A DNA stretch of 64,000 bases from Ignavibacteria bacterium. GTDB taxonomy: Bacteria > Bacteroidota > Ignavibacteria > Tepidaquicellales > Tepidaquicellaceae. This document shows, piece by piece, positions 1 through 64,000 of this stretch (position 1 is its first letter; every line of letters starts with the position of its first letter). Location: positions 124,001 through 188,000 of the forward strand of contig JABAQZ010000001.1 of the NCBI GenBank assembly GCA_019187405.1, in the 5' to 3' direction. The position numbers and the translations under genes are program-made. Under the pieces are notes generated by a model. That model saw only the letters and a program-made list of their open reading frames with translations. It was not told the DNA's origin and did no database searches.

Positions 1-425
1 TCCGGAACAAATTCCCTGAGCGCATTCAAAAGATTAAGCGTGATGGCTTCATATTTCGGACCGTAGCACGGAAGAGAAATCAGGTTCGGGCATATTCTTC
101 TTGCTTCGACTACCGACATGCCCGTATCCACTCCTAAAGCTCTTGCTTCGTATGAAGCAGTCATTACAATGCCCTTGCTGTTTCCCATTCCGCCAACGGA
201 AACGGGCTTGCCGCGGAGTTTCGGATTGTCGCGCTGCTCGACTTGCGCGTAAAAAGCGTCAAAGTCCATGTGTGCAAAAAATCTGTTTATATGCTCGGAA
301 ATATGACAGTTCATGTCCTTTATGTGCGGAAAAGAATACAACGGCATTATGCGAACCCTCTTGAAGAGATTGTCAAAACTTCCCTCTTCGCGCGGAATGA
401 AATATTCTGAACTTATTGACTGCAT
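1..425 (-). CDS. dinB: DNA polymerase IV (Y-family, DinB), 5' part only
   Basis: Lesion-bypass DNA polymerase; the N-terminal 141 codons are visible and the gene runs off the left edge of the window. Reading the minus strand from the ATG at 425 gives a short lead, then the Y-family palm motif HMDFDAFYAQVE with the metal-binding Asp, followed by KLRGKPVSVGG, the finger-domain stretch TASYEARALGVDTGMS, and CYGPKYE. These are the conserved first blocks of DinB/Dpo4 proteins. The lead before the palm motif is about 45 residues, longer than usual, so the true start could be an internal Met. Family assignment is firm; DinB versus another Y-family member such as ImuB or UmuC is slightly less certain. 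Confidence 0.88.
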   Translation of the reverse strand, partial: MQSISSEYFIPREEGSFDNLFKRVRIMPLYSFPHIKDMNCHISEHINRFFAHMDFDAFYAQVEQRDNPKLRGKPVSVGGMGNSKGIVMTASYEARALGVDTGMSVVEARRICPNLISLPCYGPKYEAITLNLLNALREFVP

Positions 426-476
426 ACCTTAATAATTTAAGGTAATATATTAAATTTACTCGTAAAAAAAAATTCC

Positions 477-584
477 ATGGAAAAGCAGATCATTAAAGAA
501 ATTATCGAGTTGTCAAACTCTTTGACTATCGGCATAAGCGTGGATTTGTCCAAAATTATAAAGGCGCTGGATTGCGTGAATTAA
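477..584 (+). CDS. possible 35-residue small protein, unknown
   Basis: A short open frame (ATG at 477, TAA at 582-584) lies in the 259-bp gap between the divergent dinB fragment and the E1 gene. It would encode a helix-prone peptide starting MEKQIIKEIIELSNSL and ending KALDCVN. I recognise no family. It could be a genuine small gene, the remnant of a larger one, or chance. The rest of this gap shows only AT-rich sequence. Confidence 0.18.
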   Translation: MEKQIIKEIIELSNSLTIGISVDLSKIIKALDCVN

Positions 585-684
585 TAAGAGGTTTATTTTG
601 ACAAAATCATTTTGCATTGTAACAAAACATATACTTTTTATTTTGCTGAAGTATAATTAACAAACCGACCGTAACAACTAAAGC

Positions 685-2730
685 ATGATTGATATTTCAA
701 TATTAAAATCTGCATATAGAATAATGTGCACGTCCAACAGAATGGCGGAAATTTATGACGAAAACCGGCAGATATGCAAGTTTGTTCATTCTACTTCAAG
801 AGGACATGAGGCAATCCAGCTGGCAGTGGGTATGCAGCTGAAGAGCTGTGATTATATAAGTCCGTATTACCGTGACGAATCAATACTGCTCGGAATGGGT
901 ATTCAGCCTTATGAAATGATGCTTCAGCTGCTGGCTAAAAAGGATGATCCTTTTTCGGGAGGCAGGAGTTATTACGGACATCCGTCATTAAAGAGGGAAG
1001 GATTTCCGAAAATTCCGCATCAGTCCAGCGCTACCGGGATGCAGGCAATTCCTGCAACTGGGATGGCTCATGGAATACAGTATCTCGAGTCAATGAATTT
1101 ACTCAATACAGATGAAAAGCCGGTTGTTGTTTGTTCACTCGGTGACGGTGCAGTTACCGAAGGTGAAGTATCAGAAGCATTTCAAATGGCTGTTCTCAAA
1201 AAGCTGCCTATCATTTATCTCATTCAAGACAATCAATGGGGAATATCGGCATATTCAAATGAACTCAGTGCAATGGATGCATATAAGTTTGCCGAAGGCT
1301 TTAAAGGATTTAAAAGAATCAGGATTGACGGTTCGGATTTTGTTGAGAGTTATGAAAAATTTGGCGAAGCTCTTGATTATGTAAGAGCAAAGCGTCAGCC
1401 GGTATTAATTCATGCGAGAGTGCCTTTGCTTGGTCATCACACTTCGGGAGTAAGAAAAGAATGGTACAGGCATGACCTCGCAGAGCATGAAATGAATAAC
1501 CCAGTTCCCAAGCTGCGAAACCTGCTGACGAATTTAAACATTGACGAAAATGAATTGTTGAAAATAGAAAATGAAGGAAAGCAGTTAGCCGAAGAAAGTT
1601 TTCAGAAAGCCGTGAATGCCGATAATCCTGATTTAGATTCAATATATCTTTATGAGTTTGCTCCGACTCCTGTTACCGAAGAAAAGGGAATCCGCAGTCC
1701 GGAAGGAAAAGAACAGATTTTAATGGTAGATGCGGGATTGTATGCAATGGATGAAATTCTCCGAAAGCATCCGGAAGCAGTTTTTTACGGACAAGATGTA
1801 GGAAAAAGACTCGGAGGCGTATTCAGGGAAGCCGCTACATTAGCTCAAAAATACGGAGATAACAGAGTGTTCAATACTCCGATCGAAGAAGCATACATTG
1901 TCGGATCGACTGCAGGCATGAGCGCAGTCGGTGTTAAGCCGATAGTGGAAATTCAATTTGCCGATTATGCATGGGCTGGAATTAACCAACTGGTTGTCGA
2001 ACTTTCCAAATCATGTTATCTTACATTGGGAAAATATCCGGTAAGTTCTGTCATAAGAATTCCATGCGGAAGTTACGGCAGCGGCGGACCATACCATTCT
2101 GACTGTATTGAATCAAGCATACTGCCCATACGCGGTATAAAGGTTGCTTTCCCGAGCAATGCGGCAGATATGAAAGGACTGATGAAGTCGGCTTTTTATG
2201 ATCCTAATCCGGTGGTTATATTTGAACATAAAGGATTATACTGGAGCAAGGTGAGCGGTACTGAATCTGCTAAGTGTCCCGAACCGGACGAAAATTATAT
2301 CATTCCTTTTGGTAAGGGAAGAATTGTTCAGTATGCCGATCAGGAGTACATTGATGCCGGCGATTCGCTTACAATTATTACATACGGTATGGGAGTTTAC
2401 TGGGCTTTAAATGCTTCAAAAAAATTTCCCGGTAGAGTCGAGATTGTAGATTTAAGAACGCTTAATCCTTATGATGAAAACATGATATTCGAATCTGTAA
2501 AAAGACACGGCAAATGTATTGTGTTAACCGAAGAAAAGACATTGAATTCATTTGCAGAAAGTCTTGCTGGCAGAATTTCAAAAGAATGCTTTAGGTATCT
2601 CGATGCTCCCGTGGAAGTAACCGGCTCGGTTAATGTTCCGGCAGTTTCATTAAACACGGAGCTTGAAAAAGAAATGCTTCCGAATGCTGAAAAGGTTTCA
2701 AAGGTTATTAAAAAAATATTGGAATACTAA
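685..2730 (+). CDS. fused alpha/beta 2-oxoacid (branched-chain) dehydrogenase E1
   Basis: Thiamine-diphosphate decarboxylase (E1) of a 2-oxoacid dehydrogenase complex, with alpha and beta chains in one 681-residue polypeptide. Residues ~1-325 are the alpha part: SRGHEA near residue 39, and the ThDP motif GDG at 153-155 running to DNQWGIS. Residues ~340-681 are the beta part: FYGQDVGKRLGGVFR, NTPIEEAYIVGSTAGMS, QFADYAW, and the C-terminal transketolase-type domain. Such fusions are known in Bacteroidota, usually annotated 2-oxoisovalerate dehydrogenase. Substrate (branched-chain versus pyruvate) cannot be fixed from sequence alone. No E2 or E3 gene is adjacent. It ends 25 bp from the convergent lipoprotein gene. 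Confidence 0.87.
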   Translation: MIDISILKSAYRIMCTSNRMAEIYDENRQICKFVHSTSRGHEAIQLAVGMQLKSCDYISPYYRDESILLGMGIQPYEMMLQLLAKKDDPFSGGRSYYGHPSLKREGFPKIPHQSSATGMQAIPATGMAHGIQYLESMNLLNTDEKPVVVCSLGDGAVTEGEVSEAFQMAVLKKLPIIYLIQDNQWGISAYSNELSAMDAYKFAEGFKGFKRIRIDGSDFVESYEKFGEALDYVRAKRQPVLIHARVPLLGHHTSGVRKEWYRHDLAEHEMNNPVPKLRNLLTNLNIDENELLKIENEGKQLAEESFQKAVNADNPDLDSIYLYEFAPTPVTEEKGIRSPEGKEQILMVDAGLYAMDEILRKHPEAVFYGQDVGKRLGGVFREAATLAQKYGDNRVFNTPIEEAYIVGSTAGMSAVGVKPIVEIQFADYAWAGINQLVVELSKSCYLTLGKYPVSSVIRIPCGSYGSGGPYHSDCIESSILPIRGIKVAFPSNAADMKGLMKSAFYDPNPVVIFEHKGLYWSKVSGTESAKCPEPDENYIIPFGKGRIVQYADQEYIDAGDSLTIITYGMGVYWALNASKKFPGRVEIVDLRTLNPYDENMIFESVKRHGKCIVLTEEKTLNSFAESLAGRISKECFRYLDAPVEVTGSVNVPAVSLNTELEKEMLPNAEKVSKVIKKILEY

Positions 2731-2755
2731 TGACATCTAAAACACGGTTAAAAAA

Positions 2756-5218
2756 TTATTTCCCAGTTTCTTCAGATTCAGTTTCTTTCAGGAGTTTGTC
2801 AATTTCTTCCTGAGAAAGTTTATCACCTTCTTCTGTGCCTGTAACTTCGGGTTTTACTTCTTCTTCACCTTCGGAAACTTTCTCTTCGGGTTTTACCTCG
2901 CTTTCTTTATTCTGCAATGAATCGGGAATTTCGGTTTTAACCGTATCGGTTGAAGTAGTGTCTTTTACTTCGAGTGATGCAATGTAATCGAGCTTGGGAA
3001 TAATTTTCAGAGTATATTCCGATGATGGAAAATTTTCTTTAAGCAGCTTATAATAATGCAGGCAGCTGTCTTTATTGAGAATATTATTTTCGTATATATA
3101 TCCTATACCGTAATAAGCTTTTGCCACCATTGTATCTCCGGGAAACTTTTGTGGAATCTCAAGCAGTCTGTTAATTGCATCCGCGTAATTTTTATCATTA
3201 TAAAATTCAAGAGCCCGGCTGAAGATTGCATCTGCGGGATTTTGAACAATATCAGAGCGGTCTGTTTTTATACCGAGGATTTTTTTTGATTCATAGCCGT
3301 AAACAGTCAAAGGATATACCGAAACAATTTTTTTGAAAATTTCATCGGCATCTGTTTGTTTGTTGTTATTCTTATAAAAATTTGCCAGCGTGTAAAGAAC
3401 TTTTGCCTGATAATCGCTTTCACTGAAATTATCAAGCAGATATTTCAAATAAAACTCAGCTGAATCCGAATTGTTCAGATTATACATAAACAATTCGGCA
3501 ATTTCAAAATAAGCGGTAAACATCTTGTTTTTTTCATTGATCAAATTGAGAGAATCATTCTTTGGGTTCAAAGTATCTTTTGTTTCTCCATCGGTAATTC
3601 CGGTTTCATTTTCTTTCTGAAGATTTTCATCGTTACCAGTTTCTCCGCGTCTAAAATTATCTTTGTTGTTGCCGGTATTGTTTTCAGGATTTTTACCGGG
3701 ATTGTTTCCCGGATTAAAGCCTGTTCTTGATTTATCTTCGCTTGAATCTCTTGATTGAATGTATCTTTCGCTCAAACCTCCCGGTTTTCCTTTGCCATCG
3801 CCTTTTTGAGTACCGTCGCCGCTTTTTTGTTCTTCGCCTGATTGTTGTTCACTTTCCTTAGGCGATTCAATGCCTCTTTCCTTGTTGTATGCAATTTTAA
3901 ATTTCTCAAGCTCTTCGTTTGTTGAAGGAATCTGAATTTTACCTGTACCGAGTATTTCACCTCTTAATTCAAAATATTTTTCCAGAGTTTTTACTTTTCC
4001 GGCGCTGTTAATGTAATAATCAGACTGATTATTTTCGGAAACTGATTTCTGATAATTTGTCAGAGCATTAATATAATTTTTATTAACCTCTTCTTCGTGT
4101 TTAGCAAGAAAATAATATGCTCCAGACGAGGCAATACTGTTGGGATATTTTACGATAACTTCAAAATATTTATCCTGTGCATGCTTCAGCTCCTTCATTC
4201 CGTAACGAGCATTTGCAATCTCAAGATCAACAAGCTGCGTATAAGCGGGAACTTCCCTGTATTTTTTTCTCAGGTCTTCGAGTTCATCTTCTGCCTGTCT
4301 GAATTCTCTGATAATTATCAGTCCTTTCGCTCTGTTTAGTTTAGCATAAAAGCTGAGATCAAAATCAGATGAATAATCAATCACTTTGCCGTATTCAGCC
4401 GCAGTCTGACTTGGTTTATAGATTGATAAAATCTTAGCAAGTATAAACTGACCTTCGGCTTTTCTTTCGTTATCGTCTGAATATTCAATGGAGGATTTAA
4501 AGTAATTCACAGACTCTTCGATGTTTCTTTTATTAAATTGAATAATGCCGAGATCTCTTGCAGCAAGAGATTTGATTTCGTTGTTGGTTGCTTCTTTCAA
4601 AAGATTTTTTACCATAGCTTCGGCTTCGTCTTTTTTACCAAGCTTCATTTTTGATCTGCTTAAATAAAGGACGGCTTCATCCGCATTATTACTGCTTGAA
4701 AGTTTTGAGATGAATTCATTAAACTTTCTTTCGGCGTTAATATAGTCGCCGAGGAAGTAATATGATTTACCGATCAGCAGCACAGCGTCGTCAATAAATT
4801 TACTGTTTTTATGAAACTGAATAATTTTCGAGCTTCTTTCAATAGCTTTGTTTAATTTTTCTTTTACACCAGGAGATACAGGTGGGACAATTCCAAGCGA
4901 ATCAAGTCTGCTGTCATAGACTGAAATGGTTGCTGCTCTGTATTCTTCAATTGCCTCGTTAAAATCTTCCGTTGATTTAAAAAAAGTATTGAAATATGCG
5001 GTGAAATTTTCGACTCTGTTTCCCATAAATAGATACGATGCAAAATCCTGATATTCATAATCCAGAGAAACATCATAATTCGGCTCAGGATCGGTATTTG
5101 TGGAATCATATTCGGCATCCTTTGAGATTGTCCTATGTGTCATGAAACTGCATCCGGCTAAATACATCAAAGCCAGAATTATAATTGCAGCTTCAGGTAT
5201 GTTTTTGATTTGTTTCAA
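2756..5218 (-). CDS. porW: PorW/SprE-like TPR lipoprotein (type IX secretion/gliding)
   Basis: An 820-residue predicted lipoprotein with a signal peptide and lipobox LAGC (Cys23). The mature part begins with a segment FTAYFNTFFKSTEDFNEAIEE, followed by INKAIERSSK-type and KFIDDAVLLIGKSYYFLGDY stretches. That order (an F/YNT..F N-terminal block, then 'IDDAxLLxGK' TPRs) matches the PorW/SprE lipoproteins that support type IX secretion in Bacteroidota. TPR-like helices follow over most of the length, interrupted around residues 450-560 by a low-complexity Gly/Asn/Lys/Glu-rich linker. The tail after about residue 740 is Glu/Thr-rich. The start is TTG. Context fits: two proteins with T9SS sorting domains are encoded at 16.8-21 kb. 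The exact PorW orthology is inference. Confidence 0.62.
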   Translation of the reverse strand: MKQIKNIPEAAIIILALMYLAGCSFMTHRTISKDAEYDSTNTDPEPNYDVSLDYEYQDFASYLFMGNRVENFTAYFNTFFKSTEDFNEAIEEYRAATISVYDSRLDSLGIVPPVSPGVKEKLNKAIERSSKIIQFHKNSKFIDDAVLLIGKSYYFLGDYINAERKFNEFISKLSSSNNADEAVLYLSRSKMKLGKKDEAEAMVKNLLKEATNNEIKSLAARDLGIIQFNKRNIEESVNYFKSSIEYSDDNERKAEGQFILAKILSIYKPSQTAAEYGKVIDYSSDFDLSFYAKLNRAKGLIIIREFRQAEDELEDLRKKYREVPAYTQLVDLEIANARYGMKELKHAQDKYFEVIVKYPNSIASSGAYYFLAKHEEEVNKNYINALTNYQKSVSENNQSDYYINSAGKVKTLEKYFELRGEILGTGKIQIPSTNEELEKFKIAYNKERGIESPKESEQQSGEEQKSGDGTQKGDGKGKPGGLSERYIQSRDSSEDKSRTGFNPGNNPGKNPENNTGNNKDNFRRGETGNDENLQKENETGITDGETKDTLNPKNDSLNLINEKNKMFTAYFEIAELFMYNLNNSDSAEFYLKYLLDNFSESDYQAKVLYTLANFYKNNNKQTDADEIFKKIVSVYPLTVYGYESKKILGIKTDRSDIVQNPADAIFSRALEFYNDKNYADAINRLLEIPQKFPGDTMVAKAYYGIGYIYENNILNKDSCLHYYKLLKENFPSSEYTLKIIPKLDYIASLEVKDTTSTDTVKTEIPDSLQNKESEVKPEEKVSEGEEEVKPEVTGTEEGDKLSQEEIDKLLKETESEETGK

Positions 5219-5368
5219 ATTGTGTGTGGATTTAACCTCTGTAAAATATTTTTATTCCGAAGTTTATTCAAGACAATTGAATATCTATATACCCGAAACT
5301 TCTTTATTCAAATAAAAAATCCTTTTTATGAAAATACTTTAAATTTTAAAAATAAAGAATAAACTTTA

Positions 5369-6457
5369 TTATCTGTTTAAGGAAAATTCAAACCTCGAAC
5401 CCTTATTGACTTCGCTTTCGACTTTAATTTGACTGGAGTGTGCTTCAAGAATGTGTTTTACAATGGATAATCCGAGACCACTTCCTCCAATTTCGCGGGA
5501 GCGGTTTTTATCGACGCGGTAAAACCTTTCGAAAATTCGTTTAAGGTCTTTTGCAGGAATGCCGATACCGTTATCTTCGACACTTACAACCACTTCTTTT
5601 TCTTTTACTTTGAGAGAGATTTTTATGGTACCATATTCAGGCGTGTATTTGATCGCATTATCTACGAGATTAATCAGCGCCTGCTGAAGATTCTGTTCGT
5701 CTCCGAAAACTCTGACTCCGTTTGTGCCGTTTGTATCAAGTATCAGCGATATGTTTTTTTTATCAGCAAGAGATTTAAGATCTTCAATAATTTTTACAAC
5801 CGAATTGGCAATTTCAAAATACCTTTTGCTCATTTTCACACCTACTTCAAATCTTGAAATATTTATGAGGTCATCAACAAGTTCTTTAAGACGTTTTGTC
5901 TGGTTAAATGCACGATTGAGAAAATCCATATTTACATTTTCATCACTTATCGCGCCGTCCAGAAGAGTTTCGAGTGAGAGCTGAATAGCAAATATCGGAG
6001 TCCTGAGTTCATGAGCCACATTCCCCATAAATTCATTTCGATTTACTTTCAGAATTTTTGCAGTTTCGATTTCATACTGGAGTCTCTGAACTATTGACAC
6101 AAGTTCATTTGTCAAAGAGTAAATATCTTTGTTCATAAAAAATCCCGATTTCACCGATTTAAGCTGAGAGGAAAATTCTTTAAGAATCCGGATTTTCTCA
6201 TCAAAGTTATCAAAGCTTTCATTTTCTTCATTATCGAGTTTCAGCTTTTCCGAATGCCGGAATAAATTTTTTAAAGGAGAGCTAATCTCAAATACAATAA
6301 AAACAAATGAAACAAGATAAACAAGAAATGCAATCACAGATGAGTAAAACAAGGCTTCGTTTGAAACATCAAAAACCTTTGAAAGAAAAATAAAAGTAAT
6401 AAGGAAAAAAGTAAAAAAGATAATAGTATATTTTAAAGACAGACTAATTTTTTTCAT
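5369..6457 (-). CDS. sensor histidine kinase, PhoR-like
   Basis: Membrane sensor kinase of 362 residues. Two transmembrane segments lie at ~10-27 and ~36-58 with almost no extracytoplasmic loop, so it probably senses within the membrane or through a partner. A short linker leads to the HisKA domain with H-box GNVAHELRTPIF (phospho-acceptor His149). The HATPase_c domain has N-box NLVDNAIKYTPEYG, G1 VEDNGIGIP, F-box FERFYRVDK and G2 GGSGLGLSIVKHI. It starts 16 bp after the response-regulator stop, so the pair forms one operon. Phosphate sensing is only a guess from family resemblance. Confidence 0.9.
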   Translation of the reverse strand: MKKISLSLKYTIIFFTFFLITFIFLSKVFDVSNEALFYSSVIAFLVYLVSFVFIVFEISSPLKNLFRHSEKLKLDNEENESFDNFDEKIRILKEFSSQLKSVKSGFFMNKDIYSLTNELVSIVQRLQYEIETAKILKVNRNEFMGNVAHELRTPIFAIQLSLETLLDGAISDENVNMDFLNRAFNQTKRLKELVDDLINISRFEVGVKMSKRYFEIANSVVKIIEDLKSLADKKNISLILDTNGTNGVRVFGDEQNLQQALINLVDNAIKYTPEYGTIKISLKVKEKEVVVSVEDNGIGIPAKDLKRIFERFYRVDKNRSREIGGSGLGLSIVKHILEAHSSQIKVESEVNKGSRFEFSLNR

Positions 6458-6473
6458 TCATGTCTGAAGTTTT

Positions 6474-7172
6474 TTATTTTTTGTCTTTAAACCTGTAACC
6501 AAACCCTTTTATGGTTTCAATATATTCGGAATAATCGCCTAATTTTTCTCTTACTTTTGCTACATGCACGTCAACCGTTCTGTCCACAACATATATATTT
6601 TCACCCCAGATCAGTTTCAGAAGATTGTCTCTGGAATACACTCTGCCTCTGTTTGAAATCAAAACGTGCAGAAGCTGAAATTCTTTTTTTGGAAAAAATA
6701 TTTCCTTATTATTTATTTTTACAGTATGACTTTCGCTGTCAATTTCAAGATTACCGAATTTCACATTCCGTTCGAGTTTTGAGGCAATTTCAATTTCATT
6801 ACCTGATCTTCGTATTACTGATTTAATCCTTGCTATTACTTTTCTTGGAGAAATAGGTTTCGTAATGTAATCATCGGCGCCGATTTCCAGTCCGAGAATT
6901 TCATCGATTTCATTTTCTTTTGCGGTAAGAAAAATTACGGGAACATCTGAAGTGCCGGGATTGCTTTTGAGAATTTTACAGACTTCAAAACCGTTTAATT
7001 CCGGCATCATGATATCAAGCAGTATCAGATCAGGATTTGTCCCGGCGGCTTCTATTGCCTGCTTGCCGTTTGAGGCGGTTAATACTTCGAATTCATTTTC
7101 ACGTTCAAGATTATATTTAATAATATCTACAATATCCTTTTCATCGTCAACAACGAGAATTTTTTTTAACAT
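6474..7172 (-). CDS. response regulator, OmpR/PhoB family
   Basis: DNA-binding response regulator of 232 residues from the ATG at 7172, placed just before the conserved KILVVDDEKD; a GTG five codons upstream (7187) is also possible. The receiver domain has the acidic pair Asp9/Asp10, phospho-acceptor Asp53 in LLDIMMP, the conserved Thr in FLTAKE and Lys in ITKPI. The C-terminal winged-helix domain has FPKKEFQLLHVLISNRGRVYSRDNLLKLIWG, VVDRTVDVHVAKVREKLG and ETIKGFGYRF, typical of PhoB/OmpR proteins. It is the partner of the kinase immediately downstream. Confidence 0.92.
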   Translation of the reverse strand: MLKKILVVDDEKDIVDIIKYNLERENEFEVLTASNGKQAIEAAGTNPDLILLDIMMPELNGFEVCKILKSNPGTSDVPVIFLTAKENEIDEILGLEIGADDYITKPISPRKVIARIKSVIRRSGNEIEIASKLERNVKFGNLEIDSESHTVKINNKEIFFPKKEFQLLHVLISNRGRVYSRDNLLKLIWGENIYVVDRTVDVHVAKVREKLGDYSEYIETIKGFGYRFKDKK

Positions 7173-7224
7173 TTTAGTTTTTTTCACAAAGCTAACTAAT
7201 AAATGTTAATAAATCATAAATTTT

Positions 7225-8232
7225 TCACTTAAAAATTATTTCTCTGTCTTTTTTTGCGGAGCTATATATTGCATCAACTGCTTCCATAACTTTCAGGGCA
7301 TCCTCGCCTGTGGATATCAGATTAATTTCGCCTTTAACAGCATTTACAAAATGCTTTAATTCATATTCATAACTTTTCTTAAAAATATTGGAAGGCAGTA
7401 CGAGTTTTTTGGGAGTAATATTATAGAGGTTGCCTTCCATTCTTTTAAAAATTTTAAAAGGATTGATGGATGAGCTTCCTTCTTTGCCGTAAACATTACA
7501 ATAAAAAAGCTCGCCGTCGCGCAGTAAACTCCAGCTGACTTCAATAGTCAGGACGGAGCTATTTTTGAATTTGATTACAGCTATACTCGAATCTTCGACC
7601 GAACTTGTGTTGTGAGAATAGTTGGATGCTGTTACACTTTTGATTTCTGGGAATCCCATAATCCACATACCGAGGTCGAGCATAACAATTCCGTTATCGA
7701 GAAAAACGCCTCCTCCCGATTTATCCTTTTGAACAATCCATTTCTGATCTGAGCTCTGAGGTTTGATCCAGCCGGTTTTTACATAAAATATTTCACCGAT
7801 TTCCTTTGCCTTAATAAATGTTCTCTGCATCATCATATCGTTTCTGAATCTGTTATTCATCGCAACCATAATTTTTCTGTTTTTTCTTTTAGCCGTGTCA
7901 ACAATGCTTTTTGCCTCTTTATAATTTCTTGCAATCGGCTTTTCAATAAGCACATCCTTATCGGCTTCAAGACAGATTTTTGCAATATCTTTGTGCATGT
8001 TGGTTTGGGTTGCTATGATCACGGCAGAGAGTTCAGGGTTTTCATCGAGCATTTTATCGGCATCTTTGTAATATCTTTTAACGCCGTATTTTGAAGCTAT
8101 ATTTCTGGCTTTTGACAGCTCACTGTCGCAGACTGCTGTGATTTCAACGTCATCCATTTTTGAAAGTGTGGGCAAGTGTACAACCTGTGCAATTCCCCCC
8201 AGTCCGACAATTCCTAATTTTACTTTTGACAT
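7225..8232 (-). CDS. Gfo/Idh/MocA family NAD(P)-dependent oxidoreductase
   Basis: Predicted sugar or sugar-derivative dehydrogenase of 335 residues. The N-terminal Rossmann fold starts GIVGLGGIAQVVHLP. The family EKP motif is present in DVLIEKPIARNY, with the usual catalytic-region residues further on (DNGIVMLDLGMWIMGFP). Length and domain order match the family. Substrate cannot be told from sequence. It lies directly downstream of the SRP RNA gene on the same strand, separated by a T-rich stretch that probably ends that RNA. Confidence 0.88.
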   Translation of the reverse strand: MSKVKLGIVGLGGIAQVVHLPTLSKMDDVEITAVCDSELSKARNIASKYGVKRYYKDADKMLDENPELSAVIIATQTNMHKDIAKICLEADKDVLIEKPIARNYKEAKSIVDTAKRKNRKIMVAMNNRFRNDMMMQRTFIKAKEIGEIFYVKTGWIKPQSSDQKWIVQKDKSGGGVFLDNGIVMLDLGMWIMGFPEIKSVTASNYSHNTSSVEDSSIAVIKFKNSSVLTIEVSWSLLRDGELFYCNVYGKEGSSSINPFKIFKRMEGNLYNITPKKLVLPSNIFKKSYEYELKHFVNAVKGEINLISTGEDALKVMEAVDAIYSSAKKDREIIFK

Positions 8233-8253
8233 GAAATGAAATTAAAAAAAAAT

Positions 8254-8347
8254 GTCAAGACACCCAAATCACATATAAAGGATACTTACCGTTGCTTTCT
8301 TCCGAACCTGGCGGAGTTGGGTAGCTTTATATTGTTCGGGGCTTGAC
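8254..8347 (-). ncRNA. ffs: signal recognition particle RNA, small bacterial (4.5S) type
   Basis: On the minus strand a ~94-nt segment is closed by GTCAAG (5' end at 8347) pairing with CTTGAC (ending 8254). Its tip carries the diagnostic S-domain hairpin: CCAGGTTCGGAAGAAAGCAA, i.e. the asymmetric loop CAGG...AGCA around a GGAA tetraloop that binds Ffh. The 4.5S core from other bacteria (CAGGTCCGGAAGGAAGCAG) aligns directly. A run of T residues (complement of 8243-8252) follows the 3' end and probably terminates transcription. The gap between the oxidoreductase and the permease gene is otherwise AT-rich. Ends are accurate to a few bases. Confidence 0.9.
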
Positions 8348-8559
8348 ACTGCAAAATAACAATAATATTCTTTTTTTAAACCTTCAAAAACCCGTATGTT
8401 AAAAATGAAATTTTTTTTAAAAGAAATTGACAACATAATTTAAGAGAAATTTACAAATAAATACTAGAATTTATTTCATCTCAGTGAGACTGTTTTAAAA
8501 ACAATATTTAAAAGAATAAACCAAACAGTGCAAAAAAATTTTTAATATTGTTATTGTCT

Positions 8560-9912
8560 TTATGAAGATTTAAACATCAGATATAATCCAAAGCTGCCTA
8601 TTAAAATATTTGCTATCCACATACTCAAAAAGGGACTGACGATCATTCTATCGGCAAGCTTTTCGCCACCGATAAGACAAGCCCAGTAAAGCAGAAAAAA
8701 TAAAAGCGACAGTCCCGCTGCAATTCCAAACCCGCCTTTTCTAACTCTGTAACCAAGAGGAGCGCCGACAAGTGCAAATACCACGCATGCAAACGGAATT
8801 GAATATTTTTTATAAATCTCTACATTGTATGAATCAATCTGCTTATTGATTTGCTTTTCGGTTAAACTATTGTTGGCAAGTTCGCTTTTTTTATTTAAAA
8901 ATAATCTTATATAAGAATTCAGAGAATCATATCTGGAAGAAACCGGAATTTTTTTTGAAATCTGTCCGGTATTATTTTCAGGTTCAGTTAATTCAGGTTT
9001 TTTGAAAACAGTATCAATAAAATTTATATTAAATAATTTTCTAATGTCTGTTGCTGTTTTTTCGATGAACTTTTGATTTAAGGTTCCTTTGAAAAATTCA
9101 AGACTGTCAACAATTCCATTCATTGATTCGGCTGAAAGCTCCCTATCGCCTCTGATGAATGCGTTTTCATCCGAGTTGTTGAATCCAAAACCTTCGGAAT
9201 CGAATGTCAGCATGTGTCTTTCAAAACGGACTTTTCGGTAACCGCTTTTTTCGTCTTTTACATTAAGCTGATGAATTTCACCGCTGTTAAGGTTTAAAAC
9301 TACTTTTTTAAAATCCGAAGTAAAACTTATATCTCCGTTTTTTGCAGTCAAGATATTTCTTGAGAAAGGATTGGAATAATCGTAAATATAAACGCCTTCA
9401 ATCTGATTGCTGTTTGGAAATGTTTTTTTAACAAGAATCTGTACACCCTGAAGGTCATCAGAAAATTTACCGGGTTCGAGAATAAAGGTTGGTTTGGTTT
9501 TTGAAATATCATACAATAAAACTCTGGCTTTGTGATTGGCTTCCGGAAGTACATCATTATTAAATCTTATCATCAAATAAAACATTAAGAATGAAAAAAT
9601 AATCAGAGGCAGCATCATTCTCTGCAGACTGATACCTCCGGATTTGAAAATAGTAAGTTCATTTTGAGATGACAGCGTACCGAAAGTCATTAAGGAAGCT
9701 ACAAGAATAGCCATCGGAACAGCCAGTGTTACCATCCACGCAAGATTAAGCGAAACAAGCTGGACAATAAGCCAAATGCCGAGACCTTTTCCAACTATTT
9801 GATCGAGAGATTTTATAAGAAACTGAAACAGGAATACAAAAATTACGACAGATAAGGCAAATACAAATGGACCTATAAGTGATTTAAGAATATATCTGTC
9901 GAGTATGCGCAT
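8560..9912 (-). CDS. LptF/LptG family permease (LPS export)
   Basis: Inner-membrane permease subunit of the LptBFG transporter that extracts lipopolysaccharide. The 450-residue protein starts MRILDRYILKSLIGPFVFAL, a typical LptF/LptG opening. It has about three TM segments in the N-terminal quarter, a large periplasmic beta-jellyroll domain (~130-330), and three TM segments at the C-terminus beginning KKYSIPFACVVFALVGAPLGYR, the conserved block of this family. Bacteroidota often encode LptF and LptG at separate loci, and which of the two this is cannot be decided here. No other lpt gene is adjacent. Confidence 0.87.
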   Translation of the reverse strand: MRILDRYILKSLIGPFVFALSVVIFVFLFQFLIKSLDQIVGKGLGIWLIVQLVSLNLAWMVTLAVPMAILVASLMTFGTLSSQNELTIFKSGGISLQRMMLPLIIFSFLMFYLMIRFNNDVLPEANHKARVLLYDISKTKPTFILEPGKFSDDLQGVQILVKKTFPNSNQIEGVYIYDYSNPFSRNILTAKNGDISFTSDFKKVVLNLNSGEIHQLNVKDEKSGYRKVRFERHMLTFDSEGFGFNNSDENAFIRGDRELSAESMNGIVDSLEFFKGTLNQKFIEKTATDIRKLFNINFIDTVFKKPELTEPENNTGQISKKIPVSSRYDSLNSYIRLFLNKKSELANNSLTEKQINKQIDSYNVEIYKKYSIPFACVVFALVGAPLGYRVRKGGFGIAAGLSLLFFLLYWACLIGGEKLADRMIVSPFLSMWIANILIGSFGLYLMFKSS

Positions 9913-9996
9913 TGATAGTGAAGTGATTAATCAAAAATAAAAATTAAGACGTCTGTTAAAACTAATATTCGGGTAAAAAAATCCCAAAGCAAACAA

Positions 9997-11187
9997 TCAG
10001 ATAACTTTAAGCTCCTTGCCAACTTTTACAAATGCGGAAATACATTTATCGAGGTCATCCTTTGAATGTCCAGCCGATAACTGCACACGGATTCTTGCAA
10101 GACCTTTAGGTACAACGGGATAAAAAAATCCGATAACATAGATGCCTTCATCCAGAAGTTTTGCCGCCATGTCCTGTGAAAGCTTAGCGTCATAAAGCAT
10201 AATAGGAACAATAGGATGAATACCGGGTTTTATGTCAAAGCCGGCTTTAGTCATTTCGTCCCTGAAGTATTTGGTATTTGACTCGAGTTTGTCTCTTAAC
10301 TCAGTCGTTTCGCTTAGTATCTCGAATACTTTTATTGAAGCCCCTACAATGGACGGAGCGAGAGAGTTTGAAAAAAGATAAGGTCTGCTTCTTTGCCTGA
10401 GCATTTCAACAATTTCCTTTCTGCCGCTGGTAAAACCTCCCATCGCGCCGCCGAGAGCTTTGCCGAGAGTTCCGGTAATTATATCGACTCTGCCAATAAC
10501 ATTATTTACTTCAATTGATCCTCTTCCCGTTTTGCCGAGAAATCCGGTGCAGTGGCATTCATCTGTCATCACCATTGCCTGGTATTTATCGGCGAGATCG
10601 CAAATACCTTTTAAATCGGCGATTACGCCATCCATTGAAAAAGCTCCGTCCGTGCAGATGAGTATTTGCTTTGCTCCTGCTGATTTTGCTTCTTTTAATT
10701 TTGATTCGAGATCTGGCATATCGTTATTATTGTACCTATATCTCATAGATTTGCAAAGCCGGACACCGTCAATTATGCTTGCGTGATTAAGAGCATCAGA
10801 AACGATAGCATCTGTATCGTTAAGCAAGGGTTCGAACACGCCACCGTTGGCATCGAAGCAAGCGGCATAAAGAATGGTATCTTCAGTACCGAGAAATTTG
10901 CTGATTTTTTCTTCAAGGGTTTTATGGATCGTTTGTGTACCGCATATAAATCTTACCGAGGACATGCCAAAGCCCCATTTATCGAGCGCTTCATGAGCGG
11001 CTTTAATAATTTCCGGATGTGAAGAAAGACCGAGGTAGTTATTAGCGCAGAAGTTAAGAACCTCCTTTCCGTTAGCTTTAATTTTAGCGGCTTGAGGAGT
11101 TTCAATTATTCTTTCCTTTTTATAAAGTCCCTGATCTTTAATAGAATCAAGTTCATTTTTTAATATGGATTGGTACTGTGAAAACAT
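9997..11187 (-). CDS. kbl: glycine C-acetyltransferase (2-amino-3-ketobutyrate CoA ligase)
   Basis: PLP enzyme cleaving 2-amino-3-oxobutyrate with CoA to glycine and acetyl-CoA in threonine breakdown. From the ATG at 11187 the protein has ~396 residues, the family length; a TTG three codons upstream is also open. Conserved features are [50 protein letters not shown] and the PLP-lysine region GTLGKALGG. The oxoamine-synthase family also contains KAS-like and BioF-like enzymes, but these motifs fit Kbl best. No threonine dehydrogenase gene is next to it. Confidence 0.9.
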
Positions 11188-11708
11188 AGAATGCAATAAT
11201 TAAGATTATAAAATTAATTACAAAATAAGATATTTTTTATAAGAGTTTAATTCAAAATGTAAAACTTGTTTGCGAATGACTGATGAAAATTAAAAATTTC
11301 AACATCCAATTTGTAGAAGTCAAAATTAAAATTAAGAAAGAAGAAAGCAGAATGGCTGAGAGAAAAATTTTTTATTACACTGATAAAAAATCTTTCCTGA
11401 GAATTTTTTATCAATAGCATCCAAAACAATTTTTTTCAACTCAATAAAATTTTTTTTAAAAATGATTATCAACAAAATTTTTCAAATCTTCAAACAATTA
11501 CACACTTGCCTCCTAATTTGCAATGGTGAAGGCATGGGAGAGGGTTTTTGATGAATAATGATATTTTCAAAAAATATATAAGCTTAAAACATTTGCTTAA
11601 CTTTACAACTTCAAATTGCTTTGGAAGGATATGAAATGAAATTCACACTCTTTGAATTCATAACTTTTTATTAAACTTATATTTAAATATTTTGCCAAAA
11701 AAAATCAC
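11188..11708. other. AT-rich intergenic gap between divergent genes, no gene seen
   Basis: About 520 bp separate the divergent kbl and nth genes. The only structure I can point to is a 10-bp AT-only inverted repeat (GATAAAAAAT at 11382-11391 and ATTTTTTATC at 11403-11412). Promoters for both genes must lie here, but I could not place a convincing -33/-7 pair. Confidence 0.5.
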
Positions 11709-12347
11709 ATGGATTTAAGCAAGCATGCCGGAATAATTGTTAAAAGACTATCCAAAGGATATCCGGATATAAAATGCCATCTTGAATTCAGCAATGCATT
11801 TGAACTTCTAATTTCCACGGTACTTGCAGCACAATGTACCGATGTGAGAGTGAATATGGTTATGGTTCCTTTATACAAATCAAAGTACAGATCTCCCGAA
11901 GATGTTTTAAAGGACGGTGAAATTAATTTCAGAGAAAATATAAAATCAATAAACTTTTTCAACAATAAGACTAAAGCAGTAATTGCAATATGTGAAGATT
12001 TAACGGAGAAGTACAAATCTAAAGTACCCGAAACAATGGATGAACTTACATCTTTACCCGGTGTAGGAAGAAAAACCGCAAGCGTGATACTTGGAAATTG
12101 CTGCGGAAAAAAAGATGTGATTATTGTGGATACACATTTAAAAAGAGTTGCTGCAAGACTTGGACTGACAGATAAAGAAAATCCCGAAAAAGTGGAAGAG
12201 GATCTGAAAAAAATTATTTCATCCAAAGAGCAATTTTATTTTTCAATGAGAGCCGGGGAACATGGAAGACAGGTCTGCAAAGCAAAGAAACCCGATTGTG
12301 AAAACTGTTTTATAAACGATATTTGCCCTTCTGCATTTAAAAATTAA
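11709..12347 (+). CDS. nth: endonuclease III
   Basis: Base-excision repair DNA glycosylase/AP lyase for oxidised pyrimidines, 212 residues (typical length). The helix-hairpin-helix LPGVGRKTASVILG carries the catalytic Lys, and the conserved Asp is in VDTHLKRVAARLGL. The C-terminal [4Fe-4S] loop has the exact C-x6-C-x2-C-x5-C spacing in CKAKKPDCENCFINDIC. It is followed nine bases later by kdsC and is probably co-transcribed with it. Confidence 0.95.
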   Translation: MDLSKHAGIIVKRLSKGYPDIKCHLEFSNAFELLISTVLAAQCTDVRVNMVMVPLYKSKYRSPEDVLKDGEINFRENIKSINFFNNKTKAVIAICEDLTEKYKSKVPETMDELTSLPGVGRKTASVILGNCCGKKDVIIVDTHLKRVAARLGLTDKENPEKVEEDLKKIISSKEQFYFSMRAGEHGRQVCKAKKPDCENCFINDICPSAFKN

Positions 12348-12356
12348 AAAAATAAA

Positions 12357-12857
12357 TTGAAAAAAATCAGTAAAAAAAAGCTTGAAAAGATTAGCGTATT
12401 ACTTATGGATCTTGACGGCTGTCTGACGACGGGACATATAGTGTATTCAAGCGACGGCACGGACACAAAAATTTTTCACACACATGACGGATTTGGGATT
12501 ACAAGAGGCAGAGACTTGGGATTGAAATTTGCGGTTATTAGCGGAATGACATCGGCAACAAATAAAATGAGAGTGGAAAGATTGAAAATCCATCATCTTT
12601 ATGAAAGTATTGAGGATAAATTAATTCCATTTGAGGAATTGAAAAAAATGTATAATCTTAAGAATGAAAACTTTGCTTACATAGGCGACGATGAGTTTGA
12701 CATTCCTCTGCTCAAAAAAGCAGGATTCAGCTGTGCGCCGAAAAGTGCGATCGATAAGGTTAAAAAAAACGTTGACTATGTTTGCAAAAAAAACGGAGGC
12801 GAAGGCGCAGTGAGGGAAATCATCGATATGATTCTCAAAGCTAAAAAACTGATTTAA
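12357..12857 (+). CDS. kdsC: 3-deoxy-D-manno-octulosonate 8-phosphate phosphatase (KdsC-type HAD)
   Basis: HAD-superfamily phosphatase of 166 residues, the length of the tetrameric C0-type KdsC enzymes that release KDO for lipopolysaccharide. Motif I is DLDGCLT (DxDxxxT), motif II the Ser in VISGM, the motif III Lys is in APKSAIDKV or nearby, and motif IV is YIGDDEFDIPLL. The C-terminal GGEGAVRE is characteristic of the KdsC/CMP-sugar phosphatase group. The start must be TTG at 12357, because the next Met lies inside motif I. A 2-keto-3-deoxy sugar phosphatase for another acidic sugar is the main alternative. Confidence 0.87.
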   Translation: MKKISKKKLEKISVLLMDLDGCLTTGHIVYSSDGTDTKIFHTHDGFGITRGRDLGLKFAVISGMTSATNKMRVERLKIHHLYESIEDKLIPFEELKKMYNLKNENFAYIGDDEFDIPLLKKAGFSCAPKSAIDKVKKNVDYVCKKNGGEGAVREIIDMILKAKKLI

Positions 12858-12990
12858 TCATTTTGCAAACTTTTAAAATTGGCAAAAAAATTTAACCATA
12901 TTTTTTCAGATCATATCAGCTTTGAATAATGGGAAAAATTTTTACAGTTAATGTGAGTTATTGTTGGTATATGTTTCACAACATTCTTAT

Positions 12991-13401
12991 ATGATTACGG
13001 CTTGCTTAAACATATCGGCAAACAAACGCATAAATTCAGCACTTATATTCGCAATTCTGCTTACGTTAAGTCTTCACGCAAATTATCAGTTGTTTTATTA
13101 TTTAATGTATAAAGTTAACAATGAAGAGTTATCACAGACTTTATGCGAGCAAACAGTTCCGGATTGCAATGCCTGCTGCTATCTCAGCAAGCAGTTTGAC
13201 AACACGGAAAGTGACAACAATGCAGCCCGAACAAACTCGAGAAGAAACGCCGAGACTGAACAGATTCAGAAATTTATTGTACCCGATAAAAGCGGAAAAG
13301 AAAATTCTGGACATGTTAAAGACTTTATAATTTCGGCAATTGACATTTCATCACTGATACTTTCACAAAAAATCTTTCATCCTCCGAAATCTTGTGTTTG
13401 A
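12991..13401 (+). CDS. small Cys-containing membrane protein, first gene of putative copper set
   Basis: A 136-residue protein from the ATG at 12991 (TTG codons lie up to 12961). One hydrophobic segment (~16-38, SALIFAILLTLSLHANYQLF) is followed by KVNNEELSQTLCEQ and a cysteine cluster CNACCYLSKQF, then a charged Asn/Arg-rich tail. Similar short proteins with 'NLCEN...CxGxCxLxKQL' after a single TM segment are common in Bacteroidota beside copper-type TonB receptors. I base that on recalled family patterns, not a search. The next two genes (lipoprotein, OprC-like receptor) follow within 60 bp each. The cysteines could bind metal. Confidence 0.6.
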   Translation: MITACLNISANKRINSALIFAILLTLSLHANYQLFYYLMYKVNNEELSQTLCEQTVPDCNACCYLSKQFDNTESDNNAARTNSRRNAETEQIQKFIVPDKSGKENSGHVKDFIISAIDISSLILSQKIFHPPKSCV

Positions 13402-13457
13402 TTTATTGTTTAAATATGCATTTTATCAAATTAACAGAATGAAAGGTTTATAGTAAT

Positions 13458-14285
13458 ATGAAATTCGTTTTATTCATAAAAATTTTAATACTTACAAGTT
13501 TATTATTATCGGGATGTTCTGAATCGGATGACAGCATACAAAATCCCGGTGGCGGTGGTTCGTCCATGCAATTAATAAAAATTGATTCTGGATATGCAGC
13601 CGGATCAAAAGCGATAGTATCTTTATATCGTGATCAGGCACTTAAAACCGGATACAATAAAATATATGCTGCACTTTATGATTCTGTAACAGGCGCGGTA
13701 ATTACAAATGCGGATGTAACGTTATTGCCTTTGATGGACATGGGTTCAATGGTTCACTCCGCGCCTCTCGAGAATCCGGACAACACTCTCTTGGAAAACA
13801 AATGGTTTGACGGCGCAATTATATTTATAATGCCTTCGGACAGTTTATTAAAATGGAAAATAGAAGTACATGTTCGTAATTTAAGTGCGGCAGGCAATCC
13901 CGAAGGAATTGCTTATTTTGGCAGCATAGATGTAATGAATGATGATAAGAAATACAAAACATTTAATGCATCCAGCGGTTCGCGTATTTATCTTTCTTAC
14001 ATAAAACCAAATTCTCCGGTTGTGGGAATAAATGATTTTGAATATACAATACACAAGAAAAGTTCGATGATGGATTACCCTCCGGATGATTCCTTTATAT
14101 GTGAAGTTTATCCATGGATGCCGTCAATGGGACACGGGTCACCAAATAACGTAAATCCCGTCAGTATTGGAAACGGACATTATAATGGCGATGTAAATTT
14201 TACAATGACAGGCGACTGGCAATTAAAAGTTTACATTCAGAAAAACGGAATAAAAGATTCGACATATTTCGAACTTGATTTTTAA
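13458..14285 (+). CDS. FixH/YtkA-like lipoprotein, putative copper handling
   Basis: A 275-residue predicted lipoprotein (signal peptide, lipobox LSGC, Cys20) with a Gly-rich linker GGGGSS after the anchor. It carries two related beta-sandwich halves of the FixH/YtkA type. Each has a Met/His-rich loop: MDMGSMVHSAP in the first half and WMPSMGHGSPNN in the second, the latter followed by Y.GDVNFTMTGDWQL, the hallmark of YtkA/FixH domains. Such domains occur in copper and cytochrome-oxidase metal handling. Its place between a Cys-rich membrane protein and a copper-type TonB receptor supports periplasmic copper binding. Function is inference. Confidence 0.68.
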   Translation: MKFVLFIKILILTSLLLSGCSESDDSIQNPGGGGSSMQLIKIDSGYAAGSKAIVSLYRDQALKTGYNKIYAALYDSVTGAVITNADVTLLPLMDMGSMVHSAPLENPDNTLLENKWFDGAIIFIMPSDSLLKWKIEVHVRNLSAAGNPEGIAYFGSIDVMNDDKKYKTFNASSGSRIYLSYIKPNSPVVGINDFEYTIHKKSSMMDYPPDDSFICEVYPWMPSMGHGSPNNVNPVSIGNGHYNGDVNFTMTGDWQLKVYIQKNGIKDSTYFELDF

Positions 14286-14337
14286 ATTATACCTGAAAAT
14301 GCAACAGGTATAAATCTATTTCATATTATAAACGGCT

Positions 14338-16563
14338 GTGAAAAGTTTTCTTACGTTAATTTTCTTGATTATACTTCAAACCGGAGTTTCAGATTTACTA
14401 AAGTCACAGAGTAAGATTGAAGGTATGGTATATTCAGAAAATACAGGCGAGCCGTTAAGCGGAGTAAGTTTATTTACAGATGACAACAATAAAACTCCGA
14501 TTGGGAAAACGGATGAAAACGGAAAGTTTGTACTTGAAAATATAAAAAAAAGTACTGTCAGCATAAAATTTAAAAGAGTAGGTTACTCGCAGAAGATTGT
14601 TGAGCTTAGCGGAAGCATAAAGATAAACAAAGTTTATTTAGCTGAAGAGCTTCCGGAGTCAGAGGAAATTATTGTTAACGATAATTTATATGATAACAAT
14701 CTGGCTCTAAACAATTTTTACATGACATCGGATTTGAATTCCATTGACGAGCTTATTTCAAAGACGCCCGGAATGACGGTAATCAAGAGAGGCAACTATG
14801 CATCTGAGCCCGTTATAAGAGGAATGAACTCAGACAGAATAAATGTAACAATAGACGGAATGAAAATTCAGTCAGCCTGCACAGATAAAATGGATCCGGT
14901 AACATCTTATGCGGAAACAAATAATCTTAAAAGCATATCAGTTTCAAAAGGAGCATTCAGCAAGGATGACTGTGCGAGCACGTGTTCCAGCATAGACATG
15001 AAGCTGAAGGATGCCGAAACAGAAAACAAGCTTACACTGAACGGTAATATAAATGGAGGATATTTATCCGTATCAAACGGTGCAAAGGTAGACGGCTCAT
15101 TCAATCTTAAGTCTCGTTCATTTGGCAACAATCTCAGTCTGTCATACAGAACAAGCGGTGATTATAAAGATGGAAGCGGAAACGAAGTATTTCATTCCGG
15201 TTACAATAAAGTAAATCTGACCAATTCGAGCTTATTCAGAGCCGATGATAAAAATTCATTCAAAGCAATTGTAATTTATGATTACGCATGGGACATTGGA
15301 TATCCCGCATTAACAATGGATGTAAAGGATGCGGAAGCATTTATTACAGGGATACAATTTAACAGCAAGGATATCTCAAAACTTATTAAAGACCTGGAAG
15401 CAAAAGTATATTTCAACAAGATCAATCATGTAATGGATGACTCACAAAGGGACAACAGGATAAAGATGGACATGCCCGGATGGACTGATACAAAGGGAGC
15501 GTACATTGATTCACGTTTGAATGCAGGGAACATGAATTTTGGTGTGAAGGCAGAATTTTCCGAACTGAATGCAAATGCAGAAATGACGATGTATCCGCCG
15601 GGCGCTTCGCCTATGTATATGGTAACGTGGCCGGATGTTAACAAAGATGAATTATCGTTAAGCATAAACACTGGCAGGATGATAGGGTCAAATTTAAGAG
15701 TTGATCTCGGGGTACGCGCCTTTGGCATTAATTCAAAAGTAAACAGTGAAATCGGATATTCGGAGCTTAAGATATTTTACCCCGAATTCAGCGGAGAGGA
15801 CTCGCGCTTTTTGGGAAACGTATATATGAACGTTGGCACAGGATTATGGAACAGCATGACAGCAGGCATTAATTATTCATATTCAAAAAGAAATTTAACC
15901 ATTTCGGAGCAGTATGCATTTTACATATTCAACAGACTTGATTCGTATGATTACATTGGCAATCCTTATTTAAAAAATGAATCTTCAAATCAGTTAGAGC
16001 TGAATTTAAATTACGATGCTGATAATTTCAGACTCGAGAATTCTTTGTTCGGATATTTTTTCGGCGATTACATTGTGGGAAAGGTTGACAGCGCTTTATC
16101 GCCGATGACAGAAAACAGCAACGGAGTAAAAATATATACAAACATACCATCGGCAGTCATTATGGGATTTGAGCAGACGGCGGATATTAAAATCAGTGAG
16201 AAGATCAGATTAATAAACAACATTCAATATACATACGGCAGGGAGAACAATGACAAGTACCTGCCGCAAATGCCTCCGTTAATGGGAACATTATCCGGAA
16301 GATATACCGCCGATAAATATTTGCTTCAGGGAGAAGCAGTATGGGCTGCATCACAGAATAAAATAAACGCCGATTACGGAGAGACCGGAACACCTTCATT
16401 CTTAGTATTTAATTTAAGGAGTTCGATTAATCTTTTTGATTTATTTACATTGGATGCGGGAATTGAAAATATATTTGATGTGAATTATTACGAGCATCTT
16501 GACTGGCAGAAAATTCCAAGACCGGGAAGAAATCTTTACATTGCCATAAATACAGAATTTTAA
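14338..16563 (+). CDS. TonB-dependent receptor, OprC/NosA-like copper importer
   Basis: Outer-membrane receptor of 741 residues with a GTG start. A signal peptide (~1-23) is followed by a carboxypeptidase-regulatory-like domain (~26-105: KIEGMVYSENTGEPLSGVSLF), the plug (~130-230: ISKTPGMTVIKRG, PVIRGMNSDRINVTIDGMKI) and a beta-barrel ending in aromatic-rich YIAINTEF. Cys181 and Met185 (ACTDKMDP) give the CxxxM pair, and His364/Met366 (NHVMDD) give the HxM pair, which in Pseudomonas OprC coordinate copper. Both are in the expected plug and barrel positions. Copper specificity is therefore well supported, though not proven. Confidence 0.8.
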   Translation: MKSFLTLIFLIILQTGVSDLLKSQSKIEGMVYSENTGEPLSGVSLFTDDNNKTPIGKTDENGKFVLENIKKSTVSIKFKRVGYSQKIVELSGSIKINKVYLAEELPESEEIIVNDNLYDNNLALNNFYMTSDLNSIDELISKTPGMTVIKRGNYASEPVIRGMNSDRINVTIDGMKIQSACTDKMDPVTSYAETNNLKSISVSKGAFSKDDCASTCSSIDMKLKDAETENKLTLNGNINGGYLSVSNGAKVDGSFNLKSRSFGNNLSLSYRTSGDYKDGSGNEVFHSGYNKVNLTNSSLFRADDKNSFKAIVIYDYAWDIGYPALTMDVKDAEAFITGIQFNSKDISKLIKDLEAKVYFNKINHVMDDSQRDNRIKMDMPGWTDTKGAYIDSRLNAGNMNFGVKAEFSELNANAEMTMYPPGASPMYMVTWPDVNKDELSLSINTGRMIGSNLRVDLGVRAFGINSKVNSEIGYSELKIFYPEFSGEDSRFLGNVYMNVGTGLWNSMTAGINYSYSKRNLTISEQYAFYIFNRLDSYDYIGNPYLKNESSNQLELNLNYDADNFRLENSLFGYFFGDYIVGKVDSALSPMTENSNGVKIYTNIPSAVIMGFEQTADIKISEKIRLINNIQYTYGRENNDKYLPQMPPLMGTLSGRYTADKYLLQGEAVWAASQNKINADYGETGTPSFLVFNLRSSINLFDLFTLDAGIENIFDVNYYEHLDWQKIPRPGRNLYIAINTEF

Positions 16564-16852
16564 AAAGTATTAAATAATATTCTTTTCGAATTTTATACAT
16601 TTAATATAATCAGAAATCAGCAGCAATAACTTACCGGTTTTTTAATAATACCGTTACTTAAAACAAGCCGTAAAAACTTAGATATAAGTAATTGTCATTA
16701 AATTCAGCAGTGACAGTTTCATACCTCACAAAATAATCCGCGAAACAAAAATGACTCCTTGAATTTTACCCTTTTCACATTTTAAGATTTTTCAATTTTG
16801 CGGTTAATAAAAATATGATTAGTTTGTATGCGGTGATTTATAAAATGATACT

Positions 16853-19063
16853 ATGGGAAGATATAAAGACATTGATGTATTATTCAGGAGAATATCTGTA
16901 ATTTTGAGAATGCTTGCGTTTTCATGCGCAGGCATTTTTATTTTTAACGGAAAATTAATTTCGCAGACATCATGGAATTACATTCATCCCATGCCAACTG
17001 GAAACAGGCTTAATTCCATTTCGTTTTATGACTGCATCAACGGATTTTCTGCCGGAAGCAACGGAACTATTATAAGGACTACAGATGGGGGCAATAGTTG
17101 GTATTTGGAAAACACAGGCGTGTCATTGTCAATAAACAGAATTTTCTGTATCAGCAAAAACAATACAGCTGCAATCGGTGATAAAGGTCTGATTTTGACA
17201 AAGTCAAACGATAAAGATTTCTGGATAAGGCGCAGATGCCCGGTACAACTGAATCTTCATGACATAACATTCATTTCAGATAAAACGGGATATGCATCAG
17301 GACTTGGAGGCACCGTATTAAAAACTACCAGCGGAGGAACATATTGGGCTAAACTAAATACGGGAACGAGCGCTTCATTATTCTGCATAAACTTTGCCGA
17401 CAATGTTAACGGAGTTTCCGGCGGATTTGATATAATAATAAAAACTACGGATGGAGGTGCAACATGGACAAACCTCAACGTGTCAATAAATCCGCCGTCG
17501 CAAATTTCAGATATAAAGATGTTTGGACGCGATACCATATATGCATTATGCAGTACACCTTATGGAGAATTTTATAAAAGTACAGACGGGGGAAATACAT
17601 GGACTATACATCGACTGAATCTCAGATTATTATATGAAGGAAGCGTTGATCTTGTCAGGAGTTTTTCATTTAAAAACAGCATGACGGGATACATCGTTAC
17701 TGATTTAGGTACAATATTGAAAACAGATAACGGGGGAGTAAACTGGAGTTCGGATTCTTCATACAGACCGGCTTATGAAAAAACGGGAATATTCAGCGAA
17801 GTTTACAGATTCGATTCGGGAAGAGTTTTCATTGCGGGAGGAGGCGGAACTATATTAAAGAATGCGGGAGATTTAAACGGCTGGAAATCATTATCGGGTA
17901 ATCATGCAGACATACGATCGATTTTTTTTCAAAATGAAATTACCGGATTTGCTGCAAGCACGGAAGGAAAAATATTTAAGACTACTGATTCTGGCATCAG
18001 CTGGGAAAATATAGAAACAGGTTATAATGAAGTATATAATCACATTACATTTATTTCGGATAAAACCGGATTTGTTTCCGGCAGCAATGGAAAAATTTTA
18101 AAGTCATACGACTCCGGAAAAAACTGGAAGAGTATGAATACAGGAATTGAAGAGGACCTTCATTGCATTTCTTTTACGGATACGGCAACAGGTTTTGCAT
18201 GCGGAGGCAAGAGCGAGGCAGTAATTTTAAAAACATCCGATGCCGGAGAATCCTGGCGAAAAATTTATACAAACACAGAAATTCTCCGGTTGAATTCAAT
18301 AGAGTTTGCAAACGAAAGCACAGGATTTGCCGGAGGGAAATTCGGCAATCTGCTAAGGACAACTGACGGTGGCAATTCATGGATGCTGAACAAGATTTCT
18401 CCTGAAGACATTTTGTCAATAAGTTTTTACGATATCAGCAATGGTTTACTTGCCGGTGAAGACGGATTTATTTTCAGGACTACAGACGGAGGGAATAACT
18501 GGATTTACACAGAAAGCGGATATTACAATACATTATTCAGCATAGCGTATGTAACACGAGACTTTGCAATTTGTTCTGGAAGAGAAGGGAGAATAATTTA
18601 TTCGACAAACAAAGGAGCAGTATGGAACAAAGCAGAAAGGATAACTGATAATTCTTTGTATGGCATATCGGTAACAGGATTTAACGATGACAAAATGACA
18701 GCCTTTGCGGCAGGTAAATTTGGAACAGTGTTGAGATCTGTGATAACGATCCCGCGGATTATAACAAATGCCGATACTGAAATTCATGAAGAAATAATCA
18801 GTTATCCGAATCCGTTTAAGGATAACATAAAATTCAAATATGAACTCAAAGATCGGGGAGAAGTGATGCTGAAAATATATGATATATCGGGAAGGGAAAT
18901 TCATACACTTGTAAACTGCGAACAGAATTCAGGTAAACAAGAAGTTAATTTTGAATTAAGAAAGGAATTACGCGGAGCAAGCATTTCAAGCGGAATTTAT
19001 TTTTACACTTTTTACCTGAACGGAAAAATCAAAGCATCGGGAAGATTGCTTCATCTGAAGTGA
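16853..19063 (+). CDS. secreted Ycf48/BNR-repeat protein with T9SS sorting domain
   Basis: A 736-residue extracellular protein. After an N-terminal hydrophobic export signal (~16-37) come about eleven BNR/Ycf48-like repeats, each ending in a TTDGGNSW-type Asp-box (also TTSGGTYW, STDGGNTW, SYDSGKNW and others) spaced ~50 residues apart, which predicts a beta-propeller. Residues 650-736 form a type IX secretion C-terminal domain: SYPNPFKDNIKF, then LKIYDISGREIHTL and SSGIYFYTF...GRLLHLK. It is probably exported by T9SS and anchored at the cell surface. Ligand unknown; the photosynthesis function of Ycf48 should not be carried over. Confidence 0.85.
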   Translation: MGRYKDIDVLFRRISVILRMLAFSCAGIFIFNGKLISQTSWNYIHPMPTGNRLNSISFYDCINGFSAGSNGTIIRTTDGGNSWYLENTGVSLSINRIFCISKNNTAAIGDKGLILTKSNDKDFWIRRRCPVQLNLHDITFISDKTGYASGLGGTVLKTTSGGTYWAKLNTGTSASLFCINFADNVNGVSGGFDIIIKTTDGGATWTNLNVSINPPSQISDIKMFGRDTIYALCSTPYGEFYKSTDGGNTWTIHRLNLRLLYEGSVDLVRSFSFKNSMTGYIVTDLGTILKTDNGGVNWSSDSSYRPAYEKTGIFSEVYRFDSGRVFIAGGGGTILKNAGDLNGWKSLSGNHADIRSIFFQNEITGFAASTEGKIFKTTDSGISWENIETGYNEVYNHITFISDKTGFVSGSNGKILKSYDSGKNWKSMNTGIEEDLHCISFTDTATGFACGGKSEAVILKTSDAGESWRKIYTNTEILRLNSIEFANESTGFAGGKFGNLLRTTDGGNSWMLNKISPEDILSISFYDISNGLLAGEDGFIFRTTDGGNNWIYTESGYYNTLFSIAYVTRDFAICSGREGRIIYSTNKGAVWNKAERITDNSLYGISVTGFNDDKMTAFAAGKFGTVLRSVITIPRIITNADTEIHEEIISYPNPFKDNIKFKYELKDRGEVMLKIYDISGREIHTLVNCEQNSGKQEVNFELRKELRGASISSGIYFYTFYLNGKIKASGRLLHLK

Positions 19064-19216
19064 AAAATCCGGCGTCAAAATTCCCGTAAATTCTTTGCCA
19101 TCAAGGGTTTGCAAGATTTAAAAATGCCTTTTCACAAAATGGATTTTTTACCATTTGACATACATTACAAATGAAAATATTTTTACTGCAGTAAGTTAAA
19201 CTTAAATTTTAAAAAT

Positions 19217-20962
19217 ATGGAAAAGAAAATTTTAAACAGACTGATGTTATCTTTATCAGCAGTAATCATTTTCTCTGCAGTATCAAATTCAGAGATAGTA
19301 ATGTTGAGCAGAAATTTAACCGAAAAGCATCTTCCATCGTCGGCTGTTTCAATGAAAAGCGGAACGAAGGACGGCATGCTTGCATGCTGGTATGATGAAA
19401 TAGATAACGGTTCTCTTTATGTTCAAAAAATCGGAATCAACGGAATTCATTACTGGAACATTGGAGGAAAGCAAGTTGATATTAACTTGGGACAGACTTA
19501 TTCGGAAGATGAAAGTTTTCCGGAAATATTTTCAGACGGGGAAGGAGGGGCAGCGCTGATTTACAGAAAAAAGATTAACGAGAAGGAAGAAATATATTTT
19601 GTAAGAATTTTGGCAGACGGAAGGTTACTATCTAAGCCAGTATGCTTATCGTCGGAATTTGCAGGATATAATTACAGTCATAAGTCAGTGAAGTGCGATG
19701 ATAATACGATTATAACCGCTTGGGAAAATTTTAACGACGGAGATTTTGATATTCAAGCTCAAAAAACAAACATGAATGGAAAAAAACTTTGGAATAAAGG
19801 CAGAGAGCTGACAGTTTGCGGAGAGCCGAGCGATCAAAGGAGACCGACAATTCTTTGTTCAAGAGATCATGTTTACTTTTCGTGGCTGGATTCGCGAACA
19901 AATCCCGAAGAATACGGACTTTCTCTTTATGCAAATAAAATTGATTTGAATGGCAGCTATACTGATTTTAAAGATAAAGGAAAGTTGATTTTTCTATATG
20001 ATCCAACAGACGGAGCGGGAGAAACGGGGAGTGAGAAAATGTTTTTTTACAATCACAACATGGTTTTATCGGAGCGCAATTCATTTATAACGGCAATCGA
20101 AAAGCATAAATCGGACATTGACAGTTATGTGAAAATCATAAAAGTCGATGAATCACTAAATGTAACCTGGAATTATGACATTGATGATCAATCTTTTCAG
20201 TCAATGCCATTAATAACATCAGATGGAAAATACGGAGCATTTGTATTTTGGGTTGATGGGCGAAATGAAAACTCATCAGTTTACGGAATCAGGATATCAC
20301 CTGCCGGAGACGTAATTACCGGAAGCAAAAAGGGAACAGATCTTTCCTGGACAAGCGAGAAAAATTCCTTCATGAAAGAATTACCCTCTCCGAGCTTAAT
20401 CAGCGGAACAGCAATGGATATGAACACTTTAGTTTTGCCTTGGACTTCGCGAGAAGAAGGAAGGCTTCTTCATACGACAATTGACCTTCGGCTTAACCCT
20501 GTATTTAAGCAGAGCAATGAAGTGATAAACGAAAACTCATCAGGCGGGAGATATGCATCCGTTGTTTTTGTTGATGGAAATATTTTTACGGTTTTTAAGA
20601 TTGATGATAACATTTATGCTGACATAAATTCATATCAAAATTTACCCGATGAAATGAAAACCGGGGAAATTAATTCATATTGTTTTCCGAATCCTTTTAA
20701 TCCTTCTTCAAAAATTAAATATCATGTTCCTTTAAGCGCGCATGTAAAAATAAGAGTGTTTAATCAGGCAGGTCAGATGGTTACTGAGTTAGTTAACGAT
20801 GATATGGAAGCAGGTAATTATGAAACTGAATTCAATGCAAGTAGGTATGCAAGCGGGTTTTCATTTCCAAGCGGAGCATATTTCTACAGAATTGAGATTG
20901 TTCCGAATGAGCATTTTGGAAAAGTAATGACGGAAACCGGAAGAATGCTGCTGATTAAATAA
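19217..20962 (+). CDS. secreted protein with T9SS sorting domain, unknown function
   Basis: A 581-residue protein with an N-terminal signal peptide (~1-26) and a T9SS C-terminal domain at ~487-581: CFPNPFNPSSKIKY, VKIRVFNQAGQMVTEL, SGAYFYRIEI, GRMLLIK. The body contains repeated beta-strand units of the pattern 'W.D.R....S.YG.RIS..G', e.g. YFSWLDSRTNPEEYGLSLYANKI and FVFWVDGRNENSSVYGIRI, which suggests a beta-propeller. No catalytic family was recognised. A strong rho-independent terminator follows directly. It lies 150 bp after the BNR protein, same strand. Confidence 0.82.
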   Translation: MEKKILNRLMLSLSAVIIFSAVSNSEIVMLSRNLTEKHLPSSAVSMKSGTKDGMLACWYDEIDNGSLYVQKIGINGIHYWNIGGKQVDINLGQTYSEDESFPEIFSDGEGGAALIYRKKINEKEEIYFVRILADGRLLSKPVCLSSEFAGYNYSHKSVKCDDNTIITAWENFNDGDFDIQAQKTNMNGKKLWNKGRELTVCGEPSDQRRPTILCSRDHVYFSWLDSRTNPEEYGLSLYANKIDLNGSYTDFKDKGKLIFLYDPTDGAGETGSEKMFFYNHNMVLSERNSFITAIEKHKSDIDSYVKIIKVDESLNVTWNYDIDDQSFQSMPLITSDGKYGAFVFWVDGRNENSSVYGIRISPAGDVITGSKKGTDLSWTSEKNSFMKELPSPSLISGTAMDMNTLVLPWTSREEGRLLHTTIDLRLNPVFKQSNEVINENSSGGRYASVVFVDGNIFTVFKIDDNIYADINSYQNLPDEMKTGEINSYCFPNPFNPSSKIKYHVPLSAHVKIRVFNQAGQMVTELVNDDMEAGNYETEFNASRYASGFSFPSGAYFYRIEIVPNEHFGKVMTETGRMLLIK

Positions 20963-20966
20963 CGAG

Positions 20967-20998
20967 AAAATGCCGGGCGACTATTTCCCCGGCATTTT
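20967..20998 (+). terminator. intrinsic terminator after T9SS cargo gene
   Basis: An inverted repeat AAAATGCCGGG (20967-20977) pairs with CCCGGCATTTT (20988-20998), with a 10-nt loop and further T residues behind it. It starts four bases after the stop codon at 20962. Confidence 0.85.
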
Positions 20999-21137
20999 AT
21001 TTTAATGTTTAATCATAGGATGGAAAAAGAGCAACGGCCATCAGAATAATTTTTAAAATTTATAAATAGCAATTGACATGCTGAATAATATTTTTAAAAA
21101 TGTCAGAAATGATTTTTCAAAAAACAAAAATTTAAAC

Positions 21138-21626
21138 TCACAATTTTTTATTTTTGACCAGAGACTCTTTCTCAATTTTATTTTTAAATTTAATAATTTT
21201 ATTACGGAGTGACTTATCCGAAACAGCCAGTATTTCTGCAGCAAGCAGAGCTGCATTTCGTGAATTATTTATTGCAACGGTTGCAACAGGCACGCCGTAT
21301 GGCATCTGAACAATTGACAAAAGCGAATCGAGACCAAAGAGGAGTTTGGTTTCAACAGGAACACCTATTACGGGCAGAGGTGAATAAGATGCTGACATTC
21401 CAGGCAGGTGAGCTGAACCGCCGGCGCCGGCAATGATAACTTTAATACCTTTCTTATGCGCATTCTTAGAATAATTTGCCATAAAATTCGGAGTTCTGTG
21501 TGCAGAAGTGATTTTATATTCGTAAGGGATTCCAAATTCGTCAAGAATCTCTCCGGCATGTTTCATCACATTCATATCAGAGTCAGAGCCCATGATAATA
21601 CCGACAATTGGGTTTAGTTTTTTCAT
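21138..21626 (-). CDS. purE: N5-carboxyaminoimidazole ribonucleotide mutase
   Basis: Class I PurE, 162 residues: converts N5-CAIR to CAIR in purine synthesis. The motifs [14 protein letters not shown], the catalytic-His region SAHRTP and the [14 protein letters not shown] stretch are all present and typical. The C-terminus ends in a Lys-rich tail ([15 protein letters not shown]). The stop-to-start spacing of one base with the phosphatase gene ending at 21628 suggests translational coupling, although no purK is next to it. Confidence 0.94.
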
Positions 21627-21627
21627 T

Positions 21628-23076
21628 TCAGTTTCTTTGAACGATTAATAAAGTCAGATCATCTCTTTGTAAACTATCGCCGGTAAATTTTTTAATATCT
21701 CCGACTAGTGAATCAAGAAGTTCGGCTGCATTTTTATCTGCATTATGATTGAGAAACAGTTCGAGATTATCAAGACCGTATTCAGTTTTTGCATTATTCA
21801 TAGCTTCATTCACTCCGTCAGTATAAAAAATAATTTTGTCGCTTTTTTTAAAGTCGAATACTACATCATTTTCTTTGTCGGAAGTTTCCAAATTATTTAT
21901 TGCACCGAGAGCAATTCCGTGTTTTTTAATTTTAAAGATTTCTTTGGATTCGCCGGAGATTTTATAAGGAGGAAGATGTCCTGCATTATAGAGCATACAT
22001 TTATTTTTTTCGAGATTGAAGACGGCGAATATTGCCGTAACAAACATTTTCTTATTTTGAGTTTTTCTAATCATTCTATTCAGCTTTCCGATAACCGTCC
22101 GCGGATCGGATTTATCTTCGAGAATAAGGTGCATGCAGCTACGAAGTCCCGAGAGCAGAAGACCGCTGGCTACTCCATGTCCTGAAACATCGCAGATAAA
22201 AATGCCTACTTCACTATCTGAGATTCTGAAGTAATCGAAATAATCACCGCCGACTTCGTTAGCAGGAACGGAAATTCCGGCAATTGATAAATCATTGATA
22301 ATAGCTTCTCTTTCGGGAAGCATAGAAAGCTGAATTTCTCTTGCATAGTTGAGCTCCTTCTTCATGCGGAGGTTTTCGGTATTTTTTCTGAAGTAGAAAT
22401 CATATTGCTCAAAAAACTTTTTTCTTCTTTTACTTTCGGAGGTAAGCGCTATTACAAAAAACGAAATACCAATTAACATACCGGGAAGAATATCTTCTGT
22501 CTGAAAATTTCCATCAATAAACAATTCCGCAAACAAGGGAGTAATAAACGAAATCAAAGATAGCTGAATAATTTCAATTCTCGTAAATTTGAAAATTAAA
22601 ATCAGTATTATAAATAGAATGAAGTAAACCATGTAGCTGTCTTTATCTTCAGTACCAACAGAAACTTTCAATCTACCAGAATCAGTAGAATCATTTTTCA
22701 AAAGTTGAGTTTTTTCTCCTGATTTAGGGAGAAGATTTCCTTCTTCATTAGGATAAAAAATGTCAATGGATATCAAAGCAATCAGATTAAAAATCAGAAA
22801 AAACGTTATGAATTTTCTGACATTATTGATGCTGACTTTTCTTTTGTAAAGGATTCTGAAACTGACAAAAAAAGTAAGAGCAAAGAGTGCTATGAGAAGT
22901 GCAAAATTATACGATTCATTATCAGCCAGGTTTACGGAAAATAATATCACATACAATAAAATGAAAAGATTTAATACTAATTTCAAATACCTGATGTTTT
23001 TCACATCGAGATATTCATTGTATGCTTCATTTTTCGGAAGACTAATGTAATGGTCAAATGTTTCTAACAGATTCAA
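21628..23076 (-). CDS. membrane-bound SpoIIE/RsbU-type PP2C serine phosphatase
   Basis: A 482-residue protein with a TTG start. The N-terminal half has about six hydrophobic segments (~30-205). A coiled-coil linker ([24 protein letters not shown]) then leads to [10 protein letters not shown], which opens the PP2C_SIG phosphatase domain. Metal-binding residues are in [28 protein letters not shown] and [10 protein letters not shown], with [10 protein letters not shown] at the end. The family dephosphorylates anti-anti-sigma factors; no such partner gene is visible here. It sits upstream of purE with one base between. Confidence 0.9.
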
Positions 23077-23162
23077 AATCAGAGAATTAAATATTCAGAA
23101 TTATAATACCGATGTGATTTCTAAAACGAACAGAAGAAATTAATGTTGCAAAAGCTAAAGAA

Positions 23163-23450
23163 TTATTTTTTTGTTTCATCCGGAGGAACATATTCATCGG
23201 GAAGTTTTATACCTTCTCCGAAGAAAAATTCTCTCATCTGTTCCTCAAACACCTTATCAGTTGCCGGAGAAGAAAGGTCCAGTCTGTATTCATTTACAAT
23301 CATTTTAAAATGGTCGAGAAACATTTTAAAAGCCTGTTTGGAAACATTTTCGTAGATTTTCTGACCGAGCTCGCCGGGAAGTGGAGGCTTGTTAAGACCC
23401 GGTAAATCCTGATCCAATTTTATGCAGTGAACTGTTCTTGTTTCCGGCAT
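23163..23450 (-). CDS. yggX: YggX-family iron-trafficking/oxidative damage protection protein
   Basis: A small soluble protein (95 residues) of the Fe(II)-trafficking family. The conserved blocks are VHCIKLDQDLPGL, the P.PGELGQKIYE region, W/F..FL..FKMIVNEYRL and MREFFFGEG. The usual conserved Cys near the N-terminus is present (HCIK). The ATG overlaps the stop of the upstream nucleotidase gene by one base (23450). Family members protect Fe-S enzymes, which would suit an organism with the large Fe-S operon next door. Confidence 0.87.
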   Translation of the reverse strand: MPETRTVHCIKLDQDLPGLNKPPLPGELGQKIYENVSKQAFKMFLDHFKMIVNEYRLDLSSPATDKVFEEQMREFFFGEGIKLPDEYVPPDETKK

Positions 23451-25036
23451 TATTTTCTTTTTATTTCTTGATTTGAAATATCTTCTACTCTTTTTTGAAG
23501 AGTTGAATTAATTATTTTTTCATTTTCGACAGCTTCAATAAACAAGTCGCGGTCAATAATATTGGAATCCTTAATTTCAATTTTTTCCGAAACATCTCCG
23601 AAATATTTTTTAAACTGGCTTCCGACGTAATTATTTGTAGAAATGGAATAGATTTTATTTTCATCAATATCTTCATCGTTTACTTTAATCTCAAGTAAAA
23701 AATCATCACTTTCGTTTAGAACTTTTTTTGAATCATAAACAATTTTCAATCCTGAAACAATAATCATGTCACTTGATCCTTTTTCATCAATTTCTTTCAC
23801 GTAGTTTTTAATATTGTTAAAGATAAGTTCCCTTAAGCCTTTGCCGGATAAATTAAAAGTTACCATAGTATTTCCGAACGGATTAATTTCCCAAATATCA
23901 TTAATAGTAATATTTCCTTTTGGGAGATCTTTTCTTATTCCTCCGGCATTCAAAAAAGTAATATCGGTTCTGAGTTTATTTCTGACGGCATCGGCTTCCC
24001 ATTGTCCGATATTGCTTTCGGTTGAGTAACCGCGTTTCCAGTCAGTTTCGAGAGTACCAATAACTTTCATCAATTCACCCTGAACCGAAGCGATCATGGA
24101 TTCCACTTTTTGCTGGGCTTTTTTGTCATATACCGATGAATCCATTACGGTTTCGATTAACCTGCTTTGAAATTCCTTTATGGTATCTTTTTTCATATCA
24201 ATCTTCAGATCAATTTTGCCGAGCCATCTTGAATAAGAGCCTGCCTGCGCAACAATAACACCGTTAACGATTTCCGGTTCAAATAAAGGCGTGTGTGAAT
24301 GTCCGCCGATAATAATGTCGATGTCTTTATGAAATTTTTCAGCAAGCGTTTTATCATTATCGACACCCACGTGAGTAAGAAGTATTATCAGATCGCATTT
24401 TTTCTTTTTAAGATATTTGACTGCTGCAGTTATAACGGAATCAATATTCAGCATGACAACATCGGAGACATTAGCGGGAAGTGTAAGAGTCATAAGGTCA
24501 GGAGCTGTAATGCCGATTATACCGCATTTTATGCCGTTGATTTTTTTTATGATAAAAGGTTTGCCGGCAGTTTTCTTTTCAGATTTAATGAAAACATTTG
24601 CCGACAAAAAATCAAAATTCGCATTTTTCAAAGATGAATCGAGAGACATTCTGCCATAATCAAATTCATGATTACCAATAACAAATGCATCTAAATTAAA
24701 CAGGTTCAGCAGTTCAATCTGGGATCTTCCCCGTGTAATAGTAGAAATAGGAGATCCCTGAAAATCATCACCTGCATTTAATACAAGAGAGTTTTCGTTT
24801 CTGTACTTGTTAATATAGCCGAGCATATTTGAGATACCTCCAATATAGTATGATACAGTATCATTTTTTTTGCTGACTTTATATGGAAGGTTCCTTGCAT
24901 GAAGATCATTCCAGTGCAGAATTGTAAGGTCTCTGATTTTACTCTTATCGGATTTTTGGGCATACAAATCACCGGAGTAAAAAAAAGCGGTTATTACCGC
25001 TAAAAAAATAAACCGAATTAGTTTCAATTTTTGCAT
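23450..25036 (-). CDS. secreted 5'-nucleotidase/2',3'-cyclic phosphodiesterase family protein
   Basis: Periplasmic nucleotide hydrolase of the UshA/CpdB type, 528 residues from the ATG at 25036. An open frame continues upstream, but that stretch is the tRNA-Pro gene, so the signal peptide (MQKLKLIRFIFLAVITAFFY...YAQ) marks the true start. The metallophosphatase domain has ILHWNDLHARN, NAGDDFQGSP, GNHEFDYG, LTHVGVDND and GGHSHTPLF. The C-terminal 5'-nucleotidase domain has NAGGIRKDLPKGNITINDIWEINPFGN. The start lies five bases after the 3' end of the tRNA, so the mRNA may begin from a tRNA-processing cut. Confidence 0.9.
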   Translation of the reverse strand: MQKLKLIRFIFLAVITAFFYSGDLYAQKSDKSKIRDLTILHWNDLHARNLPYKVSKKNDTVSYYIGGISNMLGYINKYRNENSLVLNAGDDFQGSPISTITRGRSQIELLNLFNLDAFVIGNHEFDYGRMSLDSSLKNANFDFLSANVFIKSEKKTAGKPFIIKKINGIKCGIIGITAPDLMTLTLPANVSDVVMLNIDSVITAAVKYLKKKKCDLIILLTHVGVDNDKTLAEKFHKDIDIIIGGHSHTPLFEPEIVNGVIVAQAGSYSRWLGKIDLKIDMKKDTIKEFQSRLIETVMDSSVYDKKAQQKVESMIASVQGELMKVIGTLETDWKRGYSTESNIGQWEADAVRNKLRTDITFLNAGGIRKDLPKGNITINDIWEINPFGNTMVTFNLSGKGLRELIFNNIKNYVKEIDEKGSSDMIIVSGLKIVYDSKKVLNESDDFLLEIKVNDEDIDENKIYSISTNNYVGSQFKKYFGDVSEKIEIKDSNIIDRDLFIEAVENEKIINSTLQKRVEDISNQEIKRK

Positions 25037-25041
25037 TTTAG

Positions 25042-25115
<74 letters not shown>

Positions 25116-25293
25116 ATAGTTTCAATTTTAATTAAACCGTTACAAATATAATTATTATAATAATACTTCTCTACTAATTTTATTTTAAATAATTGAAGAG
25201 AAATTTTTCAAAATCACAGATTGCAGCAGATGGATGAATTATGTTATTAATTCTTTTTTAATTAATTTTACAAGAAAAAAAATTAATTAAAAA

Positions 25294-25475
25294 TTAGTAT
25301 TCCTGCGGCAGGCATTTGATCTGAGCATAAGTAAAAACCGGTCCGTCTTTGCAGACGTAAACATTACCTATATTGCATCTTCCGCATCTGAGAATAATAG
25401 AAATGATGAATGAGATTTATAAAACCGTTTAAACGGTTTAGAAAATCTCAACGTAAAAAAACAAACTGTGAAAAA
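25294..25475 (-). repeat. flxA-tail/palindrome array, distal unit (182 bp)
   Basis: Distal copy of the flxA 3' end. Bases 25294-25387 repeat the last 30 codons and stop of flxA (25834-25927), with two synonymous changes (Tyr TAC for TAT, Cys TGC for TGT). The remainder (25388-25475) holds TGAGATTT, the 18-bp palindrome AAACCGTTTAAACGGTTT (centre 25430/25431), AAATCTCA and an A-rich spacer that differs from the other two units (an extra C inside the A-run). Nothing flx-like lies to its left; the next 170 bp to the tRNA is AT-rich and holds no gene. Confidence 0.93.
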
Positions 25476-25654
25476 TTAATATTCCTGCGGCAGGCATTTG
25501 ATCTGAGCATAAGTAAAAACCGGTCCGTCTTTGCAGACGTAAACATTACCTATATTACATCTTCCGCATCTGAGAATAATAGAAATGATGAATGAGATTT
25601 ATAAAACCGTTTAAACGGTTTAGAAAATCTCAACGTAAAAAAAAACTGTGAAAA
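25476..25654 (-). repeat. flxA-tail/palindrome array, middle unit (179 bp)
   Basis: Second copy of the flxA tail. Its coding part is identical to the gene's own last 30 codons, including TAT and TGT, unlike the units on either side. It is followed by the same hairpin, with palindrome centre 25612/25613. The leader between palindrome and tail reads as an open frame into the copied codons (ISFIISIIL then RCGRCNIGN in the flxA frame), but no start codon or ribosome site is apparent. Confidence 0.93.
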
Positions 25655-25833
25655 TTAGTATTCCTGCGGCAGGCATTTGATCTGAGCATAAGTAAAAACC
25701 GGTCCGTCTTTGCAGACGTAAACATTACCTATATTGCATCTTCCGCATCTGAGAATAATAGAAATGATGAATGAGATTTATAAAACCGTTTAAACGGTTT
25801 AGAAAATCTCAACGTAAAAAAAAACTGTGAAAA
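25655..25833 (-). repeat. flxA-tail/palindrome array, proximal unit (179 bp)
   Basis: Copy adjacent to the intact gene. The coding tail carries the TAC/TGC variants seen in the distal unit, so variants alternate along the array. The palindrome is centred at 25791/25792, and the extended hairpin TGAGATTT-ATA-palindrome-AGA-AAATCTCA is identical to the other units. On the flxA transcript this would be the first hairpin met, about 30 nt after the stop codon, and might act as a terminator or RNA-stabilising structure. No typical U-run follows it. Confidence 0.93.
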
Positions 25834-26667
25834 TTAATATTCCTGCGGCAGGCATTTGATCTGAGCATAAGTAAAAACCGGTCCGTCTTTGCAGACGTAA
25901 ACATTACCTATATTACATCTTCCGCATTTTCCAAGTCCGCACTTCATTCTGTTTTCCAGAGTTGTATAAATATCATCATCCTTAAATCCAAGTCCTGTCA
26001 GTACCGGAATTGTAAATTTTATCATTACGGGAGGACCGCAGAGAATTGCTGCAGTATTTTCGGAAGCTGGCGCGGTTTTTTCCAGTACAGTCGGAACAAA
26101 TCCAACTTCACCTTTCCATGACGGCGATTCACCGCCCGGGTCAACAGTGATTATGGTTTTTACATCCTTTCGATCTATCCATTCTTTAACTTCATCTTTG
26201 TAAATCAGATCACCGGTTGATCGAGCTCCGTAAATAATAATTATATTTTTATATTGATCACGATTATCCAGCACGTATTCAATCGTGCACCTGACCGGAG
26301 CAATGCCGATACCGCCTGCAATGAAAAGAATATTTTTACCTTTGAGATCATCGAGAGGAAAAGAGTTGCCGTAAGGACCTCTTATGCCGATTGTATCTCC
26401 CTTGTTTAGCCTGTTCAGAGATTGAGTTACTTTACCGTAAACTTTAAATGAACATTCGATAAAATCTTTTCTTGTAGGTGAAGATGAAATGCAGAAGGTC
26501 GATTCGCCGTCGCCGAATGCAGAGTATTCGGCAAACTGTCCGGGTTTGAAAGTGAATAGATTATGGGTTTTATCATCCTTGAATTTAAGCCTGAAAGTTT
26601 TTGTGTCGAATGATTCTTCTATCACTTCTTTTATTACCGCCAAATGCGGTTTGTATATGTTGTTCAT
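25834..26667 (-). CDS. flxA: FlxA: FAD/NAD(P)H-binding subunit of Flx-Hdr complex
   Basis: NAD(P)H-oxidising flavoprotein subunit of the electron-bifurcating flavin oxidoreductase/heterodisulfide reductase complex, ~277 residues from the ATG at 26667, two codons after the flxB stop (a start at 26694 would overlap flxB by 23 bases). The ferredoxin-NADP-reductase fold has FKPGQFAEYSAFG, ISSSPTR, GDTIGIRGPYGNSFP (FAD), FIAGGIGIAPVRC and IIYGARSTGDLIYKDE (NAD). The C-terminus has the [2Fe-2S] cysteines in CGLGKCGRCNIGNVYVC. Its last 30 codons, which hold the last three of these cysteines, are repeated three times downstream. Confidence 0.88.
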   Translation of the reverse strand: MNNIYKPHLAVIKEVIEESFDTKTFRLKFKDDKTHNLFTFKPGQFAEYSAFGDGESTFCISSSPTRKDFIECSFKVYGKVTQSLNRLNKGDTIGIRGPYGNSFPLDDLKGKNILFIAGGIGIAPVRCTIEYVLDNRDQYKNIIIIYGARSTGDLIYKDEVKEWIDRKDVKTIITVDPGGESPSWKGEVGFVPTVLEKTAPASENTAAILCGPPVMIKFTIPVLTGLGFKDDDIYTTLENRMKCGLGKCGRCNIGNVYVCKDGPVFTYAQIKCLPQEY

Positions 26668-26671
26668 ATTT

Positions 26672-27682
26672 TCAGTCTTTGCAGTTTGATACAATTTCTT
26701 TTATGTTAATGCTAACCGGACATCCTCTTGAGCATCTGCCGCATCCCGTGCATAATATTTTTCCGAATCTGTCAACGTAATATCTGAATTTATGATTTAT
26801 CCTCTGTCGGTATCGCTTGCTTTGTAAATCTCTCGGATTGTGTCCGGATGCATGAAGTGTAAAATGTCCAAACTGACACCCGTCCCAGTTTTTCATTCTT
26901 CTGCCTTCCGAATAACTGTAATCCTCATCAACAATGTCAAAGCAATGGCAGACAGGACAAGCAAATGCGCACTGAGCGCATGACAAACATACATTTCCGA
27001 TATTTTCCCATTTTGGACTTTCAAAATTATTTCCAAGCCATTCGTAAACTTCATCTTTATCAAAAGCAATTTCGGGAAACTTTACTTTCTTGGTTATCAT
27101 TGCAGAATTTTGTTCATTACCGTCTTTGAGAAATTCGGTGTAAGGTTTTAAAAATTCATTACCTTTTTCAGTTACTATTCTTATCGCAAAGGTGTTTTCA
27201 TCAAGAGGTATTAAAAAGAGATCCGAGCCTTTTTCTGAAACAGGCGATGTGCCTACAGATGTACAGAAACAATATTCGTCAAAATTAGAGCACATCAATC
27301 CGATCACGATAAAGTGTTTTGCTCTTGCTGTGAAAAACTCATCTTCATAATCCCATGTGAATAAATGATTCATGATTGAAAGAGATTCTGCGTCACATGG
27401 TTTTGCTCCGATTACCACAATATTTTTTCCTTCGACATTTATATCTATTATCTGAACGTCGTTTTTTCCTCTTTTGTAATAAAGCAGCGGCTCTGAACGC
27501 GGAAATGCATAAGATTTAAAAGAAGTCTTCGGCGGTAATGCAGATGTATTTAATATAATTTCCGATATATCTTTTATTCTTATATACTCGGCTTGTCCGG
27601 GTGCAAGTAAAGTGTCGCCTTTGGATAAAAGATCGCTGCATATTTTAAGAAAATCATCTTTTAAAATTATCTTCTCTGTCAT
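26672..27682 (-). CDS. flxB: FlxB: 4Fe-4S dicluster subunit of Flx-Hdr complex
   Basis: A 336-residue iron-sulfur protein of the sulfhydrogenase-beta/AsrA-like family, expected to relay electrons between FlxA and the Hdr part. Visible features are a conserved IGAKPCDAESLSIMNHLF block and two ferredoxin motifs: CLSCAQCAFACPVCHCFDI (~230-250) and CTGCGRCSRGCPVSI (~315-330). FCTSVG with extra cysteines lies near residue 140. It is similar in layout to the next upstream gene product, so the two are probably paralogues. The flxB/flxC naming follows gene order in Desulfovibrio and is the uncertain part. Confidence 0.82.
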   Translation of the reverse strand: MTEKIILKDDFLKICSDLLSKGDTLLAPGQAEYIRIKDISEIILNTSALPPKTSFKSYAFPRSEPLLYYKRGKNDVQIIDINVEGKNIVVIGAKPCDAESLSIMNHLFTWDYEDEFFTARAKHFIVIGLMCSNFDEYCFCTSVGTSPVSEKGSDLFLIPLDENTFAIRIVTEKGNEFLKPYTEFLKDGNEQNSAMITKKVKFPEIAFDKDEVYEWLGNNFESPKWENIGNVCLSCAQCAFACPVCHCFDIVDEDYSYSEGRRMKNWDGCQFGHFTLHASGHNPRDLQSKRYRQRINHKFRYYVDRFGKILCTGCGRCSRGCPVSINIKEIVSNCKD

Positions 27683-27711
27683 CTTTTTTAAGTTTTATAA
27701 ATATTAAAATA

Positions 27712-28596
27712 TTACATAAACAATTCATCGCTGTCCTTAACATCAAAGCTTCCAACAAGTGTGGGAATTTCAAGACTCCTACCCGATACAAATGAAAAAG
27801 ATTTTTTTGCTTCTATGGCCATTGTCCTGTTTATCAGTCCGAGAGGAATATCCATCGGACATGCTCGCTCACATTCGCCGCATCCGGTGCATCTCGCGCT
27901 TAAATGAAAAGCCCTGACAATGTTCCAGGAAAAATTTCCTCTTTGATGAGAGCTTGACTCAATCCAGCAGGGAATGGTTTTATCGGTAATGCATCGCTGG
28001 CAGTAGCAAAGCGGACAAACAGCACGGCAGGCATAGCACTTAATGCATTTGTCAAATTCCTTTTTGAAAAATTCAAACCGCTCTTCAGTTGACATTGAAT
28101 CAATCTCATTAATTTTCTGCAGTTGTTTATCTTCGGCAGCAGGAATTTTTTTCTCTTCGCCAAATAGTTTATCGAAGTAAACAGGCTTTTGGGATTCGCA
28201 ATGAATACATTTCGAAGCAAGAGTTTCTTTGCTGAATTCAAGTCCGAAATCTTTTACCACGCCGCCGCAATTAAAACTTATTATGTGAATGTCATCTCTG
28301 TGTATCTGATTTTCCTGTATTAGTGCAACGATGGAATGCACATCACATGGTTTTGCGGTAATGGCAAGTTTCATTGGCTTATCCGAAGTCCTGCATAATG
28401 CTTTTATTCTTGCTTTGGTAAGATATACCGAAAGATTATTCAGACAGTAATTGTCAAAGACAAGAGACGAAGTATCTTCAGGATTTGTAATAATTGCAGG
28501 TCGGGTTCTTTTATCAGATACGCGGACATATCCAATAACTGCAGCAACTGCTTTTTTTTCCAATAGTTCTGATGCATATTTTCTAAGAACTTCCAT
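27712..28596 (-). CDS. flxC: FlxC: 4Fe-4S dicluster subunit of Flx-Hdr complex
   Basis: A 294-residue iron-sulfur protein with AITAKPCDVHSIVALIQEN (the same block as in FlxB) and two [4Fe-4S] motifs, CIKCYACRAVCPLCYCQRC (~185-205) and CTGCGECERACPMDIP (~240-255). An additional CIHCESQK lies near residue 133. Its start codon overlaps the flxD stop by one base, indicating translational coupling inside the operon. It probably forms the ferredoxin-like electron wire with FlxB. Confidence 0.82.
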   Translation of the reverse strand: MEVLRKYASELLEKKAVAAVIGYVRVSDKRTRPAIITNPEDTSSLVFDNYCLNNLSVYLTKARIKALCRTSDKPMKLAITAKPCDVHSIVALIQENQIHRDDIHIISFNCGGVVKDFGLEFSKETLASKCIHCESQKPVYFDKLFGEEKKIPAAEDKQLQKINEIDSMSTEERFEFFKKEFDKCIKCYACRAVCPLCYCQRCITDKTIPCWIESSSHQRGNFSWNIVRAFHLSARCTGCGECERACPMDIPLGLINRTMAIEAKKSFSFVSGRSLEIPTLVGSFDVKDSDELFM

Positions 28597-29087
28597 TACT
28601 GCAACTCCTTATTTATAGAATTTGACGATTCATTATACTCAGGAAAATTCACAGTGAATTCAGAATTCATTTGTTTGTATGCTTTAAAAGGTCCGAGAGA
28701 CTTAATATCTTTTGTAATTTTTGAAATTACGTCTGCGAATTTTTTCCCTTCGGATGCCGATATCCATGAAAACTGCAGTCTTTCTTTTTCAATGCCTATA
28801 AAATCCAAAAGCTTGTGAAAAAAATCCCATCTTCTTCTGGCATGAAAATTTCCTGCATTGTAATGACAATCGTTAGGATGACATCCCGAAACAAGAACTC
28901 CGTCAGCTCCTCTTTCAAATGCCTTCAAAATGAATACTGGATCTACGCTGCCGGAGCACATTACTCTAATTAATTTAGTATTCGAAGGATATTTTATACG
29001 TGAAGTACCGGCGAGATCTGCTCCGGTATATGTGCACCAGTTACATACAAAAGCCGCTATTTTTGGTTCCCATTTTTCCTTATCCAT
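28596..29087 (-). CDS. flxD: FlxD: MvhD-like [2Fe-2S] subunit linking Flx to HdrA
   Basis: A 163-residue protein of the MvhD/FlpD family, which in methanogens passes electrons from the donor enzyme to HdrA through a [2Fe-2S] cluster. The family signature is complete: FVCNWCTYTGADLAG, VMCSGSVDPVFILKAFERGADGVLVSGCHPNDCHYNAGN. The fifth conserved Cys lies in GCHP. It sits between hdrA and flxC, the classic hdr-flx arrangement. Confidence 0.9.
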   Translation of the reverse strand: MDKEKWEPKIAAFVCNWCTYTGADLAGTSRIKYPSNTKLIRVMCSGSVDPVFILKAFERGADGVLVSGCHPNDCHYNAGNFHARRRWDFFHKLLDFIGIEKERLQFSWISASEGKKFADVISKITKDIKSLGPFKAYKQMNSEFTVNFPEYNESSNSINKELQ

Positions 29088-29146
29088 GTTTTATGCAGCA
29101 GTACATTTTAAGTTAATAATTCAATTTTTATAATTTCTTAATCTAT

Positions 29147-31144
29147 TCATAATGCCGCTATTTGTGCAAAAATTTCTTCGTTGTTAAATCCGGCTAATTC
29201 TATTGATTTAGATAAACAGGTAGCAGTACAAGTACCGCAACCTTTGCAAACACCCTGATTAATGTAAGCTACTTCTTTGAAAACAATTCCGTTAATATCT
29301 TTTATATCTTTGACTTCTATTGCTCCGAACGGACAGACTTTTTTACAATAAAAACAGCCCTGACAAATATCTTCATTTACTTTTGCAACTACAGGTTCAC
29401 GCTCTAATTGATCCGATGAGAAAAGTATTATTGCTTTACTTGCAGCCGCCGATGCCATTGAAACGGTATCAGGAATGTCTCTCGGAGACTGACATGCTCC
29501 GGCAAGAAAAACTCCTGAAGTCGTGCTTTCAACTGGTCTGAGCTTTGGGTGGGCTTCATTATAAAATCCGTACTTGTCATAAGGAATTCCGATAGTTCTC
29601 GCTAACAAAGGAGCATTGTCATGCGGGATCATGGCTGATGCAAGTACGACCATGTCGGCATCTACTACGACCGGCATTCCGGCAATTGTGTCTTCTCCTT
29701 TTACTATATACTTTCCTTTCTCTTCATAAATTCTCGATACTCTTCCCCTTATGTATTTTACATTATCCTCTTCGATTGCACGACGAACAAACTCTTCATA
29801 CATTTTTCCTCCTGCCCGAATGTCCATGTAAAATACATAAGCTTCGCCGTCATGAACTTTGTGTTTATAAAGCATGGCATGTTTTGCGGTATACATGCAG
29901 CAGATTTTACTGCAATATGAAATTCCTTTTGATTCATCTCTTGAACCTACGCATTGTATGAATACAATTTTCTTCGGTACTTTACCGTCTGAAGGCCGTT
30001 TGATTTCTCCTGAAGTGGGACCGGAAGCGCTTGCTATTCTTTCAAACTGTAGTCCGTCTATTACATCACGGTATTTTCCGTATCCGTATTCGCCGTAACC
30101 CTTGTAAATCGAACCGGAAGATTTTTTTTCTATGTTGTATAGCTTAAATCCTGTTGCAACAATTATTGCGCCTATGTCGGCAACAAACATGGTATCTTCC
30201 TGATCAAAATCAATTGCTTCTCTGTCGCAAACTTTCACGCACATTCCGCATTTTCCATTCTTATAATGCGTACAAATTGTTTCATCAATTACGGGAATGT
30301 TGGGAACTGCCTGAGGGAAAGGTGTGTATATTGCAGGTCTGAAGGCAAGATTTTCCTCAAAAGAATTGTATGCTTTTTTCTTTATCGGACAATTTTCCAT
30401 ACATAGTCCGCATCCCGAGCACCTGTCATCTATTATGTGACGTGCTTTCTTTTTAATGGTGGCTTTGAAGTTTCCGATAAATCCTTCTACCTTCACTACT
30501 TCGGAATAAGTAAACAATTTGATTTTAGGATGCTGATACACCTCAACCATTCTGGGAGTAAGAATGCATTGAGAGCAGTCAAGAGTCGGAAAAGTTTCGG
30601 ACAGCTGGCTCATGTGACCGCCGATTGACGGCTCCTTTTCAACCAATATAACTTCATACCCCGCATTGGCGACATCAAGAGCAGCCTGAATACCTGCAAT
30701 ACCTCCGCCAATAACGAGAATTCTTTTTGTTACATTTACTTTAATTTTGGTTAATGGCTTGTCACGCTTTACTTTTTCCAAAGCCATTCTCACAAGTTCA
30801 ATTGCTTTTTGCGTAGCTTCCTCAACGTCATCATGTACCCAAGAACACTGCTCTCGCAGATTTGCAATTTCAACAAGAAAAGGATTAATACCGGCTGATA
30901 TAGCCGCATTTCGGAAAGTTCTTTCATGCATGTGAGGCGAACAAGATCCGACAACAATTGCGTCAAGTTTGTTTTCAAGCACAGCATCCTTTATCAGCTT
31001 TTGCCCCGGATCCGAACACATGTATTTATAATTAGTCGAATACTCAACTCCGGGAAAATTTCTGCACACTTCGGCAACTTTCGGACAATCAACTGTCCGG
31101 CTGATATTTTCTCCGCAATGACATATGAATACGCCGATTTTCAT
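29147..31144 (-). CDS. hdrA: HdrA: FAD-containing heterodisulfide reductase subunit
   Basis: Bifurcating flavoprotein, 665 residues, the usual length for HdrA. The N-terminal Cys motif is FICHCGENISRTVD. The thioredoxin-reductase-like FAD domain has GGGIAGIQAALDVANAGYEVILVEK (~145-170) and SIGGHMSQLSETFPTLDCSQCILTP. The inserted ferredoxin has CSGCGLCMENCPIKKKAY. Two C-terminal [4Fe-4S] motifs are CQGCFYCKKVCPFGA and CKGCGTCTATCLSKS. The FAD is where one electron would go to a low-potential acceptor (ferredoxin) and one to a disulfide via HdrB. No selenocysteine codon is needed. Confidence 0.93.
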   Translation of the reverse strand: MKIGVFICHCGENISRTVDCPKVAEVCRNFPGVEYSTNYKYMCSDPGQKLIKDAVLENKLDAIVVGSCSPHMHERTFRNAAISAGINPFLVEIANLREQCSWVHDDVEEATQKAIELVRMALEKVKRDKPLTKIKVNVTKRILVIGGGIAGIQAALDVANAGYEVILVEKEPSIGGHMSQLSETFPTLDCSQCILTPRMVEVYQHPKIKLFTYSEVVKVEGFIGNFKATIKKKARHIIDDRCSGCGLCMENCPIKKKAYNSFEENLAFRPAIYTPFPQAVPNIPVIDETICTHYKNGKCGMCVKVCDREAIDFDQEDTMFVADIGAIIVATGFKLYNIEKKSSGSIYKGYGEYGYGKYRDVIDGLQFERIASASGPTSGEIKRPSDGKVPKKIVFIQCVGSRDESKGISYCSKICCMYTAKHAMLYKHKVHDGEAYVFYMDIRAGGKMYEEFVRRAIEEDNVKYIRGRVSRIYEEKGKYIVKGEDTIAGMPVVVDADMVVLASAMIPHDNAPLLARTIGIPYDKYGFYNEAHPKLRPVESTTSGVFLAGACQSPRDIPDTVSMASAAASKAIILFSSDQLEREPVVAKVNEDICQGCFYCKKVCPFGAIEVKDIKDINGIVFKEVAYINQGVCKGCGTCTATCLSKSIELAGFNNEEIFAQIAAL

Positions 31145-31159
31145 TTTGCATTCCTTTCA

Positions 31160-32035
31160 TCAAGCAATTAATTTTTCCGCAATGTATTCATCGTAATTAA
31201 AATTTACATAATGAAGATCAATTCCCAGGTCTTTCACATTCATTCCCATAGCAAGTCCCACAAGCTCAGTAATGTAAAGCACAGGTATCATGAGGTGCTC
31301 CGGATATTTTCTTTTCATTGCTCTTTGCCTCATATCAAGATTAGTATGACACATCGGACAAGCTGTAATAATAACATTTGCTCCGTTTAATACCGCATCG
31401 TCAATTATCTTTTTTGATAAATTCAGTACAATATCTTTTCTAACAATTGAGTGCGCAGCTCCGCAGCATTCCAGTTTGTAGTTCCAATCTATTGTAGTCG
31501 CGCCGGCAGCTTCAGCTATCATTTCCATTGATGTCGGCTGTTCAGCGTCGTCAAAATTATTAATGTTCATTGGTCTTACAAGCAGACAGCCGTAATAACA
31601 TGCAGCTTTAATGCCGTTTAAATCACGTTTTCTGTTTTCGGATATTTTTGCAAGTCCGATTTTAAAAAACAGTTCGAGAACATTTATGACTTTTACATCT
31701 GCCGGTATTTTTTCCGAAAGCAATTCTTCCGTTTCATTTTTTCTTTCAGGATGCATAGAGATTTCATGCTGCGAGGTAATTAGCCTGTTATAACAAGCTG
31801 CACAAGGAGCGACCATATTTTTAATTCCCTGTTTGCCGGCAAGTACAATATTTCTCAGCGCCAATGCATTTGAAAGTTTATGATTTGTTGCATGAGCGGA
31901 TGTAGCACCGCAGCAAGACCAGTCGCACAGTTCTTCGAGACCGAAGCCGAGTTTCTCAAATACTTTCCTCAATGATAAATCATATTCTTTTGCCGAACTT
32001 GTTTGCGAACATCCCGGGAAATATCCGTAATTCAT
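31160..32035 (-). CDS. hdrB: HdrB: heterodisulfide reductase subunit B
   Basis: A 291-residue catalytic subunit with two CCG domains that hold the noncubane [4Fe-4S] clusters for disulfide cleavage. The first runs FPGCSQTSSAKEYD ... CDWSCCGATSAH ... CAACYNRL. The second runs CYYGCLLVRP ... LECCGAAHS ... CPMCHTNLDMRQ. All cysteines of the C-x(31-39)-CC-x(35-36)-C-x2-C pattern are visible in both halves. In bacteria the physiological disulfide is thought to be DsrC or a related small protein rather than CoM-S-S-CoB; no dsrC is in this window. Confidence 0.92.
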   Translation of the reverse strand: MNYGYFPGCSQTSSAKEYDLSLRKVFEKLGFGLEELCDWSCCGATSAHATNHKLSNALALRNIVLAGKQGIKNMVAPCAACYNRLITSQHEISMHPERKNETEELLSEKIPADVKVINVLELFFKIGLAKISENRKRDLNGIKAACYYGCLLVRPMNINNFDDAEQPTSMEMIAEAAGATTIDWNYKLECCGAAHSIVRKDIVLNLSKKIIDDAVLNGANVIITACPMCHTNLDMRQRAMKRKYPEHLMIPVLYITELVGLAMGMNVKDLGIDLHYVNFNYDEYIAEKLIA

Positions 32036-32045
32036 AAGAATCAGT

Positions 32046-32696
32046 TTAGTGTTTGTTAATTTTTTTCTTATCTGTCTTTTTGAATATTTTCTTTATGCTT
32101 TTTCTGTCTTTTACTTTATCAGGTAAAAGTCCGAGCTTACCTTTTAAAAACAATCCTGGAGCTGTTTCAACGTCACTCAGCAGATCAAGAGTTTTCATTT
32201 TATACTCTCCTACCAGTCCAATTTCATAAAGTCTTCCGTATCTTTTAATTTGATTAAGGAATGCTTTATGGAATTTAAGTATATCTTTTTCTTTTACTTT
32301 GACTTTTTTCTTAACGGCAATTTCCCTTACTGCGTCCATAAATCCGGCGAGATTAAATTCTTTTGGGCATCTTACTGAGCAGGTTAGACAACCTGCGCAA
32401 ATCCATGGTGTCGATGACTTAAGCGCTTCGTCATAAAATCCAAGTTGAATAAGTCTCACAATTTTATTTGGAGCAATATCCATGTAATATCTTACAGGAC
32501 ATCCTGCAGAACATTTTCCGCATTGGTAACACAGACTGACATCTTGAAATGTCCTGTTTCTTATTTCTTCTGGAATATCGGAATTGTTTTTTTGAAATGG
32601 TGTATGGTTATTCTCCGGAAGGGTATCCGTTAATAGATTTGCCGATACAAAACTCGGCTGAAGTTTTTTAGCGTCTTTATTTACATAGGCTCCCAT
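32046..32696 (-). CDS. hdrC: HdrC: ferredoxin-like heterodisulfide reductase subunit
   Basis: A 216-residue first gene of the operon. Two [4Fe-4S] motifs, CYQCGKCSAGCPVRY (~55-70) and CAGCLTCSVRCPKEF (~98-112), match HdrC, which carries electrons from HdrA to HdrB. A ~45-residue N-terminal extension precedes the first cluster and a Lys-rich tail (KSIKKIFKKTDKKK) ends the protein. The operon order hdrC-hdrB-hdrA-flxD-flxC-flxB-flxA has gaps of 4 to 60 bp or one-base overlaps throughout. Confidence 0.92.
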   Translation of the reverse strand: MGAYVNKDAKKLQPSFVSANLLTDTLPENNHTPFQKNNSDIPEEIRNRTFQDVSLCYQCGKCSAGCPVRYYMDIAPNKIVRLIQLGFYDEALKSSTPWICAGCLTCSVRCPKEFNLAGFMDAVREIAVKKKVKVKEKDILKFHKAFLNQIKRYGRLYEIGLVGEYKMKTLDLLSDVETAPGLFLKGKLGLLPDKVKDRKSIKKIFKKTDKKKINKH

Positions 32697-32811
32697 TTTT
32701 TCATCCGCCTTTCAATAATTAGTTTCGTTACTTCATTCGTAATTCCGGATGAATCGAGTAAAATTTGTTCTTGTATTCATTACAAAATTAAGAATAATTA
32801 TTTTTTTAAAG

Positions 32812-32827
32812 TATGACATATATCATA
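32812..32827. promoter_or_regulatory. candidate CRP/FNR-family operator upstream of hdrC
   Basis: The sequence TATGACATATATCATA is an imperfect dyad with the half-site spacing TGA-N6-TCA of CRP/FNR-type regulators (CRP: TGTGA-N6-TCACA). It lies about 115 bp upstream of hdrC, where the operon promoter is expected. Redox control by an FNR/HcpR-like regulator would make sense for Flx-Hdr. In AT-rich DNA such a dyad can also arise by chance. Confidence 0.33.
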
Positions 32828-32931
32828 TAATTATAATTTTGAAAAACAAAATGAGATGTTTTTTAAAAAATACTTCTGCAGCAGGTAACAGCCGGGGTTA
32901 TAAAGTTTTATAATAAATTATCAATTTGAAA

Positions 32932-33366
32932 TTAGTCCATAGGAATTTGTTCTCCCATGCTTTTTACAAATCTGACATGGAATGCAGAGATCTTGTGGAG
33001 GTAACTGTTAGGACTCTTTACAATTTCATCATTAGCTGCAAAATATGCCTGCGTCTGATCTTGTTTGAAAGGATCAATTGTTCCTGTCAACCAGTATCAG
33101 TACTTGCTTAAAAGTCCGAGATAATTATCAGGGAAGATTTCATTAGGATTGGAGCCGTATTCAAAAACCTTAAGACTTTTCTGATATAGCGGTTAGGTTT
33201 GCTCCCGTTGTAAAGATGCAACCGTTGTTCTTTATGAAATCTCCATCAATTTCCCATTCTTCATTTGTGGGAAGCGCAATCATTTCGGCATTACATTTTT
33301 CATGAAATGACATGCATTAAGATTAATATTGCAGATGTAAAAGGCATACTGATAGTGATTGACCAT
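32932..33366 (-). pseudogene. decayed gene of unknown family (two frameshifts, one stop)
   Basis: The minus strand reads as protein-like sequence in three successive frames. The first begins MVNHYQYAFYICNINLNACHF (ATG at 33366). A shift leads into HEKCNAEMIALPTNEEWEID and NNGCIFTTGANLTAISEK, and a second shift leads to LKVFEYGSNPNEIFPDNYLG. After LLSKY there is an in-frame TGA, then YWLTGTIDPFKQDQTQAYFA and SYLHKISAFHVRFVKSMGEQ to the stop at 32932. Three lesions in 435 bp beside intact genes indicate decay rather than sequencing error, though the latter is possible. I do not recognise the family. The rest of the 930-bp gap is AT-rich and holds no gene. Confidence 0.6.
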
Positions 33367-33580
33367 TCAAAACATTTTAAGTATTAATCTATTTTATAAT
33401 TGTAATTAAAAAAAATATTTATTTTAAAAATCAAATTTCAAAAAAACCGAAAGTTAAAAGCATAGAATTAATTTTATAGATAATAAATTTTTCTAAAAAA
33501 ATTATTTAAAATATTTTTTCTGAAAAATACATTCCGCTAATTGCTTATAAAAAAGTTGTCTAATGAATTTTGAAAAATAA

Positions 33581-33606
33581 AAGTCTGATAAAAAAGCATC
33601 AGACTT
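33581..33606 (-). terminator. intrinsic terminator of aquaporin gene
   Basis: AAGTCTGAT (33598-33606 read on the minus strand) pairs with ATCAGACTT (33581-33589) around a short loop, followed on the minus strand by TTATTTTT. It lies 22 bp beyond the aquaporin stop codon. Confidence 0.8.
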
Positions 33607-33627
33607 CAAATTTTTATGAAAAGAAAT

Positions 33628-34311
33628 TCAGGAATTACTTGATTTGAAAATTTTATAAACGATGCCTGCAGCTAAAGCTCCGGCAATAGGTACAACGATA
33701 AACATCCACAGCTGGGAAATTGCCCATCCGCCGACAAATAAAGCCTGGCTAATGCTTCGAGCAGGATTGACCGATGTGTTTGTAACCGGAATGCTGATAA
33801 GATGTACCAGAGTCAATGCAAGTCCTATTGAAATTCCCGCAAAACCTTTCGGAGAATTTTCGTCAATAGAGCCGAGAATAATTAATATAAACATGAAAGA
33901 AATTACGAATTCAGTTACTATTCCAGCAAGCATACTGTACTTGCCAGGTGAATGATCTCCGTAACCGTTTGCCGCAAAATCTCCTATTGCAGAACCGTTA
34001 CCCGTAACAATAATATACAGAACACCCGCAGCAGCAATGCCGCCAAGAATCTGTGAAATAATGTATGATAGTAATTCCTTACGGTCAAATTTTCCTCCAA
34101 TCCACAACCCGACTGATACTGCGGGATTGAGATGTGCACCTGAGATGTGCCCGAGTGAATAAACGATAGTAAGAACAGTCAGACCAAATGCAAGAGATAC
34201 ACCCGTTAAACCGATACCTACATCAGGGAATCCTGCTGCAAGCAAAGCACTTCCGCAGCCGCCGAATACCAGCCAGAATGTACCAATAAATTCCGCTAAG
34301 GCTTTTTTCAT
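33628..34311 (-). CDS. aqpZ: aquaporin (MIP family)
   Basis: A membrane channel of 227 residues with six predicted TM segments and two half-helices carrying the NPA boxes: [11 protein letters not shown] (first) and [14 protein letters not shown] (second). The Arg after the second NPA is the selectivity-filter Arg. Length and the opening [25 protein letters not shown] match bacterial AqpZ rather than glycerol facilitators, so water is the likely substrate. It is a single-gene unit with its own terminator. Confidence 0.93.
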
Positions 34312-34587
34312 TTTTTGTTTTTGCTTTAATTTTTAAATGTAATAATTGTTATTTAAGAAGATAAAAAGTTTTAATCTGAAAAATTTTTCACAAGATGTTT
34401 AGGACTTAACTGTTTAATTATTATTTTTTAAAACAACGTCTTTCAAAATTTTACACAAGTTAAGGAATTACCAATAAAATAAAACTTGTAAAAATTATTC
34501 ATAATAATCAGTAATTTTGAAATTGTATGATTAGAGTAAAATTAATAGTTTGAATATGTTAATTAAACAATTGAAAACCGGATTAAT

Positions 34588-35496
34588 ATGACATACGAAT
34601 CTCTTCTTAACCAACTTATAATTTCAGATGAAAGATACATCGTTTTAACTGCAGAAAACAGGGCAGCGATAAGAAATTTACCAGGAACAGCCGGAGACAG
34701 ATTTATAGATACCGGGATTACCGAGCAAACGATGATAGGCATTGCAGCTGGACTTGCGTTGAGAGGACGAATTCCCATTGCGCATGCGCTTGCAACTTTT
34801 TTGACGATGAGAGCTTTTGAATTTATCCGGACGGATGTCGGCATTGGAAATCTTCCCGTAAAACTTATTGGCGGGTTTTCCGGATTTTTATCGGAAGCAA
34901 ATGGTCCGACACACCAGGCAATCGAAGATGTATCTATAATGAGAGGCATTCCAAATGTCAACATCTTTTGTCCTGCAGATGAAGTAGAAATGCTTTCGGG
35001 GTTACCAGAAATTTTGGAATGCAGCTCTCCGTTTTACGTTAGATACAATAATTTACCACCGGCAGTAAAGCATACAGAAAAATTTAGAATAGGAAAAGCG
35101 GAAATAGTTTATTCAGGGAAAGATGTTACAATACTCACTTACGGCATTCTTTTGAGGCAGGCAATTGAAGCTGAATGTGTTTTAAAGGAGAATGGTATTT
35201 CAACAGGTATTATAAATTTAAGGACATTAAAACCTGTGGATGAAGAAGCAATTCTACAAGCTGCCGGGGAATCAAAAATATTAGTTACGCTGGAGGATCA
35301 CTTTCTTACCGGAGGCTTATACAGCATCGTTGCAGAGATTTTTTTAAAGAGAAAAATGATAAAGGATGTACTTCCGGTTGCACTGGAAAACAAATGGTTT
35401 AAACCTGCATTAATGAATGATGTACTTGAATATGAGGGTTTTACAGGTAAACAGATAGCCGCGAGAATTAGCGAATATTTATTGAAGAAAAAATGA
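34588..35496 (+). CDS. transketolase C-terminal subunit family protein
   Basis: A 302-residue protein equal to the Pyr and C-terminal domains of split transketolases/DXS-like enzymes. The conserved Glu that activates ThDP is in DTGITEQTMIGIAAGLALRG. The substrate and cofactor-region blocks FLTMRAFEFIRTDVG and SEANGPTHQAIEDVSIMRGIPN are present, followed by the C-terminal domain (VTILTYGILLRQAIEA, LEDHFLTGGLYS). The partner with the GDG ThDP motif (N-subunit), normally the preceding gene, is absent from this window. In surface-sugar clusters such pairs accompany aminotransferase and NeuB genes, as here. Its last 16 codons are repeated three times downstream. Confidence 0.82.
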   Translation: MTYESLLNQLIISDERYIVLTAENRAAIRNLPGTAGDRFIDTGITEQTMIGIAAGLALRGRIPIAHALATFLTMRAFEFIRTDVGIGNLPVKLIGGFSGFLSEANGPTHQAIEDVSIMRGIPNVNIFCPADEVEMLSGLPEILECSSPFYVRYNNLPPAVKHTEKFRIGKAEIVYSGKDVTILTYGILLRQAIEAECVLKENGISTGIINLRTLKPVDEEAILQAAGESKILVTLEDHFLTGGLYSIVAEIFLKRKMIKDVLPVALENKWFKPALMNDVLEYEGFTGKQIAARISEYLLKKK

Positions 35497-35620
35497 TGGA
35501 GATTAAATGCCGGGGGGGAAAACCGTTTAAACGGTTTCCCCCCCCCCAGCTCCGCATCAAGGAAATTATATACATCAAAGCCCAAAAGGGAAAGTTTCAT
35601 GAAGTTCAAGAGCTAGCGTT
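35449..35620 (+). repeat. transketolase-tail/palindrome array, unit 1 (172 bp)
   Basis: Starts inside the intact gene: 35449-35496 are its last 15 codons plus stop. After a short spacer TGGAGATTAAATGC come a G-run, the palindrome AAACCGTTTAAACGGTTT (centre 35528/35529) and a C-run (seven G, nine C), making a GC-capped hairpin with arms of ~16 bp. An open frame then runs from the palindrome's TAA into the next copied tail, including the segment IKEIIYIKAQKGKFHEVQEL. Confidence 0.93.
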
Positions 35621-35794
35621 AAAACAGATAGCCGTGAGAATTAGCGAATATTTATTGAAGAAAAAATGATGGAGATTAAATGCCGGGGGGAAAACCGTTT
35701 AAACGGTTTCCCCCCCCCCACAGCTCCGCATCAAGGAAATTATATACATCAAAGCCCAAAAGGGAAAGTTTCATGAAGTTCAAGAGCTAGCGTT
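35621..35794 (+). repeat. transketolase-tail/palindrome array, unit 2 (174 bp)
   Basis: Second unit. The copied tail has one non-synonymous change (GTG for GCG, Ala to Val) relative to the gene. Palindrome centre 35699/35700, six G and ten C in the flanking runs, then the same open leader. Differences between units are concentrated in the homopolymer runs. Confidence 0.93.
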
Positions 35795-35964
35795 AAAACA
35801 GATAGCCGCGAGAATTAGCGAATATTTATTGAAGAAAAAATGATGGAGATTAAATGCCGGGGGGAAAACCGTTTAAACGGTTTCCCCCCCACAGCTCGCA
35901 TCAAGGAAATTATATACATCAAAGCCCAAAAGGGAAAGTTTCATGAAGTTCAAGAGCTAGCGTT
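35795..35964 (+). repeat. transketolase-tail/palindrome array, unit 3 (170 bp)
   Basis: Third unit. The tail is identical to the gene, the palindrome centre is 35873/35874, and the runs are six G and seven C. One C is missing from the leader (CTCGCATC for CTCCGCATC), which breaks the frame between palindrome and leader in this unit only. Confidence 0.93.
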
Positions 35965-36080
35965 AAAACAGATAGCCGCGAGAATTAGCGAATATTTATT
36001 GAAGAAAAAATGATGGAGATTAAATGCGGGGGGAAAACCGTTTAAACGGTTTCCCCCCACCCGCTCCCCATCAACGAAAT
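35965..36080 (+). repeat. transketolase-tail/palindrome array, terminal partial unit
   Basis: The tail copy is complete and followed by a balanced hairpin (six G, palindrome centre 36042/36043, six C). The sequence after it (CGCTCCCCATCAACGAAATTA) resembles the start of the leader in other units (AGCTCCGCATCAAGGAAATTA) and then diverges. This is where the array ends; the aminotransferase gene starts 27 bp further on. Confidence 0.9.
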
Positions 36081-36106
36081 TAAATTAAATGAAATTAATA
36101 ATATAA

Positions 36107-37444
36107 ATGCCAAATAAAATATACTTTAACTCCGATTTTCCCAATATTACCGAATCAAATAAACTCTTCAAAAGATCTGAAGGTCTCATTCCTGCTTACA
36201 CTCAAACCTTAGCAAAAGGTCCAACTCAATGGATAAAAGGTATTGCACCAAAGTATCTGATTAAAGGAAAAGATGCCCATGTCTGGGATGCCGACGGAAA
36301 TGAGTACATTGATTATAATATGGGAATCGGTCCGGTAGTATTGGGATATTGTTATGATAAAATTGACAACGCAATCAGAAATCAACTTAACAACGGAATT
36401 ACATTTTCTCTGATGCACCCGCTGGAAGTTGAATTATCAGAAAAGATCAGATCATTTATTAAAAATGCCGAATCAGTAAGATTTTCTAAAACCGGATGCG
36501 ACGTTACTTCTGCAGCTGTCAGAGTATCAAGAGCATTTACGAAAAGAGATAAAATTCTGTGCTGCGGATATCACGGCTGGCACGACTGGTACATAAGCGT
36601 TACCGATAGAAATGCCGGTATCCCCGCCGCTGTTCAGAATCTTACTTTCACTTTTAATTATAATGACATTGAATCTCTGATTAATTCAATTGATGATGAT
36701 ACTGCCTGCGTCATACTTGAACCATTTGTCTTTGATGAAGAAAAAAATTCCTTTCTCAAAGAAATTAGAAATGTCTGTGACAAAAACGGTGCTCTGCTTG
36801 TGTTTGACGAGATGTGGACAGGATTCAGAATTGCTCCCGGCGGCGCACAGGAATATTTTGGTGTTACTCCTGATCTTGCCTGCTATTCAAAAGCTATTGC
36901 AAATGGAATGCCCCTCGCTGTTCTTACCGGCAGAAAAGACGTGATGAATCTGTTTGACAAGGAAGTATTTTTCTTTACAACATTTGGAGGAGAAACACTG
37001 TCGCTCGCAGCTGCCATGGTTACTATGGATGAAATAAAAGAAAAGAATGTTCCCGGGTATCTTTCTAAACAGGGAAAGAAACTTAAAGACGGATTTAATA
37101 AAATAGCTGCCGATAATGCGATGGATTACGTTAAATGCTCGGGATATAACTGCAGAACAATAATTACATTTGATGCAAAAGCCGGCAATCCTCTCGAAAT
37201 GAAATCTCTGATCCAGCAGGAAATGATCAGGAGAGGAATACTCTGGGGCGGATTTCATAATATGTGTTTCAGACATACTGACATGGATATTGATTATACT
37301 CTCAAAGCTTACGAAGATGTATTGCCAGTACTTAAAAATGCGGTTGACAATAATAAGATCGCATCACTGCTCAAAGGCGAACCTGTCGAACCGGTTTTCA
37401 GAAAAACTACAAATTTTAATACTAAACCAAAGAAAAATAATTAA
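36107..37444 (+). CDS. class III aminotransferase, glutamate-1-semialdehyde aminomutase-like
   Basis: PLP enzyme of 445 residues. It has the HemL-like N-terminal block LAKGPTQWIKGIAPKYLIKG, DADGNEYIDYNMGIGPVVLGY, the SKTGCDVTSAAVRVSRAFT phosphate-binding region, CCGYHGWHDWY, the conserved Asp in LLVFDEMWTGFR and the PLP lysine in CYSKAIANGMPLAVLTG. True HemL works in tetrapyrrole synthesis. Here the neighbours (transketolase subunit, NeuB-like synthase) argue for amination of a sugar intermediate instead. A charged tail of ~20 residues follows the domain. Confidence 0.85.
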   Translation: MPNKIYFNSDFPNITESNKLFKRSEGLIPAYTQTLAKGPTQWIKGIAPKYLIKGKDAHVWDADGNEYIDYNMGIGPVVLGYCYDKIDNAIRNQLNNGITFSLMHPLEVELSEKIRSFIKNAESVRFSKTGCDVTSAAVRVSRAFTKRDKILCCGYHGWHDWYISVTDRNAGIPAAVQNLTFTFNYNDIESLINSIDDDTACVILEPFVFDEEKNSFLKEIRNVCDKNGALLVFDEMWTGFRIAPGGAQEYFGVTPDLACYSKAIANGMPLAVLTGRKDVMNLFDKEVFFFTTFGGETLSLAAAMVTMDEIKEKNVPGYLSKQGKKLKDGFNKIAADNAMDYVKCSGYNCRTIITFDAKAGNPLEMKSLIQQEMIRRGILWGGFHNMCFRHTDMDIDYTLKAYEDVLPVLKNAVDNNKIASLLKGEPVEPVFRKTTNFNTKPKKNN

Positions 37445-37534
37445 GTACAATTTATTTTTAATTATTATAAAGTTGTAAAATAAAAAGATTCTTAATACTA
37501 AATTTATTAAATTTGAAAAATTTTTTAGAATATT

Positions 37535-38416
37535 ATGGCAAAAGTAAAAGTTGACGAAAGATTAATAGGAGACGGCGAAAAAATTTTCATCATCGCCGAA
37601 ATAGGAATAAATCACAACGGTTCACTGAAACTCGCAAGAAAGCTTATCAAGAAAGCTTATGATATTGGATGTGATGCTGTTAAGTTTCAGAAAAGAACCC
37701 CTGAACTTTGCGTTCCTAAAGATCAATGGCATATCGAGCGTGATACACCATGGGGAAGAATGACATACATTGATTACAGACACAAAGTCGAATTGAGTCT
37801 CGATGATTATTCTGAAATTGACAGATATTGCAAAAAGCTCGGAATAATTTGGTTTGCTTCATGCTGGGATGAAGAGTCTGTAGATTTTATTGAGCAGTTT
37901 GATCTTCCTCTTTATAAAGCTGCCTCTGCCTCCCTGACTGACAGCAGCCTTTTGCAAAAAAAAAGAAGCACAGGCAAACCGGTAATTATATCAACAGGCA
38001 TGTCAACTATGGATGAAATCAAATCAGCTGTATCTCTGATGGATAAAGATAATCTTCTTATTGCACACTCAACTTCAACTTATCCCTGCAAACCCGAGGA
38101 GCTGAATTTACGCGTAATTCATACTTTAAAAAGTATTTTTCCAGATATTCCGATAGGATATTCCGGTCATGAAACAGGACTTGCTCCTACGCTGGCAGCA
38201 GTAGCGCTCGGAGCCGTATTTGTTGAAAGACATATCACTCTCGACCGCGCCATGTGGGGCTCTGATCAGGCAGCTTCCGTTGAAGTAAACGGTTTTCTTA
38301 AACTTGTTGAAAATATAAGAGATATTGAAAAAGCTCTCGGAGACGGGATTAAAAAAGTTTATGAAAGCGAACTTGCAGCAAAAAAAAGATTAAGAATTAA
38401 TAACAAGAATAAATAA
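37535..38416 (+). CDS. NeuB-family synthase (sialic/nonulosonic acid type), no SAF domain
   Basis: A 293-residue TIM-barrel enzyme of the N-acetylneuraminate synthase family, which condenses phosphoenolpyruvate with an amino sugar. Conserved features are IIAEIGINHNGSLKLARKLI, CDAVKFQKRTPE, LPLYKAASASLTD, KPVIISTGMST, HSTSTYPC, IPIGYSGHETG and FVERHITLDRAMWGSDQAAS. The metal-binding His residues are present. The C-terminal antifreeze-like (SAF) domain of classical NeuB (~340-350 residues) is missing, as in some cluster-specific paralogues. The substrate is probably an unusual sugar made with the aminotransferase and transketolase neighbours. Confidence 0.87.
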   Translation: MAKVKVDERLIGDGEKIFIIAEIGINHNGSLKLARKLIKKAYDIGCDAVKFQKRTPELCVPKDQWHIERDTPWGRMTYIDYRHKVELSLDDYSEIDRYCKKLGIIWFASCWDEESVDFIEQFDLPLYKAASASLTDSSLLQKKRSTGKPVIISTGMSTMDEIKSAVSLMDKDNLLIAHSTSTYPCKPEELNLRVIHTLKSIFPDIPIGYSGHETGLAPTLAAVALGAVFVERHITLDRAMWGSDQAASVEVNGFLKLVENIRDIEKALGDGIKKVYESELAAKKRLRINNKNK

Positions 38417-38546
38417 TTTTATCCATTTTAAAATTTAATTAATCTTGAATTTAATTTTGTCAATTTTGATTTTCTAACTTCAGTATCACCATGTTTATAC
38501 CGGAAGATTGTATTTCCTTCAATAAACACAATACTTATTTTTTAGC

Positions 38547-39383
38547 ATGTCTCTTCAGATTTGGTCAATAATAATAATTTCAGCAGCTGCACTGATAATG
38601 GTAGCTCTTGAAAGACTTTATCCTTATACAAAAGGTCAGAAAATATTCCGGGAAGGTTTTTTCAACGATATCATAATGTATTCAATTGTTCAGAGCTATC
38701 TTCTTGGACTGATAATATTCGGATTTCTCGACTGGATTAAGATTAATACTGATCTTTACAACTACAGTTTAATTGGTAATTGGCCTGTTTGGCTGCAAGT
38801 TGTTTTTTTCGTAATCACTCATGATTTTTATATTTACTGGTTTCACAGATGGCAGCATAATAATAAAGTCCTTTGGAGAACTCACGAAGCTCATCATTCA
38901 CCTAAAACCGTTGATTGGCTATCTGGAGCGCGATCACATTCCCTTGAAATTCTTATCAATCAGTCAGTTGAATTTGCTCCGATAATTCTTCTCGGCGCTT
39001 CGCCCGAAGTTGCCATATATAAAGGTATGATAAGTGCAATCTGGGGAATGTTTATTCATTCAAACATTGACGTAAGGCTTGGCAAAATTCAGTATTTTAT
39101 AAACGGTCCGGAGATGCACAGGTGGCATCATTCAGATGACGGTGGAAAAGAGTATCAGAATAATTATTCGACAAAATTTGCTGTATGGGATTGGATTTTT
39201 GGAACGGCTTTTTTCCCGGATCCAGAAGTTAGAAAACCAAAGTTTTACGGATTAAGCGATACTCCCGATTATCCTCTTTCAATTGAGAAATCCGAAAACC
39301 ATAATTACCTCTCGGTTATTTATCACGATATTGTAAGTTATGTCAAACAACATTCGTTCGCATTCAGGAAATTTAATAAATGA
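38547..39383 (+). CDS. sterol desaturase/fatty acid hydroxylase family membrane enzyme
   Basis: A 278-residue di-iron membrane protein with about four TM segments. The histidine boxes of the superfamily are present: HDFYIYWFHRWQH, RTHEAHHSP and the late MHRWHHSDDG, plus a conserved HS (MFIHSNIDV). The substrate could be a membrane lipid or isoprenoid; sequence does not decide. It follows the sugar cluster by 130 bp and may be an independent unit. Confidence 0.86.
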   Translation: MSLQIWSIIIISAAALIMVALERLYPYTKGQKIFREGFFNDIIMYSIVQSYLLGLIIFGFLDWIKINTDLYNYSLIGNWPVWLQVVFFVITHDFYIYWFHRWQHNNKVLWRTHEAHHSPKTVDWLSGARSHSLEILINQSVEFAPIILLGASPEVAIYKGMISAIWGMFIHSNIDVRLGKIQYFINGPEMHRWHHSDDGGKEYQNNYSTKFAVWDWIFGTAFFPDPEVRKPKFYGLSDTPDYPLSIEKSENHNYLSVIYHDIVSYVKQHSFAFRKFNK

Positions 39384-39416
39384 ATACATTTTGTTTGAAG
39401 TAACTTCAATCAGTTA

Positions 39417-41252
39417 TTATTTCCTTTGAGCCTGCATGTTTATTTTCTTCAGTAAACTGTTAATTTTCATATTGCCAAGCTCTTCAAGCATTACGGGTAA
39501 TGTTTGAGTCCAGTTATTTTCTGAAACAATTCCCGGTATATTTATTCTGTAATCTTTTGTACTGTATTTCTTCAGAATATCTATATCAAGAAATAAATAT
39601 TCCGTAATCAGATTGATGCAGAAAACAGAATTTGATGCTGAAATTTTTTCAAGCGATTTTAAAACGAATTCATGATCAGCTTTGCTCTTTTTTAAATTTG
39701 TAATTCCGATATACTCAAGAAAAATTTCTTTTTCTCTGAAACTATTCAGAAACATATTGATTAATTCTCCTGCAGAATTTTTATCGGGATTTACAATATT
39801 CAATACTTCAAAAACTCCCTTCAGGTTTTTTTTCCAGCGAAACCGGTTTTGCTCGCTGCTATCATTCTCAAATAATTTACTTAACACTTGTTTATACTTC
39901 TCTCCTTTGATTCCGATTTTTTCGCATAAAGATTGAAACAGATATTTGTCAATGGTTCCAGCTTCATCTTCAAACCAAATGGTCAGCGGACTCGAATCAT
40001 GCGTGGAAACCGTAGCGACGGAATTTACTCTGTATTTTTCCGGATCAATGAACTCAATTTTGTTGCTGAATTTTTTCTCCCATCGCTGAACGTTAATTCC
40101 GGTAATTCCGTATTCACGCAGAACTTTTCCGGAAACTTCCGGAACGGTTCCAAGATCCTCCGCGCAAGGCATCATCGAAGTGCTTTCAAGCATGACATCT
40201 ATAATCTTTTTAGCGTGATCCTCCCAGTCATGCATCTCTTCAGGATCAAATTTCCCGATTAACCCTCCCGATTCTTTCGAAGTATCCAGCTTAATTGTCC
40301 ACACTCTGAACAAACCGACAAAGTGATCTATGCGGAACAAATCATAAAAATTTTCTGCATATTTTAATCTTCGTTTGATGTAACCGTAATTGTCAGCTAC
40401 AATGTTTTCCCAGTTGTATGGAGGCATCCCCCATTTCTGTCCTTTGGAAAAATACATGTCAGGCGGAGCTCCAGATGAAAGACTGAGTTTAAAATAATTT
40501 TTATATGCCCACACGTCGGAGCTGTTTCGTGAAACCAAAAACGGTATGTCTCCCATCAGTAAAACTTGTTTCTTCTTTGCATATCTCTTTAATGATTTCA
40601 TCTGTTCATAAAGCTGCCATTGTATCCAGCTATAAAATTTTACTTCATGCTTATATTCATGAAGAATTTTTTCGGCAATTGCGGGGATTATATATTTATA
40701 TTTTAAATCCCAGTCATGCCAGCTTTTACCGGGATTTAGACTGCATAAAATTTTATAAATGCAATAATACTTAAGCCAGTGAAAATTTTCCGAGATGTAT
40801 TTTTCAAAACTCCTGTTCTCTGTCAAATCACAGGAATTAAAAATTTTTTTTAATAAACTCATTTTTGCGTTTCTGATGCCGTAATTCGTTTTACCATTAA
40901 CAGGCGAATATATTTTTTTTGCATCTGAAATTTCTTTTCTGAATTGTGAGGCAGATGTATCTTTGAGTTTACTTAGACATAAATACATCGGCTCAAGTGC
41001 AAACGTACTAATTGCATTATACGGCGAGTTATCATAGCTTAGTTCATTTAATGGAAGAAGCTGAAGGATTGACATTCCGGTTTGGTTAAGCCAGTCAATG
41101 ACATATCTTAAATCAGGAATTTCACCCGTTCCGGTACTTCTTTTTGATCTGATGGAAAACAAAGGTACAACAACACCGGCTCTTCTGCTTACACCGGTCT
41201 TCATCCATTTTTTTCCGGATCGTGTATTATATAGAGTAGAGTATTCGTTCAA
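39417..41252 (-). CDS. malQ: 4-alpha-glucanotransferase (GH77)
   Basis: Amylomaltase of 611 residues for maltodextrin/glycogen remodelling. GH77 landmarks are RRAGVVVPLFSIRSKRSTGTGEIPDL, LQLLPLNELSYDNSPYNAIS, LMGDIPFLVSRNSSDVWA, GQKWGMPPYNW, the nucleophile Asp in FRIDHFVGLFRVW, the acid/base Glu in CAEDLGTVP and the late VSTHDSSPL. The assigned start is TTG at 41252; an ATG at 41204 would also keep the whole domain. It pairs with the GH57 gene 14 bp upstream, most likely one operon for storage glucan use. Confidence 0.92.
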   Translation of the reverse strand: MNEYSTLYNTRSGKKWMKTGVSRRAGVVVPLFSIRSKRSTGTGEIPDLRYVIDWLNQTGMSILQLLPLNELSYDNSPYNAISTFALEPMYLCLSKLKDTSASQFRKEISDAKKIYSPVNGKTNYGIRNAKMSLLKKIFNSCDLTENRSFEKYISENFHWLKYYCIYKILCSLNPGKSWHDWDLKYKYIIPAIAEKILHEYKHEVKFYSWIQWQLYEQMKSLKRYAKKKQVLLMGDIPFLVSRNSSDVWAYKNYFKLSLSSGAPPDMYFSKGQKWGMPPYNWENIVADNYGYIKRRLKYAENFYDLFRIDHFVGLFRVWTIKLDTSKESGGLIGKFDPEEMHDWEDHAKKIIDVMLESTSMMPCAEDLGTVPEVSGKVLREYGITGINVQRWEKKFSNKIEFIDPEKYRVNSVATVSTHDSSPLTIWFEDEAGTIDKYLFQSLCEKIGIKGEKYKQVLSKLFENDSSEQNRFRWKKNLKGVFEVLNIVNPDKNSAGELINMFLNSFREKEIFLEYIGITNLKKSKADHEFVLKSLEKISASNSVFCINLITEYLFLDIDILKKYSTKDYRINIPGIVSENNWTQTLPVMLEELGNMKINSLLKKINMQAQRK

Positions 41253-41266
41253 GATTTAAATTTGGT

Positions 41267-42793
41267 TTACTTCAGGAATTTTTGCGATAAGACCTCTTTT
41301 AAATAAAAATCCTTGCAGTCTAAGTATTTTTTATTGTTGCTTTTGGCAACGGATAAATTTTCCATGAATTCATCATTAAGATCTATCCCCGAAATGTTAT
41401 TTGCAATCTCAATTGCTCTGGCTGCATACTCAAGTATCTGAATCGTTTCAATTCCCGAAATATCCGAAAAAAACCAACCGCAGCTTGTAAACATTAGCAT
41501 TGAATACTTTTGCATCTCGAGCAGCTGAATACAGAATTTTTTTTCTTTTTCATCCAGATCATATTTAGACTGAAGGTGAAAAAAATCATTTTCAACATCC
41601 AAGTCTTTGTTTAATATTAAATGTATGTAATCATTTCTCGCGTGATATACATCGGCAAAATATTTGTCGCCTGCTTTTTCAAAAATAATCCGCAGTCTGT
41701 CGCGCAAAATGTTAAGACTGTCACGAAGCGGTTTTCTCCATTGCTGTGAAGGATGCTCTTCGCTCCTCCCGCATCCGCAGTCGCTTTTCCACCTGCCGGT
41801 TCCGTGTGAACAACTCCAGGATGTTCCTTCATTGTCAGGTCCCTTTTTAATTATTACTTCATGCTCCGGCGGATGCATTTCGAGATATTCACCAAGATTT
41901 ACTACTTGAAATTCCGATTCAGGCATCAATTCGGAAAATAAATATGACAATGTCCTCTCAGTATATTTTTTATGATGACCAAAAGTTTCGCCGTCAGTTG
42001 CAGAACAAATAAGAGGTATATAATCTCCTGGTTCGACATATACCCGCCTCAGTCTGTTAAGCAGTTTTTCCGAACTGTAAATGTGATCATCAAACGCAAT
42101 GTTTCTTGACAAAGGTCCGTTGTAAAAAATTATGTCGATATGTTTTGATTTGCTGATTTTTGAAAAATATCTGTACGGAACCGAAGTATTTAAATTTTCG
42201 GATGAAGCGGATTTCCATTTTCCCTTTTTAATTTTTCTGAATGAATCGGCTTGTGAAGGATCAAGTATAGTATATTTAACATTGTTTTCTATTAACGTTT
42301 CAAGTGTCTCGAAATCACATGCAGTTTCCGGAAGCCACATCCCTTCAGAATCTCTTCCAAAATGAAATCTAAAATCTTCAAGTCCCCATTTAACCTGAGT
42401 TATCTTATCTTTTCTGTCAGCAAGAGGCATTATCAGATGACTGTATATCATAGCAATGGCATTACCGTGACCATTATGCAATGAACAGCTTTTCTTATCG
42501 GCAGAAATAATTCCGGAATAAGTTTTCGGATGCTTGTTTTTTATCCATCCGAGAAGCGCCGGACCAAAGTCGAAATTGAAATACTCATAATTGTTAACTC
42601 TCTTAATTACTTTATCATGCTCGTCCACTATGACAGCTTCTGTGTTAGGTTTGTAACACTCCTGAAAAATTCTTTCATTCCAGTCATGAAAAGGAGCGGC
42701 AGAATCCTGTATTTCAATTTCGTTTGTCCATGCATTTTCCCTCGGAGGCTGATAAAAATGTCCGTGTATGCAAAGATAATATTTTTTTAACAA
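41267..42793 (-). CDS. glycoside hydrolase family 57, DUF3536-type
   Basis: A 508-residue polysaccharide hydrolase or branching-type enzyme. It begins CIHGHFYQPPRENAWTNE, the typical opening of GH57/DUF3536 proteins. Also visible are WLPETACDFETLETL, CSATDGETFGHH (probable catalytic Asp region) and SWSCSHGTGRWKSDCGC. The start is TTG. The specificity (alpha-amylase, amylopullulanase or 4-alpha-glucanotransferase) is unsettled for this subfamily. Co-directional with malQ, which supports glycogen turnover. Confidence 0.87.
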   Translation of the reverse strand: MLKKYYLCIHGHFYQPPRENAWTNEIEIQDSAAPFHDWNERIFQECYKPNTEAVIVDEHDKVIKRVNNYEYFNFDFGPALLGWIKNKHPKTYSGIISADKKSCSLHNGHGNAIAMIYSHLIMPLADRKDKITQVKWGLEDFRFHFGRDSEGMWLPETACDFETLETLIENNVKYTILDPSQADSFRKIKKGKWKSASSENLNTSVPYRYFSKISKSKHIDIIFYNGPLSRNIAFDDHIYSSEKLLNRLRRVYVEPGDYIPLICSATDGETFGHHKKYTERTLSYLFSELMPESEFQVVNLGEYLEMHPPEHEVIIKKGPDNEGTSWSCSHGTGRWKSDCGCGRSEEHPSQQWRKPLRDSLNILRDRLRIIFEKAGDKYFADVYHARNDYIHLILNKDLDVENDFFHLQSKYDLDEKEKKFCIQLLEMQKYSMLMFTSCGWFFSDISGIETIQILEYAARAIEIANNISGIDLNDEFMENLSVAKSNNKKYLDCKDFYLKEVLSQKFLK

Positions 42794-42948
42794 GAATTTG
42801 TATTTTAATGCAAGCTAAAAATAGTATTTAATATTTGTTAGTAAAAAATAATAACCATAAACAATTTCATTCGTAGATAAACATTACTTTACAATGTGAC
42901 TGATTTTTAAAATCTAAAAGAGTAATTTATTAATAAACAAAAACTAAA

Positions 42949-44766
42949 TTGAAAACAACAACCAGAAGAATTCCCGTAGAGAAATTCTTTTCCATAAGAA
43001 CAATAACGGGACTCGACCTTTCAAAAGACAGTAAAACAATATTTTATTTGACAAATACTTCGGGAACGCCTCAGATATGGTCTGTTCCCTCAAAAGGCGG
43101 ATGGGCAGACCAGATTACAAGCTGGAAGGATTCAGTCAGAGCCTTTGTGCATAATCCGGGATTCAAGAATATGATATTTATAAGTGATACAAACGGAGAT
43201 GAAAATCTTCAGATATTCTCGGTTAATGATGACGGCAGCGATGTAAAACATCTTTCGGAAGGTTTTGAAAATTCACAGTGCATTTTTAGTACTTTTAATA
43301 AAAAAGGATCAAAGTTTTTGTTTGCCTCAAACAAAAGATTAAAATATAATTTTGATAATTATATCTATGATTTATCGGACGGGAAAAAAACTCTTTTGCT
43401 AGGATTTGAAGATCATCATCCTACTATTGCTGAATCAATAAGTGATGATGAAAGATACATTACTTTCATAAAAGCATACGGAAATATAAACAACGATATT
43501 TTACTGTATGATACCAAAGATAACTCATTAACAAATGTTACCGAGCATGACATTAAAGACAAAGTATTGAATGCCAAAACAATTTTTGATAAAAACAGCA
43601 AAGGTTTTTATTACATCTCAGACGAAAACAGGGAATTCAAAGGCATTAAGTATTATAATATCGAATCAAAAAAATCAGAATGGGTTGTAACCGAAAAATG
43701 GGATGTGGTTCATTTTATGTTTTCAAAAAAACAAAAGCATCTTCTGTGGATTGTAAATAAATACGGAAGTCATGAAGTTAATTTAAAAAATCTGAAGTCC
43801 GGCAATATTCAGAAATTAAAATTTAATAAAGGAATATTTTCATCGATTGAATTTACAAAAGACAATAAAGAAATTGTTTTCATATTCAACGATCCTCAAA
43901 ACCCCGGAGATATTTATAAATATGATTTTGCAAAAAAGAAACACAAACAGATAACTAATTCTTTCATTGGCGGAGTTTCGAAAAAAGATTTTCCGAAACC
44001 AAAAGACGTAATTTATAACAGTCATGATGGATTGAAGATACATGCTTTGTTATATATTCCAAACGGAACGCAGAAGAACGGTAAAAACCCCGCCATTGTA
44101 TGGCCACACGGAGGTCCGGAATATCAGGAAGTACACAACTTCAGTAGATACATTCAGGTAATGGTAAATGCGGGTTATATTGTGATTGCGCCTAACTTCA
44201 GAGGAAGTACCGGTTATGGAAAAACTTTTCAAAAACTTATTTATAAAGACTGGGGAGGAAATGAATTCAAAGATGTGCTGGGCAGTGTGGATTTTCTAAA
44301 GAATTCCGGTTATGTTGATTCGGAAAAAATTGCAGTCGTAGGCGGCAGCTTCGGAGGATTTATGTGCCTGACATGCATTACCAAAGCTCCTGATATCTGG
44401 AAATGCGCAGTGGATATATTCGGACCGTCGGATTTGTTTACATTCATTAATTCTGTTCCCGAACACTGGAAAATGGGTGTTGACGATCTTGTCGGCAATA
44501 CGAGTACTGATTCAGAAATGCTCCGCGAAAGATCTCCGATTAATTTTGTTGACAAAATTGTATGTCCACTGCTTGTGGTTCAGGGTAAACACGATCCGAG
44601 AGTGGTTCAGCATGAATCTGAACAGATTGTGAACAAACTGAAATCTCAGAATAAATCAGTCGAATACATACTTCTTGAAGATGAAGGTCATGGATTTAAC
44701 AAGGTATCAAATCAGATTAAAGTGTTTGAAGCAAAATTGAATTTTCTCGATAAATATTTAAAATAA
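42949..44766 (+). CDS. S9 family prolyl oligopeptidase-like serine peptidase
   Basis: A 605-residue protein: an N-terminal beta-propeller (~1-340, several 'S.D....FYLT'-type blades) and a C-terminal alpha/beta hydrolase (~350-605). The catalytic Ser is in GGSFGGFMCL (~470), with the Asp in VQGKHDPRV and the His in EDEGHGF. The oxyanion region is VWPHGGPEYQ. No signal peptide is evident, so it is probably cytosolic, like acylaminoacyl peptidases. The TTG start was chosen because the conserved 'VEKFFSIRTITG' lead-in begins right after it. Confidence 0.9.
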   Translation: MKTTTRRIPVEKFFSIRTITGLDLSKDSKTIFYLTNTSGTPQIWSVPSKGGWADQITSWKDSVRAFVHNPGFKNMIFISDTNGDENLQIFSVNDDGSDVKHLSEGFENSQCIFSTFNKKGSKFLFASNKRLKYNFDNYIYDLSDGKKTLLLGFEDHHPTIAESISDDERYITFIKAYGNINNDILLYDTKDNSLTNVTEHDIKDKVLNAKTIFDKNSKGFYYISDENREFKGIKYYNIESKKSEWVVTEKWDVVHFMFSKKQKHLLWIVNKYGSHEVNLKNLKSGNIQKLKFNKGIFSSIEFTKDNKEIVFIFNDPQNPGDIYKYDFAKKKHKQITNSFIGGVSKKDFPKPKDVIYNSHDGLKIHALLYIPNGTQKNGKNPAIVWPHGGPEYQEVHNFSRYIQVMVNAGYIVIAPNFRGSTGYGKTFQKLIYKDWGGNEFKDVLGSVDFLKNSGYVDSEKIAVVGGSFGGFMCLTCITKAPDIWKCAVDIFGPSDLFTFINSVPEHWKMGVDDLVGNTSTDSEMLRERSPINFVDKIVCPLLVVQGKHDPRVVQHESEQIVNKLKSQNKSVEYILLEDEGHGFNKVSNQIKVFEAKLNFLDKYLK

Positions 44767-44770
44767 TTAA

Positions 44771-44889
44771 GCAGTTGTCTAAAAAGTCTTTGTATCCGGA
44801 TTGTCATTCCGGCAAATTATGAAATCTCGTTTTGAATGTGAACAAAAATTTTTCAAATGTTTCATACTAATGACTTGTTAGACATTTCC
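44771..44889. repeat. 109-bp imperfect inverted-repeat element between S9 peptidase and carA
   Basis: TGTCTAAAAAGTC (44776-44788) is the inverse complement of GACTTGTTAGACA (44872-44884) with one mismatch. The outer bases GCAGT and TCCTGC continue the similarity loosely. Inside is a second hairpin CCGGA-TTGTCAT-TCCGG. Total length about 110 bp, with no coding potential. It could be a long transcript hairpin ending the peptidase mRNA or a small MITE-like element. Confidence 0.55.
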
Positions 44890-44910
44890 TGCTCTCTTAA
44901 ATAAAATTAT

Positions 44911-45999
44911 CTGCAAAAAGCTAAATTAATTCTCGAAAACGGTGTCATGTTCGAAGGAAAAAATTTCGGATATGACGGTAATACAACCGGTGAAGTTGTG
45001 TTTAATACAGCCCTCACTGGATATCAGGAAATTATTACCGATCCTTCTTACTATGGTCAGATTGTTACATTGACCTATCCGCTAATTGGTAATTACGGCA
45101 TCAATGATTCGGATATCGAGTCGGATAAAATACAGGTCAAAGGTCTTGTTGTGGGAAATTATGAAAATGACTGGAGCAACTTTAACGGATTGGAATCTCT
45201 GAATGATTACCTAAGAAAAAATAAAATTACCGCTATAACGGGAATTGATACAAGAGCTCTGACTAAAATTATTAGAAGCGAAGGCGCGATGAGAGGTCTA
45301 ATCACAAAAGAAAATTTATCGGAAAAAAATTATCTTTCCAAAATAAAAGATTCACCTCAAATGACGGGCTCGGATCTTGTTCAATATGTTACTGCAAAGC
45401 AGAATTATACTCTAAAAAGTGAAAAGGTGAAAAAGAAAATTGCCGTTTATGATTTCGGAATCAAAAAAAATATACTTCGTGAATTACTGAAGTATGACAC
45501 CGAATTAATAGTTTTCAATGCGAAAACTCCTGCAAATGAATTACTCGGCTTAAAGCCTGACGGAGTTTTTCTGTCAAACGGTCCTGGTGATCCCGATGCA
45601 GTAAAATATGCAATTGAAAATGTAAAAATTATTTCAAGCTCGGGTATTCCCGTATTCGGAATTTGTCTCGGTCATCAGATTATTGCACTTGCACACGGTG
45701 CCCGGACTTACAAACTAAAATTCGGTCATCGAGGCGCAAATCATCCGGTAAAAAATCACAGACAAAACAGCATAGAAATCACATCCCAAAATCATGGCTT
45801 TGCTGTTGATGAAAAAACTATCAATGCCGATGAGCTGGAAATTACGCATACTAATTTGTATGACGGAACCAACGAAGGCTTACGCCATAAAAAATTACCC
45901 GTAATGTCAGTACAATATCATCCGGAAGCATCACCCGGTCCGAATGACAGTAAGTATCTGTTCGACGAATTTATAAATCTTATAAATAAATTTTCTTAA
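44911..45999 (+). CDS. carA: carbamoyl-phosphate synthase small (glutaminase) chain
   Basis: Glutamine amidotransferase subunit for carbamoyl phosphate. The conserved N-terminus of CarA (KLILENGVMFEGKNFG) begins before the first ATG (44947). The frame is open upstream to a TAA, with CTG at 44911 (then LQKAKLILENG) as the best initiator, giving ~362 residues, close to the family length. TNTALTGYQEIITDPSYYGQIV, GIDTRALTKIIR and FLSNGPGDPD are typical. The class I GATase triad shows as FGICLGHQI (Cys), with His and Glu in SVQYHPEASPGP. Conservative gene callers would start at 44947. No carB is nearby. Confidence 0.9.
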   Translation: MQKAKLILENGVMFEGKNFGYDGNTTGEVVFNTALTGYQEIITDPSYYGQIVTLTYPLIGNYGINDSDIESDKIQVKGLVVGNYENDWSNFNGLESLNDYLRKNKITAITGIDTRALTKIIRSEGAMRGLITKENLSEKNYLSKIKDSPQMTGSDLVQYVTAKQNYTLKSEKVKKKIAVYDFGIKKNILRELLKYDTELIVFNAKTPANELLGLKPDGVFLSNGPGDPDAVKYAIENVKIISSSGIPVFGICLGHQIIALAHGARTYKLKFGHRGANHPVKNHRQNSIEITSQNHGFAVDEKTINADELEITHTNLYDGTNEGLRHKKLPVMSVQYHPEASPGPNDSKYLFDEFINLINKFS

Positions 46000-46111
46000 A
46001 AAAATTTTCAAAAAGGCAGTTTATCTTCCACATCTTTAGATTACCGGTATATTGAAATTAGATAATATCCCTGCAAAACAAAAATGTATTAGACAAACTG
46101 CCTGAAAGTTA

Positions 46112-47047
46112 CTATATGTAATCTCTGAATTCTCTGCTTTCTTTTATCAAATTAAGCGCAGCAAGATGTATGGTTTTATCAATGTATATAAGCTCCAGTC
46201 CGGATAATTCCGGAGTATCAAATCTTTTCTCGTTACCTGCAGCAACTCCTTTATGCAATTCAAATTTTATATTTTCATAATTATCCAGAAAATCAATAGT
46301 TTTGTAAAAAGCTTCTGCTTTTTGTATTTCCCTTTCATTTTTTTTCATTTTGAATATCTCGAGAAATGCTCCTTTAAGCAATCTGGGAAAATACTCATTG
46401 TAAATTGCGGAGCGGTTGTAGATTTCAAGATTAAGCAGATTCCCATTAACAAAAATTGCCAACCCGTTGGAATCTGTTTTCGGTTTTAAGTTTTTTAAAA
46501 TATCGTCAAAATCGTTGTCCATTGATCCGAAAACATCTGAGAGGTTTGATGTTTCAGAATGAATACTAAAACTGTCCTGGTACTCGGAAATTTCATTCCA
46601 TATTTTTCCCTGATCTGAGTTTGGGCGTTTTTTTTCATTGAGGCTATTTTTAACCATTGAAGCTTTACTCGATCTCATGTGAACGGGAGCGCTGAATTCT
46701 TCATGACCGAAATTGTGACTGGTATGTCTCCATCTTCCAGCTTCAACACAACTCACAGGAATGACAGTCTTTGAATCAGGTTCTATAAGTACCGAAGTAT
46801 TCAAAACTCTGTTTTGTTTTGCCCCTTTCAGAATATCGCCGTCAGACATAAAAACGAAAAATTCCGATCGGTTGATTACCATTAAGTTGTTTACGCTTCC
46901 TGTCTCGCTGATTTCTTTTACTTCAATGAGCTTCTTTTTCATTCCTTCGGATAAAGAAATGTAGTCGAAAGTGTTTAAAAAATCTGTTTGAAACTGCACA
47001 ATTGCAGCGTTTTTAATAGATTGAAAATGCAATTTTTTCGCATTCAT
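46112..47047 (-). CDS. ARPP-1 domain protein
   Basis: A 311-residue soluble protein of the ARPP-1 family ('ARG and rhodanese-phosphatase-associated protein'). Family signatures are FVFMSDGDILKGAKQNRVLNTSVLI and PVSCVEAGRWRH, followed by a Ser/Lys-rich middle (~125-160), an IFVNGNLLNLEIY segment and a C-terminal GLELIYIDKTIHLAALN. The biochemical role of the family is unknown. The gene stands alone and is convergent with carA. Confidence 0.75.
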   Translation of the reverse strand: MNAKKLHFQSIKNAAIVQFQTDFLNTFDYISLSEGMKKKLIEVKEISETGSVNNLMVINRSEFFVFMSDGDILKGAKQNRVLNTSVLIEPDSKTVIPVSCVEAGRWRHTSHNFGHEEFSAPVHMRSSKASMVKNSLNEKKRPNSDQGKIWNEISEYQDSFSIHSETSNLSDVFGSMDNDFDDILKNLKPKTDSNGLAIFVNGNLLNLEIYNRSAIYNEYFPRLLKGAFLEIFKMKKNEREIQKAEAFYKTIDFLDNYENIKFELHKGVAAGNEKRFDTPELSGLELIYIDKTIHLAALNLIKESREFRDYI

Positions 47048-47160
47048 TTTTACTCCTTTTTTTGTGTTTTTGGTTTATAACAGCTCTTTACTATTATATA
47101 CACAAAAAATTCCGGAATTTGGCGGGTAAGAAAAAATTTTTTTTTGGAAACTCGAAGCGC

Positions 47161-47889
47161 TTAACCGTAAATAGAATTCAGCATTTCCTGCTGTGCTGGA
47201 GTCAGAGATTTGATGAAACCTAAACTCTTATTTTCATTATCAACAATATACTCATACATTTCAAATGATTCATTACAGAACATTTTTGGCATAATCCTAC
47301 TTTCTTTATATGAATGTTTGATTTTGCCTATTTCCAAATAATCCATTTCTTTCAGGTAACCAAATTCTTCAATGCCTTGAATATAATATTTGGCTTTTCG
47401 CTGAATCTGTCTGAAAAGATTCCAGCCTTGCTGTGTACTCATACCCAACATCTTAGCTGATTTTGAAATGTTTAACTTGGAATCATACTCGAGATTTTTG
47501 TAAATACAATTCAGAAAAGTTTTTTCTTTTTTATCAAGACTTGAGATTAATGTAGTTAAAACCTCGGTAAATTTTTTGCGGGCACTCTTTAATTTTTTTT
47601 CCTTATTATACATAGCAAATGTTTCTTCCAGGTAATTTTCATTGTCAAGATATCCAAAGATTAATATTTCCTTATAATCTCTTATAAAATTCAGTACTCT
47701 GTTTTTTAAAATTACTTTGCAAAAGGCTTCAAAATTTCCTTTGTCAAAATCAAAATTCTCCAATGCCTTTAATATTGAATCGTTTACGATTTCCTCAGCA
47801 TCTTCAAAAGATATTCTGAATCTTTTTGCAAAGTAAATCAAATTCATTCTGAATTTGTCGAAATTTTTGGCTGATAATTCTTTTATCAT
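47161..47889 (-). CDS. RNA polymerase sigma-70 family (ECF-like) factor
   Basis: A 242-residue putative sigma factor. Region 2 is recognisable in ISFEDAEEIVNDSILKALENFDFDKGNFEAFCKVILKNRVLNFIRDY (residues ~30-75). A region-4-like helix-turn-helix follows at ~130-165 (LNISKSAKMLGMSTQQGWNLFRQIQRKA). The C-terminal ~75 residues (ending LTPAQQEMLNSIYG) are not part of a standard ECF factor and may be a sensing or anti-sigma-contact extension. No anti-sigma gene is adjacent. Confidence 0.78.
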   Translation of the reverse strand: MIKELSAKNFDKFRMNLIYFAKRFRISFEDAEEIVNDSILKALENFDFDKGNFEAFCKVILKNRVLNFIRDYKEILIFGYLDNENYLEETFAMYNKEKKLKSARKKFTEVLTTLISSLDKKEKTFLNCIYKNLEYDSKLNISKSAKMLGMSTQQGWNLFRQIQRKAKYYIQGIEEFGYLKEMDYLEIGKIKHSYKESRIMPKMFCNESFEMYEYIVDNENKSLGFIKSLTPAQQEMLNSIYG

Positions 47890-48013
47890 GATGATTTAAT
47901 ATAACTATTAAAGTCTATTTTAACATCTTAGAAATTTATTATGAAGAGCAAGCAGCTATATTCTAAATTATAAAGAATTGAATAACAAAATCATTAACAA
48001 TATATTGCAATTA

Positions 48014-48916
48014 ATGAAAGAAAGACATTTGACCGATCAATCTAAAATAATAGACGGAAAGAAAATTTCCTCGCTTATTAAAGCCGAAATCAAATCAGAA
48101 ACCGAAACTTTTAAATCAGAAAAAAAAATAACGCCTGGACTTGCATTTATAATTGTTGGAAACAATCCCGCATCAAAAGTTTATGTAAAGAATAAAGGAA
48201 AAGCTTGTGAGGAACTCGGATTTTATTCGGTAACTGAAACTCTGAGTGAAGATATTTCAGAACAGGAGCTTCTTGAAATAATTTATAGATTAAATTCTGA
48301 TTTAAACATTCACGGAATTCTAGTCCAGCTTCCCTTGCCTTCTCACATCAGCGAACATAAAATTATTGAAGCTATCGATTACAAAAAAGATGTTGACGGT
48401 TTTCATCCGGTAAATGCAGGCAAGCTGCTAATCGGCGATAAGTGCTTTTTACCATGTACGCCATTCGGTATCGTTGAGCTTCTCAGTCGGTCAAACGTCG
48501 AAACAAGCGGTAAGAATGCCGTAGTTCTGGGAAGAAGTAACATAGTAGGTAAGCCGGTTGCAAATCTTCTTTTAAGAAAAGAAATAAACTGCACGGTTAC
48601 TGTGTGCCACAGCGGTACGAAAAATTTGCCCGGGATTTGTTCACAAGCCGATATACTGATAGCTGCAATTGGAAAGCCGGAATTTGTAAAAAAAGATTTT
48701 ATAAAGGAAGGTTGCGTAATTATTGACGTCGGCATAAACAGAATTGCCGACAAAAATTCAAAGACAGGATATAAAATAACCGGCGATGCTGATTTTGAAG
48801 ATTGCTTTGACAAATGCGGAATGATTACTCCGGTTCCTGGAGGAGTCGGTCCGATGACAATTGCAATGCTCATGAAAAATACTCTTCAATCTGCAAAAGG
48901 AGAAATTTATGGCTGA
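48014..48916 (+). CDS. folD: bifunctional methylene-THF dehydrogenase/cyclohydrolase
   Basis: One-carbon enzyme of ~300 residues from the ATG at 48014 (an in-frame TTG at 47978 would add 12). Conserved motifs are IIDGKKISSLIKAEI, the catalytic Tyr/Lys region PASKVYVKNKGKACEELG, ILVQLPLPSH, KDVDGFHPVNAGKL, FLPCTPFGIVELL, VVLGRSNIVGKPVANLLL (NADP site) and MITPVPGGVGPMTIAML. The end overlaps prmA by eight bases, so the two are translationally coupled. Confidence 0.95.
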   Translation: MKERHLTDQSKIIDGKKISSLIKAEIKSETETFKSEKKITPGLAFIIVGNNPASKVYVKNKGKACEELGFYSVTETLSEDISEQELLEIIYRLNSDLNIHGILVQLPLPSHISEHKIIEAIDYKKDVDGFHPVNAGKLLIGDKCFLPCTPFGIVELLSRSNVETSGKNAVVLGRSNIVGKPVANLLLRKEINCTVTVCHSGTKNLPGICSQADILIAAIGKPEFVKKDFIKEGCVIIDVGINRIADKNSKTGYKITGDADFEDCFDKCGMITPVPGGVGPMTIAMLMKNTLQSAKGEIYG

Positions 48917-49760
48917 TAAAATGTTTGAAGTCAGAATAGCGTTTTCAAAGAACAACCATGAAGAACTTCAGAATGCATTGTATATGGACGGTATTAAAAA
49001 TATTCTGGAAGAAGAAGGGCAACTCATAATTTATTTTGAGGAAAATGAATCTGAAAGTATTGAGTCTCTTAAAAGCTCCTTATTAAATGAGAAAATAATC
49101 AGGGAAAAAGATTTTTCCGTAAATAAATTTGAAAATAAAAACTGGAACGAAGAATGGGAAAAATCCATTCAGCCCGTTTACATACGAAATAAAATAATTG
49201 TTTACCCTTCCTGGAAAAAGAACGAACTTAAAAATACCGATGATATGATATTGATTGAGATTGATCCCAAAATGTCATTCGGTACGGGACACAATGAAAC
49301 CACTCAGCTTGTACTTGAACTGATGTGTGACAATCTCGAAGGAAGCGAGGAAAAACTACTTGACTTCGGCTGCGGAACGGGGATACTTTCCATTGCCGGT
49401 ATAAAGCTCGGTGTGAACAGCGCAGTTGCCATAGACACTGACGGTGACTCTTTTGAAAACGCAAAGGAATACTTTAAGAAAAACGGAGTTCATCAGAGAA
49501 TAAAACTGCTTCAGTCCGGATTATCAGAACTCGAAGATGATTCATTTGATGTAGTTTGTGCTAACATTATAAGAAGCGTGATTATTGAAAACATAGAGCA
49601 TATAAGCAATAAAATCAACTCACGCGGTAAATTATTTGTATCGGGAATTCTGATTTCAGAAGATCAGGAAATACTGGAGTACCTCACGCAAAATGATTTT
49701 GAAGTTATTGATATTGCCAGCAAAGCAGAATGGATAGGAATTTATGCAGTCAAAATGTGA
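48909..49760 (+). CDS. prmA: ribosomal protein L11 methyltransferase
   Basis: SAM-dependent methyltransferase of 283 residues. The N-terminal substrate-recognition domain is followed by NWNEEWEKSIQPV, a PrmA signature. Then come MSFGTGHNETTQLVLELM, the SAM motif LLDFGCGTGILSIAGIKLG and VVCANIIRSVI, where the usual NI motif of PrmA is present. Both ends overlap neighbours (eight bases with folD, 17 with the Ppx/GppA gene), which suggests a folD-prmA-ppx operon. Confidence 0.92.
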   Translation: MADKMFEVRIAFSKNNHEELQNALYMDGIKNILEEEGQLIIYFEENESESIESLKSSLLNEKIIREKDFSVNKFENKNWNEEWEKSIQPVYIRNKIIVYPSWKKNELKNTDDMILIEIDPKMSFGTGHNETTQLVLELMCDNLEGSEEKLLDFGCGTGILSIAGIKLGVNSAVAIDTDGDSFENAKEYFKKNGVHQRIKLLQSGLSELEDDSFDVVCANIIRSVIIENIEHISNKINSRGKLFVSGILISEDQEILEYLTQNDFEVIDIASKAEWIGIYAVKM

Positions 49761-50670
49761 AAATGTAAAATCGGTTATTGATCTTGGAACAAACACCTGC
49801 CTTTTACTTGTAGCTTCAGTTAATAACAAATCGCTCAATGTTTTGCTGGAAGCACAAAAGATTCCCCGAATTGGAAAAAACTTATACAGATCAGGACTCA
49901 TATCGTCAGAGAGTTTTAATGAAGCAGCGGATATTTTCAGAGAATATATCTCGATGTCAAATGCATTAAATGCATCTGAGATTCATGCATTCGGAACGAG
50001 CGCTCTTCGTGATGCGTTTAACGGAAAGGACTTTATAGAATTTATAAAAACAAATACCGGAATTGAAATTAAAATAATATCGGGTATTAAAGAAGCACAG
50101 TACGCTTTTGAAGGCGCACTGTTTGATATTGGAAATCCGGATGACTATTCGGTATTAGATATCGGCGGAGGTAGTTCGGAACTAAGCTTTATGTGTGAAG
50201 AAAAGATTACATCATTCAGCTTTCTTTTAGGTTCTGTTAGACTGAAGGAAATGTTTTTTGAGCATGACAATTCAAGAGCAAATTTTGATCAAGCCGCCGA
50301 GTATATCGGTAAAATTTTGAGAGATACCGATTTCAAAATAACTGAGAACAAAAAACTTGCCGGTGTTGCAGGAACGATAACAACATTATCGGCTATAAAA
50401 AATAAATTAACGAATTTTGACGCAAAGATAATTCACAAAGATATTATAGCATTTGATGAAGTCATTCAGTTGTTTGATTTGCTGGCTCGCATGACAATTG
50501 AAGAAAGAATGAATCTTGGAAGTTATATGAAAGGCAGAGGAGACATCATTTTACCTGGAGTATTGATTTTAAGAGAAATCATGAAGTATTATAATTACAA
50601 AGATATTACCGTATCAGTGAAAGGATTAAGATACGGCTTAATGCTGAATCTAACAGACTTTAAAAATTAA
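49744..50670 (+). CDS. Ppx/GppA phosphatase family protein
   Basis: A 308-residue exopolyphosphatase/pppGpp phosphatase-like protein of the short form (no C-terminal HD-like domain). The ASKHA phosphate loops are VIDLGTNTCLLLVASV and VLDIGGGSSELSF. The catalytic Glu lies in the region between (IISGIKEAQYAFEGAL), and GVAGTITTLSAIKN follows. Short Ppx2-type enzymes usually act on short polyphosphates. It starts inside the end of prmA. Confidence 0.9.
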   Translation: MQSKCENVKSVIDLGTNTCLLLVASVNNKSLNVLLEAQKIPRIGKNLYRSGLISSESFNEAADIFREYISMSNALNASEIHAFGTSALRDAFNGKDFIEFIKTNTGIEIKIISGIKEAQYAFEGALFDIGNPDDYSVLDIGGGSSELSFMCEEKITSFSFLLGSVRLKEMFFEHDNSRANFDQAAEYIGKILRDTDFKITENKKLAGVAGTITTLSAIKNKLTNFDAKIIHKDIIAFDEVIQLFDLLARMTIEERMNLGSYMKGRGDIILPGVLILREIMKYYNYKDITVSVKGLRYGLMLNLTDFKN

Positions 50671-50719
50671 AAGTGAAAAAGTATTTTCCAAAAATTTTCA
50701 ATTAAATAAATAATCAATC

Positions 50720-51088
50720 ATGATTAAAGAATTTAAAGAGTTCATTTCAAAGGGAAATGCAATAGATCTGGCTGTCGGAGTAATTATCGGCGGAGCATTC
50801 GGGGCAATTGTAAATTCGATCGTAGGTGATCTGCTGATGCCGCTTATTGGCATTATACTCGGCGGCATAAACTTTTCCGGATTAACCGTTACTATCGGCG
50901 GAGCCGTGCTTCCATACGGAAAGTTTATTCAAGCAGTGATTAATTTTCTGATTATTGCATTCGTGCTGTTTCTCATTGTAAAATCCATAAATAAATTCAG
51001 GTCGGTTAAAGTAGATGAGATCCCGCCTCCGACAAAAGATCAGGAACTGCTCGGAGAAATCAGGGATTTGCTGAAATCCGGCAAATAA
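50720..51088 (+). CDS. mscL: large-conductance mechanosensitive channel
   Basis: MscL, 122 residues. N-terminal amphipathic helix [40 protein letters not shown] (TM1), a short periplasmic loop, TM2 ([22 protein letters not shown]) and a charged C-terminal bundle ([16 protein letters not shown]). All hallmark positions are present. It relieves turgor on hypo-osmotic shock. Confidence 0.96.
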
Positions 51089-51161
51089 AATGAGGCAAAA
51101 AATACCATTTAATTAGTTCATGGTGTTTATTAATTTCGTAAAAATTTAATACAGCATCAAA

Positions 51162-51812
51162 ATGGCAAAATTCGTTTCAAACAAAAATGAAACTATCAGA
51201 CTGTTTAAAAATCCGTTCCTTGAATATTTTTCACATATTCATCCGGCAACTCCTCTGATAGTATTTATTCCAATAATGTTAGCAACTTCTTATTTCGGAT
51301 ATCAGCAAACTTCTATTATATCCGGAACAGTCTCGTTTTTATTAGGCATTTTATTATGGACTCTGATGGAATATGTAATTCACAGATGGGCTTTTCATTA
51401 TCATCCAAAATCCGAAACAGGAAAGAGAATACATTTTCTGGTTCATGGCATTCATCATGATTATCCGAGAGATGCCACAAGATTGGTAATGCCCTTATTG
51501 GTAAGTCTTCCGCTTGCGACAATGTTTTTCTTTGCCTTTAAAGCTCTTTTTGGAGCATATTATCTGAATATTTTTTCCGGGTTTGTTCTCGGTTATATGG
51601 CTTATGATTCCATTCATTATGCTACTCATCACTTTACAATGAACGGGAAAATCGGAAAATTTCTCAGAGAGTATCATCTTCGTCATCATTATCAAGATGA
51701 ACATACAGCATACGGAGTAAGTAATCCTCTTTGGGATTATGTATTCAATACCGTACCGCTGAAGATTAAAGAGAAGAAAAAAGATTCAAGTCTAAATATA
51801 AACGTTAAATAA
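51162..51812 (+). CDS. fatty acid hydroxylase superfamily membrane protein
   Basis: A 216-residue integral membrane enzyme resembling fungal/bacterial fatty acid 2-hydroxylases (Scs7 type). It has four hydrophobic segments and di-iron histidine clusters: HRWAFHYH, HFLVHGIHHDYPRD, SIHYATHH and EYHLRHHYQDEHTAYGVS. It probably hydroxylates sphingolipid or fatty acid chains. It differs from the other family member at 38547, which has the C4-sterol-desaturase layout. It is followed by an intrinsic terminator. Confidence 0.87.
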   Translation: MAKFVSNKNETIRLFKNPFLEYFSHIHPATPLIVFIPIMLATSYFGYQQTSIISGTVSFLLGILLWTLMEYVIHRWAFHYHPKSETGKRIHFLVHGIHHDYPRDATRLVMPLLVSLPLATMFFFAFKALFGAYYLNIFSGFVLGYMAYDSIHYATHHFTMNGKIGKFLREYHLRHHYQDEHTAYGVSNPLWDYVFNTVPLKIKEKKKDSSLNINVK

Positions 51813-51824
51813 ATTTATTTAAGG

Positions 51825-51855
51825 AACCTGGCATATTTACATGCCGGGTTTTTTT
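51825..51855 (+). terminator. intrinsic terminator after fatty acid hydroxylase gene
   Basis: AACCTGGCAT (51825-51834) pairs with ATGCCGGGTT (51841-51850) through one G-U pair and a 6-nt loop, then TTTTT. The right arm contains an ATG in frame with the next gene, which would put that start inside the terminator. Confidence 0.87.
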
Positions 51856-52173
51856 ATGTCCGAAAATTTTTTTATACTGCCTGATAAATTATCCGGCGAA
51901 TTCGAAAATTTCAAGATTTTATTTTCAAATGAAAGCGTAACCATTGAAAGAATAATTTCCTCCGGTCAGAAAACTCCGGACGGTCAATGGCTCGAGCAGG
52001 AAAGAAATGAATGGGTAATGCTTTTGCAGGGTGAATCAACTTTAAAATTTGAAAGCGGGGAAGAGCATTTTCTCAAGAAAGGCGATTACGTTTTTATTCC
52101 TGCAAATACAAGACACAGAGTCGAATTTACTTCGGATAATCCTTGCTGTATCTGGATAGCAGTTCATTTTTAA
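51856..52173 (+). CDS. small cupin domain protein
   Basis: A 105-residue single-domain cupin. The start is placed at the ATG at 51856, not at 51841, because the latter is part of the terminator hairpin. The cupin motifs are partly conserved: EWVMLLQGESTLKFESGEE (motif 1 has Glu/Trp instead of paired His) and GDYVFIPANTRHRVEFTS (motif 2 with the His). Metal binding is likely but substrate unknown. It is followed ten bases later by another cupin gene. Confidence 0.78.
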   Translation: MSENFFILPDKLSGEFENFKILFSNESVTIERIISSGQKTPDGQWLEQERNEWVMLLQGESTLKFESGEEHFLKKGDYVFIPANTRHRVEFTSDNPCCIWIAVHF

Positions 52174-52182
52174 TTTTATGTT

Positions 52183-52677
52183 ATGGCACGAAATGCTGAA
52201 TATTGGATAGAAAAATTAAAGCTGCAAAAACATCCCGAAGGCGGACATTTTATGGAAATTTACCGTTCAGAAGAAAAAATTTACCGTGAACATCTTCCGC
52301 AAAGATTCTCCGGAAACAGAAATTTTTGTACATCAATATATTATTTACTTCGGGAAAAAGAATATTCAAAATTTCACCGGATAAAATCAGACGAGTTATG
52401 GCATTTTTATGACGGAGGCTGCATGCTCATTTATGAAATTAATTCAAAAGGAAATCTGAAAGTACATAAACTCGGATTACAAATTGAAAATGATGAATCT
52501 CCAGTAATAATAATAAAAGCAGGTAACTGGTTTGCAGCAAAGCCGGAACACGATTATTGTCTTGCGGGATGCACAGTATCTCCCGGTTTTGATTTTAATG
52601 ATTTTGAAATTGCAGACAAAACGGAACTTACAAAAAAATTTTCAAAACACGAAAAAATTATAAAAGAATTAACCTGA
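52183..52677 (+). CDS. cupin family protein, DUF985 (Cupin_5)
   Basis: A 164-residue protein of the DUF985 cupin family. Its signatures are KLQKHPEGGHFMEIYRS, TSIYYLLREKEYSKFHRI, DELWHFYDGG and WFAAKP..DYCLAGCTVSPGFDF. The family includes epimerase-like and metal-binding proteins of uncertain role. The spacing to both neighbours is about ten bases or less, so cupin-cupin-deaminase probably forms one transcript. Confidence 0.87.
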   Translation: MARNAEYWIEKLKLQKHPEGGHFMEIYRSEEKIYREHLPQRFSGNRNFCTSIYYLLREKEYSKFHRIKSDELWHFYDGGCMLIYEINSKGNLKVHKLGLQIENDESPVIIIKAGNWFAAKPEHDYCLAGCTVSPGFDFNDFEIADKTELTKKFSKHEKIIKELT

Positions 52678-52684
52678 ATGCAAT

Positions 52685-53119
52685 ATGGATAAATTTATGC
52701 AAGAAGCAATTCTTGAAGCAAAGAAAGGTTTATTGGAAGGAGGAATTCCTATTGGCTCGGTGCTTGTCAAAGACGGAGTTATTATCGGCAGAGGCCGTAA
52801 TAAAAGAGTACAGCTAAACGATCCGGTAATACATGCTGAAATTGATTGTCTGATGAATGCAGGAAGAATCGGAGTTTATAAGAATACAATTCTTTATTCC
52901 ACGCTCATGCCATGTTATTTATGTGCAGGCGCCAGCGTACAGTTTGGGATTAAAAAGGTAATAGCCGGCGAAGACGAAACTTTCAGCGGTGCGCGCGAAT
53001 TTATGGAATCCCATGGAATTGAGGTTATAAATCTGAACCTGATGGAATGTAAAGATATTATGAAAGAGTTTATAGAAAAAAATCCAAAACTCTGGTTTGA
53101 AGATATCGGTGAACTGTAA
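52685..53119 (+). CDS. cytosine deaminase, yeast Fcy1-like (CDA superfamily)
   Basis: A 144-residue zinc deaminase. Zinc ligands are His50 (HAE, with Glu52 as proton shuttle) and Cys77/Cys80 (PCYLC). Unlike ordinary bacterial nucleoside deaminases or TadA, it keeps features of Saccharomyces cytosine deaminase: EGGIPIGSVLV, the late IMKEFIEKNPKLWFEDIGEL (yeast: IMKQFIDERPQDWFEDIGE), whose Phe/Trp/Asp form the active-site lid, and the ISTLENCGR-like block EIDCLMNAGRIG. The predicted reaction is cytosine to uracil in pyrimidine salvage. Specificity remains inference. Confidence 0.82.
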   Translation: MDKFMQEAILEAKKGLLEGGIPIGSVLVKDGVIIGRGRNKRVQLNDPVIHAEIDCLMNAGRIGVYKNTILYSTLMPCYLCAGASVQFGIKKVIAGEDETFSGAREFMESHGIEVINLNLMECKDIMKEFIEKNPKLWFEDIGEL

Positions 53120-53312
53120 TTGTAAGTTTACAAATTATACAATGCATCACACCATAACCGGTTAAGTCGAAATACGAAAACGCCTTTTTACGTTTGTCTA
53201 ATTTGATAATGGGAGATTAAAAAAAAATTGTGAGAATTATTGAACATTTTATATAAATGACATATAAATTATATTAAAAAAATTTTTTTGATAAGTTTCC
53301 ATAATATGCTTA

Positions 53313-54650
53313 ATGGCAAAAAAATCATCTAAGATTTTTATTCTCGATACAAACGTAATCCTGCATGATTCCACATGCATACTTCAGTTTAAAGAAAATG
53401 ACATAGTAATACCTCTGACAGTGATTGAGGAGCTCGATCATTTCAAGCGCGGCAGTCAGGTCATCAACCTCAACGCGAGAGAATTTGCGAGAACTCTCGA
53501 TTCGATGACGGGAACAGCCTTATTCAACGGCGGCGTTACGCTGGGAAAAGGAAGAGGTAAAGTAAGAATTTCAATCTCAAAAGGACTTAATGACGAAATC
53601 AGGGAAATATTCAAAGACGATACGCCTGATCACAGAATACTCAGCAGCGCTCTTGAAGTTCAGAAAAAAGATTACAAACGTACTGTTATTCTCGTTACCA
53701 AAGATGTAAATCTTAGGATGAAAGCAAAAGCATTGGGAATACATGCCGAGGATTATTCGACTGACAGAATTAATAATCTCGAGGAGCTTTACAGCGGCAA
53801 GGAAACGATAGAAAACTTTGACGATAACTTGCTGCTCAAATTCTATCAGCCTCCTTATGAAATTCCTTTCACTGAAGTTTCCAGAAAATTAAAAAGCGAA
53901 GTTTTGCCGAACAAATTTTATATATTAAGAAATAACAGCCGCTCGGTACTCGCACATCTTGATCAGCAAAAGGAAGTATTAAGAAAAGTTGACAAGTATG
54001 AAATTTACGGAATTAAAGCCCGTAATGCAGAGCAGACGTTTGCAACAGATGCTCTGACAAACAATAATATTCCGCTTGTATCTCTTACAGGAAAAGCAGG
54101 TACGGGCAAAACTCTTCTTGCAATTGCATCTGCACTTCATGTTAGAAAAAATTACAGGCAAATATATATATCAAGACCTGTGGTTCCGCTTAGCAATAAG
54201 GATATCGGTTATCTCCCCGGCGATATAGAAGATAAGCTTGCTCCCTATATGCAGCCGCTCTGGGATAACATAAAAGTTATCCAAGACCAATACAGCGAAA
54301 CCGATAAACAGCATCAAATCATAACAAGCATGACCAAAGAAAATAAACTGGTTATTGAGCCGTTGACTTATATAAGAGGAAGAAGTCTTCAGCGTATATT
54401 TTTTATCGTTGATGAAGCACAGAATCTTACTCCGCATGAAATTAAAACCATTATTACAAGAGCAGGCGAAGGAGTAAAACTTGTTTTCACCGGTGATATT
54501 TATCAGATCGACCATCCGTATCTTGATTCCGAATCAAACGGATTGTCATATCTAATCGAACATTTCAAGGGACAAAAACTGTATGCTCATGTTAATCTTG
54601 TAAAAGGCGAAAGATCCGAACTTGCAGAGCTGGCAAGCAATCTCTTGTAA
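53313..54650 (+). CDS. phoH: PhoH2-type PIN-domain/PhoH ATPase
   Basis: A 445-residue protein with an N-terminal PIN RNase domain (FILDTNVILHD, TVIEELDHFKRG, VILVTKDVNLRMKAKALGI) and a C-terminal PhoH helicase-like ATPase (Walker A SLTGKAGTGKTLLAI, QIYISRPVVPL, Walker B FFIVDEAQNLTPHE, FTGDIYQID). This PhoH2 architecture is known to couple RNA unwinding with RNase activity. A 195-bp gap before it holds only a 10-bp palindrome, TAACCGGTTA (about 53153-53162), and no gene. Confidence 0.93.
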   Translation: MAKKSSKIFILDTNVILHDSTCILQFKENDIVIPLTVIEELDHFKRGSQVINLNAREFARTLDSMTGTALFNGGVTLGKGRGKVRISISKGLNDEIREIFKDDTPDHRILSSALEVQKKDYKRTVILVTKDVNLRMKAKALGIHAEDYSTDRINNLEELYSGKETIENFDDNLLLKFYQPPYEIPFTEVSRKLKSEVLPNKFYILRNNSRSVLAHLDQQKEVLRKVDKYEIYGIKARNAEQTFATDALTNNNIPLVSLTGKAGTGKTLLAIASALHVRKNYRQIYISRPVVPLSNKDIGYLPGDIEDKLAPYMQPLWDNIKVIQDQYSETDKQHQIITSMTKENKLVIEPLTYIRGRSLQRIFFIVDEAQNLTPHEIKTIITRAGEGVKLVFTGDIYQIDHPYLDSESNGLSYLIEHFKGQKLYAHVNLVKGERSELAELASNLL

Positions 54651-54659
54651 AATTATTGT

Positions 54660-55214
54660 ATGGGTAAAATTTCGGAATTCTGTTTTCTCTCAAAATCATC
54701 AGTTCAAATCCTTATCAGAACTGCACAACGCAAAGATGCCGAAAAGATTATTGGTATAAATAAATCCATACTTAAAGAAGAAATGTTTATGCTTAGAAAC
54801 GAAGATGAAGCAGATTACAAAACCGAAGCTGTCGAAAATGACATCGAGCATCATTTATTAAATGAAGGATGTTTGTATCTTATTGCTGAAAATGGAGACA
54901 GTATGGCCGGTTATCTTGAATTTTCAAACGGTATTTTTAAAAAAACTTCTCATGCCGGTATGCTTCAGATATATTTGGATAATAAATTCAGAGGCGATAA
55001 TATAGGATTTGAGTTAATGAAAACTCTTATAAAATGGGCAGAAGACAATCCGCTGATAGAAAAAATAACGCTTAATGTTTTTTCAACTAACCATTCGGCG
55101 ATCAGTCTTTATAAAAAAGCAGGATTTACCGAAGAAGGCAGATGTCCGAGGGATATGAAGTTTAGTGATGGAACTTACGCAGACAGCGTACTCATGTACA
55201 GATTCGTCAAATAA
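54660..55214 (+). CDS. GNAT family N-acetyltransferase
   Basis: A 184-residue acetyltransferase. The fold runs VQILIRTAQRKDAEKIIGINKSI, LYLIAENGDSMAGYLEF, LQIYLDNKFRGDNIGFELMKTLIKWAED (acetyl-CoA loop in divergent form R.....G) and ITLNVFSTNHSAISLYKKAGFTEEGRCPRDM. The last block resembles RimI/RimJ-type enzymes acting on protein amines. Substrate unknown. Starts ten bases after phoH. Confidence 0.85.
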   Translation: MGKISEFCFLSKSSVQILIRTAQRKDAEKIIGINKSILKEEMFMLRNEDEADYKTEAVENDIEHHLLNEGCLYLIAENGDSMAGYLEFSNGIFKKTSHAGMLQIYLDNKFRGDNIGFELMKTLIKWAEDNPLIEKITLNVFSTNHSAISLYKKAGFTEEGRCPRDMKFSDGTYADSVLMYRFVK

Positions 55215-55215
55215 A

Positions 55216-55830
55216 TTAAGCCGAATGTTTTCTGAACTCCTTAAGAAATCTTTTGTGAGAAGTATAATGTATCGAATTGAAATTAAGTTTTCTTCCTGCA
55301 ATTATATTTGCTTTTAAGTCATCAATATAAATGCTCTCTTTCGGCGAGATTTTGTATTTATCAATAAGATGTTTGAATATTTTTGCGCCGGGTTTTACCG
55401 ATTTTACTTTATAAGACAGGATTCTTTTTTTTATAAGCTTTACGTAAGGAAAATTATGATCGATGAAATTTATATGCGAAGAATCAACATTTGAAAGCAT
55501 GTAAAGATTATATTTTGAATCCGCGTTATCTTCAAGAAAATTTTTCATTGGAGTATTTTCCCAGAATATATCGCAGTACAAAAAATGAAAATCCTTGTAG
55601 CCGATGCGCAGTTTGAATTTTTTTTTGATTTTTTTGAAAACCTGTTTTATGTTGAGCTTGTTCGAACCGATTTTGATGTCAAGTCTGTTCTTTTCAAAAT
55701 ATTTTTTTAGATGATATGCATTTAAATTTTTTTCCAGCCGTGCAACACCATCATAAAAATAACAGTAATCAAAAAAAACGAGCGTATTGCCTAAGTCGAA
55801 AATTATATTTTTAATTTTTCCCGAAGCCAA
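55216..55830 (-). CDS. HAD-superfamily hydrolase
   Basis: A 204-residue HAD phosphatase-like protein. Motif I is IIFDLGNTLVFFD; the second Asp of DxD is replaced by Gly (DLGNT), as in many HAD-IA phosphatase-like proteins. Motif II is the Ser in YMLSNVDSSH, the motif III Lys is in KSVKPGAKIF, and motif IV is SIYIDDLKANI. Lys-rich and basic overall. It follows gpmA with zero intergenic bases, so it is in the same operon. Substrate unknown. Confidence 0.85.
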   Translation of the reverse strand: MASGKIKNIIFDLGNTLVFFDYCYFYDGVARLEKNLNAYHLKKYFEKNRLDIKIGSNKLNIKQVFKKIKKKFKLRIGYKDFHFLYCDIFWENTPMKNFLEDNADSKYNLYMLSNVDSSHINFIDHNFPYVKLIKKRILSYKVKSVKPGAKIFKHLIDKYKISPKESIYIDDLKANIIAGRKLNFNSIHYTSHKRFLKEFRKHSA

Positions 55831-56436
55831 TTAAATGTATTTTGTTTCGAGTATGTTAAGATCATCATCGAAAACATATTCTTTCGGAGAGCCGGTTGGT
55901 ATTTCCGTTTCTAGAATTTCTTCCTTGTTTAACTTTTCAAGATACATGATAAGAGCTCTGAGGCTGTTTCCATGTGCTGAAATAAGTACGTTTTTTCCTG
56001 CTTTGAGCATTGGTTCGATTTCTTTGTGATAATATGGCATTACTCTGTCCGCTGTGTCCTTCAGACTTTCACCGTTTGGAGGCGGAGTATCGAAACTTCT
56101 TCTCCATATTTTTACTTGCTCCGGACCAAATTTCTCTCTGCATTCATCTTTGTTCATTCCCTGAAGATCGCCATACATTCTCTCGTTCAGAGCTTTATCC
56201 TTCTTCACGGGAATATGTTTCAGATTAATATTTTCGAGTATGATGTCCAGAGTTCTCTGAGCTCTGATGAGATCTGAGGTGAAGGCAATGTCAAATTTTT
56301 GATCCTTCAGTTTTTCGGCGGCTTTATTAGCTTCTTCTTCTCCAGCAGGCGACAAGTCAATGTCAATCCAGCCCGTAAATCTGTTCTCTTTATTCCATTG
56401 AGATTGACCGTGTCTGACTATTACTAAATTCGGCAT
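55831..56436 (-). CDS. gpmA: 2,3-bisphosphoglycerate-dependent phosphoglycerate mutase
   Basis: Glycolytic mutase of 201 residues, the short form common in Bacteroidota. The phospho-histidine is in LVIVRHGQSQWNKENRFTGWIDIDLSPAGEEEA. ALNERMYGDLQGMNKDE, WRRSFDTPPPNGESL and the second catalytic His in ISAHGNSLRALIMYLE follow. All substrate-binding residues of GpmA are visible, including the RSFDTPPP block that separates it from generic histidine phosphatases. Confidence 0.94.
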   Translation of the reverse strand: MPNLVIVRHGQSQWNKENRFTGWIDIDLSPAGEEEANKAAEKLKDQKFDIAFTSDLIRAQRTLDIILENINLKHIPVKKDKALNERMYGDLQGMNKDECREKFGPEQVKIWRRSFDTPPPNGESLKDTADRVMPYYHKEIEPMLKAGKNVLISAHGNSLRALIMYLEKLNKEEILETEIPTGSPKEYVFDDDLNILETKYI

Positions 56437-56605
56437 ATAAATTTGATAAAAAATTTTTGTAAAATTACTTTAAATATATTTCTATTACAATTTATTTAAT
56501 AATATTCAAAGCTGATAGTCGGGCAAATGCCGAATTGACATCCAACATTTCGATTACAATTATGTGAAATGAATTTTATCGAACGAGCCGTAAAAAATGT
56601 TTATG

Positions 56606-57154
56606 TTATTGCTTCCATTTTATGGAACAGCCCATTGATGGAATCTGATCGAAGTTTATATCTTTACCTTCCAATGTAAGTTCGGTGGCTCTTTCCAGAT
56701 CTCTGCTTTTGACGGCAGATTCGTCTTTCCAGTTATCATCGAGTCTTCCTCTGTATTTCAGAATTCTTTTTTTGTCAAACAAATAAATATCGGGAGTGCA
56801 GACGGCATCATAATCTTTTGCAGTCTTTTGAGTTTCATCCAGCAGATAAGGAAAGTTGAAACTCCTTTCTTTTGCAAAGCTTATCATGTTTTCAAATGAA
56901 TCCTCGGGATATTCTTCCGAATCATTTGAGTTGATGCCAATTACCTGTACATTTTTGCTTTCGTATTTCTTCTGATAACTTACGATTCTGTCAGTTACGG
57001 CTTTTACATAAGGACAATGATTGCAAATGAACATAACAACGAGAATATCTTTGTCCGAAAAACTTTCCGGAGAATAAAACTTCCCGTCAGTACCTTTAAG
57101 AGAAAAAGAAAGTATTTCTGAACCAATGTTTCCTCTTGTCCCGCTTACAGGCAT
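56606..57154 (-). CDS. thioredoxin-fold redoxin (AhpC/TSA-like)
   Basis: A 182-residue thioredoxin-like protein of the family usually annotated 'thioredoxin family protein' with a CNHCPYVKA redox motif (C-x2-C). It has LKGTDGKFYSPESFSDKDILVVMFICNHCPYVK, IGINSNDSEEYPEDSFENM, FPYLLDETQKTAKDYDAVCTPDIYLFD (resolving region, cis-Pro) and a C-terminal SMGCSIKWK Cys. No signal peptide. A disulfide reductase or peroxidase role is likely. It is 170 bp upstream of gpmA. Confidence 0.86.
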   Translation of the reverse strand: MPVSGTRGNIGSEILSFSLKGTDGKFYSPESFSDKDILVVMFICNHCPYVKAVTDRIVSYQKKYESKNVQVIGINSNDSEEYPEDSFENMISFAKERSFNFPYLLDETQKTAKDYDAVCTPDIYLFDKKRILKYRGRLDDNWKDESAVKSRDLERATELTLEGKDINFDQIPSMGCSIKWKQ

Positions 57155-57184
57155 ATTCTATATAAATTGAGAATTGAAAATTGA

Positions 57185-57697
57185 TTAGTACTCCTCGTCA
57201 TCTTCATCATCAGCCATTTCAGGATGATAGTCTTCATAAATGAAAGTAATGTGATTCCCGGGTTTATCTTCTACAAATTCCTTAAAAATTTCTTCAGTAA
57301 TGAATCTGTATTTTTCTCTGTCATCATATTCACCGTGAGAATGAACCACAATATTGTGCTTATCCATCAGCAGGATTAGTTTTTTTAGTTCTTCGCTGAT
57401 TTTTGAAGGATCGAGTTTTTTTAGTTCTGTAAATTTCGGCTTGCCGAGCTTTATGTAAACACTCTTCATTTTGGATTTGGAATGCTCTTTTTCGAATTCG
57501 GCAACTTTGTGAATAAACTCTTCATCGTCTTCTTCACTCAGCTCTCCGTGCATTTCATCCACAAGCATTTCGTCAAGCTCATGCTCGTCTTTTAGATTTT
57601 CAAATTCTTCATCATCTTCCTGATCTTCTGCTGCTTTTTTCTTTTTCTGAACTTTCTGATCAGGATGATTTTTTTTAGTTTGTTTTTTGCCGTGCAT
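57185..57697 (-). CDS. acidic two-part protein, unknown function
   Basis: A 170-residue protein. The first ~25 residues are Lys-rich, and residues ~25-75 are extremely acidic (repeated D/E runs) and probably disordered. A compact part follows (~78-165) with KSVYIKLGKPKFTELKKL, HNIVVHSHGEYDDREKYRFITEEIF and ITFIYEDYHPEM, then another acidic tail. The C-terminal part resembles a conserved Bacteroidota domain I have no name for. It starts 30 bp upstream of the thioredoxin-fold gene and may be co-transcribed. Confidence 0.65.
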   Translation of the reverse strand: MHGKKQTKKNHPDQKVQKKKKAAEDQEDDEEFENLKDEHELDEMLVDEMHGELSEEDDEEFIHKVAEFEKEHSKSKMKSVYIKLGKPKFTELKKLDPSKISEELKKLILLMDKHNIVVHSHGEYDDREKYRFITEEIFKEFVEDKPGNHITFIYEDYHPEMADDEDDEEY

Positions 57698-57871
57698 GAT
57701 ATCTTTTACCGATAAATAAACTTATCTGAATTATTATTGTTGAAAAGTTAAAAATATTATTTACCTTAAATTATAAGAATAATTTAAATTATCAATTAAA
57801 TTTTTTTTATTATTTCACTACCTGCAAAATAATGAAATTCAAAAATGCAATTACGGATTTTTATCATATAA

Positions 57872-58660
57872 TTATTTTATGTATTTCAGATATATTAATA
57901 CGGCAGGCGCTGTAAACAACAGACTGTCAAACCTGTCGAGCATGCCGCCGTGACCGGGAATTATTCCGGATGAATCTTTTATCCCGCAATGCCTTTTTAA
58001 CATTGACTCAAATAAATCACCCGCCTGAGAAAATATTCCAGTAATTATTCCAATAGCTGCAGCATCAATTAATCCAAGGTATTCAGGAAAAATGTAATGC
58101 GTTGCTGCGGATACAGCCGCGGTAAAAACAAATCCAGAAACGGAACCTTCGACAGTTTTTCCCGGACTAATAGATGAAAGTTTATGCTTCCCGAAAATTT
58201 TTCCTCCGAAATATGCCGCAGTGTCGCAAATCCATATAAGTACAATTACAAAGATCATCATATTCATTGATGAATACTTATTCAACTCTCCAAAATAAGC
58301 AAAAGGCAGCGTAATGTAAACAATGCCCGATACAATAATTAACGACCTGTCTGGTTTTCTGCTTTTTTCATTGAGAAAAATTTCATAAACAGAGAGCAAT
58401 ATTAAAACTGCACTAAGCATTACAAAAATATCTGCATCAAAAAAATATCTTGTTATTAAAATTGCCCCAGAAAAAATTATTCCTGCTGTGATCAATGAAA
58501 TCCTTCGGTTTGTATCCATCATAGAAATAAATTCCCACAACGCCGCAGACGATGCTGTTACCGCAAAAGCCAGATAAGCAAGACCTCCGAAATAAAATGC
58601 AGCAAGAATTATGGGAATTCCGATTATGCCTGCAATAATTCTTTTAGCGAGGTTATTCAT
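57872..58660 (-). CDS. cdsA: phosphatidate cytidylyltransferase
   Basis: CDP-diacylglycerol synthase, 262 residues with seven or eight TM segments. The C-terminal family signature is intact: SPGKTVEGSVSGFVF, SQAGDLFESMLKRHCGIKDSSGIIPGHGGMLDRFDSLLFTAP, and the ICDTAAYFGGKIFGKHKLS block precedes it. It is central to phospholipid synthesis. Its start overlaps the CPBP protease gene end by eight bases. Confidence 0.94.
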   Translation of the reverse strand: MNNLAKRIIAGIIGIPIILAAFYFGGLAYLAFAVTASSAALWEFISMMDTNRRISLITAGIIFSGAILITRYFFDADIFVMLSAVLILLSVYEIFLNEKSRKPDRSLIIVSGIVYITLPFAYFGELNKYSSMNMMIFVIVLIWICDTAAYFGGKIFGKHKLSSISPGKTVEGSVSGFVFTAAVSAATHYIFPEYLGLIDAAAIGIITGIFSQAGDLFESMLKRHCGIKDSSGIIPGHGGMLDRFDSLLFTAPAVLIYLKYIK

Positions 58661-59645
58661 CCGAATTTTCTCCGTCCGGTAAACTATCTGAAATAGAGGA
58701 AATTTCAGTCTTATCTTTCACGATTGAATTTCTTTTTATAAAAAAAATAATTAAAAGAAAAATTAATAGTGACAAAATTCCAAGCATTGTAAAAGGCAGC
58801 AATTCATCCTTTGTCATTTTTTCAGTTGCAAAACTTTCCGTACCATAAATATATACAGCGGTTGCAGAAATAAAATTATTTACAAAATGACATACCACTG
58901 CCGTATAGATGCTTCCGCTGTGATAAACAACAAACGACAAATAAATTCCCAGAACTGCCAGCGGAACGAGATTAAACGGATGAAAATGAAAAAGTGCAAA
59001 CAAGGCGCCGCTAAGAAAAATCGCTCCCGAGGCTGCAACAACTTTCTCGAAATTTTTTAATACAAGCCCTCTGAATAAAAACTCTTCGCATATTGCCGGC
59101 GTTACAGCAATTACAAATAATATGAGAATGAATTCAGGAAAAGAATTTGCCGAAACAAGTTTTTCCGTTGCCGTCTCCAGCATTTCGAGCAATTCCTTTA
59201 TTTGTTTTATAAATTCTTGTCCGAAAGGCAGTGAAAAAATAAGTTCATTCTGAAAATAAACATAAAGCTGGAGAAAAGGCTGAATGACAAGAATGCCGAT
59301 TACTGCAGGAATGAATACAGAAATCTTCGGCATATATAAACGGAAAGTCCGCTTAAGATCATTGTCCTGAAGCATTACAAGTACAATTGAGGGGATAAGT
59401 ATAAACATAAACTGTGCAAACATAAGAATGATTCTTGTCAGATTCAGATTTGACGAATTCATGCTCAAGTCTTCGCCAAGCAGAAAGTATGAAATGATTC
59501 CTCCGGCTATCTGATACAGGAAAAAAACTAAAGAAAGAGAAACAAATATAAATAATACCGGCGACATTCCTGCAAAAGGACCTTTTCTTTTTTGCATGCT
59601 GTTGTCATGTTGCTCGTTAAAGGATTGAAATCCCGAATTGTCCAA
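58653..59645 (-). CDS. CPBP-family intramembrane glutamic endopeptidase
   Basis: A 330-residue membrane protein with about eight TM segments. The Abi/CPBP motifs are present: EEFLFRGLV (paired Glu and Arg), a second motif FLSGALFALFHFHPFNLVPLAVLG with the FxxxH, and VVCHFVNNFISA with the third-motif His/Asn. Probably a Rce1-like intramembrane protease; targets unknown. TTG start. The N-terminal ~30 residues and the last 30 are charged and cytosolic. Confidence 0.87.
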   Translation of the reverse strand: MDNSGFQSFNEQHDNSMQKRKGPFAGMSPVLFIFVSLSLVFFLYQIAGGIISYFLLGEDLSMNSSNLNLTRIILMFAQFMFILIPSIVLVMLQDNDLKRTFRLYMPKISVFIPAVIGILVIQPFLQLYVYFQNELIFSLPFGQEFIKQIKELLEMLETATEKLVSANSFPEFILILFVIAVTPAICEEFLFRGLVLKNFEKVVAASGAIFLSGALFALFHFHPFNLVPLAVLGIYLSFVVYHSGSIYTAVVCHFVNNFISATAVYIYGTESFATEKMTKDELLPFTMLGILSLLIFLLIIFFIKRNSIVKDKTEISSISDSLPDGENSDE

Positions 59646-59797
59646 TTGTGATTTTGTTTAAGGCAATATCATTAAAATAGATTTTTTTTTAAAGATACAT
59701 AATTTATGGTTATATTATATTTGACGGTACAAAGTTTATTTGGGAATGAAAATTATCTAAATTGTATTCTTAAAGGAATAAATTTATTTTAAGCTAA

Positions 59798-60808
59798 ATG
59801 AATCAATCTGAATCACCCCGATATCCGGATTTTACAGAACCGGTAAGCATTACAGAAAATACAGAAACATCAGAAAAAAAGAATTACGGGTTTTTAATAA
59901 ATATACTGCTGTTTGCTTTTACTTTTTTTTCTACTACTATAGCAGGTGTTTTCTGGGCAAACCAGGATCCCTATCAGCTTAGTAATTTTTCGTTTGGACT
60001 GCTGTATTCATTTTTAATACTGCTTGTAATTTCAACTCATGAATTCGGACATTACTTTGCTGCAAGAATACATAGCGTACCCGTAACTTTGCCGTATTAT
60101 ATTCCGTTTCCATTTATTTTTCTGAATCCGTTTGGAACGATGGGCGCTGTCATCAGGTTAAAAACAAAATTTTATGATAGAAAAGCATTGTTTGACATCG
60201 GAGTATCCGGACCCATTGCCGGATGGATAACTTCTGTTATTATTCTTGTCATCGGATTTACAAATCTCCCTCCGGTAAATTACCTATACGGTCTTCATCC
60301 GGAATATGCAGTATCGGGAATTCCCGAAAGCGGATTTTCTTTTGGATATAATTTATTGTTCTGGACATTCGAAAAAATTTTTGCTTCGTCATCTGGTGTG
60401 TTCATGCCTCCTATGAATGAAGTGTATCACTATCCTTTTTTATGCGTAGGTTGGTTTGGACTGCTGATAACTTCTTTAAATATGATGCCGATCGGACAGC
60501 TTGACGGTGGACATATTTCTTATGCAATGTTCGGAAAAAAACACATCTATCCTGCATACACTTTTTTTGCTGCCTTGCTTTTTTTTGGACTGCTCGGTCT
60601 GCTTCAGTTTGCAGGATTCAACAATATTCCTGGTTCTGTCAACTGGCTCGTATGGGCGTTGCTGATTTTCTTTGTCATAAAAATCAAGCATCCGCCCGTG
60701 TTCAGTGAGTATGATCCTCCTCTTGGAATAGGAAGAATGCTTGTCGGTTGGTTTACTTTTTTTATTTTTATAATTTCGTTTTGCCCTGTACCTGTTTTTG
60801 AAGCATAA
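59798..60808 (+). CDS. site-2 protease family (M50) membrane protein
   Basis: A 336-residue intramembrane zinc metalloprotease. The zinc motif HEFGHYFAAR (HExxH) lies in a TM segment, the third ligand in GQLDGGHISYAMFG (LDGG motif). ATMGA-type FGTMGAVIRLKTK and GVSGPIAGW are typical of the plant EGY/S2P-like group. There are about seven TM segments. An N-terminal soluble stretch of ~30 residues precedes TM1. It lies upstream of an MFS gene by 28 bp. Confidence 0.91.
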   Translation: MNQSESPRYPDFTEPVSITENTETSEKKNYGFLINILLFAFTFFSTTIAGVFWANQDPYQLSNFSFGLLYSFLILLVISTHEFGHYFAARIHSVPVTLPYYIPFPFIFLNPFGTMGAVIRLKTKFYDRKALFDIGVSGPIAGWITSVIILVIGFTNLPPVNYLYGLHPEYAVSGIPESGFSFGYNLLFWTFEKIFASSSGVFMPPMNEVYHYPFLCVGWFGLLITSLNMMPIGQLDGGHISYAMFGKKHIYPAYTFFAALLFFGLLGLLQFAGFNNIPGSVNWLVWALLIFFVIKIKHPPVFSEYDPPLGIGRMLVGWFTFFIFIISFCPVPVFEA

Positions 60809-60836
60809 TTAAAATATTAAATCAGATTTTTAAGCA

Positions 60837-62039
60837 ATGAAAAATTTTTCGTCAGCTGCAACTGTATTGCTTACGATTTTTATTGATCTGCTTTGCTTTG
60901 GTATTATTCTTCCTCTTCTTCCTTCCTTTTCCATACAAGTCCTTCATATAAACGAGTTTGTAATAGGACTCTCTGCAGGTATATACTCGCTGATGCAGTT
61001 TCTCTTTCTTCCTTTTTGGGGAGCACTATCGGACAGATACGGCAGAAAGCCTGTAATAACAATAAGCCTGTTTGGAAGCATAATTTCAAACCTTCTCTTG
61101 GCTTTTGTTTTTTCGGGTACTATACTCTCGGTTTCTTTTTTCATTTTTACCAGAGCGCTTGCTGGAGTTTTTGCGGCAAATATTTCAGCTGCACAGGCTG
61201 TAATATCTGATATTACAACGCACGAAGAAAGAACAAAAGGCATTGGTTATGTAAGCGCAGCTTTCTCGCTTGGTTTTGTCTTCGGTCCTGCAATTGGAGG
61301 AATTCTTTCCGAAAAATTTGGATTTGCTATACCTGTATTTTTTTCATCCGGTCTGTCGTTCATTGCTTTTCTTATGAGCATATTTGTATTAAAGGAATCT
61401 CTTCCGGATGAAATCATGAAAAGAAACAGAAATGTTAAACAAAATTTTAATCCTCTGAATTTTAAAAAATATACCGCTGCAGTTAAAAATAAAACATTCG
61501 GTAAATTTATTGTAATTTTTTTTGTTTCCGTATTTTCTTTTTCAAATATTTTCGGAACACTTCAGCTCTTCTGTGCACGGACAGATGGATTAAATTTTAA
61601 TCAGGAAGAAATCGGTTATATCTTGTCTTTTATGGGTATCATTGGCGCAATTGTTCAACTTTACCTATTGAAAATGCTAGACAAACTTATTGGTTCGGTA
61701 AATACTCTGTTGAGCGGCTGCATATTAGCAGCAATTGGTCTTGCTTTACTTGGATATTCCGGAAGCGCTTATTTTCTGATGTTCACAATAGCTGTCTTAG
61801 CCTCCGGTAACGGGCTTTGCAATACAATGTCTGCAAGTCTCCTGACCCAACATGTAAGCAGCAGCGAACAAGGATCAATTATTGGTATAAATCATTCTCT
61901 TGGTTCGCTTGCCAGATTTTTCGGTCCAGTCTGGGGAGGTTTTATCTATCAATATGCAGGTTATAAATTTCCTTTTATTACAGGAGGATTTTTTATGATT
62001 TTACTCTATTTTTATTCTCATCGTGTATTAAAAAATTAG
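60837..62039 (+). CDS. MFS transporter, DHA1/TetA-like
   Basis: A 400-residue drug:H+ antiporter-like protein with twelve TM segments. Motif A (loop 2-3) is GALSDRYGRKPVITISLFG. Motif C-like YVSAAFSLGFVFGPAIGGILSEKFG is in TM5, as in proton antiporters. FGPVWGGFIYQYAG follows in the C-terminal half. Substrate unknown; resistance is possible but not demonstrated. Confidence 0.9.
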   Translation: MKNFSSAATVLLTIFIDLLCFGIILPLLPSFSIQVLHINEFVIGLSAGIYSLMQFLFLPFWGALSDRYGRKPVITISLFGSIISNLLLAFVFSGTILSVSFFIFTRALAGVFAANISAAQAVISDITTHEERTKGIGYVSAAFSLGFVFGPAIGGILSEKFGFAIPVFFSSGLSFIAFLMSIFVLKESLPDEIMKRNRNVKQNFNPLNFKKYTAAVKNKTFGKFIVIFFVSVFSFSNIFGTLQLFCARTDGLNFNQEEIGYILSFMGIIGAIVQLYLLKMLDKLIGSVNTLLSGCILAAIGLALLGYSGSAYFLMFTIAVLASGNGLCNTMSASLLTQHVSSSEQGSIIGINHSLGSLARFFGPVWGGFIYQYAGYKFPFITGGFFMILLYFYSHRVLKN

Positions 62040-62055
62040 AATCAGTTTCGGTAAT

Positions 62056-62805
62056 TCATAAGTATTTTAGCAAACCAATAATGCCAAGCATCCTTCCTGC
62101 TTTTAAACCGTCTCGTCTGTAAGAATGAAATAAACCGGGATTGCAGTACGTACATAATTCTGATGTTTCAATATTTTCTTCTGACAATCCGGACTTTACC
62201 AGCTGATTAAAATTTGCTTTCTTCAAATCAAGCAGATATTTGTCTCCATATTGTTTCTTTTCATCTTCATTAAATAATTCTGCAACTTCATTTCCTACTT
62301 CATAATGATCCAAACAAATTCCAGGTCCGATATATGCCAAAAGTTTTTTACAGTTTATATGATAATCCTGTTTTAATTTGGAAATGGTCGAAAAAACAAT
62401 CTCGGCGCTCGTTCCTTTCCAACCCGCATGAATACCGGCAATAACATTTGTTTCCGGTGAATATAAAAATACAGGTATGCAGTCTGCAACGCTCACCGCA
62501 AGAAAATTGTTTTTCTTGTCTGTGTAAATGGCATCACATCCATCAATGAATTGTGGTAATTCCGAATACCTTACATTAGAAGAATGTACCTGCTTCTGAA
62601 AAGTAACTCTTTCTTCATCTATGTCCAGCTTTTTAAAGAAGAGTCTCCTGTTGATTTTTACATTTTCCGGTTTATCGCCTGTAGAATAGCTTAAGTTCAG
62701 ATTTAAAGGCGGAGGCGATACTCCGCCTATCTTAGTGCTGAATCCGAATTTTAAATTATCGTACCTTTTAAACAATTCAGATTCTATGATAATTAAATCA
62801 TCCAA
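62056..62805 (-). CDS. pgeF: peptidoglycan editing factor PgeF (YfiH/laccase-domain family)
   Basis: A 249-residue protein. Conserved zinc-site residues are in GIHAGWKGTSAEIVFSTI (His), VSVADCIPVFLYSP (Cys) and AYIGPGICLDHYEVGNEV, with VTFQKQVHSSNV (His) and GCDAIYTDKKN at the N-terminal side. Once annotated as polyphenol oxidase, the family now includes PgeF, which removes wrongly incorporated peptidoglycan amino acids. TTG start. Convergent with the MFS gene (16 bp apart). Confidence 0.9.
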   Translation of the reverse strand: MDDLIIIESELFKRYDNLKFGFSTKIGGVSPPPLNLNLSYSTGDKPENVKINRRLFFKKLDIDEERVTFQKQVHSSNVRYSELPQFIDGCDAIYTDKKNNFLAVSVADCIPVFLYSPETNVIAGIHAGWKGTSAEIVFSTISKLKQDYHINCKKLLAYIGPGICLDHYEVGNEVAELFNEDEKKQYGDKYLLDLKKANFNQLVKSGLSEENIETSELCTYCNPGLFHSYRRDGLKAGRMLGIIGLLKYL

Positions 62806-62818
62806 TCAAATATTTTTT

Positions 62819-64000
62819 TTATTTTAAATAAAATTCAACTCCGAATGAAATCCTGTTGGTAATATCACCGCTGATTTTATCATTACCGGAGCCGATTGAC
62901 TTTGCGCCGTCTAAGTAAGTTTCGGAATATTTTCCCGAAAATTCAATGGATGCAAAAGGTTTGTATTTTAATAAAACATACCACCTGCTGCCTTTTCCGT
63001 AAAGCGCTGTATTAGACATCACACCTTTTATGTCATTTTCAAATTCATACAACCGGCTGTCGTAATTGTCGGTATCAAAAATAATGAACCTTATGTCTGC
63101 AGATATTCCCTTAACCGGTAGAAACCGGATGTCTGAAAAAAACAGCATACCTTTGCTGTCTCCGTCAAAATTTTTATAATCAACATACACATATTCAAAC
63201 CTGCTTCTGAGTCTTAACCTGTCGGTTATCTGATAAATCAATCCCGATCTTGCATTAAGCTGATTCCTTTCGTCAATCCTTTTTGTCTCCCTGTTAAATT
63301 CATCGATAACCGTTCTGGCTAATTCTTTTTTCTCATTTTTATATTTAAAATTTAGTATTAGTCCTTTTACGGCACGCCATTCGACAGATGAAAGAAAATC
63401 CGATCCTGAAACTGACACCGGATCGAAATAAGTCCTGTAAGGAAATTTATACTGATCATAATATCCGTTTATCAGCAATCCCTTTATTGGTCTCAATGTG
63501 ATGCCGGCATAAAATCCGCTTTCATTAGAGCTGTTGTTTTTTTCACCGAATGAAGATGAATGAACCGATGCAAAATCATACGGATATTTTCTGTAAGATA
63601 AAATCAGTTCTGCAATATTGTGAACTGCAAAATGTATGGCATTATAGCTTGACATCGAATTTGTTTGAGATAATGCAAACTCTCCGAAAAAATTTATGTT
63701 ACCGTATGTAAAATCATAATCAAATCCTGTCATGTGCGCATTCTGTCCTTTAAAATCAAACCTGCTTCTCAATGTGTCGGGAATTACGGGTTTTGAAAAT
63801 TTATTCTTCCAGTATGTTAATCCAAAAGTCATCCCTGGCTTTTCGAAGTTTAATCTTCCTCCAAAAAATTTTTCATTCACCGAGTTCATTCTGCCGACTT
63901 CAGAATCTGTTCTGTGATATCCGTCATAATAAAAACCCGCCAAAGTTTCTGAAACAGTATCTATTGTTGCATCATAGTTATTATTTGAGTAAAATAAACT
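62819..64000 (-). CDS. outer-membrane beta-barrel, probably HHH/ComEA-associated type, 5' end missing
   Basis: The frame is open to the right edge of the window (first visible codons S-L-F-Y-S-N-N-N), so the TTG at 63943 is not the true start and the N-terminus lies outside. The 393 visible residues are alternating beta-strands with aromatic girdles. They include RLYEFENDIKGVMSNTALYGKGSRWYVLLKYKP, IGSGNDKISGDITNRISFGVEFYLK and a terminal Lys. This closing pattern resembles Bacteroidota/Ignavibacteria proteins with an N-terminal helix-hairpin-helix and a C-terminal barrel. Function unknown; that resemblance is from memory. Confidence 0.68.
   Translation of the reverse strand, partial: SLFYSNNNYDATIDTVSETLAGFYYDGYHRTDSEVGRMNSVNEKFFGGRLNFEKPGMTFGLTYWKNKFSKPVIPDTLRSRFDFKGQNAHMTGFDYDFTYGNINFFGEFALSQTNSMSSYNAIHFAVHNIAELILSYRKYPYDFASVHSSSFGEKNNSSNESGFYAGITLRPIKGLLINGYYDQYKFPYRTYFDPVSVSGSDFLSSVEWRAVKGLILNFKYKNEKKELARTVIDEFNRETKRIDERNQLNARSGLIYQITDRLRLRSRFEYVYVDYKNFDGDSKGMLFFSDIRFLPVKGISADIRFIIFDTDNYDSRLYEFENDIKGVMSNTALYGKGSRWYVLLKYKPFASIEFSGKYSETYLDGAKSIGSGNDKISGDITNRISFGVEFYLK

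Follow-up and report, generated by a model that had tools for sequence, protein, structure and literature searches.

An 18-bp palindrome in tandem arrays of gene tails is probably a REP-like hairpin site of a stationary IS200-like Y1 transposase gene

Why should the end of a transketolase gene recur several times behind the gene itself, each time next to the same palindrome? The question is raised by a tandem array in the window, by which we mean the whole stretch of DNA analysed (64,000 nucleotides). The array and its neighbours are as follows:

34588..35496, + strand: gene for a transketolase C-terminal-type subunit (ORF; Pfam Transket_pyr and Transketolase_C)
35449..36082, no strand: the tandem array in question (TRF: period ~174 bp, 3.7 copies, 96% match)
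35520..35537, no strand: core palindrome copy 1, AAACCGTTTAAACGGTTT, with a G-run before and a C-run after it
35692..35709, no strand: core palindrome copy 2
35866..35883, no strand: core palindrome copy 3
36035..36052, no strand: core palindrome copy 4
36107..37444, + strand: gene for a class-III aminotransferase, 3' of the array (ORF; Pfam Aminotran_3)

TRF and the exact core positions confirmed that an array with four palindromes and a repeated transketolase tail, as given in the preliminary description, is real. The four exact 18-bp cores are spaced by 172, 174 and 169 bp (units of ~172 bp); the first two distances had been reported correctly, the third as 170 bp. Each core is preceded by the tail of the transketolase subunit, consisting of the last 15 codons, KQIAARISEYLLKKK, and the stop codon. 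A segment of ~53 bp in the unit, reaching from the right arm to the tail, matched neither flank of the array, and a source for it was found nowhere else in the genome. The aminotransferase gene behind the array is a paralogue of the aminotransferase gene linked to the Y1 gene described below, and a different gene.

The window holds a second array of this kind, with the following features:

25290..25927, no strand: second array (TRF: period 179 bp, 3.5 copies, 98%), with three cores and four gene tails
25422..25439, no strand: core copy 1 of the second array
25604..25621, no strand: core copy 2 of the second array
25783..25800, no strand: core copy 3 of the second array
25834..26694, - strand: gene for an FAD/NAD-binding oxidoreductase (ORF; Pfam NAD_binding_1, DHODB_Fe-S_bind and FAD_binding_6)

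Here the 3' tail of the oxidoreductase gene, about 94 bp, is reiterated. Two linked variants of the tail (attaG...attGcatc and attaA...attAcatc) alternate along the array, a pattern that duplication of a block of two units would give. Seven exact cores in the 64-kb window compare with 0.01 expected by chance. A search of the window for further core-like sites within 3 mismatches revealed none, and an Rfam search of the window detected an SRP RNA and a tRNA only.

Genome-wide, 65 exact cores were found. Allowing two mismatches added only two sites (one with a reversed-pattern control). We located 63 of the 65 cores at 24 loci, and all locus counts rest on these 63. Two or more cores are present at 19 of the 24 loci, and two of the five single cores lie at contig ends. 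As a control, 400 kb of other stretches of this genome (G000), away from mapped cores, contained tandem repeats with a period of at least 40 at only four places, none of which holds a core. The number of exact cores, their multiplicity at most loci and the scarcity of tandem repeats in the core-free DNA support the proposal that one mechanism, rather than chance, produced both window arrays. The matching unit size of the two arrays, taken as part of the same argument, turned out to be coincidental, as core spacings and unit lengths range from 62 to 217 bp across the genome.

A genome-wide search for duplicated gene tails had also been proposed. Twelve arrays are private to their own locus, and a coding tail lies within the unit in four of these (both window arrays, L018 and L020). 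Other units repeat the downstream flank (L016, L028 and L031) or sequence that is absent elsewhere in the genome; the latter is present in L017, L024 and part of the 35449-36082 array, and no donor copy for such unexplained segments was found elsewhere in the genome. The two window arrays are thus not typical of all sites, coding tails being found in some units only. The expected position at gene 3' ends held for at least 16 of the 24 loci, where a stop codon faces the array at a distance of no more than 80 bp, and 23 of the 24 lie outside long ORFs or at ORF 3' ends (genes are simple ORF calls, and unit edges were read by eye). The exceptional core, at L142:2655 (G000:C23:41653), falls within the beginning of an ORF.

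Although the adjoining sequence decays, the cores do not. Spacers of neighbouring units differ at 73 of 1749 aligned positions (4.2%), a rate that predicts about 13 changes in the compared cores; none was seen, and the two-mismatch genome search revealed no hidden decayed copies. The arms beside the core are locus-specific and mostly consist of G-runs 5' and C-runs 3'. Measured at the first core of each locus, arms pair with their own partner at a mean of -28.2 kcal/mol, vs -22.6 +/- 0.9 kcal/mol across loci and -24.3 kcal/mol for the best of 40 arm permutations. In those arrays where an edge could be read by eye, one unit edge lies about 0-35 nt from the core and the other varies (L020, L018, the 25290 array, L016 and L028).

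The preliminary description did not name what is likely to be the agent: a gene for an IS200-like Y1 transposase elsewhere in the genome. It encodes a Y1_Tnp protein of 141 aa (G000:C6:19299-19721, minus strand) with the motifs NHVH and YISNQ, which scores 76.8 bits with Pfam Y1_Tnp, matches ISHp608 TnpA in the PDB (E=1e-6) and exceeds the cut-off of NCBIfam NF033573 (IS200/IS605). The RAYT model NF047646 did not match this protein and gave about 20 bits with two relatives, vs a cut-off of 80. One core lies 27 bp upstream of the intact gene, with two further cores behind it; the downstream side has no core.

Y1 orthologues in G001, G016, G024 and G011 are bracketed by the hairpin, and across three genera cores adjoin the Y1 gene within 19-44 bp. 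In relatives the upstream hairpin reads AAACCG-TTTTAA-CGGTTT and the downstream hairpin AAACCG-TTAAAA-CGGTTT or AAACCG-TTGAAA-CGGTTT, or else the symmetric TTTAAA form is present on one side of the gene or both. A fusion of the upstream form's left half with the downstream form's right half reproduces the symmetric core exactly, which suggests that the symmetric site may be an internal-deletion product. The stop codon of the Y1 gene lies inside the downstream hairpin in G001, G016 and G024. Compensatory stem changes were seen beside more distant Y1 homologues (e.g. AAACCATTGAAATGGTTT), and hairpins occur on both flanks of 16 of 28 Y1 homologue genes vs 0.6% of control places. The link between the core and the Y1 protein is well supported.

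In five genomes of three genera, namely G000, the three g2 genomes (G001, G016 and G024) and G011, the next gene downstream of Y1 encodes a class-III aminotransferase; identities to the G000 proteins are 47-56% for Y1 and 75-80% for the aminotransferase. We saw this fixed synteny and no sign of movement of the gene, which by these comparisons appears to be stationary and vertically inherited. G021, from the genus of G011, has a Y1 pseudogene with three in-frame stops, and in eight other genomes no Y1 match was found beside that aminotransferase. Hairpin integrity tracks the intact Y1 gene in the compared genomes. In the four relatives whose gene is intact, perfect stems are present at all 49 near-core sites (12 in G001, 24 in G011, 7 in G016 and 6 in G024), some of them kept via compensatory palindromes; in G021 eight of nine stems are broken, among them the two on either side of the dead gene. 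G009, G022 and G012, which have the aminotransferase without an adjacent Y1 gene, showed no near-core sites. Fisher tests gave p = 5e-9 overall and 6e-7 for G011 vs G021 alone, values that overstate the strength, as sites within a genome are not independent and one loss event is involved.

The residue aligned with the catalytic tyrosine of ISHp608 is phenylalanine in G001 (L162, G001:C384; EFIRNQ) and in G024 (L161, G024:C143; AFIENQ). This exchange is the catalytic mutation used for E. coli TnpA_REP (PMC8266576). All near-core hairpins are nevertheless intact in both genomes. Either the loss may be recent, or another tyrosine may serve, or binding may be enough. Because the sites are intact with Phe in place of Tyr, cleavage is perhaps not what maintains them.

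We consider it probable that the palindrome is a REP-like hairpin and the site of one stationary transposase gene, of the IS200-like Y1 (HUH) type, located in another part of the genome. The Y1 protein would recognise the single-stranded hairpin, and copies would persist through this recognition. Nicking and strand transfer by the protein, or replication stalling and slippage, could then duplicate the hairpin together with flanking host DNA, and unequal exchange might afterwards alter the copy number. The repeated gene tails would be passengers, because the sites sit just 3' of stop codons. For the duplication step the data fit transposase strand transfer and hairpin slippage alike, and a unit edge close to the core suits either. 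A further reading takes up the phenylalanine variants: the stationary IS200-like Y1 protein, without its catalytic tyrosine in some species, would be a host hairpin-binding factor that keeps the 18-bp site invariant, and the site would drive locus-private tandem duplication of gene 3' ends. We regard this as unlikely.

That the arrays arose without the transposase is quite possible, though we lean slightly against it: the hairpin would stall replication, the polymerase would slip and unequal recombination would follow, the Y1 protein having only spread and maintained the cores. Long perfect hairpins with G-runs, unit edges that showed by eye no consistent motif or obvious microhomology, and within-array variants resembling ordinary tandem-repeat evolution all speak for such slippage, which on its own leaves the stem decay at the dead Y1 gene unexplained, though both processes can coexist. 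Selection on expression offers another account, in which the hairpins are transcription terminators or stabilisers of mRNA 3' ends and their duplication is incidental. The stop codons facing at least 16 of the 24 loci and the pairing of locus-specific arms fit this role, but a terminator requires no invariant 18-bp sequence, here found in 65 of 65 copies, site integrity follows the Y1 gene, and the core at L142 lies inside an ORF; as the main explanation we hold it to be quite improbable, and a terminator role may be a secondary benefit. Seven contig ends within about 450 bp of a core indicate regions that are hard to assemble, as would be expected of assembly artefacts. The units of one array, however, can be told apart by their substitutions and indels, many loci with differing unit lengths show the pattern, and arrays are present in other assemblies too (G019, G014 and G011), so that an artefactual origin is highly improbable.

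Our preferred reading, a hairpin site served by a stationary Y1 gene, has its closest parallel in the REP/REPIN-RAYT systems (PMC3116915, PMC8049555, PMC8266576). There too, short palindromes occur between genes in many copies, some copies lie next to a stationary Y1 transposase gene that is inherited vertically, and tandem clusters take in flanking sequence. In P. fluorescens SBW25, 16 tandem REPIN clusters include flanking sequence, and a cluster lies beside each RAYT (Bertels and Rainey, PMC3116915). Unlike in those systems, the protein here matches the IS200/IS605 model and not RAYT (TnpA_REP), the 18-mer hairpin is symmetric throughout and has arms specific to each locus, and the 63 located cores have no consistent GTAG/GTGG foot, showing G-runs at most loci instead. 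With IS200/IS605 elements (IS608, ISDra2) the system shares a Y1 HUH transposase that contains the motifs NHVH and YIxNQ and is a homologue of ISHp608 TnpA, and, in the g2 genomes and G011, a subterminal hairpin on each side of the gene. It differs from these elements in that the gene keeps one syntenic position, only bare hairpins and not whole elements make up the dispersed copies, and the downstream hairpin is missing in G000.

The protein also resembles TnpA_Y1 subclass 1.2 (Quentin et al. 2018, PMC6006769) in its closeness to IS200 transposases, its WQ motif, its low copy number and, in many relatives, the signature Y---Q--HH, from which the YISNQSVYH of G000 is one residue off. Subclass 1.2 has been described as generally without terminal secondary structures (Quentin et al., PMC6006769), unlike the 16 of 28 genes with hairpins on both sides here, where subclass membership rests on motifs. 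The system is REP/RAYT-like, with a Y1 protein that is not a RAYT and, judged by these motifs, resembles subclass 1.2. TIRYT genes, which encode tyrosine transposases, have repeats at their flanks; some of the repeats are self-complementary, and the repeats also form dimers or clusters (Di Nocera et al. 2013, PMC3733652), and REP clusters are reiterated with flanking DNA segments (Di Nocera et al., PMC3733652). The present system likewise has a repeat-flanked tyrosine transposase gene and clustered repeats, a likeness to published TIRs drawn by description only. Given the precedents in PMC3116915 and PMC3733652, tandem arrays that include passenger DNA were already known; the new part is the occurrence of hairpins at Y1 genes that appear subclass-1.2-like, a motif-based placement. 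A literature search for IS200 together with palindromic repeats in Ignavibacteria gave no result.

The REP/RAYT idea would thereby be widened to a different Y1 branch, one described as generally without such sites. Related genomes with an intact, a dead or no gene at one position form a natural experiment in which hairpin integrity follows the gene; the maintenance of genome-wide short palindromes by single-strand transposases is therefore testable by comparison. The private tandem units would be a readable record of hairpin-seeded duplications.

Outside this group, the same 18-mer was found, among the matches listed, in Verrucomicrobia, Acidobacteria, Bacteroidetes and others. All-genome matches to the bare core combine sites belonging to this family with REPIN-like elements from other phyla and were used for architecture only. 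Among the matches listed for other phyla, the 18-mer often lies midway between two inverted hairpins, whose centres are mostly 29-34 nt from the core in a strict scan; a looser scan of the same matches found both hairpins at 27 of 95 and at least one at 56 of 95, vs 0.5% and 15% of random places. This layout is REPIN-like. A phage origin was rejected, the core being present in only three viral contigs, and so was a CRISPR-like reading, since the spacers within one array are near-identical and not unique.

Most of the remaining multi-core loci of G000 have a dispersed doublet in common, in which two cores lie about 47 nt from each other and enclose a further hairpin. At L019, L022, L026, L030, L139, L141 and L143 a GAGATGCGACATCTC hairpin lies between the cores, whose spacing is 45-48 nt; several doublet copies follow the tails of secreted-protein-like genes, and several are found where a contig ends. 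The single cores of L023 and L140, at the ends of G000:C8 and C22, are followed within about 130 bp by GGGCTGTCCAAAAAGTC, which resembles an insertion-sequence end, and both contig ends share sequence in inverse orientation. A dense array of another repeat, TGTCATCCCGAACTTGTTTCGGGATC, with mixed periods and without a core, is found at L228:290-2853 (G000:C20). Among relatives, G019 has an independent array of 2.8 units of 347 bp (L189:1898-2856, G019:C5) with a directional hairpin, AAACCGTTAAAACGGTTT, and outer CCCACGG hairpins. Two arrays in G014 (L190:2235-2617 and L191:30-454) contain the directional hairpin AAACCGTTTCAACGGTTT with interleaved CCCACGACTTCAGTCGTGGG and CCCACGGTTTTAACCGTGGG hairpins.
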